From: Acidobacteriota bacterium
Lineage (GTDB): Bacteria > Acidobacteriota > Vicinamibacteria > Vicinamibacterales > UBA8438
NCBI GenBank assembly: GCA_009838525.1
Contig: VXRJ01000010.1
Coordinates: 36,520 to 100,519, forward strand
Length of the DNA: 64,000 bases
Direction of reading: 5' to 3'
This document shows, in pieces, positions 1 through 64,000 of the stretch. The first letter of the stretch is position 1, and each line of letters starts with the position of its first letter. The notes below the pieces were generated by a model. That model saw only the letters and a list, made by a program, of their open reading frames with translations, ran no database searches and was not told where the DNA came from. The position numbers and the translations under genes were made by a program.

Positions 1-116
1 GTGTGTTTTGGTTCTCCCCACCCCGCCCGCGCAACGCGCCCCCCCGCCCGCACCGCTAACTACGTATCTGAGTCAGCCCCCCCCGGCCCGCCGCCGCGAC
101 CCGGAAGCCGGGTCGC

Positions 117-2081
117 GTGACCCTGACTGCCTGTCTCGCCACCCTTGCCGTCGTGATCGGCGCCCAAACCGCCGCTGCGCAGGACGGCGGATGGACGCAC
201 TGGGGCGCCGACGAGCGGAGCTCGCGCTACGCACCGCTCGATCAGATCGATGCCGAGAACTTCGGCGATCTCGAGGTGGCCTGGGTGTGGCGCGGCGACA
301 ACTACGGACCGGATGTCGACCGGCTGATGCGCTCTACGCCCATCTACGCCGAGGGCAAGCTGTTCGGCGTGGCCGGCTACCGGCGCACCGTCGTGGCGAT
401 GGATCCGGCCACGGGCGAGACACTATGGACCTTCCGGGAGCCTCCCACCGTCCGTTGGGAGCGTTCGATGCGGAAGAACTACGGCAAGGGCGTCTCCTAC
501 GCGCAGGTGAACGGCGAGGGCCGGATCTACGTCGTGACGCCGGGGTTCTTCCTGCACGCGCTCGACCCCGACACCGGCTATCCGATTGAGGATTTCGGCG
601 ACGGCGGGACGGTCGATCTGCTGGCCGACTTCGGCTACGAGTACCACCCCACCGACGGCATCCCCTCCGAGGTGGGCTACATCACGAATTCGTCGCCCCC
701 CATCGTGGTGAACGACGTCGTCGTCGTTGGAAACTCGCATGAGCAAGGCTATCGCCAGACCCGCCAGGAGAATGTTCCCGGGCACATCCTCGCCTACGAC
801 GCCGGGTCGGGCGACCACCTCTGGAAGTTCAACGTCATCCCGCAGTCGGAGAGCGAGTTCGGCTTCGATACCTGGGAGAACGACGCGTGGCGCTGGACCG
901 GCAACGTGTCGGCGTGGGCGCCGCTCTCGGCCGACTCGGAGCTGGGCCTCGTCTACATCGTCACGGACCCGCCGACCAACGACCACTACGGCGGCTTCCA
1001 TCCCGGCGACAACCTTTTCTCCACCAGCATCCTGGCTCTCGACGTCCGGACCGGCGAACGGCGGTGGCACTACCAGACCGTCCACCACGACATTTGGAAC
1101 TACGACAACCCGACCGCACCGAACCTGATCGACATCGAAGTGGACGGTCAGACAATTCCGGCGATCGTCCAGACCACCAAGCAGTCGTACGCCTACGTGC
1201 TGAACCGCGAGACGGGTGAGCCAGTCTGGCCGATCGAGGAGCGTCCGGCCCCGCGCGGCCACGTGCCGGGCGAGTACTACGCGCCGACCCAGCCGCACCC
1301 GACGAAACCGCCAGCCTACGAGATGCAGGGGATCAACGAGGACGACCTGATCGACTGGACGCCGGAGCTTCGGGAGCGCGCCCTCGACATCCTGAACCAG
1401 TACGAACACGGCCCGCTCTTCACGCCGCCCCTCCACCGCGACAACGACCGCGGGAAGCGCGGCGCGCTGCTGTGTCCGGGCGGCAACGGCGGCACGAACA
1501 TCCTGGGAGGCACCGCCGTCGACCCGACGACCGGCATCCTCTACACGGCGCACATCCGCTCGTGCGGCTCGCCGTTCCTCGTGCCGGGGGCCGAAGCGGA
1601 TGCGAACGATCCGAACCCGGTCGGCCGCACAGTCGCGGACTGGGTAAGCGGCGATGGCGGCGGCGGCCTGCGCATCGAGGGGCTCCCCATCTACAAGCCG
1701 CCCTACGGCAGCATCACCGCCATCGATCTGAACCAGGGCGAGATCCTCTGGTCGATCCCGAACGGCGATACTCCCGAGCGGTTCCGGAACCACCGTCTGC
1801 TGCAGGGCGTCGACATCGGCAATACCGGCCAGCCGACCCACGCCACCGTGCTCTTGACCGACACCCTGCTGATGTATGGCGAGGGACGCGGAGGCGAAGC
1901 GAAGTTCCGTGCCGTCGACAAGGCGACCGGCGAGCAGGTTGGCGTGGTCGACATTCCGGCGCCGACCAACAGCATCCCCGCCACCTACATGCACGACGGG
2001 AAGCAGTACCTCGTGATGCCCATCAGCGGCGGACCGGACCGGCTGCCGGGGTCGCTCGTCGCGCTGACGCTTCCCGACTAG
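117..2081 (+). CDS. Secreted PQQ-dependent dehydrogenase-like beta-propeller (quinoprotein)
   Basis: A 654-residue protein that probably oxidises an alcohol or sugar in the periplasm with pyrroloquinoline quinone; the substrate cannot be read from sequence. The GTG start at 117 gives a hydrophobic leader ending near residue 22 (AAAQ/DGG), so export is likely. Propeller-type repeats are visible, such as DPATGETLWTF (about residue 97), DVRTGERRWHY and DLNQGEILWSI. The family-typical segment TVHHDIWNYD sits near residue 325. There is no haem motif, so electrons must pass to a separate carrier. It is a close paralogue of the 690-residue protein at 34746-36818, sharing NSHEQGY, FGFDTWENDAW and VWPIEER. 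Sure of the family, unsure of the substrate. Confidence 0.88.
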   Translation: MTLTACLATLAVVIGAQTAAAQDGGWTHWGADERSSRYAPLDQIDAENFGDLEVAWVWRGDNYGPDVDRLMRSTPIYAEGKLFGVAGYRRTVVAMDPATGETLWTFREPPTVRWERSMRKNYGKGVSYAQVNGEGRIYVVTPGFFLHALDPDTGYPIEDFGDGGTVDLLADFGYEYHPTDGIPSEVGYITNSSPPIVVNDVVVVGNSHEQGYRQTRQENVPGHILAYDAGSGDHLWKFNVIPQSESEFGFDTWENDAWRWTGNVSAWAPLSADSELGLVYIVTDPPTNDHYGGFHPGDNLFSTSILALDVRTGERRWHYQTVHHDIWNYDNPTAPNLIDIEVDGQTIPAIVQTTKQSYAYVLNRETGEPVWPIEERPAPRGHVPGEYYAPTQPHPTKPPAYEMQGINEDDLIDWTPELRERALDILNQYEHGPLFTPPLHRDNDRGKRGALLCPGGNGGTNILGGTAVDPTTGILYTAHIRSCGSPFLVPGAEADANDPNPVGRTVADWVSGDGGGGLRIEGLPIYKPPYGSITAIDLNQGEILWSIPNGDTPERFRNHRLLQGVDIGNTGQPTHATVLLTDTLLMYGEGRGGEAKFRAVDKATGEQVGVVDIPAPTNSIPATYMHDGKQYLVMPISGGPDRLPGSLVALTLPD

Positions 2082-2189
2082 CGGGAACCACTACTCGTGG
2101 CTCTACGCGAGACGTGACTGCGCTACGCTCGCCGCTCTCGACCTGCACACGGGCGGCGATCTCCGCATCGGGGAGTGAAATACAGCAAC

Positions 2190-2280
2190 AACCAGCTTGT
2201 TAAAGACTGGCCGCCATTCATTAATATAAGCTGGTGGCGTAGTTGCCTTATATTGAGACTTCTACCAACAACATTAAGTA
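2190..2280 (+). promoter_or_regulatory. AT-rich upstream region with inverted repeat
   Basis: An AT-rich island in GC-rich surroundings, directly upstream of the propeller gene starting at 2280. It contains a perfect 8-base inverted repeat (ACCAGCTT near 2191 and AAGCTGGT near 2229) and several TATA-like hexamers. A promoter/operator is likely by position, but no convincing -35/-10 pair with standard spacing was found. Confidence 0.35.
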
Positions 2281-3575
2281 TGGATCGCAAGGCGGGTACG
2301 GCCACCGTGCTGGCGTTCATGGCGCTGTTGATGCCAGCCGCCGTCGCTCAGGAAGGGGAAGCCTGGCGCAAGTGGGGCGGCCCGAGCGGCGACTTCATCA
2401 TCGCGGAAGCGCCGCGCTTGGCCACCGCCTGGCCGGAAGCCGGACCGCCCGAGATCTGGAGCCGTCCGCTGGGCGCCGGACACTCGGCCATCATCGCGGG
2501 CGCCGGCCGGCTGTTCACCCTGTACCGCGTTGCCTATGGCGACGGGGGCGAAGCGCCGTGGAGGGCGGAGGAAACGGTCATCGCGCTCGATGCGGCGACC
2601 GGCGAGACGCTGTGGGAGTACTCGTATCCGTCTGACGTTCAGGACTTCGGCCAGGGCGCGGGCCCGCACGCGACGCCGCTCCTCGAGAACGGCCGGCTCT
2701 TCACCATCGGGACGAACAAGGAACTGCACGTCTTCGATCCGGCGACGGGCGGGTTGCTCTGGACGCGGAACTTCGTCAGCGATTTCGGCGCGCCGCCGTT
2801 GCTCATTCGATCGATGATCAAGTCGGGCTACGGGGCGAGCCCGCTGGCCTACGGCGACACGATCATCATGCAGGTGGGGGGACCGGGGCAGTCGGTGATG
2901 GCGCTCCGGCAGTCGGACGGCGAGGTGGTCTGGCGTAGCGGCAGCTTCCTCGTTTCCGAAGCGCCGGCCGGCCTGATCACGGTCGATGGCGAGGATCAGG
3001 TGGTGGTCTTTGCGGGCCAGGCAGTGGTTGGCATGAACCCGGCGGACGGCGAGGTCCTCTGGGCGCATCCCCACGACGCGGGAAACGACTTCAACTTCCA
3101 GGTGCCGCTCTGGAGCGACGAGGACGACATCCTGTTTCTCTCGTCGGGCTACATCGCGGGGAGCCGTGCCCTCCGCCTGATCCGCGACGGCAGCATCACC
3201 CGGACCGAGGAGCTGTGGTACGACCCGCAACTCCGGTTCACGTTCCTGAACCCGCTTCGGCTCGGCGACTTTGTCTACGGCACGAGCGGTCAGGGCGCTA
3301 CGGCGATCATGACCGCGACGCAGGTGGAGACGGGTGAGACCGCTTGGCGGCAGCGCGGCTTCAGTCGGGCAAGCCTGCTGCATGCGGACGGCAAGGTGAT
3401 CATCCTGGAGGAGGATGGCGATCTGTCGCTCGCGGAGATGACGCCGTCCGGGATGACGACGCTCTCAACCGCGCCTGTCTTCAACACGCGCGCCTGGACC
3501 GTGCCGACGCTGGTGGGAACAACGCTCTATGCCCGCGACCGCGAACGAATCGTCGCCTTCGACTTGGCGGAATAG
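2280..3575 (+). CDS. Secreted PQQ-binding-like beta-propeller protein (BamB-like)
   Basis: A 431-residue exported propeller. The frame opens upstream at 2175, but the ATG at 2280 gives a proper signal peptide (MDRKAGTATVLAF, cleavage near VAQ/EGE) and the upstream 35 codons look like AT-rich non-coding DNA. Repeats such as LDAATGETLWEY, FDPATGGLLWTR and MNPADGEVLWAH mark successive blades. The opening WRKWGGPSGDF resembles the WxxWRGP start seen in the propellers at 5965 and 59932. It is too short for a full quinoprotein alcohol dehydrogenase. A scaffold or small quinoprotein role is possible; no substrate is inferred. No clear Shine-Dalgarno precedes the start. Confidence 0.82.
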   Translation: MDRKAGTATVLAFMALLMPAAVAQEGEAWRKWGGPSGDFIIAEAPRLATAWPEAGPPEIWSRPLGAGHSAIIAGAGRLFTLYRVAYGDGGEAPWRAEETVIALDAATGETLWEYSYPSDVQDFGQGAGPHATPLLENGRLFTIGTNKELHVFDPATGGLLWTRNFVSDFGAPPLLIRSMIKSGYGASPLAYGDTIIMQVGGPGQSVMALRQSDGEVVWRSGSFLVSEAPAGLITVDGEDQVVVFAGQAVVGMNPADGEVLWAHPHDAGNDFNFQVPLWSDEDDILFLSSGYIAGSRALRLIRDGSITRTEELWYDPQLRFTFLNPLRLGDFVYGTSGQGATAIMTATQVETGETAWRQRGFSRASLLHADGKVIILEEDGDLSLAEMTPSGMTTLSTAPVFNTRAWTVPTLVGTTLYARDRERIVAFDLAE

Positions 3576-3624
3576 CTGATCGCAGGGCTGGGGCTGGCGA
3601 CCATGTTGCGCCGGCCCGCGCCTC

Positions 3625-4155
3625 CTAGCGCTGCTGCTCGGTGAAGTCCTTGCAGGGCATCGCCCAGGTGTCGCACGAGCCCACCGGCTGATCCTTCAGA
3701 TAGACGAGGCGGTTCACCGTCTCTCCCTCCGGCGTCGTCGTCGTCACCTCGATAGTCAGTTGCTGGCCGCTCGCTTCGAGCGACATCACCTCGTGCATGC
3801 GCGTCTGGCCCTGCGTTCCTTCGGCGATGAGGCGATCACCCTCCCAGCGCGACGACGCGCGCATCGTCGTGTCGCGCCCGACCGGGATGGTCCCCTCGGT
3901 GCCGGGGGTCCACGACCACGCCTTCAGTCCGTTCGTCTCGGTCCCGACGATCAGGGTGCCGTTCGCCGCGTGCGTGATGAACAGCCGATCGATCGACGCG
4001 CCCCCGCGCCCGCCGCTGAACGCTGGCGGAGTGATCCGGCTTGCGTCCCGATCCAGCGTCCAGTAGCCGGAGAAATCCGGTGCCTGGGCGGAGACGATGG
4101 CCGGACCGGCGGCGGCGAGGACGGCCAGAACGATGAGTGCGAAAGTGCTCCGCAT
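3625..4155 (-). CDS. Small secreted protein of unknown function
   Basis: A 176-residue protein. The open frame extends to 4407, but the ATG at 4155 starts a clean signal peptide (MRSTFALIVLAVLAAAG, cleavage near VSAQ/APD). The mature part begins PDFSGYWTLDRDASRI. A DxSGxW-like opening also occurs in the secreted proteins at 47187 and 50561 and is common in acidobacterial exported proteins. The rest is beta-rich with threonine-rich strands (TIEVTTTTPEGE), and two Cys near the C-terminus (GSCDTWAMPC) may form a disulphide. It lies 11 bases downstream of hipA on the same strand, probably by chance. Function unknown. Confidence 0.7.
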   Translation of the reverse strand: MRSTFALIVLAVLAAAGPAIVSAQAPDFSGYWTLDRDASRITPPAFSGGRGGASIDRLFITHAANGTLIVGTETNGLKAWSWTPGTEGTIPVGRDTTMRASSRWEGDRLIAEGTQGQTRMHEVMSLEASGQQLTIEVTTTTPEGETVNRLVYLKDQPVGSCDTWAMPCKDFTEQQR

Positions 4156-4166
4156 CGGGCGGTACT

Positions 4167-5438
4167 CTACCTGATGGATGCGTCGGGCGCGGCGGCGAGC
4201 GGCACCCGGTCGACGTGTGCGTCGATGGTTGCGATGGTGGCGTCCGGGAGGCCGAGATGGGTTTTCTCGTTGGCCCAGGCGTCGTGAAACCGGGCAACGG
4301 TCTCGCGCGCCGTGTTGAGCACGATCGTACGGGGCAGGGAGGCCCTGTCGGCGAGGCTGCGCAGTTCGTCGATGGAGAACCGGGAAAACTCCTTCGTGCG
4401 GACACACTTCAACGCCATCGTGTCGTCGGGGAGGTACGCGATCGTCGAGACGTAGTCGTAGGCCGGGGCAAGCGCCGCCGTTCGACCCTCGCGGTACACG
4501 AGCGACCAGTTCTTCAGATGCATGTCGGCGTTGCCGATCAGCGCGTTGAAGACCAGTCGCCGGATGAACTCGGTGATACCCGGCTCTCCCGTTTCGGTCC
4601 AGATTACCTCGGCGATGTTGCGGTAGCTGGCGCGTCCGTACTTGTCTTCCGGGTAAACGCCGAAGACTTGCGCGAAGTCCTCGGCGTGCACGGCCCTGCC
4701 GTCGTCCGACCGGTCGAAGCGCCGGACCGCGAACGCCGTAGCGCCCAACCGGGTGATTCCCTCCGGGAGGTGGGCTACATCCCGAACGGGGAGCAGGCGG
4801 GTTTCCGGGACATCGATCCCGACGCGCCGGGCGAGCGTCATCATCGCCTGTTCGTTCTCGGGAAGCCCGTCAAAGGTCGGCGAGGGCAGCTTGACAATCC
4901 AGGAACCCCCGACCCCACGGGCCGGGATCGTGAGTCCGCCGGCCGTCCCGGCAACGGCGGAAAATTTCAACTGCACGCCGGCGAGTGAGAACCGGAACGG
5001 CCGGTCGTCGCGCGGCTGATCGTTGGACGACCAGTCGCGCTGCTCCCGGTCCGGCGCCGGGATCGGCGGAGCGGCCGCCGGGCGGACGGTCACCGCCCCT
5101 GGCAGGTCGTCGCCCAGCGCCCAGAGCAGAAAGAACTCGCGTTGCGACTTCACGCCGGCGCGTCGTGCCAGGTAGTCGCGCAGGGCGCCTTCCGGCAACA
5201 GGTTCGAGAAATAGGGGAGAAGGCGTGGACGTGTGGGCGGATGGTCGGTAAGCAGGCCGCCCAAATCGTCCTTAAAGGCAAGGCTCAACGTGTTGCGCCC
5301 GGGATCCTCGATGTAGTCGCGGCTGAACGCGAAAGCCACCCGGTCGTCACTGAGGCGTGTCAGGGTACCGATCGGCTCGCCGTGGAGCCGGACCTCCAGC
5401 AGATCAACGTCGGCCACGGGCGGCGTCCTCGTCGTCAT
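4167..5438 (-). CDS. hipA: HipA-family serine/threonine kinase toxin
   Basis: A 423-residue HipA-type kinase, the toxin of a type II toxin-antitoxin pair. In characterised members it phosphorylates cytosolic targets such as aminoacyl-tRNA synthetases; the target here is unknown. The N-terminal HipA couple domain covers about residues 10-115. The kinase core shows SLAGVQLKFS (151-160), the ATP-binding lysine in IVKLPS (Lys183), the catalytic loop GNADMHLKN (302-310, Asp305) and the metal-binding PAYDYVST (325-332). All key residues are present, so it looks active. The start lies inside hipB with a 35-base overlap, which implies translational coupling, antitoxin first. Confidence 0.93.
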   Translation of the reverse strand: MTTRTPPVADVDLLEVRLHGEPIGTLTRLSDDRVAFAFSRDYIEDPGRNTLSLAFKDDLGGLLTDHPPTRPRLLPYFSNLLPEGALRDYLARRAGVKSQREFFLLWALGDDLPGAVTVRPAAAPPIPAPDREQRDWSSNDQPRDDRPFRFSLAGVQLKFSAVAGTAGGLTIPARGVGGSWIVKLPSPTFDGLPENEQAMMTLARRVGIDVPETRLLPVRDVAHLPEGITRLGATAFAVRRFDRSDDGRAVHAEDFAQVFGVYPEDKYGRASYRNIAEVIWTETGEPGITEFIRRLVFNALIGNADMHLKNWSLVYREGRTAALAPAYDYVSTIAYLPDDTMALKCVRTKEFSRFSIDELRSLADRASLPRTIVLNTARETVARFHDAWANEKTHLGLPDATIATIDAHVDRVPLAAAPDASIR

Positions 5439-5739
5439 CCAGACGATAGGCTGGCCTCGGCCGCGACCGTGCCGAAGGCCGACCGTCAGCTGATCGGTGC
5501 GACCGGATGATGTCGCGGACGGCCGGCGCCAGTGGGCGCGGAACCAACATCATCTCCAGGTCGAGGACGCGGGCCAGTTCGATCAGGTTCGGCAGGCGGA
5601 CGTCTACCGCGGCGTTCTCAATCCTGGAAATATGCGCCTGCGTGAGTCCGCTTCGGGCGCTCAGTTCGCGCTGGCTCATACCCTTGGCGAGCCTGGCGGC
5701 CTTGAGTGCCTGCGCCGTTTCCGTCAGCGATCCGGCCAT
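5404..5739 (-). CDS. hipB: HipB-family HTH antitoxin
   Basis: A 111-residue protein with an Xre/HTH_3 domain at about residues 10-65 (SQRELSARSGLTQAHISRIEN). It is the expected DNA-binding antitoxin and autorepressor of the following hipA kinase. Residues 78-111 are Arg/Asp-rich and probably disordered; such tails in HipB proteins can contact HipA. The gene precedes and overlaps hipA by 35 bases. An AT-rich promoter with repeated hexamers lies just upstream, consistent with autoregulation. Confidence 0.92.
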   Translation of the reverse strand: MAGSLTETAQALKAARLAKGMSQRELSARSGLTQAHISRIENAAVDVRLPNLIELARVLDLEMMLVPRPLAPAVRDIIRSHRSADGRPSARSRPRPAYRLDDDEDAARGRR

Positions 5740-5764
5740 ATTCTATGCAGTTTAAAGCATCAAT

Positions 5765-5800
5765 ATAGATTTAGATATAGTTTACGTTGTTGCAAGTCAA
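5765..5800 (-). promoter_or_regulatory. Predicted hipBA promoter/operator
   Basis: On the minus strand, TTGACT (5800-5795) and TATCTA (5777-5772) are separated by exactly 17 bases, as in a sigma-70 promoter. The -10 region lies within three hexamers in a row, CTATAT-CTAAAT-CTATAT, which also form a mirror-symmetric AT tract. Repeats over the -10 element suit an autoregulatory HipB operator. Position and spacing are seen; the function is inferred. Confidence 0.5.
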
Positions 5801-5964
5801 CAAGATGTCGGACCACTAGGGGGCCACGGTTGGGGAATCACAGAACGCCCGACAGGTGTGACGACGTATGCGAACTGTTGCGCGATGGTCCTCTAGCAGA
5901 GATCGACTTCGGGCCAGCCAGGGATCAACTGACTAGGGTGCGGACCCTGCGGATCTGCTAACAC

Positions 5965-7335
5965 CTATTCGTAGTCGCTGGCCGCCATCGAGAGACGGGC
6001 CACCTCTGTCTCGTTCCGGACCACGACGTGCTGGTTGGCGAAGGCGGGATGGGCCCAGAGGACCGGCCGGTTGTCCCAGCGGCCGGAGGCGCCGCCCTGC
6101 GTCTGCATGTTCGGCGTCATCAGCAGGGTGCGGTCGATCTCCTCGTAGCCGCCGGGGGTGAACCGCGCAATCAGCAGCTCACCGGTCTCGTTGATGACCA
6201 AGACGCGGTCTTCGTGCTGGACGAGGTAGGAATTCCCCCACCGTTCCAGCGGCGTCATGTCCCAGGTGGACCAGAGGTGCTCGCCGGTCGCCGCGTCGAC
6301 GCCGCGGAACTCGCCGTAGCCACTGAGGCCGTACATCACGCCATCGACCATCACCGCGGTGCCGAGCGTCGCCCCTTGCGGCGGATGATCGGTCCGATCG
6401 GGGTTGGCCCCCTCCCAGAGCGGCCTCGCCGCCGGCCGGTCGGGATTGAGGGCCAGCATCAGGCCGCCGTTCTCGATCTGCGACACCAGCAGGTAGCGTC
6501 CGCTCCGGACCGGCGTGCTGATCGTCAAGCCGCTCGGGACCACGAACTCGTACTCCCACCAGGCCTCGCCGGTCGCCGGATCGAGCGAGGCGACCCCGCC
6601 GGCGTGCCAGACGATCAACTGCCGGACACCGCCCTCCTCGATGACGATTGGCGACGAGTAACCCGGCTCGTACCTCGCCTCGATGGCACGCCACCGTTCC
6701 TCGCCGGTCGCCCGATCGAACGCCACCACCATCGCGTCGGGTTCGCCGCCGAGCTGCGCGATCAGCACGTCCCCCTCGACCAGCGGCGCCTGCGAGACGC
6801 CGAAGGCGGGAACCGTCACGTCGTAGTCGACGGTGGTGTCGACCCGCCAGACCAGACCGCCGCTCGCCACGTCGAAGCACGACAGCATGCCGGCCGCGCC
6901 CAGGATGTACACGTGGTCGCCATCCACCGTCGGTGTGACCCGCGGCCCGTTCGCGAACTTGATGTGGATGTTCCGGTAGGTGGCGGGCCATTCCGCCTGC
7001 CAGAGCTCGGCTCCGGTCTCCTCGTCGAGCACCAGCAGCCGCTCGTGGCCATCCATCGTCCGGCTGCCGGGCGTCTCCTGATAATCGAGAACGAAGACCC
7101 GTCCGCCGGCCACCGCCGGACCGGCGAACCCGCCGCGGATCGGGACCCGCCACGTGGCGCGCAGGCCGCCCTCCGGGAAGCGGTCGATGATGCCGGTGTC
7201 GCGCCATATGGCGTCGCGGTTGACGCCGCGCCACTGCGGCCAGTCCTCGGCCTGGAGGGCAACCGTGAATCCGGCCGCGGCGGAGCAGAAGGCAGCAATG
7301 GCAACAGCAATGAGACGTGTGCGTGCGTTCGGCAT
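5965..7335 (-). CDS. Secreted PQQ-binding-like beta-propeller protein
   Basis: A 456-residue exported propeller with a signal peptide (MPNARTRLIAVAIAAFCSAAAGF, cleavage near LQA/EDW). The mature protein begins DWPQWRGVNRDAIW, the WPQWRG opening typical of BamB-like proteins from Acidobacteriota and Planctomycetota. Blades are marked by LDEETGAELWQ, FDVASGGLVWRV, FDRATGEERWRA, LDPATGEAWWEY and VDAATGEHLWST. No haem or dehydrogenase motif is visible. It lies just downstream of the DUF1552/DUF1592 pair on the same strand (18-base gap), so it may be co-transcribed with them. The role is not resolved: scaffold, quinoprotein, or partner of the DUF pair. Confidence 0.83.
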   Translation of the reverse strand: MPNARTRLIAVAIAAFCSAAAGFTVALQAEDWPQWRGVNRDAIWRDTGIIDRFPEGGLRATWRVPIRGGFAGPAVAGGRVFVLDYQETPGSRTMDGHERLLVLDEETGAELWQAEWPATYRNIHIKFANGPRVTPTVDGDHVYILGAAGMLSCFDVASGGLVWRVDTTVDYDVTVPAFGVSQAPLVEGDVLIAQLGGEPDAMVVAFDRATGEERWRAIEARYEPGYSSPIVIEEGGVRQLIVWHAGGVASLDPATGEAWWEYEFVVPSGLTISTPVRSGRYLLVSQIENGGLMLALNPDRPAARPLWEGANPDRTDHPPQGATLGTAVMVDGVMYGLSGYGEFRGVDAATGEHLWSTWDMTPLERWGNSYLVQHEDRVLVINETGELLIARFTPGGYEEIDRTLLMTPNMQTQGGASGRWDNRPVLWAHPAFANQHVVVRNETEVARLSMAASDYE

Positions 7336-7353
7336 GGTGTGGATTGAATCGCG

Positions 7354-8757
7354 TCAGACGGAAAGCCGGTCGAGCGGTCCGGTCACGTCGATGAAGTCAC
7401 CCCGCTGGCCGCGGACGAAGCCGAGGCCGACCTGATCGACATCGAGCCCCATCGCGCGCGCGACGCTCACCAGCAGTCGCTGGTGCGGCTGGCCGCACAG
7501 GTTCGTCGAACCGCGCGCGATGACCTGCGACGGCACCCGCATCTCGGCGGGAGTCGTGTGCGGCCAGTAGAGGTACCGGCCGGTGGTAAACGCCCACTCG
7601 CCGCCGATGAGCACCGGGCAGTAGTGGCGGTAGCCGTGCCAGCCGTCCCCCAGCTCGGAGCCCCAGACAATGAGCGTGTGGTCCATCACGGATCCGCCAT
7701 CCCCTTCCGGGATCGCCTCGAGCGCGCCGACGAGGCGCGCCACCTGGCGGGCGTGATGCTCCACGTAGTCGGTCATCGCGGCGTACTTCGCCGGATCGTC
7801 GTAGATGTAGTGCGCGATTCCCTTGTGCACCTTGTCGCTGATGGCGGCGGCCCCGAACTCGGCGGTAGGCATCTCGCCCAGCGTGAGGGTGGCGACCCGC
7901 GTGATGTCGCAACTGAACGCGGCGGCGATGATGTCCGCGAACGCATCGAAGCGGCGATCGTACTGCTCGAAGGCGGCGGCGGGCCGCGACGGGGCCTCGC
8001 AGTCAAGCGTGGCGAGCCCTTCGAGCCGCCCGCCGAGGCGCTCCACCAAGCCGAAGTGCGAATCGAGCCGCGCCCGCGCGGCGCCGTGCATGCGTGGGGC
8101 GAGGGAGCGGTACTCGCGGTGCGCGAAGTCGAGCGCCATCCGGCGGCGGGCGCCAACCGCGTCGCCCGACGAGGCGGGGCCGAAGACGCGGTCCCACGCC
8201 CCGGGTGGCGTGTTCTCCACCGGCAGGCGCATCCCGCCCGGCGTATAGGCGATGGGTCGGCCCGCCTCGAGCGCCGCATCGACGGACAGCTCGAGGGACG
8301 GCATCCGGTCGGGCCGCGCGATGTGCGCCGCCACGAGCTGATCGAGCGAGGCCGATGTGGATCGCGTGTCGCGGGCCGCGAAGTTGGCGTTGTTGCCAGT
8401 CCAGGCGTGGATCCAGCCCCGGTCATGACGGTTGCCGCCGGTGTCGAGCTCCGCCGTCGCGAGCGAGAGGCCGTCGAGGGCGAGGATCCGGCGGCGGTGC
8501 GGGAAGAGCGGCGCCAGCGGCTGGCTGAACGCCGACACGTCGAGCCGGGTCAGGTCGAGTTCCCACGGCGCCGTCTCGGAGACACCGTCGGCGCGCATGC
8601 GCCACGTCTCGTACGGCCAGCCATGGCAGTGGCTGACAAGGACCAGCCGGCGCGGCGGCGCCTCCTGCGCGGCCCACGCCGGGAGCGCACCGCCCGGTAG
8701 CGTCGCCCCGAGAGCGCCGAAACCGCCGATCCGGAGCGCCTGCCGCCTCGTAATCAT
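7354..8757 (-). CDS. DUF1552 family protein, Tat-exported
   Basis: A 467-residue protein of the DUF1552 family, biochemically uncharacterised but distantly like sulfatase/DUF1501 folds. The N-terminus MITRRQALRIGGFGALGA is a twin-arginine signal ending near AWA/AQE. Family features include an early histidine-rich loop (LVSHCHGWPYETW), GWIHAWTGN and DHTLIVWGSELGDGW, with acid and His residues that could bind metal. The start overlaps the stop of the upstream DUF1592-type gene by four bases (ATGA), so the two are translationally coupled. Such pairs recur in Planctomycetota, Acidobacteriota and Verrucomicrobiota and are suspected to act on extracellular polymers. Confidence 0.87.
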   Translation of the reverse strand: MITRRQALRIGGFGALGATLPGGALPAWAAQEAPPRRLVLVSHCHGWPYETWRMRADGVSETAPWELDLTRLDVSAFSQPLAPLFPHRRRILALDGLSLATAELDTGGNRHDRGWIHAWTGNNANFAARDTRSTSASLDQLVAAHIARPDRMPSLELSVDAALEAGRPIAYTPGGMRLPVENTPPGAWDRVFGPASSGDAVGARRRMALDFAHREYRSLAPRMHGAARARLDSHFGLVERLGGRLEGLATLDCEAPSRPAAAFEQYDRRFDAFADIIAAAFSCDITRVATLTLGEMPTAEFGAAAISDKVHKGIAHYIYDDPAKYAAMTDYVEHHARQVARLVGALEAIPEGDGGSVMDHTLIVWGSELGDGWHGYRHYCPVLIGGEWAFTTGRYLYWPHTTPAEMRVPSQVIARGSTNLCGQPHQRLLVSVARAMGLDVDQVGLGFVRGQRGDFIDVTGPLDRLSV

Positions 8758-10613
8758 GGATGGTCCTCCGGGCCGCCGCCCGCTACGGCCGTCCGGAACA
8801 ACTCGCTGCCAACGATGGCGATCAGGAGATTCTTGATCGAGTCGTCCATCCGGAAGCGCGCCTGCAACTCCCGGACCTCGGCCGCATCGCCGGCCAGGTG
8901 ATCCCCGAGGGCGTAGCGCGTCCAGTGCTGGACGTAACAGTCGCGCACGCGGTCGCTCCGGGCGAGTTGCCGCGCCAGGTCGACCCCATCGGCAAAGGTG
9001 ACTTCTTCACCGCCCGCCAGGCGGAAAGAACCGCTCGCATCGACCGGCCGGCCATTGTCCTCCGCCCGCCAGCGGCCGATCGCGTCGTAGTGCTCGAAGG
9101 CGAAGCCGGGAGGGTTGATCCGCTCGTGGCAGGTGGCGCAAATGCGAGATCTGGTCGCCGCCTCGGTCCGCTCACGGTTGGTGCGTTCTGCGGTGAGGGT
9201 ATCGGGAGGAAGCGCCGCCTCCGCCCCTTCGACGGGCTCGCCGAGCGGCATGCAGGCGAGTCGTTCGAGGACCCGGACGCCGCGCAGGATCGGACCGGGC
9301 TGCACCGCATACGCGCCGAGGGCGAGGACCGACGGCAGCGTGAGCACGCCGGCCCGCTCCGTCTCGGGGAACGACGCGGGATAGAGCGTGAGCGTCTTCT
9401 CCCGCCCGATCGAGGCGACGACCAGCTCGATCGGCTTCGTGACCGGCGGGCGCCCGGGGATTCGTCTAGCCCCGTCGCCGTAGATGGGCGCCGTCGCGTC
9501 CGACAGGTAACCGTGGTTGTCAGTCATCAGGGCCGTGAACGTGCCGGCGCCGTCAAAGACCGTCCGTTCGACGAACAGTTCGGTTTCGTACTTCATCGAG
9601 TGGCGCACCGGCCCCATGATGGCGGGCCATTCCAGGTCGTCGTCGCTCGCCGTCCTGATGCGCGGCGCGATGCCGAAGAGCGGGCCGAACGCACGGCGCG
9701 CGGGAGCGATCAGCAGCACGTCGTCGGTTCCGAGCCACTGGTGGTGGAACCGGACGATCGCGGGGCGCGCCTTCGGATCGTCGAGCATGCGCCGCGCCTG
9801 CCCCTCGACCTCCGCCCGGGTGCCGAGGCGGCCCGCCTCGGCCGCCGCGAACAGCTCGTCATCCGGCATCGAGTCCCAGAGGAAATAGGAGAGGCGCGAG
9901 GAAAGCGACCATGGATCGATGGATGCCGTCGAGCCAGCCGACGCCGCGCCGCCGACGGTGGGCCGCCCGGTCCGGAAGTGGACCGGCGGCGCCTGCAGAA
10001 TTCCCGCGACCGTCAGCGCGACCGCCTCGTCGAGTGGCCCGGCGGCCTCGTTCTCCCTCCAGAACGTCTCGAGGCGTTCCCGCTCCGGGTCATCGAGCGG
10101 GCGGCGATAGGCGCGGCGCGCCAGGCGCTCGAGGCTGGACCAGGCGCATTCCCGCTGCGCGTCTCGTGGGAGCGACTCCCAATCGTCGCAGGTAAAGAAA
10201 GTGGGTGAGACCAGCGCGAACGAGGCGAAGTGCATCGCCGCGAGGTGCAGCTCCTCCACCTGGTAGGGCGAAGGGGCCTGCCCCTGCACGATTCCCTCGA
10301 ACCCGTCGGTGCCCGCCTCGCTCGGAAAACGCCACGGCCAGACCGGGGGCGGAGGCGGCGGCGCGAATACGCCCTTGCTCGGTTCGCGCACAGGACTGAG
10401 GGCCGCCGCGAGCGCGGGGCGCTCCGGCCAGAGCTTGCCGTCGCGCGGAAAACCCAGCAGGTCGGCGATCGTGTTGTTGTACTCGGCCGGCGTCAGGGCA
10501 AGCAGCGGCGCCCCGGCCGGGTCCGGCGACTGGGCGGCGGCGCCCGGCGGCACGATCGCGCAGGCTGCCAGCGCCGGCAGAAGGCGCCGAAAGAGCCGCC
10601 AGATGGCCCGCAT
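8754..10613 (-). CDS. DUF1587/DUF1595/DUF1592/DUF1588/DUF1585 multidomain secreted protein
   Basis: A 619-residue exported protein. Domains in order: DUF1587 (LTPAEYNNTIADLLG, about 40-54), DUF1595 (LERLARRAYRRPLDD), DUF1592 (WSLSSRLSYFLWDSMPDDEL), DUF1588 (RAGVLTLPSVLALGAYA to CMPLGEP) and a C-terminal DUF1585 (FADGVDLARQLARSDRVRDC). A single CATCH motif inside SRICATCHERINPPGF is conserved in the family and may bind haem c. The N-terminal cytochrome domain of longer planctomycete relatives is missing. It forms an ATGA-coupled pair with the DUF1552 gene. Function unproven; a redox or polymer-degrading role is usually suggested. Confidence 0.87.
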   Translation of the reverse strand: MRAIWRLFRRLLPALAACAIVPPGAAAQSPDPAGAPLLALTPAEYNNTIADLLGFPRDGKLWPERPALAAALSPVREPSKGVFAPPPPPPVWPWRFPSEAGTDGFEGIVQGQAPSPYQVEELHLAAMHFASFALVSPTFFTCDDWESLPRDAQRECAWSSLERLARRAYRRPLDDPERERLETFWRENEAAGPLDEAVALTVAGILQAPPVHFRTGRPTVGGAASAGSTASIDPWSLSSRLSYFLWDSMPDDELFAAAEAGRLGTRAEVEGQARRMLDDPKARPAIVRFHHQWLGTDDVLLIAPARRAFGPLFGIAPRIRTASDDDLEWPAIMGPVRHSMKYETELFVERTVFDGAGTFTALMTDNHGYLSDATAPIYGDGARRIPGRPPVTKPIELVVASIGREKTLTLYPASFPETERAGVLTLPSVLALGAYAVQPGPILRGVRVLERLACMPLGEPVEGAEAALPPDTLTAERTNRERTEAATRSRICATCHERINPPGFAFEHYDAIGRWRAEDNGRPVDASGSFRLAGGEEVTFADGVDLARQLARSDRVRDCYVQHWTRYALGDHLAGDAAEVRELQARFRMDDSIKNLLIAIVGSELFRTAVAGGGPEDHP

Positions 10614-10620
10614 CGCGCGA

Positions 10621-11352
10621 TTATAGCGGGGCCATCGGGAAGACCAGGACGATGGAAAAGCCCCAGGGGGAAGCGTCGTCGAGCCACATCTCGTTGCCGA
10701 TGACGTCGCCCGCGCGCGGCAGTCCGGTGGCGACGTAGTCGAGCGATCCTTCCACCTCCACCCCCTTCAGCCAATTCCCCTCCGGCAGCCAGTTGAAGAT
10801 GAGAAAGGCGGTATCCAGCTCGAAGTTCAGCTTGTGCGTGTAAACGCTCGGGTCGCCGGGCCGCTCGCCCGAGCTGAACTTGTCGACGATGTCGAAGTGG
10901 CTCTCCACCCAGCCGCCGGTCTGATCGCCGGTCAGCCAGTCGATGTTCAGTTCGAACTCGAACTCGATGCCGTTGTCGCGGAACGTCCCGCTCGCGCCAG
11001 TGAAGGGGTGGGTGTCCGTCTGGCCGGCCGGCGTGAAGATCGTCTCCAGAGTAAAACCGATCCGCGGAATCTCGGTGGGGATGCCCAGAGCCAGGATCAG
11101 CTCCGGCACCAGCTCCGTCGCCTCGCGGACGGGAGGGCCGACCGGGTTGCCGGCGGCGTCCAACTCCTGGACGCGCCCCCCGCGGCCGAGCGGCTCGAAG
11201 GTGAACGTCGGCTCCACCTTGAAGTCGGGCGTGCAGAAGACGCGGCAGGGCGGATCGTCCTCCTGCGCCGCCGCCAATGCCGGCCACGCTACCAGGATCG
11301 ACGCCGCGACCCATCCCCCGATCACGGCGCCGCTCACACGTTTCGTCCTCAT
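10621..11352 (-). CDS. Exported protein of unknown function, possible outer-membrane beta protein
   Basis: A 243-residue protein. The frame opens at 11442, but the ATG at 11352 starts a signal peptide (MRTKRVSGAVIGGWVAASILVAW, cleavage near AAAQ/EDD). The mature part starts with CRVFCTP (possible disulphide), then alternating strands with many aromatic residues (ESHFDIVDKF, FDTAFLIFNWLPEG), ending FSIVLVFPMAPL. This suggests a small beta-barrel or porin-like fold, but no family is recognised. It sits 7 bases upstream of the DUF1592-type gene on the same strand and is divergent from the octahaem cytochrome with a 28-base gap, so it may belong to the same pathway. Confidence 0.6.
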   Translation of the reverse strand: MRTKRVSGAVIGGWVAASILVAWPALAAAQEDDPPCRVFCTPDFKVEPTFTFEPLGRGGRVQELDAAGNPVGPPVREATELVPELILALGIPTEIPRIGFTLETIFTPAGQTDTHPFTGASGTFRDNGIEFEFELNIDWLTGDQTGGWVESHFDIVDKFSSGERPGDPSVYTHKLNFELDTAFLIFNWLPEGNWLKGVEVEGSLDYVATGLPRAGDVIGNEMWLDDASPWGFSIVLVFPMAPL

Positions 11353-11380
11353 CCTCCCGATAGTCTTACACTGGCAGTCA

Positions 11381-12607
11381 ATGACCGGCACTCGCCGAGG
11401 CGTCCTGGCGCTTGCCGCCGCGCTGGCGGCCGGCTGCGGCACACCGTCGCCGCCGCCACTCGATCCTGCCGACTACCCGGACGAGTACACCGGCTCCGCC
11501 GCCTGCCGCGATTGTCACCTAGAAATCCACGACCGGTGGAGCGAGACGCTGATGGCGAACGTCCTCGTCGATCCGGCCGAGCGTCCCGATGTGATCCTGG
11601 GCGACTTCGACAACCCCCATCCCCTGGTGACGTTCGGTCCGGACGACGTGACGTTCACCTACGGCAGCAAGTGGAAGCAGCGCTACTTCACACAGCGGGG
11701 GGACGACCTCTTCGTCCTCCCCGCCCAGTGGGACGTGCAGAACGGCGAGTGGCGGCGCTACGGGCCGCGCAACGAGTGGTGGGTGGAGCACTATCCGGAG
11801 GACCAGATGGAGCGGCCGACCGGCCCCCTCTGCGACGGCTGCCACTCGGTGAACTATGACCTCCCGACTCGGACCGTCACCGAGTGGAACGTCGGCTGCG
11901 AGGCGTGTCACGGCCCGGGGCGGGAGCATGTCTTCGACCCGGTGGCCGAGACGACCGTCAACCCCGCCAGACTCGATCCGGTCCGCGCCACCGACATCTG
12001 CATCGCCTGCCACTCGCAGGGCCAGCCGCATGGCAACCCGATCGACGGGGAATACGTCGACTGGCCGGTCGGCTTCCGGCCCGGCGAACGACTGAGCGAT
12101 TTCTGGGAGCTCGACCCCGCCCATCTGGGCGAGGAGACGGTCACGCACTGGCAGGAAGGCTCGGCGCACAAGAACCGGATGCAGGGAAACGACTACGTCG
12201 GGAGCATGATGTACGTGAAGGGCGTCACCTGCACGGACTGCCACGACGTCCATGGCACCGAGCACGACGCGGACCTCATTGCGCCGGGCAACGAAGTCTG
12301 CACGTCGTGCCACCAGCCGTATCTGCAACCGGGGCCGATCGGATCGCTCGAGTACCACACGCAGCACGATCCCGAGGGCGAAGGCAGCGCGTGCGTCGCC
12401 TGTCACATGCCGCGAATCGCGCGCACGATCGCCGACGTCAACGTCAGCAGCCACACGTTCCGGTTCATCTCGCCCGCGGACACCATTCGCTACGGCATCC
12501 CGAACCCGTGCACGTCGTGCCACACCCACGCGGACGAAACCAACGAGTGGGCGCTGGAAGCGTTGCGCGAGTGGCCGCAGGTCTCCCCCTGGCGGGTGGC
12601 GCCGTAG
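11381..12607 (+). CDS. Octahaem c-type cytochrome lipoprotein
   Basis: A 408-residue multihaem cytochrome. Eight CxxCH motifs are present at about residues 42, 151, 173, 207, 284, 307, 338 and 377. The ATG at 11381 gives a lipoprotein signal (LALAAALAAGC, Cys19 as lipidation site); the longer upstream frame reads antisense through the neighbouring gene and is rejected. The haem spacing and CTSCHxPY and CVACHMP segments resemble octahaem cytochromes of the tetrathionate reductase / hydroxylamine oxidoreductase-like superfamily, but the exact subfamily is not assigned. A periplasmic electron-transfer or small-molecule redox role is likely. It diverges from the exported protein at 10621-11352. 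Confidence 0.9.
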   Translation: MTGTRRGVLALAAALAAGCGTPSPPPLDPADYPDEYTGSAACRDCHLEIHDRWSETLMANVLVDPAERPDVILGDFDNPHPLVTFGPDDVTFTYGSKWKQRYFTQRGDDLFVLPAQWDVQNGEWRRYGPRNEWWVEHYPEDQMERPTGPLCDGCHSVNYDLPTRTVTEWNVGCEACHGPGREHVFDPVAETTVNPARLDPVRATDICIACHSQGQPHGNPIDGEYVDWPVGFRPGERLSDFWELDPAHLGEETVTHWQEGSAHKNRMQGNDYVGSMMYVKGVTCTDCHDVHGTEHDADLIAPGNEVCTSCHQPYLQPGPIGSLEYHTQHDPEGEGSACVACHMPRIARTIADVNVSSHTFRFISPADTIRYGIPNPCTSCHTHADETNEWALEALREWPQVSPWRVAP

Positions 12608-12615
12608 TGCCTGAG

Positions 12616-12660
12616 TGCGCCGGCGTCCATGGTCGGTGCGCCGGCGTCCACGCCGGCATC
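12616..12660. repeat. Dispersed GCCGGC hairpin repeat, copy A
   Basis: One and a half copies of a GTGCGCCGGCGTCCA-type unit. Bases 12640-12657 form a perfect 8-base-pair hairpin (GCCGGCGT/ACGCCGGC, two-base loop). A nearly identical element lies at 18146-18170 and an inverted one at 38986-39055. It sits between the octahaem cytochrome and the DUF2231 gene. Confidence 0.7.
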
Positions 12661-12670
12661 TGGTGAACCC

Positions 12671-13108
12671 ATGCCGCTCCACCCGCAAATCGTCCACTTC
12701 CCGATCGCCCTGATCGTCACGGCGGCCGTAATCGACCTCGTCGCCCTGGGAACCGCGCGCGGCTCGACGCTGCGGCGCGTCGCAACCGGTCTGTATCTCG
12801 CCGGCGCCGCGACGCTCCTCGCCGCCTACTTCACCGGCCGGAACGACGCCGAGCTGGTCCGCATCCCCGGCCCGGCGCACGCCCTGGTGGACGAGCACTG
12901 GAACTGGGCGCTCTGGACCACGATCTACGCGGGCGCCGTCGCTCTCGCCCGCGCCGCCCTCGAATGGACCGGCCGGATCGCCCCCCGAACGGTCTGGCTG
13001 CCGATCGCCGCGGCCGGCCTCGCGACCCTGGTCCTTCTCTACCAGACGGCCGAGCGGGGCGGGCGGCTCGTATACGAACACGGGGTCGCCGTCGCCGCTC
13101 CGCGGTGA
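12671..13108 (+). CDS. DUF2231 family integral membrane protein
   Basis: A 145-residue inner-membrane protein with four hydrophobic segments (about residues 10-28, 38-56, 77-95 and 110-130). The N-terminal MPLHPQIVHFPIAL is the hallmark of DUF2231, whose two early histidines suggest metal or haem binding. The ATG at 12671 was chosen because the family motif starts there; the frame's earlier start at 12629 would translate the hairpin repeat. Members often sit next to cytochromes, as here next to the octahaem cytochrome. Function unknown. Confidence 0.83.
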   Translation: MPLHPQIVHFPIALIVTAAVIDLVALGTARGSTLRRVATGLYLAGAATLLAAYFTGRNDAELVRIPGPAHALVDEHWNWALWTTIYAGAVALARAALEWTGRIAPRTVWLPIAAAGLATLVLLYQTAERGGRLVYEHGVAVAAPR

Positions 13109-13214
13109 CGCCCAATCGACCCGCCAGGGTCCACGCGCACTGGCACCTCTAGGAGGCCGTGTGAAACCCCGCGTGACATCGAGAGCGGTGAGGCGCCCGG
13201 CTGCAAGGCACGAA

Positions 13215-14363
13215 TCAGCTCAGCTCGTCGAGGAGCCGTGAGACGGGCAGCGCTTCTACACTCTCGGCCATCCGAAACTGCCGGTCGCCCGGATACACCA
13301 CGTACAGCCGATGAAGCTCCAGCGTCTCGAGAGCGGATCGCATCGACGGCGTTAGGCGCGGCGCGGACGTGCGCTTGATCTCGAAGCCATAGCGGTGGCC
13401 ACCCAGGATCGCGAAGAGGTCGAGTTCCGCGCCGGTGTAGGTGGACCAATGGTAGTAGTCCTCCGTCCTCTTGCCGGTGGCATGGACGATCTGCTGGATG
13501 ACGAACCCCTCCCATGACGCGCCGACCTTCGGGTGCGAGGCGAGCGTCTCGCGGTCGTTCAGATCGAGCAATGCATGAAGGATGCCCGAATCGGCAATGT
13601 ACACCTTCGGCGATCGAACCTGCCGTTTGCGGACGTTCTCGAACCAGGGACGGACTTGCCGCACCACGAAGTGCGAGGTCAACAAGTCGAGGTAGCGGCC
13701 CACCGTCGTGTGGGAAACGCCGAACGACCGGGCGAACTCGGCGGCGTTCCAGAGTTGGCCGTGCCAGTGGGCGAGCATCGTCCAGAACCGGCGCATCGTA
13801 ACGGACGGCAGCGGATTGCCGAACGCCGGCAGGTCGCGCTCAAGGAACGTCCGGATGAAGTCGTCGCGCCAGCGGCGGCTCTCCCCGGACGATCGCGCGA
13901 CATAAGACCGCGGAAACCCACCCCTCAGCCAGAGCCGATCGATGTCGCGCACGTCGCGAAGTCCGAAACCGTCGAGGTCGTGGAAGGCGACGCGCCCTGC
14001 AAGGGTCTCCGACGTCTGACGAAGCAATTCGGGCGACGCGCTGCCGAGAACCAGAAACCGCGCCGGCGCCCGCGGTCGGTCGGCCAAGACCCTCAGCAGC
14101 GGAAACACCTCCGGCAGGCGTTGAATCTCGTCGAGGACGACAAGCCCGCGAAGCCGTGGCAGTTCCAGGCCGGGATCCGCCAACCTGGCTAGATCTGCGG
14201 GATCCTCAAGGTCGAACCAGGTTGTAGATCCGCTGCGAGCAGCGACGAGTTGCCGGGCTAGAGTGGACTTCCCAATCTGCCGGGCGCCGAGCAGGGCGAC
14301 GACGGGAGACGCTTGCAGTAGCTGCGTCAACCGGCGTAGATGGTGCGGCCGTTGGACCTGCAT
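13215..14363 (-). CDS. AAA ATPase with DUF4143 domain
   Basis: A 382-residue ATPase of the AAA_14/DUF4143 group. Walker A is GARQIGKS (26-33) and Walker B is GLVVLDEIQ (Asp78-Glu79). A winged-helix-like part follows (AEFARSFGVSHTTVGRYL), then a C-terminal DUF4143/nuclease-like region (YTGAELDLFAILGGHRYGFEIK), whose E-D-ExK pattern resembles PD-(D/E)XK enzymes. A TTG start at 14399 is possible; the ATG at 14363 is preferred. Cellular role unknown; such genes are patchily distributed and behave like mobile or toxin-related cargo. It is the first of three related ATPases within 11 kb. Confidence 0.88.
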   Translation of the reverse strand: MQVQRPHHLRRLTQLLQASPVVALLGARQIGKSTLARQLVAARSGSTTWFDLEDPADLARLADPGLELPRLRGLVVLDEIQRLPEVFPLLRVLADRPRAPARFLVLGSASPELLRQTSETLAGRVAFHDLDGFGLRDVRDIDRLWLRGGFPRSYVARSSGESRRWRDDFIRTFLERDLPAFGNPLPSVTMRRFWTMLAHWHGQLWNAAEFARSFGVSHTTVGRYLDLLTSHFVVRQVRPWFENVRKRQVRSPKVYIADSGILHALLDLNDRETLASHPKVGASWEGFVIQQIVHATGKRTEDYYHWSTYTGAELDLFAILGGHRYGFEIKRTSAPRLTPSMRSALETLELHRLYVVYPGDRQFRMAESVEALPVSRLLDELS

Positions 14364-14431
14364 AGATTGAATTATGAGCGCTGCGTGTTCATTTTTCAAT
14401 GTAACTACGCGGTTGTCGCGCCCGTGCGACG

Positions 14432-15118
14432 ATGGTACGCTCGACTTCCGTGAGTGGTAACTCTACGACCCGTGTCATGCTGGGCGCCTTGATCGTCACG
14501 ATGGGTTTGGCCGCCGTCGCCGACGCGCCGGCTGACGCCGCGCCGACGCAAGAGCCCGCAGCAGAGCGACGCCCGCTCAGTCCGCCCGGTCACTCAGCCA
14601 CCCAGGTGGGCGGCACGTTCGACCCAGTACAGTACGGCTATCTTCACGGCCCCTGGATCGATGTTTATTACGGGCAGCCTCTCAAGCGCGGCCGCGACCT
14701 CTTCGGCCCGCCGGACTGGTCGGAAATGCTCAACGACGGCGCTCCGGTGTGGCGAGCCGGCGCGAACGAGACGACGCGCCTCGTCACCCAAGCGCCGTTG
14801 ATCTTCGGCGGCACGCGGATCGAGCCGGGCGAGTACACGCTGTTCATCGACCTGGCGAATGACGGTTGGACCTTCATCGTCTCGACCTGGCCCGCGCAGC
14901 GAGGCTACGACGCCGAGAACCGGGACGCGCTGTTCGGGGCGTTCGACTACACGGATGATCGCGATGTGCTGCGGACGCCCATGGAGCTGGAGACCCTGCC
15001 GGTCGCCTTCGAGCAGCTCTCCTGGCAGTTCCTCGACATGACTCCCGAAGGCGGCCGCCTCGCCCTGATCTGGGACACCCGGTTGGCGTCGGTGCCGTTC
15101 ACGATCGCCGCGGAGTGA
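14432..15118 (+). CDS. DUF2911 family secreted protein
   Basis: A 228-residue exported protein with a signal segment at about residues 12-36. The body matches DUF2911: YYGQPLKRGRDLFG, VWRAGANETTRL, GGTRIEPGEYTLFIDL and GWTFIVSTWPAQRGYD. The family is found mainly in Bacteroidota and Acidobacteriota and has no defined biochemical role. It is the first gene of a same-strand run with a Cys/His-rich protein (13-base gap), a multicopper oxidase and a TolC-like protein, so a role in envelope copper handling is possible by context only. Confidence 0.8.
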   Translation: MVRSTSVSGNSTTRVMLGALIVTMGLAAVADAPADAAPTQEPAAERRPLSPPGHSATQVGGTFDPVQYGYLHGPWIDVYYGQPLKRGRDLFGPPDWSEMLNDGAPVWRAGANETTRLVTQAPLIFGGTRIEPGEYTLFIDLANDGWTFIVSTWPAQRGYDAENRDALFGAFDYTDDRDVLRTPMELETLPVAFEQLSWQFLDMTPEGGRLALIWDTRLASVPFTIAAE

Positions 15119-15131
15119 TACAGTCGGAGTG

Positions 15132-15515
15132 ATGGCGCACGCCGCGCTCCACTTCGCGATCGCCCTGCTGCTTGCGCTTCTGCCGGGGGTGCAGGCCCTA
15201 TGCGTCGACAGTTGCCTGGAGTTGCCGGCGGAGCTATCGCGCACGGAAGATCCCGCGTGCCATGACGCGCAGGCGAACGACAGCGGTACGCACCATCCGG
15301 AAGCCCCCGGTTCCGAAACCGGGTGCGACCATGACGATGCCTCGCGCACGCGGCCGGTCGCCAAGACCGGGATGGATCGCGTCGATACGCTGGCCGTCGT
15401 CGTCCCGACGATGCCGCAGGTTGCCGGCATCCCGCTCGTCCTTCCGGTGATCACGGATCGCGCGCCCTCGCCTGCACTGGATTTCGGCGGGTTCCTCACA
15501 CCGCTTCGCTGCTGA
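15132..15515 (+). CDS. Small secreted Cys/His-rich protein, putative metal-binding
   Basis: A 127-residue protein with a signal peptide (MAHAALHFAIALLLALLPGVQA) and a short mature chain holding CVDSC, a central acidic/His stretch (HHPEA, GCDHDD) and a final Cys. ATG 15132 is used; a GTG at 15129 is in frame. The cysteine and histidine content, and the multicopper oxidase that follows 93 bases later, suggest periplasmic copper binding. No known family is recognised. It is compact and lies in a tight same-strand array, so it is probably a real gene. Confidence 0.6.
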   Translation: MAHAALHFAIALLLALLPGVQALCVDSCLELPAELSRTEDPACHDAQANDSGTHHPEAPGSETGCDHDDASRTRPVAKTGMDRVDTLAVVVPTMPQVAGIPLVLPVITDRAPSPALDFGGFLTPLRC

Positions 15516-15608
15516 TCTCTTCGTCCGTTCCCGTCTCGGTTTTCGTTCAGCCGAATCGACCGATTGCCGGCGTTCGGGCGTTCAGCCCGTTCGCTAGGGA
15601 GCAGACCG

Positions 15609-16835
15609 ATGAGAACCAATCGACGACAGTTTCTCGGCGTGACGCTTGCAGGCGTCGGCGCCGCGGCGGCTTCGGCAGAGCCGTCGACCGGCGCGGCAAT
15701 CGCCAGCGCACCGGCCGCGGCGACGGCGGCGACAGCGGCGACAGCGGACGAGGATTCAAGACCGCTGCCGGTGGTCACCCCCGACCTGCCGACGCTGCAG
15801 CCACGCCGCATCGACGCCGACGGCGTGAAGGAGTTCCACCTGGTGGCCGAGCCGGTCCGGCGCGACTTCCTGCCGGGCCGCCCGGTCGACTGCTGGGGCT
15901 TCAACGGCACCATGCCGGGTCCGACGATCGAGGTGACCCAGGGGGATCGCGTCCGCCTCGTGGTGGAGAACCGCCTGCCGGAGCTCTTCGCCATGCACTG
16001 GCACGGCTTCGAGATTCCGATTGAAATGGACGGCGTTCCGGGTCTGACGCAGGACCCGATCGCGCCGGGTGAGACCTTCGTCTACGAGTTCACGTTGCAT
16101 CAGCACGGGACGTTCTTCTACCACTCGCACATGGCGATGCAGGAGATGATGGGCATGATCGGCCTCTTCATCATGCATCCGCGCGAGGCGTACGCGCCGC
16201 GCGTCGACCGCGACTTCGGCCTCATCTTCCAGGAGTGGGCGCTACGGCCGAACAGCAACGTCCCGAACACGCTGGAGATGGACTTCAACTGGTTCACCAT
16301 CAACGGCCGCGCCGGGCCGGCGACGACACCGCTGCTGGTGAGGCGGGGCGAGCGGGTCCGGATCCGGATGGTCAACCTGGGGATGGACCACCATCCCATC
16401 CACCTGCACGGCAACACGTTCGAGACGGTCGCAACCGAAGGAGGCCGCATCCCGCGCGCGGCGTGGCAGCCGGGCAACACGGTGCTGGTAGGCGTCGCCC
16501 AGGCGCGGGACGTCGAGTTCGACGCCAAGTACCCGGGCGACTGGATGCTCCACTGCCACCTGCCGCATCACATGATGAACCACATGGTGGCGATGGTCGG
16601 CCCGATGCAGATGCGTCACGGCACCTCCGACGATGCGCCGCAGGTGCCGGGCTTCCCGCAGGACATGTTCATGGCGATGGACTCGATGGTGGAGAAGCCG
16701 GAAACACGCGGCCTGCGCCCGACCTGGACCGGCGGAATGATGGGGATGATGACGCTGGTGCGCGTCCTGGAGGACGACCTCTACGACGCCATTCAGGCCG
16801 ACATCACCGCCCGCCGGAACGGGGAGGTGGCGTGA
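15609..16835 (+). CDS. Multicopper oxidase, Tat-exported
   Basis: A 408-residue multicopper oxidase. A twin-arginine signal (TNRRQFLGVTLAG) begins at the ATG at 15609. The four copper-ligand motifs are intact: HWHG (130-133), HSH (172-174), HPIHLHG (262-268) and HCHLPHHMMNHM (315-326). Methionine-rich stretches (HMAMQEMMGM, MNHMVAMVGPMQM, TGGMMGMM) resemble those of copper-resistance oxidases such as CueO and CopA. The likely role is oxidation of Cu(I) or another small reductant in the periplasm. At about 410 residues it is shorter than three-domain CueO and closer to two-domain enzymes. It overlaps the next gene by one base (TGATG). Confidence 0.92.
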   Translation: MRTNRRQFLGVTLAGVGAAAASAEPSTGAAIASAPAAATAATAATADEDSRPLPVVTPDLPTLQPRRIDADGVKEFHLVAEPVRRDFLPGRPVDCWGFNGTMPGPTIEVTQGDRVRLVVENRLPELFAMHWHGFEIPIEMDGVPGLTQDPIAPGETFVYEFTLHQHGTFFYHSHMAMQEMMGMIGLFIMHPREAYAPRVDRDFGLIFQEWALRPNSNVPNTLEMDFNWFTINGRAGPATTPLLVRRGERVRIRMVNLGMDHHPIHLHGNTFETVATEGGRIPRAAWQPGNTVLVGVAQARDVEFDAKYPGDWMLHCHLPHHMMNHMVAMVGPMQMRHGTSDDAPQVPGFPQDMFMAMDSMVEKPETRGLRPTWTGGMMGMMTLVRVLEDDLYDAIQADITARRNGEVA

Positions 16836-18124
16836 TGCCGCGGCCCTGGCTAACCGGCGCTGGCGCCGTCGCCCTGATGATGGTCATCGCCGCGTCGGCG
16901 CCGCGCGGCGCGCAGGCGCAGCCTTCAGGCGAGTCGCTCACGCTTGCCGCCCTCGAGCAGATGGCGCTCGCGCAGAACCCCACGCTGGCGCAGGCGGCGG
17001 CGGACGTGACGGCAGCGGACGCGCTCGCCCGGCAGGCGGGGCGATGGCCCAACCCGTCGATCGGGTACACGGCGGACGAGGTGAGCGGCGGCCCGGTTAT
17101 CCGTTGGGGAGAGCACGGCGTCTTCGTCGAGCAGGTCTTCCCCATCAGCGGGCGCCTCGGAGCCGACCGCGCGGTGCGGCGGGGCGAGGCGGCCGAGGCG
17201 CGCGCGCACGAGGCGGCGCAGCGGCAGCGCGTCCTGACGATGGTCCGGCTGCACCACCGTGAAGCGGTGCTGGCCGCCGAGCGGGTGACGATTCGGGACG
17301 AGCTGGCCCGGCACGCGGCCGACGTGGTGACGACGACCCGGCAGCTCGCCAATATCGGCGTCGTCGACCGACCGGATCTCCTGGAAGCCGAAGCGGACGC
17401 GCATGCCGCGCAGGTGGCGGCGGAGGCGGCGCGGCACGACGAGTGGCGCATCTGGCGCGAGCTGGGCGTCGCGGTTGGCGACCCGTCGCTCCGGCCAGCG
17501 CCACTTGCCGCCGATCCGGCCGCGTTGCCGCCGCCCGTCGACGAGGGAATGGCGCTGGCCGTGCTGCTGCGCGACAGCCCGGAGCTGCGGGCGGCCGAAG
17601 CGGCGGTGACGCGGGCGGCCGCGTCGGTCGTGCGCGCGCGCAAGGAAACAAAGCCCGACCTGGTCGTCCGCGCCGGTCCGCGCTACAACCGCGAGCTGCT
17701 CGACCATGGCCCGTCGCCGGTCGGCATGGAAGCGTTTGCGGATGTCGGTGTCACCATTCCGCTCTGGAACCGCAACCGTGACGGCATCGCGGCGGCCGAA
17801 GCGGAACTGACGCGGGCGCGCGCTGAAGTGTCGCGCGTCGAGTTGGATCTGCGCGCCCGGTTCGCGGGGGAGTATCAGACCTACGCCGCGGGGGCGGACG
17901 ATGTCCGCGCCTACCGCGACGAGATCGTCCCGCGGGCAGACGAGGCGCACCGCCTCCGCCTGGAACGCTACCGGCAGATGATGGCGGAGTACACCGACGT
18001 CCTTACGGCCCGGCAGCGTCTCTTCACCATGCGCGAGATGTACCTCGACGCTCTCGGCCGGGCGTGGCGCGCCGCCATCCTGATAGACGGCCTGCTGCTG
18101 GAGGACGGCCTGATGTCGCCCTGA
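16835..18124 (+). CDS. TolC-family outer-membrane efflux protein
   Basis: A 429-residue outer-membrane efflux protein. The ATG at 16835 overlaps the stop of the multicopper oxidase, implying coupling. It has a signal peptide (cleavage near AQA/QPS) and two repeats of the OEP fold: long helices with ALEQMALAQNPTLAQA at about residue 40 and DSPELRAAEAAVTRA at about residue 250. Strands include PNPSIGYTADE and VGVTIPLWNRNRDG, the last typical of CusC/CzcC proteins. The pairing suggests heavy-metal (copper) export, yet no RND pump or membrane-fusion protein follows in this window. Confidence 0.9.
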   Translation: MPRPWLTGAGAVALMMVIAASAPRGAQAQPSGESLTLAALEQMALAQNPTLAQAAADVTAADALARQAGRWPNPSIGYTADEVSGGPVIRWGEHGVFVEQVFPISGRLGADRAVRRGEAAEARAHEAAQRQRVLTMVRLHHREAVLAAERVTIRDELARHAADVVTTTRQLANIGVVDRPDLLEAEADAHAAQVAAEAARHDEWRIWRELGVAVGDPSLRPAPLAADPAALPPPVDEGMALAVLLRDSPELRAAEAAVTRAAASVVRARKETKPDLVVRAGPRYNRELLDHGPSPVGMEAFADVGVTIPLWNRNRDGIAAAEAELTRARAEVSRVELDLRARFAGEYQTYAAGADDVRAYRDEIVPRADEAHRLRLERYRQMMAEYTDVLTARQRLFTMREMYLDALGRAWRAAILIDGLLLEDGLMSP

Positions 18125-18145
18125 TCGGGTGATCCGGCGTCTGCC

Positions 18146-18170
18146 TGGTGCGCCGGCCTCCAGGCCGGCA
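18146..18170. repeat. Dispersed GCCGGC hairpin repeat, copy B
   Basis: Bases 18152-18169 form a perfect 8-base-pair hairpin (GCCGGCCT/AGGCCGGC with a CC loop), preceded by GGTGC. It matches copy A at 12640 except for two compensating bases in the stem, as expected for a selected structure. It lies between convergent genes and could also act as a terminator. Confidence 0.7.
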
Positions 18171-18174
18171 CTGG

Positions 18175-18915
18175 CTACGACTCGCTGCCGAACCGCTGCG
18201 CGTCGGACGCCGCGTAGTGCGCCATCATCCGGTCGAGGTTGACGGTCGCCTCGAGCCGGTCGACCACTTCCGCCAGCCGGCCGCCCGGAATGACGCAGGT
18301 CATCTCTTCCGGCCGCATGCCGGTCCGGGCGCGGCTCAGGGCGCAGCCCACGCTGGCGGCGACCGTGCCCTGCTCCTTGGCCATCGCCACGATGTGGCAC
18401 TGCGGCTTCCCTTCGAACACCACATCCGGGCAGGCGCCTTTGAGCGTCATCAACGCCAGGCCATTGACTCGAAGCAGCACGACGTCGGGCGTCACCGCGG
18501 CTTCGGCCAAGGGTCCGTAGACCACCGAACCCGGGCGCTCCGCGACGTGCGGGAGACCCATGACCGCGGCCTGGTCCACCCAGCCGGCCGCAAGGACCGC
18601 CTCGACGTCATCCTTCGCCGCGGCCTCCTCCAGCGTCATGAAGCCATGCGTATAGCTGCCGACGCTGCAGTTGGCGTGGTCCGCCGCCTCCGTCGCAAAC
18701 GTCCCTTCCGCGCCGTGGATCCAGAAAACGCAGCCGGCCGGGACCTGCCCGGTCCGCCCGCGATCGTTCGGTTCCGGATAGTCCGGCGTCACCCGGTCCG
18801 CCGGAGGGGTCTCTCCCGGCGCATGAAACGAGATCGCCACGGGCGCCCCGGTTGGCTTCAGCGCGGCTACGAGACGTTGGTTCAGGCTCTTCCAGTCAGT
18901 CGATGTATCAGACAT
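18175..18915 (-). CDS. DUF169 domain protein
   Basis: A 246-residue cytoplasmic protein of the DUF169 family. The ATG at 18915 was chosen; the frame continues to 18996 through AT-rich upstream DNA. Conserved features include ALKPTGAPVAISF near the start, GCVFWIHG, HANCSVGSYTHG, and GCALSRARTGM with Cys residues spread through the protein. Family members are often annotated as uncharacterised ArCR-like proteins, with possible cofactor binding. No operon partner is visible; a DUF4143 gene diverges upstream. Biochemical function unknown. Confidence 0.82.
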   Translation of the reverse strand: MSDTSTDWKSLNQRLVAALKPTGAPVAISFHAPGETPPADRVTPDYPEPNDRGRTGQVPAGCVFWIHGAEGTFATEAADHANCSVGSYTHGFMTLEEAAAKDDVEAVLAAGWVDQAAVMGLPHVAERPGSVVYGPLAEAAVTPDVVLLRVNGLALMTLKGACPDVVFEGKPQCHIVAMAKEQGTVAASVGCALSRARTGMRPEEMTCVIPGGRLAEVVDRLEATVNLDRMMAHYAASDAQRFGSES

Positions 18916-18963
18916 GGCGCCCATGATACCCGAGCGGCCCTTGGGCATACGGCGGCCGGGCCA

Positions 18964-18995
18964 TTGCAAATGTAAAATCATATATTGTATTTGCA
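18964..18995 (+). promoter_or_regulatory. Palindromic operator-like site before DUF4143 gene
   Basis: TGCAAAT (18965-18971) and ATTTGCA (18989-18995) form a perfect inverted repeat around an AT-rich core, 9 bases before the ATG at 19005. This position would overlap transcription or translation initiation. It may be the binding site of an autoregulator, or serve the divergent DUF169 gene. Inferred from symmetry and position only. Confidence 0.4.
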
Positions 18996-19004
18996 CAATT
19001 CAAA

Positions 19005-20225
19005 ATGGGCGCCGCGTACTTCCCCCGCACCCTCACCACCACTATCCGCCGAGCGCTGCGGACATTTCCCGCCGTGATCGTCACGGGCGCGCGGCAAACG
19101 GGCAAGACGACACTACTGCGCGAGGAGTTCGGCGCGACCCATCGTTACGTGTCGCTCGAGCGTCCGGACGTGAGGGAGGTCGCACGCGACGACCCGACCG
19201 GCTTCGTTGCCGACGCCGGTCCTCGCGCCATCCTGGACGAGATTCAGTACGTGCCGGAACTCCTTAACTATGTCAAGGAGGCGATCGACGAGAACCGGCG
19301 ACCGGGCTCCTGGCTGCTGACCGGTTCACAGGACTTCACCCTGATGCGTGGCGTCAGCCAGACGCTGGCGGGACGCGTGGCCGTGCTCCACCTCGATCCG
19401 CTCTCGGTGGCGGAGATCGCAGCCGCCCGCAGCACGCCCACGCTCGCGCGCCTCGTCGCGGGGCGCGCGATCCGCACCGTCGCGCCGCCACCCGACCTGG
19501 GCGACTGGCTCCACCGTGGCGGCTATCCCGAACCCCGCCTCAATCGGCGTGTCGATCGCGATCTCTGGATGCAGAGTTACGTTCAGACCTACCTGGAACG
19601 CGATCTCCGTAACCTGGAGCAGGTATCGGACCTGGAGACGTTTCGCGCCTTCTTCGCCCTGACCTGCGCCTCGACCGGGCAGGTGCTGAACCTGGCCCGC
19701 CTCGGCCGCGACGCGGGGGTGACCGGACCGACCGCCAAGCGCTGGCTCAACCTGTTGGTCGCGAGCCGCCTCGTAGCGCTGCTTCCCCCGTATCACCGCA
19801 ACTTCGGCAAGCGGATCCGGAAGAGCCCCAAGCTCCACCTAGTCGATCCGGGTCTCGCCAGCTGGATGCTCGGCTATCGGACGGTCGACGCGATCCTACA
19901 GGGCCCGGCCCTCGGCGCCCTCACCGAATCCGCCGTCGTCGCCGAGCTCCTCAAGGCGGCCCACAACGGCGGCAGCCCACCCCGCCTCTTCCACTGGCAG
20001 AGCGCCAGTCTCGAAGTGGACATCGTCGCCGACATCGACGGTCGCCTATACGGCATCGAGGTGAAGGCCACGCGCACCCCGACCCTTCGGCACGCCGACC
20101 ACCTCGCCCGTTGGTGTGAGCTGACCGGCGGCAGCGGCCTCCTCGCCTGCCGCACGGATCGGGTCCGCTCGCTCGGCAAGGGAATCCGAGCCGTCCCCTG
20201 GCACTTCTGCGTGGCAGCAGGCTGA
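19005..20225 (+). CDS. AAA ATPase with DUF4143 domain
   Basis: A 406-residue ATPase. Walker A is GARQTGKT (28-35), Walker B is RAILDEIQ (Asp78-Glu79), and sensor-like LLTGSQDF follows. The middle has a winged-helix-like region (LARLGRDAGVTGPTAKRWLNLL). The C-terminal part (FHWQSASLEVDIVADIDGRLYGIEVKAT) carries an E-D-ExK pattern of PD-(D/E)XK nucleases. It shares family but little close identity with the ATPases at 13215 and 22475, so these are separate acquisitions, not recent duplicates. The role is unproven. Confidence 0.9.
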   Translation: MGAAYFPRTLTTTIRRALRTFPAVIVTGARQTGKTTLLREEFGATHRYVSLERPDVREVARDDPTGFVADAGPRAILDEIQYVPELLNYVKEAIDENRRPGSWLLTGSQDFTLMRGVSQTLAGRVAVLHLDPLSVAEIAAARSTPTLARLVAGRAIRTVAPPPDLGDWLHRGGYPEPRLNRRVDRDLWMQSYVQTYLERDLRNLEQVSDLETFRAFFALTCASTGQVLNLARLGRDAGVTGPTAKRWLNLLVASRLVALLPPYHRNFGKRIRKSPKLHLVDPGLASWMLGYRTVDAILQGPALGALTESAVVAELLKAAHNGGSPPRLFHWQSASLEVDIVADIDGRLYGIEVKATRTPTLRHADHLARWCELTGGSGLLACRTDRVRSLGKGIRAVPWHFCVAAG

Positions 20226-20242
20226 CTTGCGCCAGCCAGCGA

Positions 20243-20740
20243 TCACTCCACCCGCACGAAATCGCGAGCGTCAGCCGGTGAGTCGAAGATCTCCCGCAGG
20301 CGCGTGCAGCGGTACGCGAAGACGCGCCGCAGGTCCGGGGCGACAAGGAAGCGATTCACCACGCGGCCGCCCGGAACGGCGTAGGCGACATCATCCTCCG
20401 CCACCGTCATGCCGACCTCTTCCCGGAAGCGGTGTTCGTGGCGCCACACCAGGTAGGGGCCGCGCTCCTGCTCGTCAACGAACCGGCCCGGCGGCTCCCA
20501 CGCCGAGATCCGGCTGGTCCACCGGATCGGGATCCCCCGAAGGCGCAGCCGGTAGTCGATGGTCAATCCTTCGCGCATCTCGATCTTGCCGGACGTCAGC
20601 ACATGGAACCGGAGCCAGGGCGGTGTTATGCGCTCCAGATTGCGGGCGTCGGCAAAGAACGGGAAGACCTCGCTCAGCGGGCGCCTCAGCCGGATTGATA
20701 CGTGAAGCCGGTGCGTCTTGCGGGCCACTACTTTCAGCAT
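20243..20740 (-). CDS. SRPBCC-family (START-like) ligand-binding protein
   Basis: A 165-residue SRPBCC/polyketide cyclase-like protein; such folds enclose a hydrophobic ligand pocket. The open frame runs to 21238, but the ATG at 20740 starts directly before RLHVSIRLRRPLSEVFPFFADARNLERITPPWL, the typical first strand and helices. GLTIDYRLRLRGIPIRWTSRISAW and PYLVWRHEHRF match the family's middle strands, and a C-terminal helix (RRVFAYRCTRLREIF) closes the pocket. Usually a single-domain protein of this size. The ligand is unknown. Confidence 0.82.
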   Translation of the reverse strand: MLKVVARKTHRLHVSIRLRRPLSEVFPFFADARNLERITPPWLRFHVLTSGKIEMREGLTIDYRLRLRGIPIRWTSRISAWEPPGRFVDEQERGPYLVWRHEHRFREEVGMTVAEDDVAYAVPGGRVVNRFLVAPDLRRVFAYRCTRLREIFDSPADARDFVRVE

Positions 20741-20811
20741 AGCCCGAGCGATTCTTCGGGTTTCGTGGCCAGCGATAGGCTGTCCGAGGCGGGCCGCGCA
20801 CGGTCGGAGGA

Positions 20812-21099
20812 CTACGTGGCCCGCGCTGCTTGTTCGACGATGGCCTGCAGCCCCCGCACACCGTCGGTCAGGCACGCCGGACCGGGCTGCAGGATGATGG
20901 TCGACTTGATCTCGTGAACCGCGCCCGCACGTACCGCGTTGATCCGGTCCCAACCGGGTCGGGCAGTCACTTTCTCCGGCCGGAACTTCCGCCCGCACCA
21001 CGAGCCGACGATGCGGTGCTCCTCTCCCAGGAGGTAGAACCACTCCGTGGTCTCCTCCGTCATGCAGACGATGCGTTCGGGAAAGCGGGGCTCGGACAC
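20812..21099 (-). pseudogene. Remnant of a BtuF-like periplasmic substrate-binding protein (internal deletion)
   Basis: A 95-codon open frame that reads like the two ends of a cobalamin/iron-type helical-backbone binding protein joined together. From the GTG at 21099 it starts PERIVCMTEETTEWFYLLGEEHRIVG (the usual first strand and helix, quoted in part), then jumps to GRKFRPEKVTARPGW, INAVRAGAVHEIKS and IILQPGPACLTDG, which belong to the C-terminal lobe. Full-length relatives are about 250-300 residues, so the middle, some 150 or more residues, is gone without a frameshift. No transporter genes are nearby. It is most likely a decayed gene; a functional mini-protein is unlikely. Confidence 0.65.
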
Positions 21100-21241
21100 C
21101 TGACGAGCGTACAGGAGTCCTGGAAGCAGCTGGCTGAACGCCTCTGCTAGCCTCGAGGGCTGGCGAACCAGCGAGCGCACCGGCTGCGGCTAGAGCCCGC
21201 GCAGGCCGAAGGGACCGCCGACCCCGCCGACCAGGCAATGT

Positions 21242-21670
21242 TCATTTCAACTTGAGAGAGGGATAATCCGGCGTCCGCGGCGTCAGCGTCCGGTTCGCAC
21301 AATCCGCGATCAGGTCCAAGCCTTCCAGAACGATCTGCCCGATCAGCGGCTCGCTCAGCGGCGGGCCCACGACGCACTCTGTGACCATGAACCGATCGCA
21401 GACCTCGATGGCGACGGGACCTGCAACCGGCCGCTCGTCCCTGCGCTCGTCCGCGTACGTCACGATGGCCGTTCGGAGCTCCTCCAGTCCGAGCCGTTCG
21501 ACGACGTTCTGAGGCAGCACGAGCATCACCGCGCCCGTGTCGACGACGCCGTCAACGTGGGTGCGGCGCACAGGTTCCGTCCGGAGTCCGCTCCTGGCGT
21601 TGCTCCGGTCCACGTAGTTTTCCAGGCCGACATTGACGACGATTTCGCCCACGGCACCCCCTCTTCCCAT
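21242..21670 (-). CDS. Clan AA (retropepsin-like) aspartic protease
   Basis: A 142-residue single-domain aspartic protease-like protein. The catalytic motif VDTGA is at residues 43-47 (Asp44), followed by LVLPQNVVERLG, typical of bacterial clan AA proteases. The second psi-loop is seen as LIGQIVLEGLDLIADCANRTL. Such proteins act as homodimers. Substrates in bacteria are mostly unknown, and some are toxin-antitoxin-like accessory genes. It stands alone in the decayed region between two pseudogenes. The start at 21670 gives a reasonable beta-strand N-terminus. Confidence 0.78.
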   Translation of the reverse strand: MGRGGAVGEIVVNVGLENYVDRSNARSGLRTEPVRRTHVDGVVDTGAVMLVLPQNVVERLGLEELRTAIVTYADERRDERPVAGPVAIEVCDRFMVTECVVGPPLSEPLIGQIVLEGLDLIADCANRTLTPRTPDYPSLKLK

Positions 21671-21780
21671 CGTAGCCGATCAGGATTACGCCACCGATTT
21701 CATCGGGGATAATCGAACCGATGTTCGTGCAGACGATAACGAATGTGCGGTTCCGGTAACGAGTCGCCACGCGAATTCTG

Positions 21781-22237
21781 ATGCGCTATCTGGCCCTCGA
21801 CCTGGAGGTCGGCAAGCGAAACGAGCGAATCAACGCGCTGGCAGCCGTCGATTCCAACGGCAGGTCCTTCGTCCGCACCAGGCTCAAGCAACGCGAGCTT
21901 GATGGCGCCCTGCGCGACCTCGACGATTTCGCCGAACCGGCGGACGTCATCCTCGGCCACAACCTGATCCACTTCGACTTGCCGCACCTGCGCGCAGCGG
22001 CTCGTCCGCGAACGGCGAAACGATCCGAAGCACGACGCCCGGCTCGCGCTTACGCTCTTCGAAGACGAACGCACCGAACTCGGCAAGGTCGGCGCCGACC
22101 TGCTGCTTACTTGGCATTGGCTGACGTCACGGGATGGCGACCTCGTGGCGTTCGATGCGTTGTTCAGGGCGTTGCGGGAGTCTTGGGAAGTCGTGGTGCC
22201 TGAGCTGATCTACGACTCGCGAGGGAGCAGGCAATAG
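21781..22237 (+). pseudogene. Broken DEDD-exonuclease domain gene (likely RecQ-type helicase-associated)
   Basis: From the ATG at 21781 the frame encodes a DEDD 3'-5' exonuclease start: motif I ALDLEV (Asp7/Glu9) and motif II LGHNLIHFDLPHL. At about 21990 the coding sense moves to another frame, which continues LVRERRNDPKHDARLALTL, FEDERTELGKVGADLLL, WHWLTSRDG and FDALFRALRESWEVVVPE to a TAG at 22235-22237. The segment between motif II and the shifted part, which should hold the remaining catalytic residues, is missing. I recall this order from long RecQ-like helicases with an N-terminal exonuclease; the helicase part is absent. Probably a deletion-derived pseudogene. Confidence 0.6.
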
Positions 22238-22353
22238 GAAGAACCGCGGCCCGACCCTGAAAGCTCCGCGGCGTGCCCGTGCCACATGCTGCCGAACGGA
22301 CTGAAGTTCCGCAGTCCTATGCAAAGGGTCCGGCCGAAACACCCGCCAGTCGC

Positions 22354-22416
22354 TCGACAAATCACCCGCTGAAGCTTCGACAAATCACCCGCTGTAACGT
22401 CGACAAATCACCCGTT
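22354..22416 (+). repeat. Three 23-base tandem direct repeats upstream of DUF4143 gene
   Basis: TCGACAAATCACCCGCT occurs at 22354-22370 and 22377-22393, and with one base changed (GTT end) at 22400-22416. The period is exactly 23 bases and the 6-base spacers differ. The array ends 58 bases before the ATG at 22475. A period of about two helical turns puts the copies on one DNA face, as for cooperative binding of a regulator. It is not a CRISPR array: the spacers are too short. Confidence 0.8.
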
Positions 22417-22474
22417 AGGGTTGCGTGGCGCACCGCTGCCGGAGTACAACCTGTGCCAGAAAATTGGGCTGGTT

Positions 22475-23725
22475 ATGACCTACCTGCCGCGAATCGTCGA
22501 TGCCGAATTGGCCGATCTCCTGAAAGCCGCCGGAGCGGTTCTCATAGAAGGGCCCAGGGCAACTGGGAAAACGGCCACCGCCGCCCGGGCGGCACTCAGC
22601 GAAGTGCTGCTCGACGTGGACGACAATGCCAGACGAATGATCGGCGTAGACCCGGCAATCGTTCTGGACGGTGAGACGCCGCGGTTGATCGACGAATGGC
22701 AACTCGAGCCGATCATCTGGAACCACGTCCGCAGGGCGATTGATCGCCGCGGCACCCCCGGCCAGTTCATTCTCACCGGTTCCGCCGTGCCCGCCGACGA
22801 CATCGCCCGGCACACCGGTGCCGGACGTCTTGTTCGCCTGCGCATGCGCCCACTGTCGCTTTACGAAAGCGGGCACTCCAGCGGGGAGATTTCGTTACGA
22901 CGGCTGCTCGACGGTGCGGAGCAACGGACGCCGCAATCGGAAATGTCAATCGCCGCCCTCACCGAGTTCGTCTGTGCAGGCGGCTGGCCGGGCCACGTCG
23001 GCAAGGCTCTGGCCGGCGTCCTCCGCCTGAACCGCGGCTATCTGGACGACGTCCGCCGTACCGACGTATCGCGGGCCGGAGCCAAGACGCGCGACCCGGT
23101 GAAGGTGGGCCGTGTCCTGCGCTCGCTGGCGCGCAACGTGGCGACGCCCGCCTCCCTGTCGACACTGGCTGCCGACGCAGGCGACGACGACCAGGCTCTC
23201 AAGACCGATACTGTGGCCGAGTACTTGGACGCACTCGAACGACTCATGGTGGTGGAAAACCAGCCGGCCTGGTCACCGCACTTGCGGTCGCGCACGACGC
23301 TCCGACGAACGCCGGTCCGGCACTTCGTGGATCCATCACTCGCAGCCGCCGCCCTGAGTGCCGCCCCGGCGCGCCTGACGGCCGACCTCCAGTTCCTGGG
23401 ACTGCTGTTCGAGTCTCTGGTCGTCCGCGACCTGCGTGTCTACGCCCAGAACACCGATGCACAGGTCTTCCACTACCGGGAAAAGGACGGACTGGAAGTG
23501 GACGCTGTGGTCGAGGCGGCGGACGGACGCTGGGTGGCGTTCGAGATCAAGCTCGGCGAACGCTGGGTAGACGACGGCGTGAAGAACCTGCGCAGGCTCG
23601 CCCAACGCATGGAGCAGAGCGACCACGGGAAGCCCTCCGCCCTGGCGGTGATCGTTCCCAGTGGATACGGCCACGTGCGCCCCGGGGAAGTAGGAGTCAT
23701 ACCCATCGGAGCCCTCGGGCCCTGA
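22475..23725 (+). CDS. AAA ATPase with DUF4143 domain
   Basis: A 416-residue ATPase. The ATG at 22475 is followed directly by YLPRIVDAELADLLKAAGAVLIEGPRATGKT; Walker A is GPRATGKT (26-33). The Walker B-like strand is LIDEWQ, in the form common in this subfamily (D-E-W instead of D-E-I). A winged-helix-like part and a C-terminal region with EKDGLEVDAVVEA and WVAFEIKLG give the E-D-ExK nuclease-like pattern. Tandem 23-base repeats upstream suggest dedicated regulation. Third member of its class in this window; role unproven. Confidence 0.9.
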   Translation: MTYLPRIVDAELADLLKAAGAVLIEGPRATGKTATAARAALSEVLLDVDDNARRMIGVDPAIVLDGETPRLIDEWQLEPIIWNHVRRAIDRRGTPGQFILTGSAVPADDIARHTGAGRLVRLRMRPLSLYESGHSSGEISLRRLLDGAEQRTPQSEMSIAALTEFVCAGGWPGHVGKALAGVLRLNRGYLDDVRRTDVSRAGAKTRDPVKVGRVLRSLARNVATPASLSTLAADAGDDDQALKTDTVAEYLDALERLMVVENQPAWSPHLRSRTTLRRTPVRHFVDPSLAAAALSAAPARLTADLQFLGLLFESLVVRDLRVYAQNTDAQVFHYREKDGLEVDAVVEAADGRWVAFEIKLGERWVDDGVKNLRRLAQRMEQSDHGKPSALAVIVPSGYGHVRPGEVGVIPIGALGP

Positions 23726-23776
23726 CGGCCTCCCGGCGCTTGCTTATCGAGACGACGATCCTCGTATCTTCCCGCC

Positions 23777-24448
23777 ATGCCCAGCTTCACGTGCCAGGTG
23801 TGCCAGACGTCGTTCACTGTCGCTCAGGCCGTGCTCGACAAGTACCCCGGCTGGCAACCGAGGTATTGCCGGATGCACTCGCCGAAGAAGCGCCCCGGCG
23901 CGCGACGCGCTGGCCGGACCGGTCCCAGTGGCGGCACGAACCGTGGCCGCACGCTGCGAGAAGAGAACCTCACGCTCGCCGAGGTCCTCGCCAAGTACCC
24001 GGAACGCACCGGCGCCGGTTCGGGCGTGTTCACCGACGGCAGCGCCGTCCCGAATCCCGGCCCCGGCGGCTGGGGCGTGGTCTGGGTCGAGGACGGTCGG
24101 ATCGTCCGGCAGGCGCACGGCCACGACCCGAAGACGACGAACAACCGCATGGAGCTGCGGGCGCTGATCGAGGCGTTCACGATGCTGCCGGAGGATGCCG
24201 ACGTGGGCGTGCTCAGCGATAGCGAGCTCTGCGTGAACACCATCACCCGCTGGGCGCCGGCCTGGGAACGGGCCGGCTGGAAGCGGAAGGCGGGTCCCAT
24301 CAAGAACCTGGAACTGGTGCGAGAACTGCTCGCCCTCTACCGCGCGCACCCGGGCTGCAAGCTGCGGTGGACCGCTGCCCACACCGGTAATCGCTGGAAC
24401 GAGTACGCGGACAGTCTCGCCACCGCCTGGATGCGCTCGACCCTCTAG
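23777..24448 (+). CDS. Ribonuclease H family protein with N-terminal zinc-finger-like domain
   Basis: A 223-residue RNase HI-like enzyme expected to cleave RNA in RNA-DNA hybrids. The catalytic residues are intact: Asp87 (FTDGSAVPNPGPGGWG), Glu126 (NNRMELRAL), Asp148 (LSDSEL) and Asp212 (ADSLA), with His202 in the flexible loop. Residues 1-40 carry CQVC (6-9) and CRMH (31-34), a Cys-Cys-Cys-His set that looks like a zinc ribbon, followed by a basic linker (35-60). The typical enzyme is about 155 residues, so this is an extended form. It could be the housekeeping rnhA or an accessory paralogue. Confidence 0.88.
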   Translation: MPSFTCQVCQTSFTVAQAVLDKYPGWQPRYCRMHSPKKRPGARRAGRTGPSGGTNRGRTLREENLTLAEVLAKYPERTGAGSGVFTDGSAVPNPGPGGWGVVWVEDGRIVRQAHGHDPKTTNNRMELRALIEAFTMLPEDADVGVLSDSELCVNTITRWAPAWERAGWKRKAGPIKNLELVRELLALYRAHPGCKLRWTAAHTGNRWNEYADSLATAWMRSTL

Positions 24449-24523
24449 CAGCCCGTGGCAACCACACCCGGACCCGGAAGCCCGAAGCGAAAACCCGCGC
24501 GGCTTGCGATCCGCCGTCTCCCG

Positions 24524-26002
24524 TTACGACAGGATGCCTCGGATGGGATGGCCGTCGACGTCGGTCAGCCGGAAATCGCGGCCGCCGAACCGGTAGGTGA
24601 GGCCGGTGTAGTCGAGACCGAGCAGGTGGAGCACCGTGGCGTGGAGGTCGCGCACGGTGTGGGCGTTTTCGACCACGCGGTAGCCGTACTCGTCGGTCTG
24701 GCCGTAGATGAAGCCCTTCTTGAGGCCGCCGCCGGCGAGCCAGAGGCTGAAGCCGTAGGGGTTGTGGTCCCGGCCGTTGGTCCCCTGGATGAACGGCGTG
24801 CGGCCGAACTCGCCGCTGAAGATGACCAGCGTCTCGTCGAGCAGGCCGCGCGAGCGCAGGTCCTTCACGAGACCGGCAACCGGCTGATCGACGGTTAGCG
24901 CATTGGCGGTGTGGCCCTCTATCAGCTTGGTGTGCTGATCCCAGGGATTGGCCGCCTGCCCCATGCCGTCGGTCCCCACCATCGTCAACTCCACGAAGCG
25001 GACGCCTCGCTCCACGAGGCGGCGCGCCACGAGGCACTGGCGGCCGTAGGCGGCGGTCGACGCGTTGGGTGAGTCCATCCCGTACAAGCGCTGGGTCGCC
25101 TCGGTCTCGCCGCTCAAGTCGGTAAGCTCGGGCACCGCCGTCTGCATCCGGTAGGCGATCTCGTAGTTGTCGATCGCCGCTTCGACCCGCGGCTCATCGC
25201 CGGTCCGGTCGAGAAAGCCGCGGTCGAGGTCGTCGATCACCGACAGCCGGGCGCGCTGCGCATCGTCCGATTCCGCCGGCCGGACGTTGTGCAGCGGCGT
25301 CGCCTGCCCCGGGTAGATGAGCGAGCCCTGGTGGACCGCCGGCAGGAAGCCGTTGCCGTACACCTGGATGCCGCCGAGCGGGATGCCGCCGCTGCCAAGC
25401 ACGACGAATCCCGGCAGGTTCTGGTTTTCGGTGCCGAGGCCGTAGGTGATCCAGGCGCCCATGCTGGGGAAGCCGGTGAACGGCATGCCGCAATGGAAGT
25501 AGAAGTTCGCCTGGGCGTGCTCCATGAACGGCGCGGTCATCGATCGGATGACGGTCAGCTCGTCCGCCACGCCGCCGATGTGCGGGAAGAGCGCGCTGAC
25601 CGGGATGCCGCTCTGGCCGTAGTTGGTGAACTCCCACGGGCTGGGCCAGATGTTGCCGTCCTGATTGAACATCGTCCGTTCGGTCTCGAACGGCATGGGC
25701 TGGCCGGCCTCGGCGGCGAGGCGCGGTTTCGGATCGAAGGAATCGACGTGGGACAGCCCGCCCGACATGTAGCAGAAGATGACGTTCTTCACCTTCGGCG
25801 CAAAATCGGGCGCCCTGGCGGCCAGCGGACCGTCGGCCGAGCCGGCGGCAGGAACCGCCTGCCGCGCGAGACCGGCGTAGGCGCTGTCCGCCATCAGCGC
25901 GGTCAGCGCGAGCCAGCCGAAACCGGTGGACGTCTGCCGCAACATCTCGCGCCGGGTCAGGAAGGGGCGCACCGTCGGATGCTGGCGTGGGTCGAAGGAC
26001 AT
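24524..26002 (-). CDS. DUF1501 family protein, Tat-exported
   Basis: A 492-residue member of DUF1501, a sulfatase-like fold of unproven activity. A twin-arginine signal is visible (FLTRREMLRQTSTGFGWLAL, Arg17-Arg18). Family landmarks include NVIFCYMSGGLSHVDSFDPKP, FPHIGGVADELTVIRSM, FGRTPFIQGTNGRDHNPYGFS and HATVLHLLGLDYTGLTYRF. It follows the DUF1549/DUF1553 gene on the same strand with an 8-base gap. This two-gene arrangement is the classical one in Planctomycetota and relatives, implying that the two proteins work together outside the cytoplasm. Confidence 0.92.
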   Translation of the reverse strand: MSFDPRQHPTVRPFLTRREMLRQTSTGFGWLALTALMADSAYAGLARQAVPAAGSADGPLAARAPDFAPKVKNVIFCYMSGGLSHVDSFDPKPRLAAEAGQPMPFETERTMFNQDGNIWPSPWEFTNYGQSGIPVSALFPHIGGVADELTVIRSMTAPFMEHAQANFYFHCGMPFTGFPSMGAWITYGLGTENQNLPGFVVLGSGGIPLGGIQVYGNGFLPAVHQGSLIYPGQATPLHNVRPAESDDAQRARLSVIDDLDRGFLDRTGDEPRVEAAIDNYEIAYRMQTAVPELTDLSGETEATQRLYGMDSPNASTAAYGRQCLVARRLVERGVRFVELTMVGTDGMGQAANPWDQHTKLIEGHTANALTVDQPVAGLVKDLRSRGLLDETLVIFSGEFGRTPFIQGTNGRDHNPYGFSLWLAGGGLKKGFIYGQTDEYGYRVVENAHTVRDLHATVLHLLGLDYTGLTYRFGGRDFRLTDVDGHPIRGILS

Positions 26003-26010
26003 GGCTGCTC

Positions 26011-29000
26011 CTACGGCACGAAGATGAACTCCTTCAGATTGAACAGGCTATGCGCCACGTCCTGCCAAACGCCGGCATCGTACAGCAGCAGGGACGTCTC
26101 GGCGCCGCGCTCGGCGGCCACTCCGTTCAGGTAGCCGACAATGCGCGCGCGCTCGTCTTCCGCCGGCGGCCGGCCAAGAGCCCTGACGAACATGTGGTCG
26201 ATGCGTCCCTCGACCGTCCCCGCTTCTCCCTCGGCGAGACGCCGGCCCCACTCCGCTGCCTGCCCGACGACGAACGGGCTGTTGAGCAACGCCAGCGACT
26301 GCGCCGGAACGTTCGTCGTGTCGCGCTGGCCGCGCGTCGTCGCCGGCGTCGGCAGGTCGAAGACCGCCAGGAATGGGTTGTGCGAGTTGCGGCGGATCTC
26401 CTGGTAGATGCTCCGGCGGCCGTCGCCGTCCACCGGGCCGTTGTCGTCGAAGTCCTCGTTCGCGGACAGGGCCGAAGCGTAGTGGACCGGTACCGACGGG
26501 CCGTACATCTCGGGGTCCAAACGACCGGAGACGCTCAGCATCGCGTCGCGGATCGCCTCCGCGTCGAGCCGGCGCAGGTTGGCATGCTGCAGCAGGCGGT
26601 TCTCCGGATCGCTGTCCGTCGCCGCGGCCGACGGCTGGCTGTCCATCCGGTAGGCGCGGCTTAGGACGAGTTGACGGACGAGCTGTTTGACCGACCACCC
26701 GTCCCGGACGAATTCCGACGCGAGGTGATCGAGGAGCGCCGGATGCGACGGCGTATCGCCGAGGCGGCCGAAGTTGTCGACGGTGCGGACCAGGCCGTAG
26801 CCGAACAGGTGGCGCCAGACGCGGTTCACCGCAACCCGCGCGGTGAGCGGATTGTCGGACGCGGCGATCGCTTCGGCGAGACGGAAGCGTACCTGCCCCG
26901 GTTCGTCGTACGGACGCCCATCGAGTGCGGTCAGGAACGACCGCGGCACCAGATCGCCCAGGTTCGTGTGGCTGCCGCGGACGAGCAGCGGCTGATCGGG
27001 AGCCGCTTCGTCAACGACGCCCGGAGCCCGGCGCGCCACCGGCACGTCCCGTTCCAGCAGGCGGTACTGCGCGACCGGCGCCCGCAGCTCGACCAGTTCC
27101 TCCAACGAGCGCGGCAACAGGTCGGCGCGGACAAACTCGTCCAGGAAGACCGCCTGCTGTTCGGTCAACGTGTCGTCGCCCCAGGCGGCGACCGCTTCCG
27201 CGAGGCGCCGGCCAATCAGCGCCGCAAGCTCCTCCCGGTTCCCCGGCGCGCGGTCGTCCGCCGCGTCACGTTCGAAGAGGGAGCGAACCGGGACGACCGT
27301 CTCCTTCGGCGTCGCCCTTGTGTCGTGAAATACGATGCGGCTCGCCCCGATGGCCGACCGGCCGTCGGTGCGACGCACCGGCCGGTTCTGCGCACGGCCA
27401 TCCTCGGGGTCGAGGATGAACATCGTGGCGTCGTCCTGCGTCGCGAACTCGATATAGGCGGTGAAGTGTTTCCAGAAGCTGGTGTCCCACTGCGCCCAGC
27501 TCATCGCGTCCTGCTTCGGGCTGTGGCGCAGGTGGTAGATGCCGCCCCGCGGGACCGCGTAGTTCTCGATGATCAACTGCGCGAAGCTGAGGTTGCCTCC
27601 CAGCACCCGGAAGCTGATGTAGTCGCTGTCGATCCGGAAGCGGGGCGTCTGGATGACGCCGGCGTGCTTGTCCGACAGCAGGTGCGTGTAGGCGCCGGCG
27701 GGGTAGATGCCGGTAAGCAGGTTGTCGCCCCGGCGTGCGATGGCGAATTCTCCGGGGCGGGACGGAACGGCGGTGCGGCCGACCCCGTGGCCGACGGTGG
27801 CGGCGTAGTCGTCCGGATCACTCAGGTCCCAGGCGGGTTCGAACTGCTCGGCATTGAACCGCTCGCGGTCGGCCAGTTCGGCTTCCCAGTGGGCCTCGAC
27901 CTCGTCCCAGGCGTCCGGGAAGTCGGCCGCCGCCGCGAGGGCGCGCCAAGCGGCGAGGACGCTGCCGGCAACCCGCTGGGCCGCTTCCTCCGCTGCCGCG
28001 GCAGCCTGCGCCTCGACGGTCGGCGGTTCCGCGTCCTCCGCCGCCGCCGCCGCATCCGGCCCGGCCGCGTCCGGCGCCGGGTCGAGCATCGCCAGCAGTT
28101 TCCCGCTCACGTCCGCCGCGTCGCGGATCCAGCGGTCGGCCAGCGCGGCCCGGATCTCCGTCTTGAGATCCACGAGCGCGTCGCGGTTGGTTGCGAGCCG
28201 GTCGGGATCGTCGATCGCGCGCTGTGTCGGGCGGGCTCCATACAGGGTGCCGAAGAACGAGTAGTAGTCCCGCTGGCTGATCGCGTCGAACTTGTGATCG
28301 TGGCACCGGGCGCACGACACCGTCAGTCCCAGGAACGCCTTGGAGGCGACATCCACTTGGTTGTCGGTCCACTTGACGCGGTCCTCCCAAGGGTCGACGG
28401 GCTGATAGCCATGCTCGATCAGGCGGAAGTTGGCGGTGCCGAGGAGCGATTCGTTCGTCCCGGCGTCCGGATCGATGCGCGGCTCCGGAAGCAGGTCGCC
28501 AGCCAGGTGTTCGCGGATCAACTGGTCGTACGGAACGTCCGCGTTGAACGCGCGGATCAGGTAGTCCCGGTAGCGCCAGGCAGACGGGATATCGGGATCC
28601 CCTTCGCTCCCGTGCGACTCGCTGTAGCGGAACAGGTCCATCCAGTGGCGCGCCCACCGTTCGCCGAAGTGGGGCGATCCCAGGTAGCGGTCGACCAGGT
28701 CCGCCCACGCCGTCGGTGACCGGTCGGCGGTGAAGCGCGCGATCTCGGCCGGCGTGGGGGGCAGGCCGCGCAGGTCGAACGACAGCCGCCGGACGAGCGC
28801 CGCGCGGTCAGCGTCGCCGGCCGGGCTGAGTCCTGCGGCCTCGAGCCGCGCCAGGATGTACCGATCCTCTACCGTCGCCGGCCAGGCCTCGTCACGGACG
28901 GCCGGCGGCCCCGTCGCATCGACCGGCTGCCACGCCCAGTGCGTTGTGCGGCGCGCTTCGAGGTCGAACGGCTCGGAGGGATCGGGGGTGTCGGCCGCGG

Positions 29001-29397
29001 CGCGGGCCGTCGGCCAGGGAGCGCCCATCTCAACCCAGCGGGCGACGGTCTCGATCTCGGCGGCTTCGAGCGCGCCGGTCGGCGGCATCAGGACCGGGCG
29101 GCCGTGCAGCCGCTGCACGATCGGGCTGTCAGCCGGGCGGCCGGGAACAAGCGCCGGACCCGTATCGCCACCCTCCAGCATCGACTCGCGGCTGTCGAGC
29201 CGCAGACCGCCGAACGGCGTCGCGACGCTGGCGCTGTGGCAGGCGTAGCAGTTGTTGGCGAGGAGCGGACGGATCGTGGTCTCGAAGAACTCCGCCTGCT
29301 CCGCCGTGGGTGGCTGCACGGCCGGCGCCTGGGCCGCGGCCAGCCCAGCCGCGCCCGCGAATGCCGTCGCCACGGCCAGTGCCTGCTTCAGAAGCAT
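26011..29397 (-). CDS. Large secreted PSCyt1-DUF1549-DUF1553 protein
   Basis: A 1128-residue exported protein. Order: signal peptide (cleavage near AAAQ/APA), a planctomycete-type cytochrome c domain PSCyt1 with CYACHS at about residue 52, DUF1549 (about 160-370, with YILARLEAAGLSP, YLGSPHFGERWARHWMDL and a second motif CARCHDH), a variable middle with an Ala/Glu-rich stretch near 445-490, and C-terminal DUF1553 (about 820-1100, VNRVWRHLFGYGLVRTVDNFG). The two CxxCH motifs could bind haem c. It is probably co-transcribed with the DUF1501 gene that follows. Reaction unproven; a role in degrading complex polysaccharide is often proposed. Confidence 0.93.
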   Translation of the reverse strand: MLLKQALAVATAFAGAAGLAAAQAPAVQPPTAEQAEFFETTIRPLLANNCYACHSASVATPFGGLRLDSRESMLEGGDTGPALVPGRPADSPIVQRLHGRPVLMPPTGALEAAEIETVARWVEMGAPWPTARAAADTPDPSEPFDLEARRTTHWAWQPVDATGPPAVRDEAWPATVEDRYILARLEAAGLSPAGDADRAALVRRLSFDLRGLPPTPAEIARFTADRSPTAWADLVDRYLGSPHFGERWARHWMDLFRYSESHGSEGDPDIPSAWRYRDYLIRAFNADVPYDQLIREHLAGDLLPEPRIDPDAGTNESLLGTANFRLIEHGYQPVDPWEDRVKWTDNQVDVASKAFLGLTVSCARCHDHKFDAISQRDYYSFFGTLYGARPTQRAIDDPDRLATNRDALVDLKTEIRAALADRWIRDAADVSGKLLAMLDPAPDAAGPDAAAAAEDAEPPTVEAQAAAAAEEAAQRVAGSVLAAWRALAAAADFPDAWDEVEAHWEAELADRERFNAEQFEPAWDLSDPDDYAATVGHGVGRTAVPSRPGEFAIARRGDNLLTGIYPAGAYTHLLSDKHAGVIQTPRFRIDSDYISFRVLGGNLSFAQLIIENYAVPRGGIYHLRHSPKQDAMSWAQWDTSFWKHFTAYIEFATQDDATMFILDPEDGRAQNRPVRRTDGRSAIGASRIVFHDTRATPKETVVPVRSLFERDAADDRAPGNREELAALIGRRLAEAVAAWGDDTLTEQQAVFLDEFVRADLLPRSLEELVELRAPVAQYRLLERDVPVARRAPGVVDEAAPDQPLLVRGSHTNLGDLVPRSFLTALDGRPYDEPGQVRFRLAEAIAASDNPLTARVAVNRVWRHLFGYGLVRTVDNFGRLGDTPSHPALLDHLASEFVRDGWSVKQLVRQLVLSRAYRMDSQPSAAATDSDPENRLLQHANLRRLDAEAIRDAMLSVSGRLDPEMYGPSVPVHYASALSANEDFDDNGPVDGDGRRSIYQEIRRNSHNPFLAVFDLPTPATTRGQRDTTNVPAQSLALLNSPFVVGQAAEWGRRLAEGEAGTVEGRIDHMFVRALGRPPAEDERARIVGYLNGVAAERGAETSLLLYDAGVWQDVAHSLFNLKEFIFVP

Positions 29398-29470
29398 CTC
29401 GGGCCAGTTGAATGCTGCCAGAGGGGCAATGTACTACCGCCGCCAAGTGGGAGCAAACCGTGCCCGGCGC

Positions 29471-29514
29471 CAAAAAAAGAGCGGGCGTCCCATGCGCCTC
29501 GTCATGGAACGCCC
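29471..29514 (-). terminator. Rho-independent terminator for the CpxP/Spy-like gene
   Basis: Read leftwards, a 12-base-pair stem (29514-29503 with 29494-29483, one mismatch) and an 8-base loop are followed by CTC and a run of seven T (29478-29472). This is a textbook intrinsic terminator about 60 bases after the stop of the gene at 29574-30131. It lies just before the promoter region of the DUF1549/1553 gene. Confidence 0.8.
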
Positions 29515-29573
29515 ACCCGAAAGGGCTCCGCGGACAGGAGGGACAGTCCGCAGGCCCAAACTCGCGCTTGCAG

Positions 29574-30131
29574 TCATTGACGACGACGATTGCGAAAACG
29601 TTCAATCTGCCTCTCGCGCCGCTCTTCGAGTCGCTCCCGGCGACGCTCCTGCAACTCGTGCACCTCCTCGCGCTGCTCCGCCGTCAGAACCTCCAGAATG
29701 TCGGCGCGGAGCCGGGCCCGCCGGACCAGCGCGTCGGCCTCGAGTGAGGCAACGGCGGCGGCCAACTCCCGGATCCGGCCTTCCTCCACCGACTCGCCGC
29801 GCATCGCGTCCCGCAGTTCCCGCCGCGCATCGCGCATCGGCTCGCGCGCCTCGGCGGCCGCTTCCCGCGCCTCATCGCGGATCCGATCGATCCGTTCCTC
29901 CTGCGCATCGCTCAGATCGAGCCGTCGGAGCGGGAGCAGCCCGGCCCGGCCGGGACCTCCGCGGGCGCCGGGACGGAAGCCGCGCCGTTGCGTCTCGACG
30001 GCCGCCGCCGTCTCTTCCTCCGCAGACGCCGGCTCGCCGAACCACGCGAATCCGCCCTGCGTCAGGACCATCGTGACCCCCAGGGCAACGACCGCTCCCA
30101 GAACCTGCTTTCGTGTAACGTGCTTTCTCAT
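29574..30131 (-). CDS. CpxP/Spy-like periplasmic protein with LTxxQ-type motifs
   Basis: A 185-residue exported, highly charged helical protein. A signal or anchor segment lies at about residues 9-30. Two LTxxQ-like motifs are present, LDLSDAQEERIDRI (about 72) and VLTAEQREEVHEL (about 149), as in CpxP, Spy and periplasmic heavy-metal sensors. The C-terminus is almost all Arg/Glu helix. Relatives act as periplasmic chaperones or stress sensors. It diverges from an ECF sigma factor gene 135 bases away, whose operon ends in a second protein of this type. Confidence 0.85.
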   Translation of the reverse strand: MRKHVTRKQVLGAVVALGVTMVLTQGGFAWFGEPASAEEETAAAVETQRRGFRPGARGGPGRAGLLPLRRLDLSDAQEERIDRIRDEAREAAAEAREPMRDARRELRDAMRGESVEEGRIRELAAAVASLEADALVRRARLRADILEVLTAEQREEVHELQERRRERLEERRERQIERFRNRRRQ

Positions 30132-30266
30132 CGTGTGCCTCCTTCCGTGCTGCCGTGCATCCTGTGCTTACCGACTGGTCCCGGGGAGCGATTCTTCCCG
30201 GTGAATCGACGGGAATAACGAAGGAGAAGCCGCGGTCTATGGAGAACGCCAGCGCGATACGGAACC

Positions 30267-30977
30267 ATGATGATGATGACTGGCGTCGAGAGCGAACGAT
30301 GGACGGTCGGGACGAGCCTGGCAGTGGCAAGCGCCTGGCCCGATGCCGGACGGCGCGACCGAACTAGGGTGACGACTGACAAGGCCGTCTGGGCGGCCGA
30401 TCCAGCCGATGCCGAGCGCGTCGATCCGGATCGCGCCGACGTGGAGGCGGCGCGCGGCGGCGATGCCGGTGCGTTCGAGGCGTTGGTGATTCGTTACCAG
30501 GCGCGCATCGTCAGCTTCGCGGCAGCCATCGTGCACGACACGGGCGCGGCCGAAGACGTGGCGCAGGAAGCGTTCATTCGGGCTTGGAAGGGCCTGCGGA
30601 GTTTTCGGGGCGATAGCGCGTTCAAGACCTGGCTGTACAAGATCGCATCCAACGCCGCGCGGACGCATCTCGAGCGGCACGTCCGGCAGGCGCGCGTCGG
30701 CAGCGAGAGCCTGGACGACGAGGAGGCCGCGCTCCGCGCGGATGAGGTGCCGTCGGGGGCGACCGGCGTCGAGGAGACGTTGACCACCCGCGAAGCGATA
30801 GACGGCGCCCTGGCACAGTTGCCAGAGGACTGGCGGCTGGCGGTCGTGCTGCGCGACATCGAGGGACTCGACTACAAGGAGATCGCGGAGGTGACCGGCG
30901 CGCCGATCGGCACGGTCGAGTCGCGTATCTTCCGCGCACGGCGGCGGTTGCGGCCGCTGCTGTGCACGGTCAGATGA
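30267..30977 (+). CDS. ECF-type RNA polymerase sigma factor
   Basis: A 236-residue sigma-70 family factor. Region 2 spans about residues 65-135 (FEALVIRYQARIVSFA, AAEDVAQEAFIRAWKGL, FKTWLYKIASNAARTHL). Region 4 spans about 175-230 (LPEDWRLAVVLRDIEGLDYKEIAEV, quoted in two parts in the family sense, then GTVESRIFRARRRL). The N-terminal 50 residues precede region 2 and are unusual; a GTG at 30369 would give a standard-length protein of about 202 residues. The start is therefore uncertain. It is followed by its putative anti-sigma factor after 43 bases and should direct an envelope-stress regulon. Confidence 0.9.
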   Translation: MMMMTGVESERWTVGTSLAVASAWPDAGRRDRTRVTTDKAVWAADPADAERVDPDRADVEAARGGDAGAFEALVIRYQARIVSFAAAIVHDTGAAEDVAQEAFIRAWKGLRSFRGDSAFKTWLYKIASNAARTHLERHVRQARVGSESLDDEEAALRADEVPSGATGVEETLTTREAIDGALAQLPEDWRLAVVLRDIEGLDYKEIAEVTGAPIGTVESRIFRARRRLRPLLCTVR

Positions 30978-31020
30978 CGGTCGTCCCGACGAGAACACAA
31001 TGAGAGACGGGAGCGGAACC

Positions 31021-31554
31021 ATGACGTGCGAACAGGCGGAGTCGTTGCTCGTGCGCGCCGCCGAGGGGACGCTCGATACGAAGCGGCAGGCTGCGCTGGA
31101 TCTACACGTGGCCGGGTGTGCGGCGTGCCGCGACGAGCTCGACGCGCAGCGCTCGGCTCGCGCCCTGTTGGCGGCGCGGCCCGATGCGGCCGTGCGCCCC
31201 GGCTTTGCAACGCGAGTCATGGCCAATCTGCCGGCGCAGGATCCGGCTGGCGCGCTCGACGCTGCCGCCGTGGCAGGCGGCGCCTGGCTCGACCTGCTGA
31301 ACTGGCGGGTCTGGACGATCCGGCTGGCTCCGGTCGCCGCGACGCTGGCGGTGGCCGCCACGCTCGGCTTCGGGTCCGCAACCAACGGTGCGGACGAGAC
31401 TGCGGCGGCGGGCGAGGCAATCGCCTTCACCGACCTCGCCGCCGCGTGGGCGACCGACGACGGAGCCAACGACGCGGTGATGCGGCTCTGGCAGGACGAG
31501 GTGGACGCCGAGGGCGACGACCTGTTGATCGATCTGCTGCTTGCCGGGCAGTAG
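31021..31554 (+). CDS. Zinc-finger anti-sigma factor, membrane-anchored
   Basis: A 177-residue protein with the ZAS-type motif HVAGCAAC (His29, Cys33, Cys36), as in RsrA/ChrR-type anti-sigma factors that bind their ECF partner. One hydrophobic segment lies at about residues 98-118 (LAPVAATLAVAATLGFG), so the sensor tail is probably periplasmic. ATG 31021 is preferred because GGGAG lies 7 bases upstream; an in-frame ATG at 31000 exists. The C-terminus is acidic (EVDAEGDDLLIDLL). It stops 7 bases before the next gene, so sigma factor, anti-sigma factor and Spy-like protein form an operon. Confidence 0.85.
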   Translation: MTCEQAESLLVRAAEGTLDTKRQAALDLHVAGCAACRDELDAQRSARALLAARPDAAVRPGFATRVMANLPAQDPAGALDAAAVAGGAWLDLLNWRVWTIRLAPVAATLAVAATLGFGSATNGADETAAAGEAIAFTDLAAAWATDDGANDAVMRLWQDEVDAEGDDLLIDLLLAGQ

Positions 31555-31561
31555 GGTAAGG

Positions 31562-32035
31562 ATGACCGAGATGAGACGAGAGCTATGGGTCGCCCTGTTC
31601 GTCCTGGTGATCTTCGTAACCGGATTGGCGGCGGGCATCATCGTCACTCGCTCGTCACCGTTCGGATGGTTCGGTCCCCGTCCCCGACCGCCGGCCTTTG
31701 CCGGCCGGGAGATGTCAGGCCCGCCGATGCGCGGGCGCCTGATGCAGCGGATCTCCGAACGGCTCGATCTGACCGATCAGCAGGAAGAGCGCCTGGAGCA
31801 GGTGTTCGAGGCGCGGCGGGAACGATTCCGGGCCGAGCGGGAGGCAATGCGGCAACGGATCGAAACGGAAGAGGAGACGTTCCGGTCCGAGATTGCCGAC
31901 ATCCTGACTCCGGAGCAGCTCGAGACGTTCAACGCCGTGATCGTGCGGCTGGATGACGAGCGGCGGCGGCGCGGCGGATCGGGATGGCCCGGCGGGCCGG
32001 GCGGACGCGGGCCGCTGCGCGCGCACGCGCCGTGA
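31562..32035 (+). CDS. Membrane-anchored Spy/CpxP-like protein (periplasmic heavy-metal sensor type)
   Basis: A 157-residue protein with an N-terminal membrane anchor (about residues 7-28, LWVALFVLVIFVTGLAAGI) and a helical periplasmic domain with two LTxxQ-type motifs, LDLTDQQEERLEQVF and ILTPEQLETFNAV. The tail is Gly/Pro/Arg-rich. It matches periplasmic heavy-metal sensor / Spy-like proteins. It follows the anti-sigma gene by 7 bases and is probably the third gene of that operon. ATG 31562 is used; the frame's 31541 start overlaps the anti-sigma gene. Confidence 0.83.
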   Translation: MTEMRRELWVALFVLVIFVTGLAAGIIVTRSSPFGWFGPRPRPPAFAGREMSGPPMRGRLMQRISERLDLTDQQEERLEQVFEARRERFRAEREAMRQRIETEEETFRSEIADILTPEQLETFNAVIVRLDDERRRRGGSGWPGGPGGRGPLRAHAP

Positions 32036-32038
32036 CCG

Positions 32039-32135
32039 GCGCGTTGGAAGTTTCGCTGGCGCGAGCGCGCCCGCCGGGCGCGTCGGAAGTTTCGCTGGCG
32101 CGAAACTTCTAGAGGCCGGGCCGCCGCCCGGCACC
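32039..32135. repeat. Complex intergenic repeat: two 26-base direct copies plus hairpins
   Basis: Bases 32039-32064 and 32078-32103 are 26-base direct repeats with one difference. Between them, CGCGCCC/GGGCGCG (32066-32082) forms a 7-base-pair hairpin that recurs at 45880-45897. The second copy extends into a perfect 10-base-pair palindrome, GAAGTTTCGC/GCGAAACTTC (32086-32109). A GC-rich hairpin (GCCGGGC/GCCCGGC) follows at about 32115-32133. It fills the gap between the sigma operon and the MBOAT gene. Confidence 0.65.
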
Positions 32136-32151
32136 GGTAGACTTACCGCCC

Positions 32152-33453
32152 GTGGCCAACTGGGGAATCGCCGCGGGTGGGCTGCTGCTGCTCGCGGCGG
32201 CGGACCCCTGGTTCGCAGGCGTTGCCGCGGCCCTCGCCTTCCTGCTCTATCTGCTCGGCCGCGGCATCGGCGCCGCGAACCGCCGCGACCGGGTGAGCGC
32301 TGTGCCGGAGCTCTGCTTCGCGTTCGCGATCACGCTCTACCTGGCGCTTCTCATCTTCTACCGCTTTCCGGTTTCCGTTTCGTTCCTCGACTCGGCCCGC
32401 GGCGCCGACCTGGTGGAGTGGCGCGGTCCGTTCGACGGCGCACCGTTCGCGGTGCCAGGCCTGCTGGCGACGTTCGGCCTCTCGGTCTTCGTCTGGCATG
32501 GGCTCTCGTACATCGTCGACCTCTACCGGGGCAACGCGACGGCCAGCCGGAACCCAGGGCAGACGCTCGCCTATCTCTTCTTTTTTCCTTCACTCCTTGC
32601 CGGACCGACGCTGCGTTACCACGACCTCTACGCGCCGCTCGCCACCCGCGAGCCGAGCATGGCGGCGGCGGCGTACGGCGTGCGGCGGATCACCATCGGC
32701 CTGGTGAAGGTGTTGCTGATCGGCCGCACGCTGGCGGTTCCGGCCGAGGCGGCGCTCCGGGCGGCGCCGGACGAATTGAGCGCGACGCTCGCCTGGGCGG
32801 GGCTCGCCTGTTTCGGCCTGCAGGTCTACTACGACCTGTCCGGCGTCGCCGACATAGCGCTCGGCCTCGGACGGATGCTCGGCTTCCGGCTGCCCGAGAA
32901 CTTCGACTGGCCCTATGCGGCGGATTCGCTCGACGGATTCTGGCGCCGCTGGAACGTAACGCTGGTCGCATGGTCCGGCACCTACCTGCGGGTGCCGCCG
33001 CTCCTCGCCTTCGTCGCCGTAGCCGCCTGGCACGGCGCCGCGGCGCCGCTCTTCGCCTGGGGCGCCCTCCAGGGCGGACTCGTCTGGCTGGAACGGACGC
33101 GCTGGTGCGGAGCTCGCCTCCGGCAACTGCCGAAGGCCGCGCGCCATGCCTGGGTGATAGCCGCAGTGACGCTCGGCTGGGTTCTCTTCCGCGCAGAGAC
33201 GTTCACCGGCGCCGGATTCTACGTCGCCGCGCTTGCCGGCTTCGGGGGGGCGCCGATGCCCGGCGCGCCCAACCCGATCACCCTCTGGACGATGGCCGTC
33301 TTCGTCGTGGGCGCGGTGGGTGCGGCCCCACTCCTGCCGGCGGTCAGCCGCTGGACCGTGACGGTCGACGCGCTGGCGACGGCGGTGCAGATGATCGTCA
33401 CGGCCGCCGTGATGTTCGTGCGGACGCGGCTGGGTGGACGGCGCCGCCGGTAG
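32152..33453 (+). CDS. MBOAT family O-acyltransferase (AlgI-like)
   Basis: A 433-residue polytopic membrane protein with about ten hydrophobic segments. The AlgI/MBOAT signature is clear: YYDLSGVADIALGLGRMLGF, LPENFDWPY and DSLDGFWRRWNVTL at about 225-270. The expected catalytic histidine lies in VAAWHGAAAPLF (about 285-296). Members transfer acyl groups to extracellular polysaccharides or lipids. The GTG at 32152 is the only sensible start. No AlgJ/AlgX/DltD-like partner is visible, so the acceptor is unknown. At 433 residues it is slightly shorter than AlgI (about 520). Confidence 0.85.
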   Translation: MANWGIAAGGLLLLAAADPWFAGVAAALAFLLYLLGRGIGAANRRDRVSAVPELCFAFAITLYLALLIFYRFPVSVSFLDSARGADLVEWRGPFDGAPFAVPGLLATFGLSVFVWHGLSYIVDLYRGNATASRNPGQTLAYLFFFPSLLAGPTLRYHDLYAPLATREPSMAAAAYGVRRITIGLVKVLLIGRTLAVPAEAALRAAPDELSATLAWAGLACFGLQVYYDLSGVADIALGLGRMLGFRLPENFDWPYAADSLDGFWRRWNVTLVAWSGTYLRVPPLLAFVAVAAWHGAAAPLFAWGALQGGLVWLERTRWCGARLRQLPKAARHAWVIAAVTLGWVLFRAETFTGAGFYVAALAGFGGAPMPGAPNPITLWTMAVFVVGAVGAAPLLPAVSRWTVTVDALATAVQMIVTAAVMFVRTRLGGRRRR

Positions 33454-33490
33454 GCGGATGCGGCAACGCCGTGGCTAACGGGGCGCCGTG

Positions 33491-34321
33491 CTACCAGGGT
33501 TTCTCATCGCTGACGCGCCAGCGCGCCGGCTCGTGGTGCTCCAGGTACTGCCGCCGCGTGATCCATCCGAAGATCATCGCCTTTGTCAGCCACCAGTGAT
33601 CCGGCCGGAGCGCAAAGTAGATGTGGGCCACCACCAGGCCGACCAGCGAAACCCCCACGAGACCGTGGAGGACGTACACCCAGCCCCACACCTGCTCACT
33701 CATGAGGTACTGGTTCGGCTCGAAGAAGGGGGTCGGAATCCGGAACATCATCAGGATGCCGGTGATGATCACCGTCACGCCCACAATGGTGAGGATCCAG
33801 TGGTAGAGCTGATTCCCCAACGGGTACTTCGCAGGCCTCGGCGCCGCCTTGATCTTCCCGGTCTCGCGCAGCATGAGCGCCTTGAACGCGGGGATGTCCT
33901 TCGGCCCGGCCCAGATTGACCAGAAGTCGAGCCAGACGGTGGTGTGCACGATGTGCCAGACGATGACGCCGGTGAAGATCATCCCGGCCCAGTAGTGCCA
34001 GGGCACCCAGTCGAACTGCAGGCCGAGAATCGGAAAGAAGGCGGTCACCAGCAGGACGAACATCGTGATCGACATCGACCAGTGGAAGAGCCGCGCCATG
34101 AGCGAATGGCGCAGGATGCGGGCGGGGACGGAGGTGTGCTTCGCCTCCATCGCGTCCGCCTCTTCACGCGTGCGCCGATGGCCTGCCGACAGCATCGTGT
34201 ACGCGGCATGGGCCAGCACGAACATGATGACGCAGAAGATGGTGACCCAGAGCGGATCCCAGTTCAGGTGCTGCAGGATGGGCCGCTGCCAGGGATCGTG
34301 CCCCCAGACGACGAACTCCAT
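33491..34321 (-). CDS. Integral membrane b-type cytochrome (formate dehydrogenase gamma/cytochrome b561-like)
   Basis: A 276-residue membrane protein with five hydrophobic segments, at about 24-44, 78-100, 110-130, 172-192 and 215-238. Histidines placed to bind two b haems occur in LFHWS (His80), HYWAG (His109), VWHIVH (His123/126), LYHWI (His174), VLHG (His219) and VAHIY (His233). This resembles FdnI/HydC-type quinone-reducing subunits, with an extra N-terminal helix. The small gene at 34385 precedes it by 63 bases on the same strand. The divergent PQQ dehydrogenase at 34746 suggests it could link that enzyme to the quinone pool, but no other catalytic subunit is present. Confidence 0.85.
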   Translation of the reverse strand: MEFVVWGHDPWQRPILQHLNWDPLWVTIFCVIMFVLAHAAYTMLSAGHRRTREEADAMEAKHTSVPARILRHSLMARLFHWSMSITMFVLLVTAFFPILGLQFDWVPWHYWAGMIFTGVIVWHIVHTTVWLDFWSIWAGPKDIPAFKALMLRETGKIKAAPRPAKYPLGNQLYHWILTIVGVTVIITGILMMFRIPTPFFEPNQYLMSEQVWGWVYVLHGLVGVSLVGLVVAHIYFALRPDHWWLTKAMIFGWITRRQYLEHHEPARWRVSDEKPW

Positions 34322-34384
34322 GCTCTTTCTCCTTCGCGCGTCCTGCGGCCGCCTGCGCTCGGCGGGCGCGCGCCCCGCGGCGGG

Positions 34385-34678
34385 CTAGGACATCTTGACG
34401 ACCATCGCGGCCGCCACGGGTTCGTCCTCGCGAGCCAGCTCCGATTCGAGTTGGCGGTACTCCCCGAACGCCACCCATTGCTGTTCCGTCCAGTGCTTCC
34501 GGTGCGCGCGCGGCTGGGCCGCCAGCTCCGCACCGTCGGTTCCCGTGTAGATCGGCGCCGGGTCCTTCACCGTCCGGCGGCGGTTCGCGTCTATCGGAAC
34601 CGCGTCCGTCACCTCGTGGTTCGGCAGCGGCACCGAAACGTACTCGACCCCCCGCTCGTCCACGTACACGACAGGCAT
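34385..34678 (-). CDS. Small protein of unknown function upstream of the b-type cytochrome
   Basis: A 97-residue soluble-looking protein without a signal peptide, membrane segment or cysteine. It starts MPVVYVDERGVEYVSVPLPN and has a central HRKHWTEQQWVAFGEYRQLE helix; the last residues are hydrophobic. It lies 63 bases upstream of the b-type cytochrome on the same strand and shares its intergenic promoter region (67 bases) with the divergent PQQ dehydrogenase. It may be a small accessory subunit of the cytochrome. No family is recognised. Confidence 0.6.
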   Translation of the reverse strand: MPVVYVDERGVEYVSVPLPNHEVTDAVPIDANRRRTVKDPAPIYTGTDGAELAAQPRAHRKHWTEQQWVAFGEYRQLESELAREDEPVAAAMVVKMS

Positions 34679-34745
34679 AACCGGCTATTTTACTGGCCGC
34701 GACTGCGGTAGACTAGGCGTTCCACCGGACCACCCTGGAGGCACG

Positions 34746-36818
34746 ATGATGAGAGTCCGCAGATCGGGATGGCGCCGGGCCGCGATGCTCGGCCTAGCCC
34801 TCGCGCTCGCCGCCGGCGCGGCGATGCTGATGGCGCCCGCGGAAGCGCAGGAAGCGGCGCGGGGCAATCCATACGGCGAATGGCGTTACCAGAGCGCGGA
34901 CGCCTGGGGCACCCGCTATTCGCCCATCGATCAGATCGACGCCGACAACTTCGAGGATCTAGAGGTCGCGTGGGTCTGGCGCGGCGACAACTTCAGCCCG
35001 CATCCCTACTACCTGTCGCGTTCGACCCCGAGCTATATCGACGGCGTCCTCTATTCCGTCGCCGGCTACCGGCGGACGATCGTCGCCATCGATCCGGCTA
35101 CCGGGGAAACGCTCTGGACCTACCGCGAGCCGGAGACGCGGCGGTGGCAGGAGTCGATGCGCGCCAGCTACGGCAAGGGCGTCGGCTATGGAGAGGTCGA
35201 CGGCCGCGGCGTCATCTACGTGATCACGCCGGGGTTCTTTCTGCATGCGCTCGACGCCAAGACGGGGGAGCACCTCGAGGGTTTCGGTGAGCGAGTGCCG
35301 ATCGAGGGCTTCCCCGAGACCGGTGTCGTCGACCTGCTGAAGGACCTTGGCCACCCTTACGACCCCTATGAAGGGATCCCGATGGAGATCGGCTACATCA
35401 CCAGCTCGTCGCCGCCGATCGTGGTGAACGACACCGTCGTGGTCGGCAACTCGCACGAGCAGGGCTACAGCCAGAGCCGCATCGAGAACGTCCCGGGCGA
35501 CATCCTGGGCTACGACGCGCGGACCGGCGATCACAAGTGGAAGTTCAATGTCATCCCGCAGTCCGAGAGCGAGTTCGGCTTCGACACGTGGGAGAACGAC
35601 GCGTGGGACTGGACCGGCGACGTTTCGTCGTGGGCGCCGCTGTCGGCCGACCTCGAGCGCGGCATCGTCTACATCCCGACGAACTCGCCCACCATCGATT
35701 ACTACGGAGGCTTCCGGCCGGGGAACAACCTGTTCGGCACCAGCACGATCGCGCTTGACGTCGAGACGGGACAACGCGTCTGGCACTTCCAGACGGTGCA
35801 CCATCCCATCTGGAACTACGACCTGCCGAACGTCCCGATTCTCGTCGACGTCAACGTCGACGGGCAGCAGGTGCCGATGGCGATTCAGACCACCAAGCAG
35901 GGCATGACGTTCGCGTTCAACCGCGAGACCGGCGAGCCGGTCTGGCCGATCGAGGAGCGTGAGGTTCCGGCGTCCATCGTGCCGGGCGAGCAGCTTGCGG
36001 AGACGCAGCCGTTCCCGACCTGGCCGGCGCCGCTGAACCCCCTGGGAATCTCGGAAGATGACGTCATCGACCTGACGCCGGAACTGAAGCAGGAAGCGGT
36101 CGATATCATCAGCGGATTCCGCATCGGCGGTCCCTATATGCCGCCGCTGCCGAATAACCACACCGAGGAGCGGCCCTGGATTGCGTGCGGCGCGGGCGGC
36201 CTCAACATCACCCACCCGGCCACCCTCGACCCGGAGACCGGCTACCTCTACCAGTCCAACGGGCACGCCTGCTCGGGCCGGACCGTCCGGCCGGGCGCGG
36301 AGGTCGACGCCGAGATGCACAGTTGCACGTCGGACTCCGGCGAGTGCACGACGACCGGCACGACCATTTCGGACTGGGTCCAGGGCGGCGGCGTCGCCTT
36401 CTCCGGACCGCAGGGCCTGCCGATGTACAAGCCGCCGTTCAGCAAGATCACGGCGATCGACATGAATACCGGCGAGCACGTCTTCGCCATCCCTGTCGGG
36501 GAGCCTTCCGACCGCCTGAAGAATCACCCCTCACTGCAGGGCGTCGACCTCTCGGGTGTCGGACACGAGCGCGCCCGCCCGATCCTCATGACGACCGGCA
36601 GCCTGCTGCTCGCCACGGAGGGCACGAGCGGACCGCCGGTACTCAACGCGCACGACAAGACGACCGGCGAGAAGCTCGGCTCCGTCGAGCTCCCGGCCAC
36701 CGGCCAGTACGGCATGATGACCTACCTGCACGACGGTCACCAGTACATCGTCGTTCAGATCGGCCAGGGCGGTACCTTCCCCGGTTCGCTCGCCGCGCTG
36801 CGCCTGCCACTGAACTAG
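34746..36818 (+). CDS. Secreted PQQ-dependent dehydrogenase-like beta-propeller (quinoprotein)
   Basis: A 690-residue quinoprotein, the longest of the window's set. GGAG lies 6 bases before the ATG pair at 34746. A signal peptide ends near residue 34 (AEAQ/EAA). Blades are marked by IDPATGETLWTY, YDARTGDHKWKF, LDVETGQRVWHFQ and IDMNTGEHVFAI; TVHHPIWNYDLP is the family's conserved loop. Several Cys residues (ACGAGG, HACSGR, HSCTSDSGEC) could form disulphides. No haem domain is fused. Close paralogue of the protein at 117-2081. A strong terminator follows 30 bases after the stop, so it is monocistronic. Substrate unknown. Confidence 0.9.
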   Translation: MMRVRRSGWRRAAMLGLALALAAGAAMLMAPAEAQEAARGNPYGEWRYQSADAWGTRYSPIDQIDADNFEDLEVAWVWRGDNFSPHPYYLSRSTPSYIDGVLYSVAGYRRTIVAIDPATGETLWTYREPETRRWQESMRASYGKGVGYGEVDGRGVIYVITPGFFLHALDAKTGEHLEGFGERVPIEGFPETGVVDLLKDLGHPYDPYEGIPMEIGYITSSSPPIVVNDTVVVGNSHEQGYSQSRIENVPGDILGYDARTGDHKWKFNVIPQSESEFGFDTWENDAWDWTGDVSSWAPLSADLERGIVYIPTNSPTIDYYGGFRPGNNLFGTSTIALDVETGQRVWHFQTVHHPIWNYDLPNVPILVDVNVDGQQVPMAIQTTKQGMTFAFNRETGEPVWPIEEREVPASIVPGEQLAETQPFPTWPAPLNPLGISEDDVIDLTPELKQEAVDIISGFRIGGPYMPPLPNNHTEERPWIACGAGGLNITHPATLDPETGYLYQSNGHACSGRTVRPGAEVDAEMHSCTSDSGECTTTGTTISDWVQGGGVAFSGPQGLPMYKPPFSKITAIDMNTGEHVFAIPVGEPSDRLKNHPSLQGVDLSGVGHERARPILMTTGSLLLATEGTSGPPVLNAHDKTTGEKLGSVELPATGQYGMMTYLHDGHQYIVVQIGQGGTFPGSLAALRLPLN

Positions 36819-36848
36819 AGCGGCGAGAGTCGCGAGTCGCGCAACCTG

Positions 36849-36893
36849 GAGCGCGGGTCGATCCAATCCGGATCGGCCCGCGCTCTCTTTCTT
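36849..36893 (+). terminator. Rho-independent terminator after the PQQ dehydrogenase gene
   Basis: A 16-base-pair stem (36849-36864 with 36870-36885, one G-T pair) and a 5-base loop are followed by TCTTTCTT. It ends the rightward transcript of the gene at 34746-36818. Confidence 0.8.
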
Positions 36894-36932
36894 GGGTTGC
36901 ACTGCCGGCTGCACCGCTTCGGGGTGCGCCGC

Positions 36933-37592
36933 CTACTCGTCGAGCAGGATCTGAATCTTCGGAGCGAGATCGCCGGTTTGGCCGAAGGTGGTTTCACGGA
37001 CCTTGCCGTTCCTGTCGATCAGGATGGCCGACGGCGTGCCGTGGAGGGCGTAGGTGTCGAACGTCTTCGGCGCATACTGGCGGGTAGCGAGGTACGCGCT
37101 GACCCGCTCGATCAACTGGGACTGCTGATCCGGCGGGAGGACGTCGAACTGCGGCACCTGCGGCCGGATGGCAGCGAGGGCTTGATCCCGGGTCGGTTCA
37201 CCGCTCACAGGCACCAGCTCGTCCATGGCGAGCGGAAAGGGGATTCGGTACCGAAGGCGGCCGTCGTCGAGCATTCTGGCCTGCTCCAGCATGCGGCGGG
37301 TCTCGCCGATCACTTCTCCTGTCTCGGCAAGCCGCCGGAGATTGTCGAGCGTGTTCTTGTCCCAGTCTTCGAAGGCCGTGGCTACGCCGAACACGGTGAC
37401 CGGTTCGCCAGCGAAGTGGTCGTGGACCTTGATCGCTTCGGGAATGGCGGTAAAGAAACAGCCTGGACAGTTGACCTGGAAGACCTCGAGCAGGACGACG
37501 CTGCCCCGGTGTTGATCGAGGTTGGTCGGTTCACCCTGGACCCACTCCGAGACGGAGAGGTTCGGGGCGGGACGGCCCGGAAAAAGCGGCAT
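36933..37592 (-). CDS. Thioredoxin-like (TlpA/AhpC-type redoxin) protein with inserted helical region
   Basis: A 219-residue thioredoxin-fold protein. The active site is NCPGCFF (Cys42, Cys45) and the cis-proline motif is HGTPSAIL (Thr186-Pro187). The insert between them is far longer than usual (about 140 residues, including PDQQSQLIERVSAYLATRQYAP), perhaps a helical lid. There is no signal peptide, so unlike TlpA it looks cytoplasmic. It likely catalyses thiol-disulphide exchange or peroxide reduction. It is transcribed in line with, and downstream of, the RES/Xre pair (15-base gap), which may be coincidental. Confidence 0.8.
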   Translation of the reverse strand: MPLFPGRPAPNLSVSEWVQGEPTNLDQHRGSVVLLEVFQVNCPGCFFTAIPEAIKVHDHFAGEPVTVFGVATAFEDWDKNTLDNLRRLAETGEVIGETRRMLEQARMLDDGRLRYRIPFPLAMDELVPVSGEPTRDQALAAIRPQVPQFDVLPPDQQSQLIERVSAYLATRQYAPKTFDTYALHGTPSAILIDRNGKVRETTFGQTGDLAPKIQILLDE

Positions 37593-37607
37593 GGCGGGGT
37601 GAGCGTA

Positions 37608-38123
37608 TCACGCGGACTCGGGTCCGCTCCGGAGGCGCCTCTCGTCGTCGATCAGCACAACCTGGCTGGGCCGACGACTCCCCCACTTCCAGAAGACGAC
37701 GTTCGTGTCGTCCGGACCGCTGCCGGGCGCATAGCTCCGGACCCGCAGGCCGACATAACCCGCCTCGATGAGCTGGTCGGACAACCCCTGCGACGCGGGG
37801 ATCCGTCCATTTCGCATGTCAAGCTCCCAGGTCGGACAACGAAGCTCGGCGTCGGAGACGCCGAACGCTTGCCGGTCCATGGCGCTGAGCGCGTCGAAGA
37901 CGGGTTCGGCATCAACCCTGTACGCACACAGCGTAAGCGGTTGCATCGGTCGTCCTGCCGGCTGTGCCTCACGAATCGCGGTGATCGGGAAGAGCGACAG
38001 GTAGAGAGCGGCGACCCCACGCCGATTGAAGCGGCCTCCGTAGCGACGCGCACCCTCTCCTGAGAGCGGGTTCCATGACCAGCGCGGGTCGTGCGCCTGG
38101 TAGGCGATACCGCGGAACCGCAT
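37608..38123 (-). CDS. RES domain toxin (NAD+-degrading type)
   Basis: A 171-residue RES family protein. Characterised members (MbcT, ParT, Res) split or modify NAD+ or transfer ADP-ribose. The ATG at 38123 was chosen, 16 bases after the antitoxin stop. The core GARRYGGRFNRRGVAALYLS (25-44) holds the conserved Arg31, and Tyr41 and Glu52 follow, matching the R-E-S layout. A typical tail (LIDDERRLR) closes the protein. It is paired with an upstream DUF2384 antitoxin, the normal order in this system. Confidence 0.88.
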   Translation of the reverse strand: MRFRGIAYQAHDPRWSWNPLSGEGARRYGGRFNRRGVAALYLSLFPITAIREAQPAGRPMQPLTLCAYRVDAEPVFDALSAMDRQAFGVSDAELRCPTWELDMRNGRIPASQGLSDQLIEAGYVGLRVRSYAPGSGPDDTNVVFWKWGSRRPSQVVLIDDERRLRSGPESA

Positions 38124-38139
38124 CCACCTTGACTGTCGG

Positions 38140-38490
38140 TCAGGCGTAACCACCCGCAATGACGCGGTCGAGGTAGCCATGCACGTAGTCGGCATGGCCT
38201 TCGCGAACAAGCTGGTCCGGTGTCATGCCCCCAAAGCCTGGCAGGGGCTGCGAACGGAACCAGGCGTAGGCCGCAAGTGGTGAGCCCACCTCGGCTTCGA
38301 CACGATTGAGAATCTCCATCATCTGCCGCAGGCGCGTCTGCGTCCTCGGCGCCCGAATGCGCGCGCTCCGCGACAGCGCATCGTGAGCCAGACCGAGAGT
38401 CTCGGCGATCTCAGCCTTTGTTGTCCGGAGCGCCTGCGCAATCAGCAATGGCGAGAACAGCTGATCCTCGATGAATTCCTGCATGTGCAT
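38140..38490 (-). CDS. Xre/MbcA/ParS-type antitoxin (DUF2384)
   Basis: A 116-residue antitoxin. An HTH-like N-terminal half (LRTTKAEIAETLGLAHDALS) precedes a C-terminal DUF2384 domain, where VGSPLAAYAWFRSQPLPGFGG and DQLVREGHADYVHGYL are the toxin-binding signatures. It is the cognate partner of the following RES toxin (16-base gap). A 12-base tandem repeat lies just before the start and may be its operator. Confidence 0.88.
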   Translation of the reverse strand: MHMQEFIEDQLFSPLLIAQALRTTKAEIAETLGLAHDALSRSARIRAPRTQTRLRQMMEILNRVEAEVGSPLAAYAWFRSQPLPGFGGMTPDQLVREGHADYVHGYLDRVIAGGYA

Positions 38491-38496
38491 GCCAGA

Positions 38497-38520
38497 TCAC
38501 ACCTTCTATCACGCATTCTA
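38497..38520 (-). promoter_or_regulatory. 12-base tandem repeat, putative RES/Xre operator
   Basis: On the minus strand TAGAATGCGTGA is followed directly by TAGAAGGTGTGA (10 of 12 identical), ending 6 bases before the antitoxin start at 38490. TAGAAT and GATAGA may serve as -10 elements. The site is well placed for autoregulation by the antitoxin. Inferred. Confidence 0.4.
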
Positions 38521-38551
38521 CCGTAATTTCAGCGGACGGCGGGTTTCGCGT

Positions 38552-39067
38552 TCAGGGTTGAAGGGCGCGGAACGTGACGCGGTTGAGCTCGCGGGCTCGG
38601 GCAAAAAGTTCCGTGTCTCCAGCCGGGAAACCGCTCATCTCGAGCATGTAGGCCAGGATGTCGGCCTTCTCGGCACGGCTGACGCTGGTGGGGTCAGCCT
38701 GCGGCATCGAGATCCGGATCCGTTCGAAGAGGTCGCCCAACGGCAGCCCGTCCCAGTTCCAGACGAAGTCTCCACCGGCCAAGCCGGGGGCCATGTCGAT
38801 CCCCTCCATGCCGGGACCGTGACATTCGGAACACTCGGCGTCATAGACCGGCTCTCCGCGTCGGGCCTGCGCCTCCGTGTACACGCCGTCCCAGACGGTC
38901 AATTCCTGGGCCGCCGGGCGGCCGGCCGCTGACACGACGACGAAACCCAAGGCGCCAAAAGCCAAGGTCGCGAGCACGCAGCGGAATGCCGGCCTGGAGG
39001 CCGGCGCACCCCCCGGCGCACCCGCCGTCGCACCCGAGGACGCCAGCGTCCATCGGTCGGTGTTCAT
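38552..39067 (-). CDS. Monohaem c-type cytochrome
   Basis: A small class I cytochrome c of 171 residues if the ATG at 39067 is used. CSECH is at residues 79-83, and the axial Met is probably Met121 (RISMPQADP). A hydrophobic export segment lies at about 31-48 and is cleaved near AQE. The N-terminal 30 residues come from a copy of the dispersed GCCGGC repeat, so translation may really start at a GTG at 38977; the positively charged SRPAFRC before the hydrophobic core argues for the longer form. The gene diverges from a PQQ dehydrogenase 89 bases away, for which it is the obvious electron acceptor. Confidence 0.82.
   Translation of the reverse strand: MNTDRWTLASSGATAGAPGGAPASRPAFRCVLATLAFGALGFVVVSAAGRPAAQELTVWDGVYTEAQARRGEPVYDAECSECHGPGMEGIDMAPGLAGGDFVWNWDGLPLGDLFERIRISMPQADPTSVSRAEKADILAYMLEMSGFPAGDTELFARARELNRVTFRALQP
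38986..39055 (-). repeat. Dispersed GCCGGC hairpin repeat, copy C (inverted)
   Basis: Bases 38988-39005 form a perfect 8-base-pair hairpin (GCCGGCCT/AGGCCGGC), the inverted equivalent of the copy at 18152. On the minus strand it is preceded by two further GGTGCGCCGG-like units and a GACGCTGGCGTCC stem. Unlike the other copies it may be translated, within the leader of the cytochrome gene. Confidence 0.65.
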
Positions 39068-39156
39068 CGCGCCTGATCCAACCACGCCCCGCGCGGGGCC
39101 GCAAGTGGTTGGCGTTCCCGGCCGACTGTGCGAGACTCGCCGGGCAGGAGGCTTCG

Positions 39157-41118
39157 ATGCGAAGGGAAGCAACCGCGCTCATCGTGGGGCTCGTGCTCCC
39201 ACTTGCGCCCGTCGGCGCGGCCGCGCAGCACGGCGCGCCGGACGGCGAGTGGCGCACCTACGGCGGCGACCTCGGCAGCACGCGCTATGCGCCGCTCGAT
39301 CAGATCGACGGATCGAACTTCAACGACCTCGAAGTCGCGTGGCGCTTCAAGACGGAGAACCTCGGTCCCGGGCCGGACTTCAACTACCAGACCACCCCGC
39401 TGATGGTGGACGGCGTCCTGTACGCGACGGCGGGCAGCCGGCGGAACGCGGTGGCGATCGATGCGGCGACAGGCGAACTTCTCTGGATGTACCGCCTGGA
39501 CGAGGGCGAACGGGGAGCCAACGCGCTCCGGCGGATGTCGGGGCGGGGCGTCGCCTATTGGACCGACGGCCGGGAGGACGAGCGGATCTACCTGGTGACG
39601 ATCGGCTATCAGTTGGTTGCACTCGATGCCAGCACCGGGATCCCGGTGCCGACGTTCGGGGAGAACGGCATCGTCGACCTGAAACGGCACAACGACCAGG
39701 CGATCGATCCACTCACCGGCGAGATCGGCTGGAACAGTGCGCCGATCGTCGCCCGCAATACGGTGGTGGTCGGGGCGTCGCACCGTGGCGGCAGCGCGCC
39801 GCCCAGCCGCGAGAACATCAAGGGCTACATCCGCGGCTTCGACGCGCGGACCGGCGAGCGGAAGTGGATCTTCCACACCATCCCAACCGCGAACCAGTTC
39901 GGCCGCGACACCTGGCTGAACGACTCGGCGGTCTACACCGGCAACACCGGCGTCTGGACCAACCTGACGGTGGACGAGGAACTGGGCATCGCGTACCTCC
40001 CGGTCGAGATCCCGACCGGCGACTATTACGGCGGCCACCGACCCGGCGACAACCTCTTCAGCGAAAGCCTGGTAGCCGTCGATCTGGAGACGGGCGAGCG
40101 GAAGTGGCACTTCCAGTTCGTCCACCATCCGATCTGGGACTACGACGTGCCGTGCCCGCCGATCCTGGTGGACATCACCGTGGACGGGCGCGATATCGCG
40201 GCAGTGGCGCAACCGACCAAGCAGGGGTGGGTGTTCGTCTTCGACCGGCTCACGGGCGAGCCCGTCTGGCCGATCGAGGAGCGTCCGGTCGAGCAGGGGA
40301 ACGTGCCGGGTGAGTGGTACTCGCCGACCCAGCCCTTCCCGACGAAGCCGCCGCCGTTCGAGCGTCAGGGCTTCCCCGTCGAAGAGCTGATCGACTTCAC
40401 CCCGGAGTTGCATGCCGAGGCACTGGAGTTCATCTCGCAGTTCAAGGTGGGGCCGGTCTATACGCCGCCCATCGTGCAGGGGCAGGACGGCAAGCGCGCG
40501 ACGCTCTTCGTTCCGAACGGCGCGAACTGGCCGGGTGGATCGTGGGATCCGGAAACCGGCATCCTCTACCTATATTCGCACACGCTGATGCGCGCGCTCG
40601 GCCTGGTGAATGACCCGTCGCGGTCCGACATGGACTACATCAACGGGCGGGCCGGCTCACTGACGGTGCGCGGGCTGCCTCTGTTGAAACCGCCCTGGGG
40701 CCGCATTACCGCTATCGACCTCAACCGAGGTGAGATCGTCTGGCAGATTGCGCATGGAGAAACACCTGACCGCGTGCGGAATCACCCATCGCTGCGCGGG
40801 CTCGATATTCCGCGGACCGGACGGACCGGAGGCGCCGGCGGCAGTTCGGGCGGGATTGGAACGCTGACCACGAAGACCCTCGTCATCAGCGGCGAGGGCG
40901 GAACCATCACGCGGGAGGACGGAACCCGGGGCGCGATGCTCCGGGCCTATGACAAGGCCACCGGCGTGGAACTGGGCGCGATCCGGATTCCGGCCGCGCA
41001 GACCGGATCGCCGATGACCTACCTGCTCGACGGCCGGCAGTACCTGGTCCTCGCGGTGGGTGGTGGCATTTACCGAGGCGAGCTGATCGCGTTCCGGCTG
41101 CCGGAGAGCGCGTCCTGA
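39157..41118 (+). CDS. Secreted PQQ-dependent dehydrogenase-like beta-propeller (quinoprotein)
   Basis: A 653-residue quinoprotein. CAGGAGG lies 6 bases before the ATG at 39157, a strong ribosome site; the frame extends upstream but through the repeat. A signal peptide ends near residue 24 (AAAQ/HGA). Blades are marked by IDAATGELLWMY, FDARTGERKWIFH, VDLETGERKWHFQ and IDLNRGEIVWQIA, with the family loop FVHHPIWDYDVPCP. It lacks a fused cytochrome domain but diverges from a monohaem cytochrome c gene 89 bases away. It is more distant from the paralogues at 117 and 34746 than these are from each other (for example LGPGPDFNYQTTP). Substrate unknown. Confidence 0.9.
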   Translation: MRREATALIVGLVLPLAPVGAAAQHGAPDGEWRTYGGDLGSTRYAPLDQIDGSNFNDLEVAWRFKTENLGPGPDFNYQTTPLMVDGVLYATAGSRRNAVAIDAATGELLWMYRLDEGERGANALRRMSGRGVAYWTDGREDERIYLVTIGYQLVALDASTGIPVPTFGENGIVDLKRHNDQAIDPLTGEIGWNSAPIVARNTVVVGASHRGGSAPPSRENIKGYIRGFDARTGERKWIFHTIPTANQFGRDTWLNDSAVYTGNTGVWTNLTVDEELGIAYLPVEIPTGDYYGGHRPGDNLFSESLVAVDLETGERKWHFQFVHHPIWDYDVPCPPILVDITVDGRDIAAVAQPTKQGWVFVFDRLTGEPVWPIEERPVEQGNVPGEWYSPTQPFPTKPPPFERQGFPVEELIDFTPELHAEALEFISQFKVGPVYTPPIVQGQDGKRATLFVPNGANWPGGSWDPETGILYLYSHTLMRALGLVNDPSRSDMDYINGRAGSLTVRGLPLLKPPWGRITAIDLNRGEIVWQIAHGETPDRVRNHPSLRGLDIPRTGRTGGAGGSSGGIGTLTTKTLVISGEGGTITREDGTRGAMLRAYDKATGVELGAIRIPAAQTGSPMTYLLDGRQYLVLAVGGGIYRGELIAFRLPESAS

Positions 41119-41185
41119 CTAAGCCCATCCACGCCAGGAGTTCTCGTGGCAACGGAGCTTCCAACGCGCCGGCCACGGCGCGCCG

Positions 41186-42520
41186 TCAGGGCGCGTCGCC
41201 GCGCGCGACATCCATGATGAGGCGGCTGAGCAGGTAGATGCGGGGTTCGATGGAAGAGAGTTCCACGTATTCGGCCGTGTCGGAGTGGGCTCCGAAGCCA
41301 ACGAGGCCGAGGCCTTCGATTACCGCCCCGTCGTTCTCCAGCGCCGCGAAGGCGGCGTCCGTCCCCCCACCCGCCGCCTGATCGGAAACGCCCAGCTCGC
41401 GGCCCAGCTCGCGGTAGATCGACTGCGCGTGCGCGGCCAGCCGGCGCGCCCGGCGGGTCACCTCCAGGGGTGGACGGCGGCGTTCGAAGGTGACTTCGAC
41501 GGTGGTGCCGGGAATCAACTGATTGCGGATCCGCTCGCGCACCCGTCGTTCCACTACGTCGTAGGACGCGACGCGCAACACCCGATAGTCGGCGGTCGCG
41601 CTCGCCTCGGCCGGAATGACGTTGCGTGTCGCGCCGGCCGACGCGATCGTCCAGTTCAACTTGATACCTTGCCGAGGATCGCTCAGGTCGCTCATCTGCA
41701 GCACCTGGTGCGCCAGTTCGTACAAGGCGTTGCGGCCGCGCTCCGGCGCGCCGCCGGCGTGCGACGCGCGGCCGGTCACCTTCAACAGCACCGCGCCGAT
41801 CCCGGCCGTGGTGAGGGCGAGGCGATCCGTCGATCCGCCCCCTTCGCACGAGAAGACCACGTCGTGCTCCGCTCCGAGCCGCGTGATCAGGAAGCGCGAG
41901 CCGGCGGAACTCACCTCCTCGTCACCGTTGATCAGCACCGTGATGAGCTCGTAGTCGTCGAACTCGAGCGCGCGCAGCACGGACAGGACGTGCAGGATCA
42001 GCGCGATCCCCTGCTTGTCGTCGACAATGCCCAAGCCGTAGGCGCGGCCGTCGGTGATGCGGAAAGGCTGTTCGGCAAGCTGGCCGCGCAGATAGACCGT
42101 GTCCATGTGCGCCAGCAACAGGATGCGCCCGGTGCCGGAGCCGCGGAATCGGGCGACGACGCTTTGGCCAATCTCCTCCGGGGTATCGACCATGACGTAG
42201 GGATCATCGTGGGACACCAGCTCCACGTCGCCCCCGACGGCGCGCAACCGGTCGGCGATGAGCGACGCGATCTCCCGCAGGCCCTCGGCGTCGCGACTGC
42301 CCGATTCGATCGAGACGAGATCGCGCATCGTCGCGATCATCGGCTCCCGTTCCGCCTGAGCCGCCGCCATGACGGCGTCGCCAGTCTGTGCCCCGGACCG
42401 TGCGGCGACGCTGGCCGGCAATGGGGAACAAGCGGCGGCGCACACGAGCGTGACGAGCGCCAGCGCGCCATGCCCGGCGCGCCGGCGCCAAGCTCCTAGG
42501 GGCGGCAGTCTTCGGGGCAT
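41186..42520 (-). CDS. M20 family metallopeptidase (glutamate carboxypeptidase-like), exported
   Basis: A 444-residue zinc peptidase of clan MH. Metal and catalytic motifs: HMDTVY (His138, Asp140), GIVDDKQG (Asp167), NGDEEVSS (Glu201/Glu202) and a late EYVE near the C-terminus. The dimerisation domain shows KVTGRASHAGGAPERGRNAL. A signal segment with a possible lipobox (LVTLVCAAAC, Cys31) suggests a periplasmic lipoprotein. The closest named relatives are carboxypeptidase G2-like enzymes, which release C-terminal glutamate. It ends in the GC-rich repeat after the PQQ gene (convergent). Exact substrate unknown. Confidence 0.87.
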   Translation of the reverse strand: MPRRLPPLGAWRRRAGHGALALVTLVCAAACSPLPASVAARSGAQTGDAVMAAAQAEREPMIATMRDLVSIESGSRDAEGLREIASLIADRLRAVGGDVELVSHDDPYVMVDTPEEIGQSVVARFRGSGTGRILLLAHMDTVYLRGQLAEQPFRITDGRAYGLGIVDDKQGIALILHVLSVLRALEFDDYELITVLINGDEEVSSAGSRFLITRLGAEHDVVFSCEGGGSTDRLALTTAGIGAVLLKVTGRASHAGGAPERGRNALYELAHQVLQMSDLSDPRQGIKLNWTIASAGATRNVIPAEASATADYRVLRVASYDVVERRVRERIRNQLIPGTTVEVTFERRRPPLEVTRRARRLAAHAQSIYRELGRELGVSDQAAGGGTDAAFAALENDGAVIEGLGLVGFGAHSDTAEYVELSSIEPRIYLLSRLIMDVARGDAP

Positions 42521-42576
42521 GGCAACCGTATTCTCACACGACCGGGCGCAAATCGGATAGGGTGGTCCCCGTCGTG

Positions 42577-43014
42577 ATGACCCTCACCGCCGCCCTCCTG
42601 TCGCTCATCACGGTGGGACTGCATTACGAAGCGCTCGTCTTCATCTCGTTCTTCGTTCGGAAGGTGTGGAAATCAAGGCGAGTGGGCGTCGCGCTTGCCG
42701 TGACGCTGGCGCTAGGGGCTCACATAACGGAGGTCGGAGTCTATTCCGTCGCGTGGTACCTGCTGATCGATGCGGGAGCTGTCGAACTGGCGCACTTTGA
42801 CATGGAGGTCTTCGAGCCGACCCTGCTCGACATCTTCTATTTCTCGGGCACGGTCTACTCGTCGCTTGGATTTGGCGACATCGTGCCGGTTCGGGGAGGG
42901 CAGGTGCTCGCCGTGACGGAGTCCGTGACCGGGCTGGTGTTGATTGCCTGGACGGCTTCCTACACGTTCTTCGAGATGCAGACGCACTGGAGGGATGTCC
43001 GGGGAGGCTTATGA
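42577..43014 (+). CDS. Small two-TM ion channel (Ion_trans_2 type)
   Basis: A 145-residue membrane protein with hydrophobic segments at about 5-28, 37-64 and 108-130. The pore loop SSLGFGDIVP (95-104) matches a potassium-channel selectivity filter (TxGFGD) with Ser-Leu in place of Thr-Val. There is no cytoplasmic regulatory domain. It likely conducts K+ or another small cation as a tetramer. ATG 42577 is used; GTG 42562 is in frame. It converges with the lytic transglycosylase and overlaps its end by 6 bases. Confidence 0.78.
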   Translation: MTLTAALLSLITVGLHYEALVFISFFVRKVWKSRRVGVALAVTLALGAHITEVGVYSVAWYLLIDAGAVELAHFDMEVFEPTLLDIFYFSGTVYSSLGFGDIVPVRGGQVLAVTESVTGLVLIAWTASYTFFEMQTHWRDVRGGL

Positions 43015-44568
43015 GCCGCCCTGAGCAGCGAGCTCCTGGCGGCCGCGTTCGAAGAGGCCCTGGATCCGGTCGCTGCTGCGGAACTCCGTGAGGATGGCGC
43101 CGCGACGGTTGTTGATCAGGCTGTCGATCGTGAACCGGATCATCGTCGACATGACCGTTCCCTCTTCGGTTCCGGTCTCCGCGAACCGCGCGGCGAACTC
43201 CCGGAGCCGCTCGGCGAACGCACGCGTGTGCCAGTCCTCCAGAGGGGCTTCGATCCCCAGGAATTCGTCCAGAACGGCCGCGTACTCGGGAGTCGGCGGA
43301 CGGTGCCAGAACGATACGTCCGGTCCGAACTCCTCGACGTACATCGGAAGATAGACGTTGGCGCCGCGCGGCACCTGGCGGACGAGGGCCGGATTGTACC
43401 GCTTCAGTTCATCGCGCGACAGACCGGTTACGTCGGAGATGGCGCCGATGGCGAGGTTCCGCGGCGCGCGCATCGCGTAGACCCGGGACTGCGGCATCTC
43501 GAGGATCAGCCGGCGGACGTTATAGACGTTGCCGAACACCATCTCCGCATAAAGCGCCGAGCGCGGCCCGTAGGTGCGGAACAGTTGCCGGTAGCGCCGG
43601 ATAGAGATCTGCCGCAGCGCCTTGGCGAAGTCCGAACCGCGCAGATACTGCTCTCGCTTGTCGTTCGCGCCCAGCCGCTCACCGTTGATCATCGTGCGCC
43701 CGACATTGACGCCACCGGCGTGATGTTCCGACAGCGCCGGAATGAAGCTGCCGTACATCGTCGCCAGGATTGACAGGTAGGCGGCGCAGAATGGCGCCTG
43801 CGTCGTCTGGTTGTAACCCTCGATGACGTACGGAGAGAGCCGCTTCAGCAGACTCCAGTTCCGCGGCATCCATTGGCAGAAGCCGAGCGCGCGCACGCGG
43901 GAGCGAGCGCGGCCGTTCAGTCCCGATTCGACCATCGCCTGGGCGAGGCCGATCTCCGCCGGCACGCCGAACCGCTCGTAGATCCGGCCCCATTCCTTCA
44001 GGAAGTCGCCGTGGCGCGTCGCGTGCGGCGCCAGGAAGCGACCGCGGGTCGGATTATGGAGGACATCCCCGACGACTGGTTCGAGCAACTCCGCCACCCG
44101 GTCGCGACGGTCCCCGAGCCGGCGCGGCAGGGATTGTCCCTGCAGCACGTTGGCGTGCGCCGGGTCGACCCATTCGCCATCGCGGGCCCAATTGCCACGT
44201 TGCGGGAACGTCGCTAACAGGTGGCCGTCGGTACCGCTGCCGTAGACGATGCTGCCGTCGGGGATTGTAAAAATGTGCTGCCAGAACGGGTACGCGGGAC
44301 GGTGGATCCGGAAGGCGGCAACGTCGGCATCGTAGCGGGCCTGAGCCTGACCCGCGACCGCCTGCATCGTGCCTGCGGCGGCTTCCGGCAACTCCGCCGG
44401 CACCGGCGGCCCCACCTCATGCGCCGACTGCGCCCGGACGACCACGGAGGCGGTTTCGTCCGCGAGGCCCGCCACCAGCAGACCGGTCGCGACGACCGCT
44501 ACGAGTGGTCCGAGCACCGTGGTTGGCCGTTGACCGAGAGATTGCACCAGGAACGCTTTCCCGCGCAT
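43009..44568 (-). CDS. Lytic transglycosylase (SLT domain) with LysM-like C-terminal region
   Basis: A 519-residue envelope protein. A membrane or signal segment is at about residues 17-36. The SLT/lysozyme-like domain carries GLAQAMVESGLN with the catalytic Glu214, then ALGFCQWMPRNW and YLSILATMYGSF. Beyond it, GAISDVTGLSRDELKRYNPALVRQVPRGANVYLP (parts quoted) looks like a LysM-type peptidoglycan-binding unit, as in MltD. It cleaves peptidoglycan glycosidic bonds in the periplasm. It converges with the channel gene, with the two stops overlapping. Confidence 0.85.
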   Translation of the reverse strand: MRGKAFLVQSLGQRPTTVLGPLVAVVATGLLVAGLADETASVVVRAQSAHEVGPPVPAELPEAAAGTMQAVAGQAQARYDADVAAFRIHRPAYPFWQHIFTIPDGSIVYGSGTDGHLLATFPQRGNWARDGEWVDPAHANVLQGQSLPRRLGDRRDRVAELLEPVVGDVLHNPTRGRFLAPHATRHGDFLKEWGRIYERFGVPAEIGLAQAMVESGLNGRARSRVRALGFCQWMPRNWSLLKRLSPYVIEGYNQTTQAPFCAAYLSILATMYGSFIPALSEHHAGGVNVGRTMINGERLGANDKREQYLRGSDFAKALRQISIRRYRQLFRTYGPRSALYAEMVFGNVYNVRRLILEMPQSRVYAMRAPRNLAIGAISDVTGLSRDELKRYNPALVRQVPRGANVYLPMYVEEFGPDVSFWHRPPTPEYAAVLDEFLGIEAPLEDWHTRAFAERLREFAARFAETGTEEGTVMSTMIRFTIDSLINNRRGAILTEFRSSDRIQGLFERGRQELAAQGGS

Positions 44569-44667
44569 CTGCGCGCCATTATATGCGTCTACTATCGGCC
44601 GGCGCGAGTGGAACCTGCAGCCCCACGGAGCGGCGCCGGCCCTGCCGACTGCGGTATTGTTGGAGCC

Positions 44668-45810
44668 ATGCTGACCAACAGGCCCCTGGCCGTCGCGCTT
44701 GCCATCATGCTGCTCGGCGCCGGCTGCGCCGGCAATTCAGACGGGCCGATCACACTCCACGATGAGGTGTCTCTGCTCCGTCTGCCGGATGGGGGCCGCT
44801 TGCCGAGGGCTCTTTTGGACGACCACGGGACCGTCCATGTCGTCTATTTCGAAGGCGAGCCGCGCGCGGGAGACCTTCGCTACGTCACGCGGGCGTCGGG
44901 GGCGTCCGCCTGGTCGGAGCCGCAGTACGTGAACTCGCAGCGGGGCACGGTCGTGGGGATGGGCCCGATCGACGGCGGGCAGATGGCATTGGGCCGCGAT
45001 GGCCGGCTGCACGTCGTCTGGTTCAAGCTGGGCCGGACCGAGTTCCTCTACACACGGACCAACGATACGGGAACCGGCTTCGAGCCACAGTTCGCGCTTG
45101 CCGGTGGAGAAGGCGTGGAGGCAGGGCCGTCAGTGGCCGCCGACGAGTCCGGCAACGTCTACATCTTCTGGCACACGGGAGAGCCGCCCGATTCCGAACG
45201 CGCCGTTTTCATGGCCGCCTCGCAGGACGACGGCCGGACGTTCTCGATCCCCCGGCCGATCAGCCCGGCCGCCGAGGGGGCGTGCGACTGCTGCGGGCTG
45301 CATGCGCTGGCGGGCGCATCGGGCTCGTCCAGGGGCAACGTCTACGTCTCCTACCGCGGCGCTGGCGACAACATCCGGCGGAGCCAGCGGCTGCTGATGT
45401 CAGGGGACGGGGGCGAGACGTTCAGCGACCGCGAGCTCGACCCGTGGGAGATAAACGCCTGCCCGATCTCGACGACCAGCCTCGCCAACGGGCCCGATGG
45501 CGTCACCGTGGCCTGGGAAACTGAAGGTCAAGTCTACTTCAGGAAGATCCACGCCGGCGAAACAACCTCGTCGCCGGCGGGAGAGCTCCTGGCGCGGCAG
45601 AAGAACCCGGCGGTGGCCGTGAATGAACGGCACGAGACGCTTCTCGCGTGGGGCGACGGTCCGGGCTGGCAGTCGGGCGGGACCTTCCACTGGCAGCTCT
45701 TCGGCGAAGGCAGGACGACCGACGACCGCGGGACCGGACCGGAGATTCCGGAAGGGAGCGTGGCCGCCATCGTCGCGGAACCCGACGGCCGGTTCCTCGT
45801 CATCTACTAG
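44668..45810 (+). CDS. Exported BNR/sialidase-like repeat lipoprotein
   Basis: A 380-residue exported protein with a lipoprotein signal (LAIMLLGAGCAG, Cys19). The body has repeated strand motifs of the BNR/Asp-box type (ASQDDGRTFSIP, MSGDGGETFSDREL) and DxHGTVHVVYF-like strands, so a six-bladed propeller is likely. The segment GACDCCGLHALAG and a later ACPIST suggest disulphides. True sialidase catalytic arginines were not identified, so enzymatic activity is not claimed. It may be an extracytoplasmic binding or glycan-processing protein. Confidence 0.72.
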   Translation: MLTNRPLAVALAIMLLGAGCAGNSDGPITLHDEVSLLRLPDGGRLPRALLDDHGTVHVVYFEGEPRAGDLRYVTRASGASAWSEPQYVNSQRGTVVGMGPIDGGQMALGRDGRLHVVWFKLGRTEFLYTRTNDTGTGFEPQFALAGGEGVEAGPSVAADESGNVYIFWHTGEPPDSERAVFMAASQDDGRTFSIPRPISPAAEGACDCCGLHALAGASGSSRGNVYVSYRGAGDNIRRSQRLLMSGDGGETFSDRELDPWEINACPISTTSLANGPDGVTVAWETEGQVYFRKIHAGETTSSPAGELLARQKNPAVAVNERHETLLAWGDGPGWQSGGTFHWQLFGEGRTTDDRGTGPEIPEGSVAAIVAEPDGRFLVIY

Positions 45811-45864
45811 ACGGAAGTCCCCGCGCCGCGCACGGCGCCACGGGAAACCCCTTAGCCGCTGAAT

Positions 45865-45897
45865 CGGCAGTCCTGCCGACGCGCCCGCCAGGGCGCG
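45865..45897. repeat. Double hairpin between convergent genes
   Basis: CGGCAG/CTGCCG (45865-45878) is followed by CGCGCCC/GGGCGCG (45880-45897, GCCA loop). The second hairpin also occurs at 32066-32082, and a related GGCGCG element lies at 41165-41196. Placed between two converging genes it may double as a bidirectional terminator. Confidence 0.6.
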
Positions 45898-47055
45898 CTA
45901 GTTCGCCACCGGATACTTGGTCAGACCGCCGCCCGCGAACGGCCGCGAAGCAGGGCCCTCGGCAACGAAGACGTTGCCATCCTCGTCGACCGCGATTCCC
46001 TCGCCCGCCAGCCCCTGCAAGACCCTCCCCTCGGACGGGATGTGAGGCGGAATGAACCCGGTGACGCGATCCTCGCCTGCCGAACCGATCCGTACGCCGT
46101 TCATCCAGCCGTAGTGGTTCCGCTCTGTCGACTCCGAGTCGATGGCGTACAGGGTGTCATCCGCGGTGATGAACAGCCCGCTGATGCGGCTGAACTGGTA
46201 GTAGATGTCGAGCAACTCGCCCTCGCGGTCGAAGATCTGGATCCGGTGGTTGCCGCGGTCGGCAACGAACAGCCGCCCCTGCGAGTCGAACTCCACCCCG
46301 TGCGGCGTGCGGAACTGCCCGGGACGGAAACCGATCTCGCCCCACTGCTTGATGAAGTTGCCTTCGGCGTCGTACTTCAGGATGCGGCCGGTCCGACCCT
46401 CCGGCGGATCGGGATTCTGGCCGCTGTGACCGTCCGAAACGAAGATCTCGCCTGTCGGTCCCCAGGTAACGACGTCGCACGGCTCGTTCAGATGACGTCC
46501 CTCCGGGTCGCTGCCCGGCTCGCCGGCCACACCGAGGGTCATGAGGACTTCACCCTCGGGGCTGAACTTGAACACCTGATGTCCGATCTCGTCGTTCCCC
46601 TGCGAATCGGTTACCCAGACATTGCCGTCGTCGTCGACGTGCAGACCGTGCGGCAGCACGAACAGTCCCGCGCCGAAGCTGGCGAGCAACTCGCCCGTGT
46701 TGCGGTCGTACTTCAGGATCGGATCGACTGTCGGGTTGGCGGCGCAGCCGCCGTCCAGTCCGTTCGCCCCGCAGCGGTCGTACACCCAGACGTGACCGTC
46801 GGTGGGATCAATGTCGATGCCCGCCGTCGATCCCCATGTGCGGTCGTCCGGCAACTCAGCCCACTGCGTGAGCACGTCACTGGTCGGGTTCGGCAGGTTA
46901 CGTTGCACGAGATCGGCATTGCCCATCGGCTCCGCCATTGCTGCGTCGTCGGCCGGCGCCATCTCCGCGCCACCCCCGCAGGCCACCGCGGCGGCCATCG
47001 CCACCAGCGCGAAGAGCGTCCCACCGCGCCTGACTACGAATCGATAGTCCATCAT
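45898..47055 (-). CDS. NHL-repeat (six-bladed propeller) lipoprotein
   Basis: A 385-residue exported protein. A lipoprotein signal (LVAMAAAVACGGG, Cys26) starts at the ATG at 47055. NHL repeats recur: GLHVDDDGNVWVTDS, HGVEFDSQGRLFVADRGNHRIQIFD and GIAVDEDGNVFVAEG. The arrangement resembles peptidyl-alpha-hydroxyglycine alpha-amidating lyase-like propellers, but the lyase metal ligands cannot be checked without alignment. Cys pairs (RCGANGLDGGC) may form a disulphide. Role uncertain. Confidence 0.82.
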   Translation of the reverse strand: MMDYRFVVRRGGTLFALVAMAAAVACGGGAEMAPADDAAMAEPMGNADLVQRNLPNPTSDVLTQWAELPDDRTWGSTAGIDIDPTDGHVWVYDRCGANGLDGGCAANPTVDPILKYDRNTGELLASFGAGLFVLPHGLHVDDDGNVWVTDSQGNDEIGHQVFKFSPEGEVLMTLGVAGEPGSDPEGRHLNEPCDVVTWGPTGEIFVSDGHSGQNPDPPEGRTGRILKYDAEGNFIKQWGEIGFRPGQFRTPHGVEFDSQGRLFVADRGNHRIQIFDREGELLDIYYQFSRISGLFITADDTLYAIDSESTERNHYGWMNGVRIGSAGEDRVTGFIPPHIPSEGRVLQGLAGEGIAVDEDGNVFVAEGPASRPFAGGGLTKYPVAN

Positions 47056-47186
47056 GGTCTTCTCTCCTAGGATCCGGTCGTCGGAACCCGTTCAGAAGCC
47101 CGATCCTAGCCGAAACCGTTACAGGTTCCAACCGGGGAAACGCACGCCGCCACGGGGACGTCAATCGGCGGTAGGATCGATTCTCG

Positions 47187-48083
47187 ATGGCTTCTTCGGC
47201 CCTGGCCGCGCGCCGCACCGCGGTAACCATCGCCATGCTGTTGCTGCCCACAGCCGGCGGCGCCCAGACCGCGCCGCACACCCCCTGGGGAGACCCCGAC
47301 CTGCAGGGTCTCTGGAACCACGGCACGGCAACCCCGCTCGAGCGGCCCGAACGCTACGGTGAGCGGCCGCTGCTGGACGAGGCGGAAGTTGCGGAGGTGA
47401 ATGCCGCCCAGACGTCGGCTGAAGGGGTCGGTGCGCGCCGCGTGGTCTGGTGGGAGCGCTCGCTCTCCGACGGGCGGACGGCGATGATCGTCGACCCGCC
47501 CGACGGCCGGATTCCGTGGTCGGAGGCGGGCCGCGCAGCGCTTGACGCTCGCTCGCCCGACGGGTTCGACAACCCAGAGGAGCGCAACCTGCCGGGGCGC
47601 TGTATCTCGTACGGCATCCCGCGCCTCGGCGGCCCTTACAGTCAGAACATCCATATCGCGCAGGCGCCGGACCAACTGATTCTCTTCTTCGAGATGGTGC
47701 ACGAGTACCGCGTGGTCTGGCTCGATGGGCGGCCTCGCCTCCCGGACGAAATCCGCCTGTGGCTGGGTGACTCGCGCGGCCGCTTTGAGGGCGACACCCT
47801 CGTCGTCGAAACCACCAACTTCCACCCTGACCAGGAGTTCCAGCGTCTCTCGATGGAAAACGTGACGCTCACCGAGCGCTTCACGCGGACCGGCGACGAC
47901 GCGATCCGCTACGCCGTGACGTTCGAGGACCCGTCGCTCTGGTCCCGCCCGTGGACGGCCGAGATCCGCATGCCGCGGACCGAGGGGCCGATGTTCGAGT
48001 TCGCCTGTCATGAGGGCAACGTCGGCATGACCGCGATACTGGAAATCGCGCGGTGGGAAGAAGAGCAGGCCGCAGGACGCTGA
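47187..48083 (+). CDS. Exported protein of an uncharacterised acidobacterial family (paralogue of 50561)
   Basis: A 298-residue exported protein with a signal peptide ending near GAQ/TAP. It opens TPWGDPDLQGLWNHGTATPLERP and contains DPPDGRIPWS, GPYSQNIHIAQAPDQLIL, SRGRFEGDTLVVETTNF and FEFACHEGNVGMTAIL. The same landmarks occur in the protein at 50561-51577, so the two are members of one family, very common in Acidobacteriota and without known function. The stop overlaps the ATG of the DUF5916 gene (TGATG), so they are coupled. Confidence 0.8.
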   Translation: MASSALAARRTAVTIAMLLLPTAGGAQTAPHTPWGDPDLQGLWNHGTATPLERPERYGERPLLDEAEVAEVNAAQTSAEGVGARRVVWWERSLSDGRTAMIVDPPDGRIPWSEAGRAALDARSPDGFDNPEERNLPGRCISYGIPRLGGPYSQNIHIAQAPDQLILFFEMVHEYRVVWLDGRPRLPDEIRLWLGDSRGRFEGDTLVVETTNFHPDQEFQRLSMENVTLTERFTRTGDDAIRYAVTFEDPSLWSRPWTAEIRMPRTEGPMFEFACHEGNVGMTAILEIARWEEEQAAGR

Positions 48084-50452
48084 TGGCGACCCGGGTTCCT
48101 GCTCTTGTTTTCGCGGCGGCGCTGGCCCTCGCGGCCCCGGCGGTAACGGCAGGCCAACCGGGGGAGGCCGGATCGCAGCCCGCGGCGCAGTCGGCACCCA
48201 CGGCCCCGACGGAGATCTTCGGACCGGCACCACCTGTGCCGCCCGCCGTGATAGTGCGTGATGCCAGTGGAGTCACGCTTCGCGCCACACGTATCGGGCA
48301 GCGCATCGACATCGATGGCGATCTCGACGAGGAGATCTACGAGCAAGTGCAGTCGATGTCCGACTTCATCCAGAACGATCCGGTCGAGGGAGCGCCGGCC
48401 ACGGAGCGCACGGAGGTGTGGCTGCTGTTCGACGACGACAACGTCTACGTCGTCGCCCGGTGCTGGGAAACGCGCCCCGACCGGATTGTTGCGAACGAGA
48501 TGCGGCGCGATAACTTCCGCGTCGTGCGCGACGATAATTTCGCCTGGTCGTTCGACACCTTCTACGACCGGCGCAACGTGATCATGTTCGAGGTGACGGC
48601 GGTCGGTGGCCGCATCGACGCGCAGACCACCAACGAGTCGCAGGTAAACATGGATTGGAACCCCATCTGGGATTTCTCCGTGGGCCGCTTCGAAGGCGGG
48701 TGGACGATGGAGGCGGCGCTACCCTTCAAGTCGCTCCGCTACCGCGCCGGCGGACCGCAGGTCTGGGGCTTCCAGGCGCGCCGGGTGAACCGCTGGAAGA
48801 ACGAGTCGTCCTATCTGACGCCGCTTTCGGCCGCGCAGGGACTGCGGGGACACTTCCGCGCATCGCTTGCCGCCACGCTGGTCGGCATCGATGCACCCCC
48901 CGCATCGCGCCTATTCGAGGTGAAACCGTACGTGATCGGCGACCTCACGACGAATCTGGCGCCGGCCGATCCGGCAGCGCGGTTGTCGAATGACCCGAAC
49001 GGCGACTTTGGTATCGACGCCAAGCTGGGTGTCACCGAGGGACTCACCGCCGACTTCACCCTGAATCCCGACTTCGCGCAGGTTGAAGCGGACGAACAAC
49101 AGATCAACCTGACGCGCTTCAACCTCTTCTTTCCCGAGAAGCGCGAGTTCTTCCTGGAGAACCAGGGGATCTTCAGCTTCGGCGGCGGCGCGACGAGCGG
49201 CCGTATTGCGGGAGCGAACGACATGCCGATTCTGTTCTACAGCCGGCGGATCGGCCTCGAGGGGACGCGGGAGGTGCCCCTCCGGGCGGGGGGCCGGCTG
49301 ACTGGCCGGGCCGGCGCGTTCACGCTCGGGGCGATCAACATCCACTCGGGCGAGCTGCTTGCCGACGCGCCGGTCTCGACCAGCCTGACCCCCGGCGCGT
49401 TGGCCGCCGCGGCGCCGCTCGCGCCCGGCACCAACTTCACCGTGCTCCGGGCGAAACGCGACATCCTGCGGCGCAGCACCATCGGCCTGCTCTTCACCGG
49501 CCGGTCGCAGAGCCGGATCGGCGACGGGTCGAACGAGGCGTACGGCGCCGACGCCGTCTTCGGCTTTTACGACGACGTCACGATCAACACCCACTGGGCG
49601 CAGACCCGCACGCCCGGGCTCACCGGCAACGACACCAGCTACCGCGCACAGCTCGACTACCGGGGCGACCGGTACGGCGTAGAGTTGGAACACCTGCTGG
49701 TCGGCGATTCCTTCAATCCGGAGATCGGCTTCGTCCGCCGTCGCGACATGCGGCGCAGCTACGGCCTGTTCCGCTTCAGCCCCCGGCCGCAGAATATCGG
49801 TTGGGTCCGCCGCTTCCTGTGGAGCGGGTCGTTCGCCTACGTCGAAAACCTGGCCGGCCAGGTAGAGACACGCGAGGCAACCGGCATCTTCACGATTGAA
49901 CTCGACAACAGCGATATGTTCACGGTGAACGCCATGAAGTCGTACGAGTTCCTGCCGGTGCCGTTTCCGATCGCGAGGGGCGTCACGTTACCGGTTGCCG
50001 GCTACGATTTCACCAACGGCCAGGTGAGCTACCAGTTCGGGCCGCAGCGACGGATCGGCGGCACGATGATGGTGGAGCACGGCACCTTCTACAGCGGAAC
50101 GAAGACCGCCTTCACGGTCAGCCGGGGACGCGCCAGCATTACGAACCAGTTCTCGGTGGAACCAAGCTGGTCGATCAACCAGATCGACTTGGTGGAGGGG
50201 TCGTTCACGACGAATCTGATCGGCTCGCGGATCACCTACACGATGACGCCGCTGATGTTCGCCAGCGCGCTGCTGCAGTACAACTCCGCCGCCGACGCGG
50301 TCTCCGCCAACGTCCGGTTCCGCTGGGAGTATCAGCCGGGCAGCGAGCTGTTCATCGTCTTCAACGAACAGCGCGACACGACGATGCGGCGCTTCCCCGG
50401 CCTCGTGAACCGGGCGTTCGTCGTGAAGTTCAACCGGCTGTTCCGCTTCTGA
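48083..50452 (+). CDS. CBM9-like plus DUF5916 outer-membrane protein
   Basis: A 789-residue exported protein. The ATG at 48083 overlaps the preceding stop. After a signal peptide and a Pro/Ala-rich linker, a CBM9-like beta-sandwich (about 65-250; IDIDGDLDEEIYEQV, TERTEVWLLFDDDNVYVVAR) is followed by the DUF5916 region, which looks like a large beta-barrel (LNPDFAQVEADEQQINLTRF, FFPEKREFFLENQGIF). The last residue is Phe (VVKFNRLFRF), as required for barrel insertion. It probably binds or imports a carbohydrate. It is flanked by two related exported proteins. Confidence 0.87.
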   Translation: MATRVPALVFAAALALAAPAVTAGQPGEAGSQPAAQSAPTAPTEIFGPAPPVPPAVIVRDASGVTLRATRIGQRIDIDGDLDEEIYEQVQSMSDFIQNDPVEGAPATERTEVWLLFDDDNVYVVARCWETRPDRIVANEMRRDNFRVVRDDNFAWSFDTFYDRRNVIMFEVTAVGGRIDAQTTNESQVNMDWNPIWDFSVGRFEGGWTMEAALPFKSLRYRAGGPQVWGFQARRVNRWKNESSYLTPLSAAQGLRGHFRASLAATLVGIDAPPASRLFEVKPYVIGDLTTNLAPADPAARLSNDPNGDFGIDAKLGVTEGLTADFTLNPDFAQVEADEQQINLTRFNLFFPEKREFFLENQGIFSFGGGATSGRIAGANDMPILFYSRRIGLEGTREVPLRAGGRLTGRAGAFTLGAINIHSGELLADAPVSTSLTPGALAAAAPLAPGTNFTVLRAKRDILRRSTIGLLFTGRSQSRIGDGSNEAYGADAVFGFYDDVTINTHWAQTRTPGLTGNDTSYRAQLDYRGDRYGVELEHLLVGDSFNPEIGFVRRRDMRRSYGLFRFSPRPQNIGWVRRFLWSGSFAYVENLAGQVETREATGIFTIELDNSDMFTVNAMKSYEFLPVPFPIARGVTLPVAGYDFTNGQVSYQFGPQRRIGGTMMVEHGTFYSGTKTAFTVSRGRASITNQFSVEPSWSINQIDLVEGSFTTNLIGSRITYTMTPLMFASALLQYNSAADAVSANVRFRWEYQPGSELFIVFNEQRDTTMRRFPGLVNRAFVVKFNRLFRF

Positions 50453-50560
50453 CCGGCAGCCCTGGTGCAGAAGCCTCCAGACCCGCAGAGGCTATCGAAC
50501 CCGCCCGTCATCCAGCCTGTTTGAGAGTAGGATAGGGACTTCGACGCGAAGGAGACCGCC

Positions 50561-51577
50561 ATGAAAACCCTCCGAATCGCTGTCGCCGCCGTGACCATCG
50601 GCGGTGCCGTCGCGCTTGCCGCGCCGTCGGTCCTCGCGCAGTCGTCGGACGGCTCCGCGCCCACGATGCCGATGCGCACTCCCGACGGCCAGCCCGACAT
50701 CTCCGGGATCTTCACCTTCCGGACGCTCACCCCGCTGCAGCGTCCCGCCGCTCTCGCCGACAAGGAGACCCTTGACCCGGAGGAAGCGGCGCAGTTCGAG
50801 GCGTCCGAGCGGGTGCGGCTGAACCGCGATCTCTTCGACCCCGAGACTGGCGCGCCGAGCGCCGGCTACCAATCACGCGCCGAAGGCGGCGTCCTTTCGT
50901 ACAACGAGTTCTGGTACGAGCGAGGCATCGAGCTCACCAGCGACAAGCGGACCTCGCTCGTGGTCGATCCGCCAAGCGGCCGGATTCCGTATACCGACGA
51001 GTTCGCCCGGGCGCAGCAGATCCGCCGGCTCAACCTCCGGAACGGCTTCGCCGACCACTACACCGACCGCAGCCTCGGCGACCGTTGCCTGATGGGCTCG
51101 AACTCCGGTCCGCCGATGCGCCCTGGGTCGTACAACAACAACGTGCACATCTTCCAGACGCCCGGCTACGTCGCGCTGCTGAACGAACACATCCACAACG
51201 TCCGGATCATCCCGATCGATCAGCCGCACGCCGAGGTCCCGCAGTGGGTGGGCAGCTCCCGCGGGCGCTGGGAAGGCGAAACACTGGTGGTCGAAACCAG
51301 GAACTTCCTGCGCGAGACCAACTTCGCCGGCAGCTCGAAGGATACCTACCTGATCGAGAAGTTCACGCGTATCGACGCCGACACCGTCATGTACGAGTTC
51401 ACTATCCAGGATCCGAACAACTACACCCGACCCTGGACGGTGGTCATTCCGTTCCGCCGCACCGACGGCGTCCTCTACGAGTACGCCTGCCATGAAGGCA
51501 ACTACGGCCTGACCGGCATCATGGCCGGCGCGCGGAACAAGAACACGCAGAAGGTCACGTCGCTCGACGAGCAGTAG
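50561..51577 (+). CDS. Exported protein of an uncharacterised acidobacterial family (paralogue of 47187)
   Basis: A 338-residue exported protein. GAAGGAGA lies 7 bases before the ATG, and the signal peptide ends near LAQ/SSD. It shares with the protein at 47187 the patterns DGQPDISGIF, TPLQRP, DPPSGRIPYTDE, SYNNNVHIFQTPGYVALL, SSRGRWEGETLVVETRNF and YEYACHEGNYGLTGIM. The conserved ACHEGN and NVHIxQTP motifs hint at a metal site, but no function is known. It lies 108 bases after the DUF5916 gene and may be transcribed with it. Confidence 0.8.
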   Translation: MKTLRIAVAAVTIGGAVALAAPSVLAQSSDGSAPTMPMRTPDGQPDISGIFTFRTLTPLQRPAALADKETLDPEEAAQFEASERVRLNRDLFDPETGAPSAGYQSRAEGGVLSYNEFWYERGIELTSDKRTSLVVDPPSGRIPYTDEFARAQQIRRLNLRNGFADHYTDRSLGDRCLMGSNSGPPMRPGSYNNNVHIFQTPGYVALLNEHIHNVRIIPIDQPHAEVPQWVGSSRGRWEGETLVVETRNFLRETNFAGSSKDTYLIEKFTRIDADTVMYEFTIQDPNNYTRPWTVVIPFRRTDGVLYEYACHEGNYGLTGIMAGARNKNTQKVTSLDEQ

Positions 51578-51637
51578 CCGCCGGCGGTGCGGCGGCCTGA
51601 TGCATTGGCGCCCCGGTCGGGCGACTATGGAGCCATA

Positions 51638-51648
51638 ATAGCTATAAT
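51638..51648 (+). promoter_or_regulatory. -10 box and palindrome before the Phd/PIN pair
   Basis: A perfect TATAAT (51643-51648) overlaps the 8-base palindrome ATAGCTAT (51638-51645), only 6 bases before the antitoxin ATG. This suggests a near-leaderless, autorepressed promoter. No good -35 was found. Confidence 0.5.
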
Positions 51649-51654
51649 GTCCAC

Positions 51655-51906
51655 ATGAAGGAGATCGCGGCCAGGGAGGCCAAGAACCGGTTTGGACAAC
51701 TGTTGGATGCAGCCCAGAGCGCACCGGTACGACTGACGAAGAAGGGCCGGCCGGTCGGAGTCGTCATGTCGATGGAGCAGTACGAACGGCTGCGGGGCGC
51801 GGCATGGGCGCGCCTGACCGAAACGATGGACCGCCTGGGGGCCGAAGCCACGGCGCGCGGTTTGACCGAAGCCCGGCTGGATGCGCTCCTGAGCGATGAC
51901 GACTGA
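51655..51906 (+). CDS. Phd/YefM-family antitoxin
   Basis: An 83-residue antitoxin. The N-terminal half (MKEIAAREAKNRFGQLLDAA, VRLTKKGRPVGVVMSMEQYERL) is the Phd/YefM DNA-binding fold. The C-terminal half is the acidic, probably disordered, toxin-neutralising tail (LTEARLDALLSDDD). It overlaps the PIN toxin gene by 11 bases. The operator-like palindrome upstream fits autoregulation. Confidence 0.9.
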   Translation: MKEIAAREAKNRFGQLLDAAQSAPVRLTKKGRPVGVVMSMEQYERLRGAAWARLTETMDRLGAEATARGLTEARLDALLSDDD

Positions 51907-52306
51907 ACGGGTGGTGATCGACACCAATGTGTTGATCAGCGCGGCGCTCCAACCCTCCGGGTCTCCCCGGGCGGTCATCGACGCCCTCCGCGAGACCGGC
52001 GGGATCCTGCTCTTCTCGGACGAGACCTTCGACGAACTGCGGACGCGGATGCTGTCGCCGAAGTTCGATCGGTACGCCCGTCCGGATGCACGCGCCGTCT
52101 TCCTCGCACAACTCGAAGCGGTTTCGGCCTGGGTGTCGATTGTCGGCGCGACGCTCGGATGCCGCGATCCGCACGACGACAAGCTCCTCGAAACCGCGTT
52201 GCAGGGGCGGGCGGACAGCCTTGTGACCGGCGACGAGGACCTGCTGGTGCTTTCGCCCTTCCAGGGCATTCCCATCCTGACTCCCAGGGATTGGCTTCGA
52301 CGGTAA
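51896..52306 (+). CDS. PIN domain toxin (putative RNase)
   Basis: A 136-residue PIN domain protein of the COG1569 type. The acidic residues of the Mg-dependent RNase site are present: Asp9 (VIDTNVLIS), Glu47 (TFDELRT), Asp94/95 (RDPHDDKLLE) and Asp113 (VTGDEDLL). It is the expected toxin of the overlapping Phd-type antitoxin, and the likely action is cleavage of RNA. The start overlaps the antitoxin stop by 11 bases, implying coupled translation. Confidence 0.9.
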   Translation: MTTERVVIDTNVLISAALQPSGSPRAVIDALRETGGILLFSDETFDELRTRMLSPKFDRYARPDARAVFLAQLEAVSAWVSIVGATLGCRDPHDDKLLETALQGRADSLVTGDEDLLVLSPFQGIPILTPRDWLRR

Positions 52307-52346
52307 CGAGCCGCATCCCCCGTAGCGCCCGAACTCCGGCGCGCGG

Positions 52347-53177
52347 TCAGTGCGTCAGGCCGTAGATCATGTAGTTGATCCCCAGCTCGAAGCCGTTGTT
52401 CATCGGCTCGACGGGGAAGAAACCGGTGCCGCCGGACTGCCAGAATTCGGCCAGGTTGGTGTTGTAGTTGGCGATGGCCATAAGGCGGCCATCGGGGTCG
52501 TTGTCCTCGAAGAGGCCGAAGTACTCGGGGACGAGCCCCGCCAGGTGGTGATTGAAGGGATTGGGAAGATCCAGTTCCGTCACCTGGAAGAAGCTGTCGA
52601 AGATGCGGTGGCCGGGGTCCAGCGGGAGCCACCGGCCGTCGGGCAAGACGCGCCGCATCTGGCCCTCGAAGTTCTCCCACTGGCGGCCTTCGAAGTCGTT
52701 GAAGATGACGAAGCCGCCCTTCAGGAGGAAGGCGCGGAGCTGCGCCGCTTCCTCGTCGGTCATCAGCCAGAAGCCGGGCTCCTGCATCAGGGCAATCGGG
52801 TGGCGGAAAAGTGCAGGGTCGTCCAGCGTGAGGATGAGGCTTCCCGCGACGTTGGCGTCCACCGTGGTGAAGTCGTCGAGCAGCGTCATCAAGTGCTGCT
52901 CGGCACGCGGGAACTCGTGTATCCAGAAATTCGGGCCGCGGCCGTACATTGGCCCGCCCGGTTCGCCGCGGTCCCAGCGCAGGCGAACGAACGTGAAGTC
53001 CGCCTTGTAGGGAAGGCCGATGCTGCCCCAGTCACCGACGCCGCGGAACAGCGGCTGCGCGCCGGTTGCCGTCACCGCAACGACGAGCAGAGCCATCGCT
53101 AGCGCGGTGGCCGCGACGGCAGCCAGCGCTGGGGCCCGGAGCGACCGCTGCCATCGGCGCATTCGAGGTCCTCTCAA
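52347..53177 (-). CDS. DUF4159 domain protein, exported
   Basis: A 276-residue protein with an N-terminal signal or anchor (about residues 15-38) and a DUF4159 domain, a flavodoxin/ThuA-like alpha/beta fold. Landmarks include FTFVRLRWDRGEP, WIHEFPRAEQHLMTLLDDFT, LRAFLLKGGFVIFNDFEGRQW, MRRVLPDGRWLPLDPGHRIFDSFF and NGFELGINYMIYGLTH. ATGs at 53177 and 53162 are both possible. DUF4159 proteins often accompany membrane protein-complex genes, but here it stands alone, divergent from the cytochrome c gene. Function unknown. Confidence 0.83.
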   Translation of the reverse strand: MRGPRMRRWQRSLRAPALAAVAATALAMALLVVAVTATGAQPLFRGVGDWGSIGLPYKADFTFVRLRWDRGEPGGPMYGRGPNFWIHEFPRAEQHLMTLLDDFTTVDANVAGSLILTLDDPALFRHPIALMQEPGFWLMTDEEAAQLRAFLLKGGFVIFNDFEGRQWENFEGQMRRVLPDGRWLPLDPGHRIFDSFFQVTELDLPNPFNHHLAGLVPEYFGLFEDNDPDGRLMAIANYNTNLAEFWQSGGTGFFPVEPMNNGFELGINYMIYGLTH

Positions 53178-53281
53178 GCGATATTAAGCCACGAACCGAG
53201 TCGCCCATGAATGTTGTTTGCCGATTAACATTCACGGCACGAATGCTATTCGCGTTTGGCCAGCATGGACGCCGGCGCACG

Positions 53282-54136
53282 ATGACCGGCATCGCTCGGA
53301 AGATTGGCGCCGCCTTGCTGTTGTTCGCGGGCGCGACACTCGTCGTCGCGGCACAGACCCAGCCGCGGCAGCGCGACCGGACGCAGGAGCCGTACGACGC
53401 GTTCCAGCGCCCGCCGGGCGACCCCGAGGTGATTCAGCGCGGTCAGGCACTCTACGGCCTTCACTGCCGCGCCTGCCACGGCATCGACTTGCGCGGCGGG
53501 GACCTGGGCGGCCCGAACCTGTTGCGGTCGCAACTGGTGCTGCGCGACCGCGAGGGCGAGCTGATCTGGCCCGTGATCCGGGACGGCCAGACGACACTGG
53601 GCGGGTCGTCGATGCCGCCGCAGTCGCTCTCGGAGGACGACGCGCTTGCGGTGGCCGTCTACATGCACAGCGTCCTGGCTACCGCGACGCGGCAGGGCGG
53701 TCCGCCGGAGGGGGCGGAAGTCGAGTTGAACATCCTCGTCGGCGACGCCGATGCGGGGCGCGCGTACTTCGAGGCGAACTGTGCAGCGTGCCACTCCCCG
53801 ACCGGCGACCTGGCCGGCATCGCCTCGGAGATCACGGAGTCGCAGGAGCTGCAGAACACCTGGGTGCGCGGGCAGCGGCTCGGCGCCGAGCGGCCGCCGG
53901 TCACGGTCACGGTGACGCGGTCGTCAGGTGAGCGCGTCGTCGGTACGCTCGACCGCTACGACGACTTCTACGTCTCGCTGGTGACCGCCGACGGTGAGCG
54001 CCGCTCGTTCCGCCGGCGCGGCAACGAACCACGCGTCGAGCTGGACGATCCGGCGGGGCGGCACACGGAGCTGCTGCCGATCTACACGGATACCGACATT
54101 CACAACGTCACGGCGTACCTGGCGACGCTACGGTAG
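53282..54136 (+). CDS. Dihaem cytochrome c with beta-domain inserted in the second haem domain
   Basis: A 284-residue exported cytochrome. The ATG at 53282 gives a signal peptide ending near AAQ/TQP; ATG 53243 is an alternative. The first cytochrome domain has CRACH (62-66) and axial Met111 (GGSSMPPQ). The second has CAACH (167-171) and a normal final helix (DTDIHNVTAYLATL, 271-284). Between them residues 205-246 (VTVTVTRSSGERVVGTLDRY, FYVSLVTADGERRSF) look like a small SH3/Sm-type barrel, and no Met ligand is obvious. It lies 12 bases before a PQQ dehydrogenase and is surely its electron acceptor. Confidence 0.88.
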   Translation: MTGIARKIGAALLLFAGATLVVAAQTQPRQRDRTQEPYDAFQRPPGDPEVIQRGQALYGLHCRACHGIDLRGGDLGGPNLLRSQLVLRDREGELIWPVIRDGQTTLGGSSMPPQSLSEDDALAVAVYMHSVLATATRQGGPPEGAEVELNILVGDADAGRAYFEANCAACHSPTGDLAGIASEITESQELQNTWVRGQRLGAERPPVTVTVTRSSGERVVGTLDRYDDFYVSLVTADGERRSFRRRGNEPRVELDDPAGRHTELLPIYTDTDIHNVTAYLATLR

Positions 54137-54148
54137 GAGGTCGAGGGC

Positions 54149-55852
54149 ATGGTGAAGCGACAAGGAGCCGGCGCCGGACGGACCCGGCGGGCCCTGCTGA
54201 TGGTCCCGCTGGCGGTGATCGCGCTGTTGCCCGTCGCGGTCGCTTCGGCCCAGAACGAAGACGGGCTCGATCCGGCGGCGCTGCTCGAACCGCTCGAGGC
54301 GACGTGGCCGACCTATTCGGGCGATTACACCGGCCGGCGCTACAGCGCGCTGACCCAGGTGAACACCGAGAACGTCCACCAGATGTCACTCGCCTGGACG
54401 CGCGCGATCGACACCGGGATGCCGAACCGGCTCGAAGGACCGGGCGCGCCCGACTTCGTCGGCGGAGAGGGCACCGGCGACTTCATCATCGGTGGCCAGC
54501 GGCTGAAGGGGGCGATCCTGTACGTGGACGACGTCCTCTACCTCACCGCGCCGGACCACGTCTGGGCGCTCGATGCGCGCACCGGCGACGAGATCTGGCA
54601 CTACTTCTGGAAGACCCGCGGGAGCATTCACATCGGTAATCGCGGCGCCGCGATCTGGCGGAACGCGCTCTTCTTCGAGACGCCCGACAACTACCTGGTC
54701 TCGCTCGACCGCCGCACCGGCGAGGAGCGGTGGCACGTCGAGATTGCGGGCTTCGAGGAGCAGTACTTCTCGACGATGGCGCCGATCGTGGCAGGGGATC
54801 ACGTCCTGGTCGGCACCGGCAACGATCTCGACGCGCCCGGCTTCCTGCAGTCGTTCGATCCGGAGACGGGGGAGCGGCAGTGGATCTTCTACACGGTGCC
54901 GATGACCCTCGATTCCCCCGGCATCGACACCTGGCCGAACCTCGACGCGGCGCGCCACGGCGGCGGCCAGGTCTGGGTGCCGGGCGTCTACGACCCGGAG
55001 ACGAATTACTACATCTTCGGTACCGGCAACCCGACGCCTGGCTATACAGGCATCGCGCGGCGGGGCGACAACCTGTTTACCTGCACGCTGATCGCGGTTG
55101 ACGTGGCGACCGGCGAGATGGCCTGGTACTTTCAGACGTCGCCACATGACACGCACGACTGGGACTCGGCGCAGACCCCGATCCTGATCGACGGCGTGAT
55201 TGACGGCGTTCCGCGCAAGCTGGTCTCGACCGCGGCTCGCAACGGCTACTTCTTCACCGTCGACCGCGTCACCGGAGAGCATGTCGCGACCAGCCGCTAC
55301 GGCGCCACGGCGAACTGGGCCAGCCACATCCGCGAAACCGGCGAACCAGAGCCCGCACCGGAGAAGGAAGCCATCATTCCGGGCGCGCTGGTCTCGCCGG
55401 TCGAGGGCGGCGTCGTGAACTGGCAGCCGCCGGCGTTCAATCCGGATACCGGCCTCTTCTATACGCAGGAGAACAACGGGTTTAATCTGCTCTACCTGAC
55501 CGACCCCGACCCGCGGGGATCGATGGGGCTGGGCGGAAAGGACCGGATCGTCGTGGGCTCGGGGGGCAACGCCTTCACCGCCATCGACTATCGGACCGGT
55601 GAGAAGGTCTGGCGACACCCCTGGCCGGTCGGCGGCGGCGGCGGGGCGGGTGTGCTGACGACGGCGGGCGGCCTGGTCTTCACGGGCGACGGCAGCGGGA
55701 ACTTTGTGGCGTTCGACGCCGCGACCGGGGAACTGGTCTGGCACACGCGCGTCGGCAACATCTCGAACGCTCCCCAGACCTACCTGGTGGACGGCCGGCA
55801 GCACGTCTTGATCGCCGTGGATCAACGGCTGTTTGCGTTCGTGCTGAATTAG
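54149..55852 (+). CDS. PQQ-dependent alcohol dehydrogenase-type quinoprotein
   Basis: A 567-residue exported propeller in operon with the dihaem cytochrome c; GGAGG precedes the ATG at 54149. A signal peptide ends near ASAQ/NED. It begins WPTYSGDYTGRRYSALTQVN and has DARTGDEIWHYF, LDRRTGEERWHVE, DVATGEMAWYFQ, then SPHDTHDWDSAQ, the segment conserved in methanol/ethanol dehydrogenases near the active site. WKTRGSIHIGNRGAAIW and GNPTPGYTGIARRGDNLFT also fit this family. It is more alcohol-dehydrogenase-like than the other large propellers here. Substrate unknown. Confidence 0.9.
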   Translation: MVKRQGAGAGRTRRALLMVPLAVIALLPVAVASAQNEDGLDPAALLEPLEATWPTYSGDYTGRRYSALTQVNTENVHQMSLAWTRAIDTGMPNRLEGPGAPDFVGGEGTGDFIIGGQRLKGAILYVDDVLYLTAPDHVWALDARTGDEIWHYFWKTRGSIHIGNRGAAIWRNALFFETPDNYLVSLDRRTGEERWHVEIAGFEEQYFSTMAPIVAGDHVLVGTGNDLDAPGFLQSFDPETGERQWIFYTVPMTLDSPGIDTWPNLDAARHGGGQVWVPGVYDPETNYYIFGTGNPTPGYTGIARRGDNLFTCTLIAVDVATGEMAWYFQTSPHDTHDWDSAQTPILIDGVIDGVPRKLVSTAARNGYFFTVDRVTGEHVATSRYGATANWASHIRETGEPEPAPEKEAIIPGALVSPVEGGVVNWQPPAFNPDTGLFYTQENNGFNLLYLTDPDPRGSMGLGGKDRIVVGSGGNAFTAIDYRTGEKVWRHPWPVGGGGGAGVLTTAGGLVFTGDGSGNFVAFDAATGELVWHTRVGNISNAPQTYLVDGRQHVLIAVDQRLFAFVLN

Positions 55853-55903
55853 CGGGGCGCAGGCGCCAGCCGCCTTGACCGTGGCAGCGGCACGTGCCAA
55901 CGG

Positions 55904-56422
55904 CTACGAATCGCTCGCGCCTTGCAGAATCCTCGCCGTCGATATCGCCTGCCCGGCATGCCGCGTGCAGTGCTCCGCCGCATGGAAGACCAGGCCCAGC
56001 GTAGTGCTCGGAAGGCCCAGGCGACCGACCTTCCTGGGGGCCAGGAGATCCTCCCGGGTGGTGGCCCGCAACTGGTCCAGCGCACGCTCGATCAATGCAC
56101 CGGCGGCGGCCACGGCCTCGCCTAGCGATTCGGGCGGTTCGCCGGGCTCGCGTTCGGTCCGTGCGGCGGCCCGCTGCGCGTCGGACAGCATCTCGCCCCG
56201 CGCATAGGTGAGCAGGCGATCGAGCGCTCCTCCCAGGTGGCGGACGTGAAAGCCGATCGACGCAGCGCCCCCGGGGCGCTGCCAGACATGGTCGGCCGGC
56301 ACCGACGCGACCAAGCCCTCGATATCCTCGCGCGCCTGCAGCAAGGAGTGCACGGCCGGCATGAGCAGCGGCTCGAAGCCTTCGACGGGGCCGCGGAGCC
56401 AGACTTCAGGTTGCGTTGTCAT
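55904..56422 (-). CDS. DinB-family protein
   Basis: A 172-residue four-helix-bundle protein of the DinB/YfiT superfamily. Metal-ligand histidines are at His62 (FHVRHLGGALDRLL) and in the C-terminal helix HAAEHCTRHAGQ. Such proteins often act as thiol transferases using bacillithiol or mycothiol, or have unknown roles. The ATG at 56422 overlaps the pyrF stop by four bases (ATGA). The longer frame to 56755 is antisense-like and rejected. Confidence 0.82.
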   Translation of the reverse strand: MTTQPEVWLRGPVEGFEPLLMPAVHSLLQAREDIEGLVASVPADHVWQRPGGAASIGFHVRHLGGALDRLLTYARGEMLSDAQRAAARTEREPGEPPESLGEAVAAAGALIERALDQLRATTREDLLAPRKVGRLGLPSTTLGLVFHAAEHCTRHAGQAISTARILQGASDS

Positions 56423-57204
56423 CCGGTCTCCTTCGCTTTCTCGGCACCGCTCAAGAGCGCCGCGTCCACTTCCGAGATAATCGCGTCGGCTGCGGCGGCG
56501 GGGTCCGGCGCGTGCAGGATCGGACGTCCCACCACCAGATAGTCGGCGCCCGCCCGGATCGCATCCGTTGGCGTCGTCAGCCGCTTGTGATCGTCCGCCC
56601 CGGAACCCGCCGGCCGGATACCCGGGCTGACGATGACCACCTCGCGCGCGCCATCCCGCGGCCAGCGGTTGCGGCAGAGCGCGATCGCATCCCCGGACGC
56701 GATGATCCCGTCGCAACCGCGGTCGAGAGCCGAGCCGGCCCGCTCGAGGATCCACTCGTTCATCGTCATTCCCTGTGCCACGGCCGCAGGCGCGACCTTC
56801 GGAAAATCCTCCGCCGACAGGCTCGATACGAAGGGCACCATCAGCAGTTGCGGCGTCGCGCTCTCCCCGCGTGCCGCCCGCGCTCGCTCGATGTCACGCG
56901 CCTGCATGTTCTCGTGCAGCGTCAGGAACCGGACCTGGGGATCCCGCGCCAGATCGCCCACGACGTCCGCCACCGTGTTCCCGATGTCCGGCACTTTCAG
57001 GTCGACGAAAATCTGGCGCCCGGTGCCCGTAATCGACTGCCACAGCTCCGCCAGTCCGCGCGTCCGCAACCCCGCCATCAGCAGGCGCCAGCCCAGCTTG
57101 AACATCCGCACGCGCCGAAGCTGATCCGCCAGCTCCGCCCCGCGCTCGATGCTGTCGACGTCGAGCGCCACGATCAATCGTTCCTGTCCGGGGGTCTGCG
57201 CCAT
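56419..57204 (-). CDS. pyrF: Orotidine 5'-phosphate decarboxylase
   Basis: A 261-residue enzyme converting OMP to UMP in pyrimidine synthesis. Active-site residues: Asp15 (IVALDVDS), Lys36 (MFKLGW), and the signature FVDLKVPDIGNTV with Asp68, Lys70 and Asp73. The phosphate-binding loop lies in IVSPGIRPAG and YLVVGRPI. The ATG at 57204 was chosen; the frame's extension to 57429 crosses the tRNA gene antisense. Length is normal for the short bacterial form. It is coupled to the DinB gene through an ATGA overlap. The rest of the pyrimidine pathway is not in the window. Confidence 0.94.
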   Translation of the reverse strand: MAQTPGQERLIVALDVDSIERGAELADQLRRVRMFKLGWRLLMAGLRTRGLAELWQSITGTGRQIFVDLKVPDIGNTVADVVGDLARDPQVRFLTLHENMQARDIERARAARGESATPQLLMVPFVSSLSAEDFPKVAPAAVAQGMTMNEWILERAGSALDRGCDGIIASGDAIALCRNRWPRDGAREVVIVSPGIRPAGSGADDHKRLTTPTDAIRAGADYLVVGRPILHAPDPAAAADAIISEVDAALLSGAEKAKETG

Positions 57205-57249
57205 GGGGCCTGATGGTACAGTAGCGATCAGGCCTAAGGCAGGCCTTCC

Positions 57250-57339
57250 GGAGGGATGGCCGAGCGGTCGAAGGCGGCGGTCTTGAAAACCGTTAGCGGG
57301 GAAACTCGCTCCAGGGTTCGAATCCCTGTCCCTCCGCCA
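57250..57339 (+). tRNA. tRNA-Ser (anticodon UGA)
   Basis: A class II tRNA. The acceptor stem is GGAGGGA/TCCCTCC, followed by an encoded CCA (57337-57339). The D arm is TGGCCGAGCGGTCGAAGGC; the anticodon TGA is at 57284-57286 in the loop CTTGAAA. There is a long variable arm (AGCGGGGAAACTCGCT) and a T arm CAGGG-TTCGAAT-CCCTG. It reads UCA and, by wobble, other UCN codons. Confidence 0.97.
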
Positions 57340-57362
57340 TAGTTGCACTGCGCCGCGCAGAC

Positions 57363-59864
57363 TTACTCGCCGCTTCGAAGCATCTCCGAGGGATCGGTGG
57401 CCGCCGCCCGTCGGGCGGGAATCCAGCACGCCATCCCGGCCACGAGCGCCAGCACGCCGGCGACCGCGGCCACCGTGACTGGATCAAGCGGAGAGACGCC
57501 GTACAGGACCGCGGCGAGGGCTTGTGTTCCCAGGGCGGTCGCGGCGAGACCCGCGACTATTCCCGTCGCCGCGAGCCGCAGGCCTCGCCACGCGACGAGG
57601 CGGCGTAGCGCGCGCGGGCTCGCTCCCAGCGCCGAACGGATCGCCATCTCTACCCGTCGCTGCCTCGCGTCGAAAGACACGATGCCGAACAGACCCACCG
57701 TGACCAGCACGAGCGTCACCAGTCCGAAGGCGATCGAGATCTGCACCGCGAGTCGCGGGCGCGCGAGCTCGGCGGCGAGCAGCTCGTCCATCGGTGTCAG
57801 CGTGTCTATGGGTACCGACGGCTCGATGCCCTGAAGGGTCTCGCGGACGGTGGCCAGCAACGTCGCGGGCGGCCGCTCGGTGCGAATCGCGAGGTTGCTG
57901 GCGTCGAAATGGAACGACTGAATGGCCGGATAGTAGACCGTCATCCAGTTGTTGATGAGCTCGCGATACCTCAGGTCGGCGGCAACCCCCACCACCGTCG
58001 ACCACTCGAAGCTCGGACTGATCCGGACCCGTTTGCCGATCGGGTCCTCGCCAGGCCAGTAGCGCGCGGCGGCGCTCTCGCTCACGATCGCCACGAGTTG
58101 CGCATCGGCCGTGTCGGTGCGCGAAAAGGCGCGCCCGCTCACAATCGGGATACCCATCGTCTCGAAATACCGCGGCATCGCGATATCCCAATTGGCCCAC
58201 TCGTTCGTCGCCGACTCGTCCGGCGTCTGGCCTTCGAACTGAAAGGGAGAGCTGAGACCGGTCGTGGCCGTGCCTGGCGGCAGGTGATACGGCGCCGCCG
58301 AGATCACGCCGGGAATCCGTTCGACGGCTTCAATCGCGCGGTCGTAGAACGCTCGAACCTCGTCGGGAGTGCGATAGCGCTGCCACGGCAGGAGTATCCG
58401 CGTCGTCACCACACCGTCGGATTCGAGCCCACGGTCTATCGATTGCAGTTGCCCCAGCGACCGGGTCAAGAGCCCGGCCGCGACGAGGACCACCACGGCG
58501 AACGCAATCTGGACGGCGGCCATCACCTGGAGCCGGCGGCCGGTTCCGCGTGCATGCTCGGCCGAGCGATGCGTAAGGAATCCCCACAGTCTCGTCACCC
58601 GCGTCTGCCACGCCGGAGCGGTACCGAACACGAGGGTCCACACCGCCATCGCGACGACGGCGAACACCAGCACCTGGGGACTGAGCGACGCCTCGGCAAT
58701 GCGCGGCGCCTGACCCGGATCGACGACGCTGGTGAGCGCGAGTAGTCCGCGACTCAGAATCAGCGCGCCGCCGACGCCCGCCACACCGAGAACCCCCGCC
58801 TCGATCACGGTCTGTCTCAGGAGCTGTCCGCGAGTCGCGCCCAGCGCCGACCGCACCGCCATCTCGACGCGGCGGGACTCGGCCCGCATGAGCAGCAGGA
58901 TGGCGACGTTCGCCCCCGCGACGAGAAACACGAGCGCGGCGCCGGCCAGCAAGAGCGCCAGCGTGGGCCGAACGTGTCCGAAGACCGTGTCGGCCAGCGG
59001 TGTCGCCACGATCGGCATCCGCGGGTAGTCCTCCGGGTACGCCGCGCTCAGCCGGCCGTGGATGACCTCCAGTTCGGACTGCGCCTGGCCGATCGTGACG
59101 CCCGGCGCGAGTCTTCCCACGACGTGGAACTGGAAGCCCCGCGGGTTGTCCAGAGTCACGTAGGGGTCGCGCGCGAACGCCGGAACCAGCGGCAACCAGA
59201 TATCGGCGTCGACCGGGTAGGCCCTGTCGGGCTGCAGCACGCCGACAATCGTGATTGGGGTGTCTCCGGCGTTGCTGATGCGCTGTCCGACGAACGCCGG
59301 GTCCCCGCTCACCCGGCGCCAGAAACGGTGGCTGACAACGGCGACGAGCTCGGCTCCCTCGACGTCGTCGCCGGCTTCGAGGAGGCGCCCGTAGGCAGGC
59401 CGGGCTCCGACGGTGCGCAGAAGTTCGGCCGAGGCCCGCACCATATTGGCTGTGACCGGTTCGTCGTCGATCACGACGGCGTCCGTCGCGCCGTCGGCAT
59501 AGTTGATGGCGGCGATTGCCTCGAAGCCCGACACCTCGTCCTTCCAGACCAGATACTCGGGATACGAGATCGGAAACAGCACACCGTTGCCTCGCTCGAC
59601 GTCGTCCTTCCAGACCCGAACCAGCCGGGAATCGTCCTCACCGATCGGTTGCAGAATCACCGCGTCGGTAACCGCGAACAGCGTCGTCACGGCCGCGAGA
59701 CCGAGACTCAGCGTGGCGATCGCAACCGCCGAGGCGAGCGGCTGGCGACCGAGGCCACGCAACGCGAAACGGAGATCCGACACAATTCTCTGATCGTAGC
59801 GCCAAGCACTCGCCCGGACGGTAATCAAGAGCGGGGTGAGCCTCGTCATTAATCGTGATGTCAT
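57363..59864 (-). CDS. ADOP-type duplicated MacB/FtsX permease
   Basis: An 833-residue inner-membrane protein. Two FtsX/MacB_PCD units are present: the first with SDLRFALRGLGRQPLASAVA, a periplasmic domain (FPISYPEYLVWKDEVSGFEA) and four helices (THR at ALLLAGAALVFLVAGANVAI, quoted within limits), the second with RLQVMAAVQIAFAVVVLVA, SPFQFEGQTP and the terminal helices ending PARRAAATDPSEMLRSGE. Cytoplasmic RRVEMAVRSALGA/RRVEMAIRSALGA repeats match MacB permeases. No ATPase gene is adjacent, the defining trait of acidobacterial duplicated orphan permeases. ATG 59864 is chosen; ATG 59849 is also possible. Substrate unknown. Confidence 0.92.
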   Translation of the reverse strand: MTSRLMTRLTPLLITVRASAWRYDQRIVSDLRFALRGLGRQPLASAVAIATLSLGLAAVTTLFAVTDAVILQPIGEDDSRLVRVWKDDVERGNGVLFPISYPEYLVWKDEVSGFEAIAAINYADGATDAVVIDDEPVTANMVRASAELLRTVGARPAYGRLLEAGDDVEGAELVAVVSHRFWRRVSGDPAFVGQRISNAGDTPITIVGVLQPDRAYPVDADIWLPLVPAFARDPYVTLDNPRGFQFHVVGRLAPGVTIGQAQSELEVIHGRLSAAYPEDYPRMPIVATPLADTVFGHVRPTLALLLAGAALVFLVAGANVAILLLMRAESRRVEMAVRSALGATRGQLLRQTVIEAGVLGVAGVGGALILSRGLLALTSVVDPGQAPRIAEASLSPQVLVFAVVAMAVWTLVFGTAPAWQTRVTRLWGFLTHRSAEHARGTGRRLQVMAAVQIAFAVVVLVAAGLLTRSLGQLQSIDRGLESDGVVTTRILLPWQRYRTPDEVRAFYDRAIEAVERIPGVISAAPYHLPPGTATTGLSSPFQFEGQTPDESATNEWANWDIAMPRYFETMGIPIVSGRAFSRTDTADAQLVAIVSESAAARYWPGEDPIGKRVRISPSFEWSTVVGVAADLRYRELINNWMTVYYPAIQSFHFDASNLAIRTERPPATLLATVRETLQGIEPSVPIDTLTPMDELLAAELARPRLAVQISIAFGLVTLVLVTVGLFGIVSFDARQRRVEMAIRSALGASPRALRRLVAWRGLRLAATGIVAGLAATALGTQALAAVLYGVSPLDPVTVAAVAGVLALVAGMACWIPARRAAATDPSEMLRSGE

Positions 59865-59931
59865 CGACCGTGCCGACGCGGGCAGTGAAGCGCGCTCTCT
59901 GCCGACCGTCCATTGATGAGGTTCCAGCTCA

Positions 59932-61326
59932 GTGAAGAAAAAGCGACCGCCTACCGCAACCGTGGCTCTGTGGCTTGTGCTCGGCTGGACGCTGCCCGCC
60001 GGCGCGCAGGTTGCCGACGCCGACCGGTACTGGGGGCAGTGGCGAGGGCCGGAAGCCAACGGGGTTTCCCGGCACGCCGATCCGCCGCTCACTTGGAGCG
60101 AGACCGAGCACGTCGCCTGGAAGGTCGAGGTTCCCGGGCGCGGGTCGGCTTCGCCGATCGTGTGGGACGACAAGGTTTTCCTCCTGACCGCGGTTCCGTT
60201 CGGGGAACCGGTGCCGCTCGAAACGCCCGATCCCCCGCAGCGCCAGGCCCGGGCGGAACGGCGCGGCAGCCGCGGTGATCGGGGCGGTCGTGGCGGACGC
60301 CGGGGTCCGCACGAGGTGCGGGCGCACCGGTTCATGGTCCTGGCTTTCGACCGCGAGACCGGCGACATCCTGTGGGAGCGCGTGGCCCACGAGGCGCTTC
60401 CCCACGAAGGCTACCAACAACCCAACGGCAGCTACGCCTCGGGTTCGGCGGTGACCGACGGCGAGAGGCTCTATGCATTCTTCGGATCGTGGGGCCTCTA
60501 CGCCTACGACCTCGACGGCGAGCCGCTGTGGGAAGTCGATCTCGGCACCCGGCACATGCGTAACGCGTTCGGAGAAGGAACGACTCCGGCCCTGTATGGC
60601 GACACGCTGGTCGTGACCTGGGATCACGTCGGCGGCCAGTCGTTCGTCGCCGCGCTCGACGCCCGCACCGGGGAGGAGCGGTGGCGGTCGAACCGGGACG
60701 AGATCGACACCTGGGCCACGCCGCTCGTCGTCGAGCACGACGGCCGCGCGCAGGTGGTCACCCCGGCCATGAACCAGGTCTACAGCTACGACCTCGAGAC
60801 CGGCTTGACGGTCTGGCACAGCCGTGGCACCACCATGAACGCGATTCCATCCCCCGTGCACGCCGACGGGATGGTCTACGTCATGAGCGGTTACCGTGGC
60901 AACAACCTGCAGGCCATCCGTCTGGCCGACGCGCGCGGCGACATCGCCGGCACCGATGCCATCGCCTGGCAACTCGACCGCGACACCCCCTACGTGCCGT
61001 CTCCGTTGCTCTACGACGATGTCCTGTATTTCCTGAAGAGCAACGACGGCATCCTGTCCGCACTGGATCCGGCGACCGGTGAGCCGCACTATGCGCTCCA
61101 GCGCCTGCAGGCGACGCCCAACGTCTTCGCCTCGCCGGTCGGGGCAGCCGGACGGGTCTATATCACGGGCCGCGACGGCGCGACCCTCGTACTCCGGCAG
61201 GGGTCCCGCTACGAGGTGCTGGCCGTGAACCAGCTCGACGATGGCTTCGATGCCTCACCCGCGCTGGTGGACGACGAGCTGTTCCTGCGTGGGTACCGTT
61301 ACCTGTACAAGATCGCTGAGGACTAG
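59932..61326 (+). CDS. Secreted PQQ-binding-like beta-propeller protein
   Basis: A 464-residue exported propeller. The GTG at 59932 gives a signal peptide (KKKRPPTATVALWLVLGWTL, cleavage near GAQ/VAD). It opens YWGQWRGPEANGVS, the family hallmark. Blades are marked by FDRETGDILWER, LDARTGEERWRS, YDLETGLTVWHS and LDPATGEPHYAL. An unusual Arg/Gly-rich insert lies at about residues 104-125. No haem or dehydrogenase motif is visible. It diverges from the ADOP permease and converges with the DUF4276 gene, sharing the CTAG that forms both stops. Role unknown. Confidence 0.85.
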   Translation: MKKKRPPTATVALWLVLGWTLPAGAQVADADRYWGQWRGPEANGVSRHADPPLTWSETEHVAWKVEVPGRGSASPIVWDDKVFLLTAVPFGEPVPLETPDPPQRQARAERRGSRGDRGGRGGRRGPHEVRAHRFMVLAFDRETGDILWERVAHEALPHEGYQQPNGSYASGSAVTDGERLYAFFGSWGLYAYDLDGEPLWEVDLGTRHMRNAFGEGTTPALYGDTLVVTWDHVGGQSFVAALDARTGEERWRSNRDEIDTWATPLVVEHDGRAQVVTPAMNQVYSYDLETGLTVWHSRGTTMNAIPSPVHADGMVYVMSGYRGNNLQAIRLADARGDIAGTDAIAWQLDRDTPYVPSPLLYDDVLYFLKSNDGILSALDPATGEPHYALQRLQATPNVFASPVGAAGRVYITGRDGATLVLRQGSRYEVLAVNQLDDGFDASPALVDDELFLRGYRYLYKIAED

Positions 61327-61907
61327 GCGTTCAGTAGTGCGCTCACGTCCCGCCACAACTTATCGAACGACGGCGCCGTCCGAGCCGCCTCGAGATCGAA
61401 GATCGCCGTGAACGCGGGTTGATGGAGGGTCTGCCGGTAGCGCTGTCCTGTCGGCATTTGCTTGCTCAGCCAACCCTTAGCGTCTCTGATCGACTCGGGA
61501 TGCTTCGGCCGGACCGTACCTGGATGAACGCCGTGCCGTCCGGCAATTGAACCTGCTGCTGCCAAGAACCAAGCTTCGTACTCCGACGCCGCCAACACGA
61601 CGCGGATGGCTCGGTCCCCTCGTGCTTCGGTGGCACGGCGCAACAACTGTGGTCCCAGTTCGGCGGGGCAGTCACCGTTGGCATCGAGCAAGACCAGTAC
61701 GCCACCACCTGTCTGCCCCTGCCGGGCGGCGAACTCAACGGCTCGCTCCAGTTCACCGGCCTTCAACACGCGCTGTCGGTTGACACAGATTGGCCGCGGT
61801 AGCCGCAAGGAGAGGGCGGGCGCGACCTGTTCCGCGATGCGCCGTAGCAGAATCGGAACCGCCTCGACCTCGCCGTGACCCTCGACAATGGTTGCGAGTC
61901 GGAACAC
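61323..61907 (-). CDS. DUF4276 family protein, TOPRIM-like
   Basis: A 194-residue protein of DUF4276. It starts with a GTG 3 bases after the upstream ATPase stop, so translation is coupled. The N-terminal motif IVEGHGEVEAVPILLRRI (Glu9, Glu13) and the later VLVLLDANGDC (Asp75, Asp79), plus SEYEAWFL, resemble the E...DxD layout of TOPRIM/OLD-type nuclease domains. Such domains cut or process nucleic acid. Pairing with an SMC-like ATPase is typical of phage-defence modules, so a nuclease effector role is inferred. The stop shares CTAG with the convergent propeller gene. Confidence 0.83.
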   Translation of the reverse strand: MFRLATIVEGHGEVEAVPILLRRIAEQVAPALSLRLPRPICVNRQRVLKAGELERAVEFAARQGQTGGGVLVLLDANGDCPAELGPQLLRRATEARGDRAIRVVLAASEYEAWFLAAAGSIAGRHGVHPGTVRPKHPESIRDAKGWLSKQMPTGQRYRQTLHQPAFTAIFDLEAARTAPSFDKLWRDVSALLNA

Positions 61908-61910
61908 AGC

Positions 61911-63116
61911 TCAGGATTCGGGACCGAACAGCGCGATCTGGCGTAGCGACACGTTCGCGAGTCGGGGATCTGGCTCGAGCTGCCCCATCCGGAGCAACTC
62001 GCCGGCCGTATACAGTTGATCTCGAAGCACCGCGCGCCCGACGTCGTTCAGCGGACCGATGCGCGTTTCGCCATGCTTGGCCACGACCGAGAAGATCGAA
62101 TCGGCCGTTATCTCATCATCGTCCAGCAGATCCGGGCTGTGGCTCGTAACCAGCACCTGGGCGTGCTCGGCCGCGTCGCGGAGTCCGTCGACCAGGACGC
62201 CAGCAGCCGCGGGATGCAGGGCCACCTCCGGTTCCTCTATACCGACGAGGCTGCGACGCGTCGCGCCATCGCCCGCGCCTTGGAAGAGCGCCAGAAGCAC
62301 ACCAAGAGCCCGTAGGGTTCCGTCGGACATGTTGCTGGCAAAGAACCGCCACGGATAGTGAGCGCCCCGCACTTCCTGTCGGAATTCCAGAGTGTCCCGA
62401 GGACCTACCGACCGACGATCGACGCCCGCGACACCAGGAACGACCTTTCCTAGATAAGTCTCGATTCGTTGCTTGAAAACCGGTGCCCGAGTCGCCAGGT
62501 TGGACAGGACGCTCGCCGCGTTACTACCGTCCCGTTTCAGGAGATCTCCCGGATCAGGCGGCTGCAAATCCCTGATCGCTTCGGGATTGAGGTTGTAGAA
62601 CCCCAGACCCGAAAGTGCATCGTACACGGGCCGAAAGGCGTTGAGACCCGAGGCGTTGACGAGGTACAAACGGTCGGCAACGGCGGCCGGAGGGAGGGAA
62701 AGGGCACTCCGGGTGACATGTCCGCCCTCCACTTCATAGAACTGCGGCTCGACACCGTCGCGACTCAGCACATAGCATTCCTCGCGCTGCACCTCGAAGC
62801 CCCCCTGCGGCTTGGCGCCCACCTCGAATGCGTAGTGTCCCCATGATTCGCCGAGATTGAAGGCAACGCGGATCCCGAAATGCGTCGGATGACCGCCCGA
62901 CCGGCGGCGCACCTCGTTGATCCCCCCGCGGTCACGCAGCGCATGGTCTATCGAGAATCGCAGCGAATCGGCCACGAAGCGAAGCGCGTCAAGAAAGTTG
63001 CTCTTGCCCGATCCGTTAGCACCCACGAGGAACGACAGCTGCGCGGGCGCCACGTCGCACGCGGCGATGCTCTTGTAGTTCCGAAGGACGACACGGGTTA
63101 GAAGCCGACGATCCAT
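61911..63116 (-). CDS. SMC/RecF-like AAA ATPase (AAA_21/AAA_15)
   Basis: A 401-residue ABC-type ATPase. Walker A is GANGSGKS (32-39). The signature-like MSDGTLRALGVLLAL and Walker B GIEEPEVALHP lie in the second half, followed by the H-loop VTSHSPDLLD. RNYKSI near the start is typical of RecF/OLD-like proteins. The coiled-coil arms of true SMC proteins are absent. It forms a two-gene operon with the DUF4276 protein. It is probably the sensor of a defence module, by analogy with OLD/PARIS/AbiL-type ATPases. Confidence 0.88.
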   Translation of the reverse strand: MDRRLLTRVVLRNYKSIAACDVAPAQLSFLVGANGSGKSNFLDALRFVADSLRFSIDHALRDRGGINEVRRRSGGHPTHFGIRVAFNLGESWGHYAFEVGAKPQGGFEVQREECYVLSRDGVEPQFYEVEGGHVTRSALSLPPAAVADRLYLVNASGLNAFRPVYDALSGLGFYNLNPEAIRDLQPPDPGDLLKRDGSNAASVLSNLATRAPVFKQRIETYLGKVVPGVAGVDRRSVGPRDTLEFRQEVRGAHYPWRFFASNMSDGTLRALGVLLALFQGAGDGATRRSLVGIEEPEVALHPAAAGVLVDGLRDAAEHAQVLVTSHSPDLLDDDEITADSIFSVVAKHGETRIGPLNDVGRAVLRDQLYTAGELLRMGQLEPDPRLANVSLRQIALFGPES

Positions 63117-63282
63117 GGTCCGTGCAGCCTAGCGCCTACGACGCGGGGCCGCAACACCACCGCGTAGTGGACGTGGGACCGTCACGAGCGCTGTGTCAGC
63201 GAGGCCCCGCCGCTACCACGGAAACCGGTAGGCTCGCTGCCTCCGATTCCCATGGCCCAGGAGGCAGCACCCTGCGAGGGGT

Positions 63283-63357
63283 GAAGGGGAGCAGCACATC
63301 GCGTTAACGGTGGGCGGAGAAGTGCCGGGGCTGATCGTCTTCCGGCTGCCGGACTGA
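63283..63357 (+). pseudogene. C-terminal remnant of a PQQ dehydrogenase-like gene
   Basis: The frame ending in the TGA at 63355-63357 reads GEGEQHIALTVGGEVPGL then IVFRLPD. This matches the ends of the PQQ dehydrogenases at 39157 (RQYLVLAVGGG... LIAFRLPE) and 34746. No start or earlier propeller sequence is recognisable upstream, where the ATPase gene runs the other way. It is a truncated relic, perhaps cut when the ATPase/DUF4276 pair inserted. Confidence 0.6.
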
Positions 63358-63373
63358 GCCCTCCGGCGGCACC

Positions 63374-64000
63374 TCAGCGCAGCGGCACGTCGGGGAAGCC
63401 CTCGTCGCCCGGCTCGAGTTGCACGCCGTAGGCGTTGAGCGACATCGAGGTCGCCCGGTAAGAACTGGGCGTGTAGACGGCGCTCATCGCCTCGACGGCG
63501 TCGTATTCCGCGGTGAGGGCGCGCCAGGTCTCGTCCGAGACAATCGCGTTCTGGTACAGCTCGTCGACGAGCCGCAGCAGGATCGCTTCGCGGCCGCCGG
63601 CGCCCGGTGCATCCGGACCGAGGGCCACGGCGCGCGGGTCGACGCCATGATCGCGTGCGCGGCCCACCGTGCCGACGTGCTTGGCCCACTCGTAGACCGC
63701 CTGACAGTTCCATCCGATGCGCAGGATCAGGATCTCCCGGTCGTGCGGCGAGAGGGGCGAGATGCGGTTGATGTAGCCCGCCCTGGGGCCGCGCGCTTCG
63801 GCCATCGCGGGATGCCGCGCGAACGTCCGCCTGACCGCGATGCCGGGCCCGTCGAGCGGCTCCAGTCGCGCTGTTGCCAGCCGCGGCTCGCGCTCGGGCA
63901 CCGTGATCCGGTAGGGCACGTCGGCAGGGAACCGATCCGGCGTGTCGTCATCCGGCTGGATGCCGAACGCGTTGTAAATCATCGACAGCACCATGAAGTG
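63374..64000 (-). CDS. Carboxymuconolactone decarboxylase (AhpD-like) protein, partial at window edge
   Basis: At least 208 residues. The second half is a complete CMD domain (PHDREILILRIGWNCQAVYEWAKH) in which the usual Cys-x-x-Cys is replaced by NCQAVYEW, keeping one Cys and the general helix pattern. The C-terminus reads LNAYGVQLEPGDEGFPDVPLR. The first residues after the window edge, HFMVLSMIYNAFGIQPDDDTP, resemble that same C-terminus, which suggests that another CMD domain lies just outside. An ATG at 63994 could start a single-domain version. Such proteins are decarboxylases or peroxidase-like enzymes. Confidence 0.72.
   Translation of the reverse strand, partial: HFMVLSMIYNAFGIQPDDDTPDRFPADVPYRITVPEREPRLATARLEPLDGPGIAVRRTFARHPAMAEARGPRAGYINRISPLSPHDREILILRIGWNCQAVYEWAKHVGTVGRARDHGVDPRAVALGPDAPGAGGREAILLRLVDELYQNAIVSDETWRALTAEYDAVEAMSAVYTPSSYRATSMSLNAYGVQLEPGDEGFPDVPLR

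Follow-up and report, generated by a model that had tools for sequence, protein, structure and literature searches.

The window, by which the whole stretch of 64,000 nucleotides analysed is meant, carries on its forward strand a short array of direct repeats followed by a gene for a protein of 416 amino acids (22475–23725, + strand). The repeat TCGACAAATCACCCG is present in three exact copies starting at 22354, 22377 and 22400, with a period of 23, and the array (22354–22414, period 23) reached a score of 101 in Tandem Repeats Finder, the highest of the 13 rows obtained for the window. A previous, sequence-only reading of the locus had described three near-identical 17-base units with a strict 23-base period, ending 58 bases from the start codon. 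The period and the distance (from 22416 to the ATG at 22475) were both confirmed, while the unit length was about right, 15 bases being exact in all three copies and 18 in the first two, since the third departs after CCCG. These copies, which are units 2, 3 and 4 of the array, occupy 22353–22375, 22376–22398 and 22399–22421 on the + strand, with TCGACAAATCACCCG at 22354–22368, 22377–22391 and 22400–22414. They are preceded by a degenerate first unit (22328–22350, + strand), whose core CCGAAACACC at 22334–22343 keeps 7 of the 10 core bases and lies 23 bp before the first perfect unit, in register. As the same reading had pointed out, the spacers between the units differ and the unit cores do not. 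Between array and gene a probable promoter was recognised by eye (22421–22450, + strand), made up of a -35 hexamer TTGCGT (22421–22426), an 18-bp spacer and a -10 hexamer TACAAC (22445–22450); it was not flagged by a scripted consensus test. Directly upstream of the array, at 21781–22203, a short exonuclease-like reading frame was also found by eye, apparently truncated or frameshifted, which is perhaps an old neighbour broken by insertion.

As regards the protein, the only Pfam families above their cut-offs were DUF4143 (PF13635, E 3e-35, 121.7 bits versus a cut-off of 28.1) and AAA_14 (PF13173, E 1e-9, 38.9 bits versus 27), with no match to a Rep initiator family. The PADLOC model PDLC04790 of the single-gene defence candidate PDC-S01 was matched at E 3.5e-69. 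No NCBIfam match at E 0.01 was obtained for the three proteins tried, and a PDB sequence search with the subfamily alignment A1 (see below) gave 7 matches, all at E 0.18 or worse and none convincing. Together with Pfam and PADLOC, a predicted structure (pLDDT 91.4) points to an AAA+ ATPase, a winged helix and a PD-(D/E)XK-fold domain in one chain. For the AAA+ part, structural resemblance was seen to 2qen, an archaeal ATPase (Z 15.0, rmsd 4.5, 252 residues aligned), and also to NLR/CED-4 proteins. The winged helix, placed at residues 207–300 (23093–23374, + strand), is inferred from the helix pattern of the model (208–220, 228–235 and 244–256), without a domain search. In the predicted C-terminal domain (residues 296–416; 23360–23722, + strand) a PD-(D/E)XK nuclease fold was recognised, nuclease activity being inferred in the absence of any assay. 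When this domain was modelled alone (residues 295–416, pLDDT 89.3), its best match was McrC (6hz4_M, Z 10.6, rmsd 3.0, 117 aligned), and restriction enzymes and other nucleases were numerous among the 50 matches listed; with the domain alone, no Foldseek match reached E ≤ 0.001 (best 1.9e-3). The catalytic residues are conserved throughout the 147 subfamily proteins compared, both in the ATPase (Walker A K32 in 147, Walker B D73 in 146 and E74 in 147) and in the nuclease fold (E313 in 146, D343 in 147, E357 in 145 and K359 in 146), the latter four having been assigned to the D...(D/E)xK motif from their positions, without structural alignment of the site.

A search of the whole genome with CGACAAATCACCCG, allowing up to one mismatch in a 14-base core, returned only the three window sites, and the reversed control pattern gave 0 matches. 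With three mismatches allowed, 4 matches were found in the window against 2.25 expected, which is near chance, so that the evidence consists of the three exact copies in register. The window motif is not a general intergenic repeat, and in this genome neither of the outcomes that would have refuted the sequence-only reading, a motif at random locations or a general repeat, was encountered. Comparison of the window array with plasmids by BLAST gave five weak matches (E 2 to 7), judged to be chance.

The association of array and gene was approached from both sides. Starting from the motif and blind to genes, a motif-pair scan of 84,980 genomes yielded 102 stretches and one of viral contigs 11, of which 108 of the 113 were analysed (5 could not be read by the script); within the phylum of the window, the pair ACAAATCACC-N-ACAAATCACC was present in 2 of 297 genomes. 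A period of 23 was the commonest (44 of the 108 stretches), and a DUF4143-type gene lay directly downstream on the same strand in 22 of these 44 versus 0 of the 64 stretches with other periods; in one more, L070, such a gene starts at the contig end. The conservation of the core in the two seed copies is imposed by the scan pattern; beyond them many units keep the core and others carry 1–3 changes. Judged by their records, seven phyla are represented among the genes (Acidobacteriota, Bacteroidota, Pseudomonadota, Actinomycetota, Bacillota, Spirochaetota and the Verrucomicrobiota/Kiritimatiellota/Lentisphaerota group), across which one 10-bp core is shared. Seventeen of the sequences align as one group, subfamily A1, 37–84% identical to the window protein, and all 17 match PADLOC PDC-S01.

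Arrays were also seen in other settings. Arrays of the ACAAATCACCG type without an adjoining subfamily gene were seen in L035, L048, L091, L095, L098 and L122, the gene next to the array in L048 being PD-(D/E)XK nuclease-like by eye. In L087 the A1 search detected a C-terminal remnant of a subfamily gene just 3' of the array (G312, L156). L064, on contig C19 of genome G303, has a pair of almost identical arrays separated by about 1.2 kb; an intact gene follows one of them, while a short gene remnant with a stop and an XRE-like regulator follow the other.

The reverse test started from the protein. Subfamily genes were gathered by A1 searches, from regions and from plasmid records, deduplicated by protein and accepted at an A1 score of at least 240, the A1 search of 21 genomes having set the subfamily apart from other DUF4143 genes by score. 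Lags from 12 to 60 were compared within 300 bp upstream of each gene, and the one with the best self-match was taken. The best lag was 23 or 46 in 175 of 190 subfamily genes (111 of 120 in a first harvest, 64 of 70 in a second), and in 153 of the 168 that lack the scan pattern. Among masked control genes of the same loci, one per locus with some loci overlapping, it was so in 8 of 200, where 2 of 49 possible lags predict about 8. Likewise, a lag-23 score of at least 15 was reached by 149 of 190 subfamily genes versus 1 of 200 controls, and the only strong control, L122, was one of the arrays that the motif scan had picked up. An earlier control (lag 23 or 46 in 31 of 217; score of at least 15 in 20 of 217) had been dropped, being affected by shadow reading frames over arrays and by unmasked loci. 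Exceptions exist: 15 of the 190 genes have another best lag and 41 score below 15 at lag 23. The boundary is soft, lags of 23 or 46 being found also in 10 of 12 genes scoring 150–240; below 150, 5 of 24 genes had a lag-23 score of at least 15, including the truncated member L070, and distant relatives with a lag-23 array are L185, L187, L188 and L189. Outside the 190, four gut phage records all had a best lag of 23. At least three copies were present in 79 of the 82 arrays that register to a common scaffold.

These counts, which are computed, support as the general rule the 23-bp period and the pairing of array and gene, rather than the particular sequence of the window. They bear out the association of motif and DUF4143 genes that the sequence-only reading had proposed to look for in the genome and its relatives. 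The selected binding site tied to a DUF4143 ATPase that it had suggested is likewise upheld in its linkage, with the restriction that the tie holds for one subfamily and near relatives only and that binding remains inferred. In the genome of the window (4.29 Mb) there are 19 DUF4143 genes and the motif occurs at only one; of the 18 others, L020 was not scored, and none of the 17 examined had a best lag of 23. The second DUF4143 gene of the window, at 19005–20225, matches PDC-S01 better (E 2e-108) than does the gene with the array. The array is, in short, a trait of one DUF4143 subfamily and some near relatives, not of DUF4143 at large. Three DUF4143 genes lie within about 10 kb on contig C10 of this genome (G000:C10:49890, 56115 and 59582), the last two being the window genes 19005–20225 and 22475–23725.

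Promoter-like sequences, which are consensus matches and not mapped promoters, lie 3' of the array in many subfamily genes. The counterparts of the window promoter are TTGCCC-N18-TACAAC in L110 (L151) and TTGCCT-N18-TACAAC in L116 (L166), and in these two relatives and the window the promoter-like sequence begins 6–8 bases past the last CCCG. A -10-like hexamer was located 26–30 bases past unit position 16 in 20 of the 37 arrays that have one, and the Bacteroidota element TAnnTTTG at 37–40 in 9 of the 15 that have it, the others being at 14–17, 27 and 48. Moreover, in L159, L252, L253, L315 and L319 an ATG coincides with the expected transcript start; such genes place the array upstream of the mRNA. 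A helical phasing of promoter and array was considered and rejected: strong for the Bacteroidota promoters, it vanished when distinct offsets were counted once.

It is here that a neutral origin of the array, by tandem duplication or slippage without function, or its being a transcribed RNA element, can be weighed. Tandem repeats do arise easily, and Bacteroidota ATCACC repeats of other periods look like simple-sequence expansion. Nevertheless, the spacers diverge and the cores do not, a lag of 23 or 46 prevails in nearly all subfamily genes, and promoter-like sequences 3' of the array leave it probably outside the mRNA, so that we give this explanation hardly any credence.

The sequence of the unit is by no means constant. 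Paralogues in one genome have differing units with the same 23-bp period, as in G307, where CCACAAATCACCGAATGG (L085), CCAAGTTCCACAACGAAAA (L159) and CCACAACTGACACAATGAAAA (L169) coexist. A sister clade with A1 scores of 240–400 uses GGTAGCGTA, and 16 of its 50 genes have two or more copies spaced by multiples of 23 bp; GGTAGCGTA arrays were found in 0 of 140 genes of the core clade, and the reversed motif in 0 of 50 of the sister clade. The GGTAGCGTA clade, which includes L203, L204, L205, L234, L235, L237, L239, L268, L297 and L298, was found in two of the searched phyla and on the Prosthecochloris plasmid pPAES01.

The distribution of the subfamily is patchy, which suggests horizontal movement. 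Matches occurred in 4 of 199 genomes of the window's phylum and 13 of 247 of that of G299 (E limit 1e-60), in 31 of 246, 7 of 249, 11 of 145 and 5 of 120 genomes of the phyla of G300, G303, G307 and G304, respectively (E limit 1e-50), and, in narrower sets, in 41 of 246 of the class of G302 and 18 of 193 of the class of G307. These frequencies are rough, because the sets include the gene-bearing centre and only the best 7–14 candidates per genome were scored. Plasmids and phages contributed further matches, with 11 plasmid records (Collinsella with 4, Bacteroides with 2 and Prosthecochloris being among the sources) and four records of gut phages, while single-protein viral searches added one new contig, L360. 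A subfamily relative without a clear array, L212 (Actinomyces oris, NZ_CP116225.1), adjoins a type I-U cas operon.

In addition, array, promoter and gene form a block common to the window, L116 and L110 (22335–23736, + strand, by blastn). Window positions 22335–23736 align with 4957–6353 of L116 at 80% identity, and 22337–23725 with 1334–2726 of L110 at 79%; the shared block, 79–84% identical pairwise, runs from the degenerate first unit, inside which the homology begins, to the stop codon or at most 11 bases beyond. Its left edge is sharp in all three pairs, and on the right the window and L110 are homologous again from 24523 on, in a DUF1501-type region. An RNase H gene lies upstream of the block in L116 and downstream in the window, with no match in the 8 kb of L110, and L116 has a DUF4143 relative downstream of the block. 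A block shared between partly rearranged neighbourhoods implies that array and gene travel as one, although their movement as a cassette is inferred from these alignments and no clean insertion site has been shown.

In iteron plasmid replicons the gene of the binding protein adjoins direct repeats of about 20 bp arranged head to tail, and Orc1/Cdc6 proteins combine AAA+ with a winged helix. The locus could on this model be a replicator-initiator pair, the array being an iteron- or ORB-like origin or partition site, the ATPase an Orc1/Cdc6-like initiator, and the whole a small selfish or plasmid-derived module. In fact, the first Foldseek match of the whole model was Cdc6/Orc1 on origin DNA (2qby, E 2e-5), and subfamily genes do occur on plasmids, as stated above. 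In haloarchaea there are several initiator genes per genome, and orc/cdc6 genes adjoin intergenic ORB repeats, as described in the available passages of PMC3528665. The 2qby TM-scores were only 0.21–0.27, however, and among the 971 chains re-aligned both 2qen and the NLR/CED-4 proteins outrank 2qby. The haloarchaeal repeats are replication origins, whereas the window system has a promoter-proximal array and a nuclease-fold domain, without evidence of replication. From the iteron replicons, which it resembles in having direct repeats beside the gene of a presumed binding protein, the subfamily differs in lacking a Rep match, in its patchy spread over chromosomes and plasmids and in the setting of the window copy, a contig of 316 kb (316,020 bases, in a 38-contig assembly). 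Also in favour of a replicator is L099 (JAKBES010000177.1), a contig of 7690 bases from an Acidobacteria MAG, where three ACAAATCACCG repeats at 23 bp lie at about 4035–4115, with ACAGATCACCG 22 bp ahead of them; among its genes one is weakly RepA-like (Pfam RPA and RepA_C, below the cut-off) and one ParA-like by eye. No subfamily ATPase was found in L099, and its repeats are possibly plasmid iterons which have converged on, or share, the motif. As the placement of the promoter also suits an operator, we regard a replicator as an improbable explanation.

Which protein reads the array was addressed by covariation. Over 82 arrays, array similarity tracks protein identity (Mantel 0.48, 0 of 300 permutations), so that units and proteins diversify together in these computations. 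Beyond overall identity, residue 245 ranked first of 395 columns in explaining array similarity, and residues 242–250 first among nine-residue segments; in a supervised comparison, 5 of the 15 columns best separating ACAAATCACC-type proteins from near relatives fall in 240–248. A scan of 335 columns against 23 unit positions (79 arrays, effective number 34.7) gave, as top pairs by z-score, 337 with 3, 245 with 13, 229 with 12 and 243 with 14, and the top 16 also included 337 with 2, 245 with 12, 338 with 3 and 245 with 14. Residues elsewhere rank high too (195, 303, 380, 14 and 401 in the top 12; 155, 280 and 403 in the top 16), and the z-scores, available for no more than the top 400 of 7,705 pairs, come from 60 permutations which ignore relatedness. 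In the model, D245 (codon 23207–23209) stands at the start of the third winged-helix helix (244–256), and K337 (codon 23483–23485) in a hairpin preceding E341/D343.

For the residue tests, the positions tested were masked in registration and the residues tested were excluded from the tree; 80 of 147 usable arrays could be put in one register (67 could not). From these 80, the 337 table omits 25, which have other residues, R among them, or a base that is ambiguous, and the 245 table omits 17. G stands at unit position 3 in 25 of 26 arrays of K337 proteins versus 1 of 29 with S, A or N (Fisher 2e-13), and among nine path-disjoint tree contrasts 8 agree, none is opposite and 1 is a tie; R337, left out of the table, is mixed at position 3. 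G stands at position 14 in 36 of 46 arrays with D/E245 versus 2 of 17 with N/P245 (Fisher 2e-6), with 6 of 7 tree contrasts in agreement and 1 opposite. Residue classes and bases of both tables were picked after viewing the data. A dinucleotide prediction for residue 245, stated beforehand, was exact in only 11 of 18 new arrays; most of the misses still share position 14, which is a post hoc rule. In a small hold-out, later K337 proteins had G at position 3 in 3 of 3 cases (L355 by script, L358 and L360 by eye), L360 failing the N245 rule. The window pair itself fits K337-G3 (TCG) and breaks the 245 rule, having D245 with CC, and thus C and not G at position 14.

Covariation of this kind is indirect and binding data are lacking; within these limits it points to the ATPase itself as the binder of the array. 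A host transcription factor could be imagined instead, with the ATPase only the regulated gene, since an array on the promoter side is the usual place for an external regulator. A host factor is an unlikely reader, however, because one unit is found in seven phyla and yet paralogues of one genome have differing units, and the bases of the unit covary with residues of the ATPase. We consider this alternative very unlikely.

The strongest covarying residue is located in a hairpin adjacent to E341/D343, two conserved residues of the nuclease. This, the near-invariance of the nuclease site and the membership of the family in PDC-S01 allow a further interpretation, by which the array serves less for regulation than as the place where a nuclease or defence activity is targeted or docked, the protein being stored or switched off at its own locus, or else cutting DNA that lacks, or that carries, the array. 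The fixed orientation and the site next to its own promoter are, nevertheless, already accounted for by autoregulation, and the absence of the motif elsewhere in the window genome leaves no general target there. This interpretation is improbable in our opinion, if slightly less so than the preceding ones.

The reading that we prefer, and hold to be probable without being assured, in the absence of binding or expression data, is that the array is the cognate operator of its ATPase, which would bind to it and regulate its own gene. One protomer would read one 23-bp unit by means of two of its elements. Unit positions 12–14 would be contacted by the N-terminal end of the third winged-helix helix (residue 245 and neighbours), and positions 2–3, roughly a helical turn from there, by the hairpin of the nuclease fold (residue 337). 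Along the array, at least three protomers would stack head to tail at the fixed 23-bp step, probably in a cooperative manner through the AAA+ domains, and the stack would adjoin or cover the -35 region of its own promoter. The likeliest output would be autorepression, holding a potentially toxic ATPase-nuclease at a low level until needed. Near-consensus TTGACA promoters abut the array in L159, L252, L253 and L259, which, as a matter of predicted promoters, argues weakly for repression; position alone does not decide between repression and activation, and the sign of regulation is inferred.

A bolder proposal can be built on the same operator, namely that these are self-addressed cassettes, in which an ordered, inactive AAA+ stack on its own array both silences the gene and stores the nuclease, infection releases the nuclease, and the addresses diversify, coexist without cross-talk and are predictable from two residues or a few. 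Taken as a whole it is speculative and more likely wrong than right, and the defence role within it is inferred. If true, reading of the address would be shared by the winged helix and a hairpin beside the nuclease active site, and coexisting cassettes would resemble phage immunity groups or plasmid incompatibility groups.

Among the systems already described, McrBC (AAA+ McrB, nuclease McrC) is close through the C-terminal domain, whose nearest match is McrC; in the window protein, by contrast, a single chain combines the ATPase and the nuclease fold, separated by a winged helix, and an array stands in cis. COG1373 is presumably the same family as the DUF4143 ATPases. It appears in a table of horizontally shared genes of gut mobilomes (PMC10782964), and DUF4143 is named in PMC4406477, as far as the passages available go. 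According to excerpts of two other papers, PDC-S01 or DUF4143 ATPases count among the commonest candidate defences of prokaryotes (PMC12988326) and PDC-S01 ranks first in frequency among the individual loci of rumen genomes (PMC13356809). Arrays are not mentioned in the available passages of these four papers, and no validation of phage protection by PDC-S01 was found in the literature passages on the candidate. PDC-S01 comprises the window protein and all A1 members, but also DUF4143 genes without arrays, such as 19005–20225. The nearest regulatory parallel is RptR, the repressor of a phage-defence island, which, in the portion of PMC12255303 available, regulates itself by binding DNA and has three direct repeats in the promoter of its gene, 31–58 bp upstream of the start. 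RptR acts there as a homodimer; its repeats measure 9 bp and its minimal site is a palindrome of 6 bp, whereas the window system has an ATPase-nuclease and units every 23 bp, without evident palindrome and differing between paralogues.

Among the matches listed in searches of the open-licence PMC literature, no description of the array-bearing subfamily, its motif, its 23-bp arrays or the covariation was found, nor any ligand, target or regulator of DUF4143 ATPases. The family was known as the defence candidate PDC-S01, and the array subfamily, its period and the covariation are undescribed in the literature searched. The sequence-only reading is supported as right, and it understated the case. 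With binding still an inference, one subfamily of PDC-S01 gains a DNA sequence as its specific partner, a mode of reading in two parts and predictions at the level of single residues. Furthermore, the results suggest that members of the subfamily may be recognised by their arrays, and that these genes and their arrays may constitute a natural set of orthogonal regulator-operator pairs.
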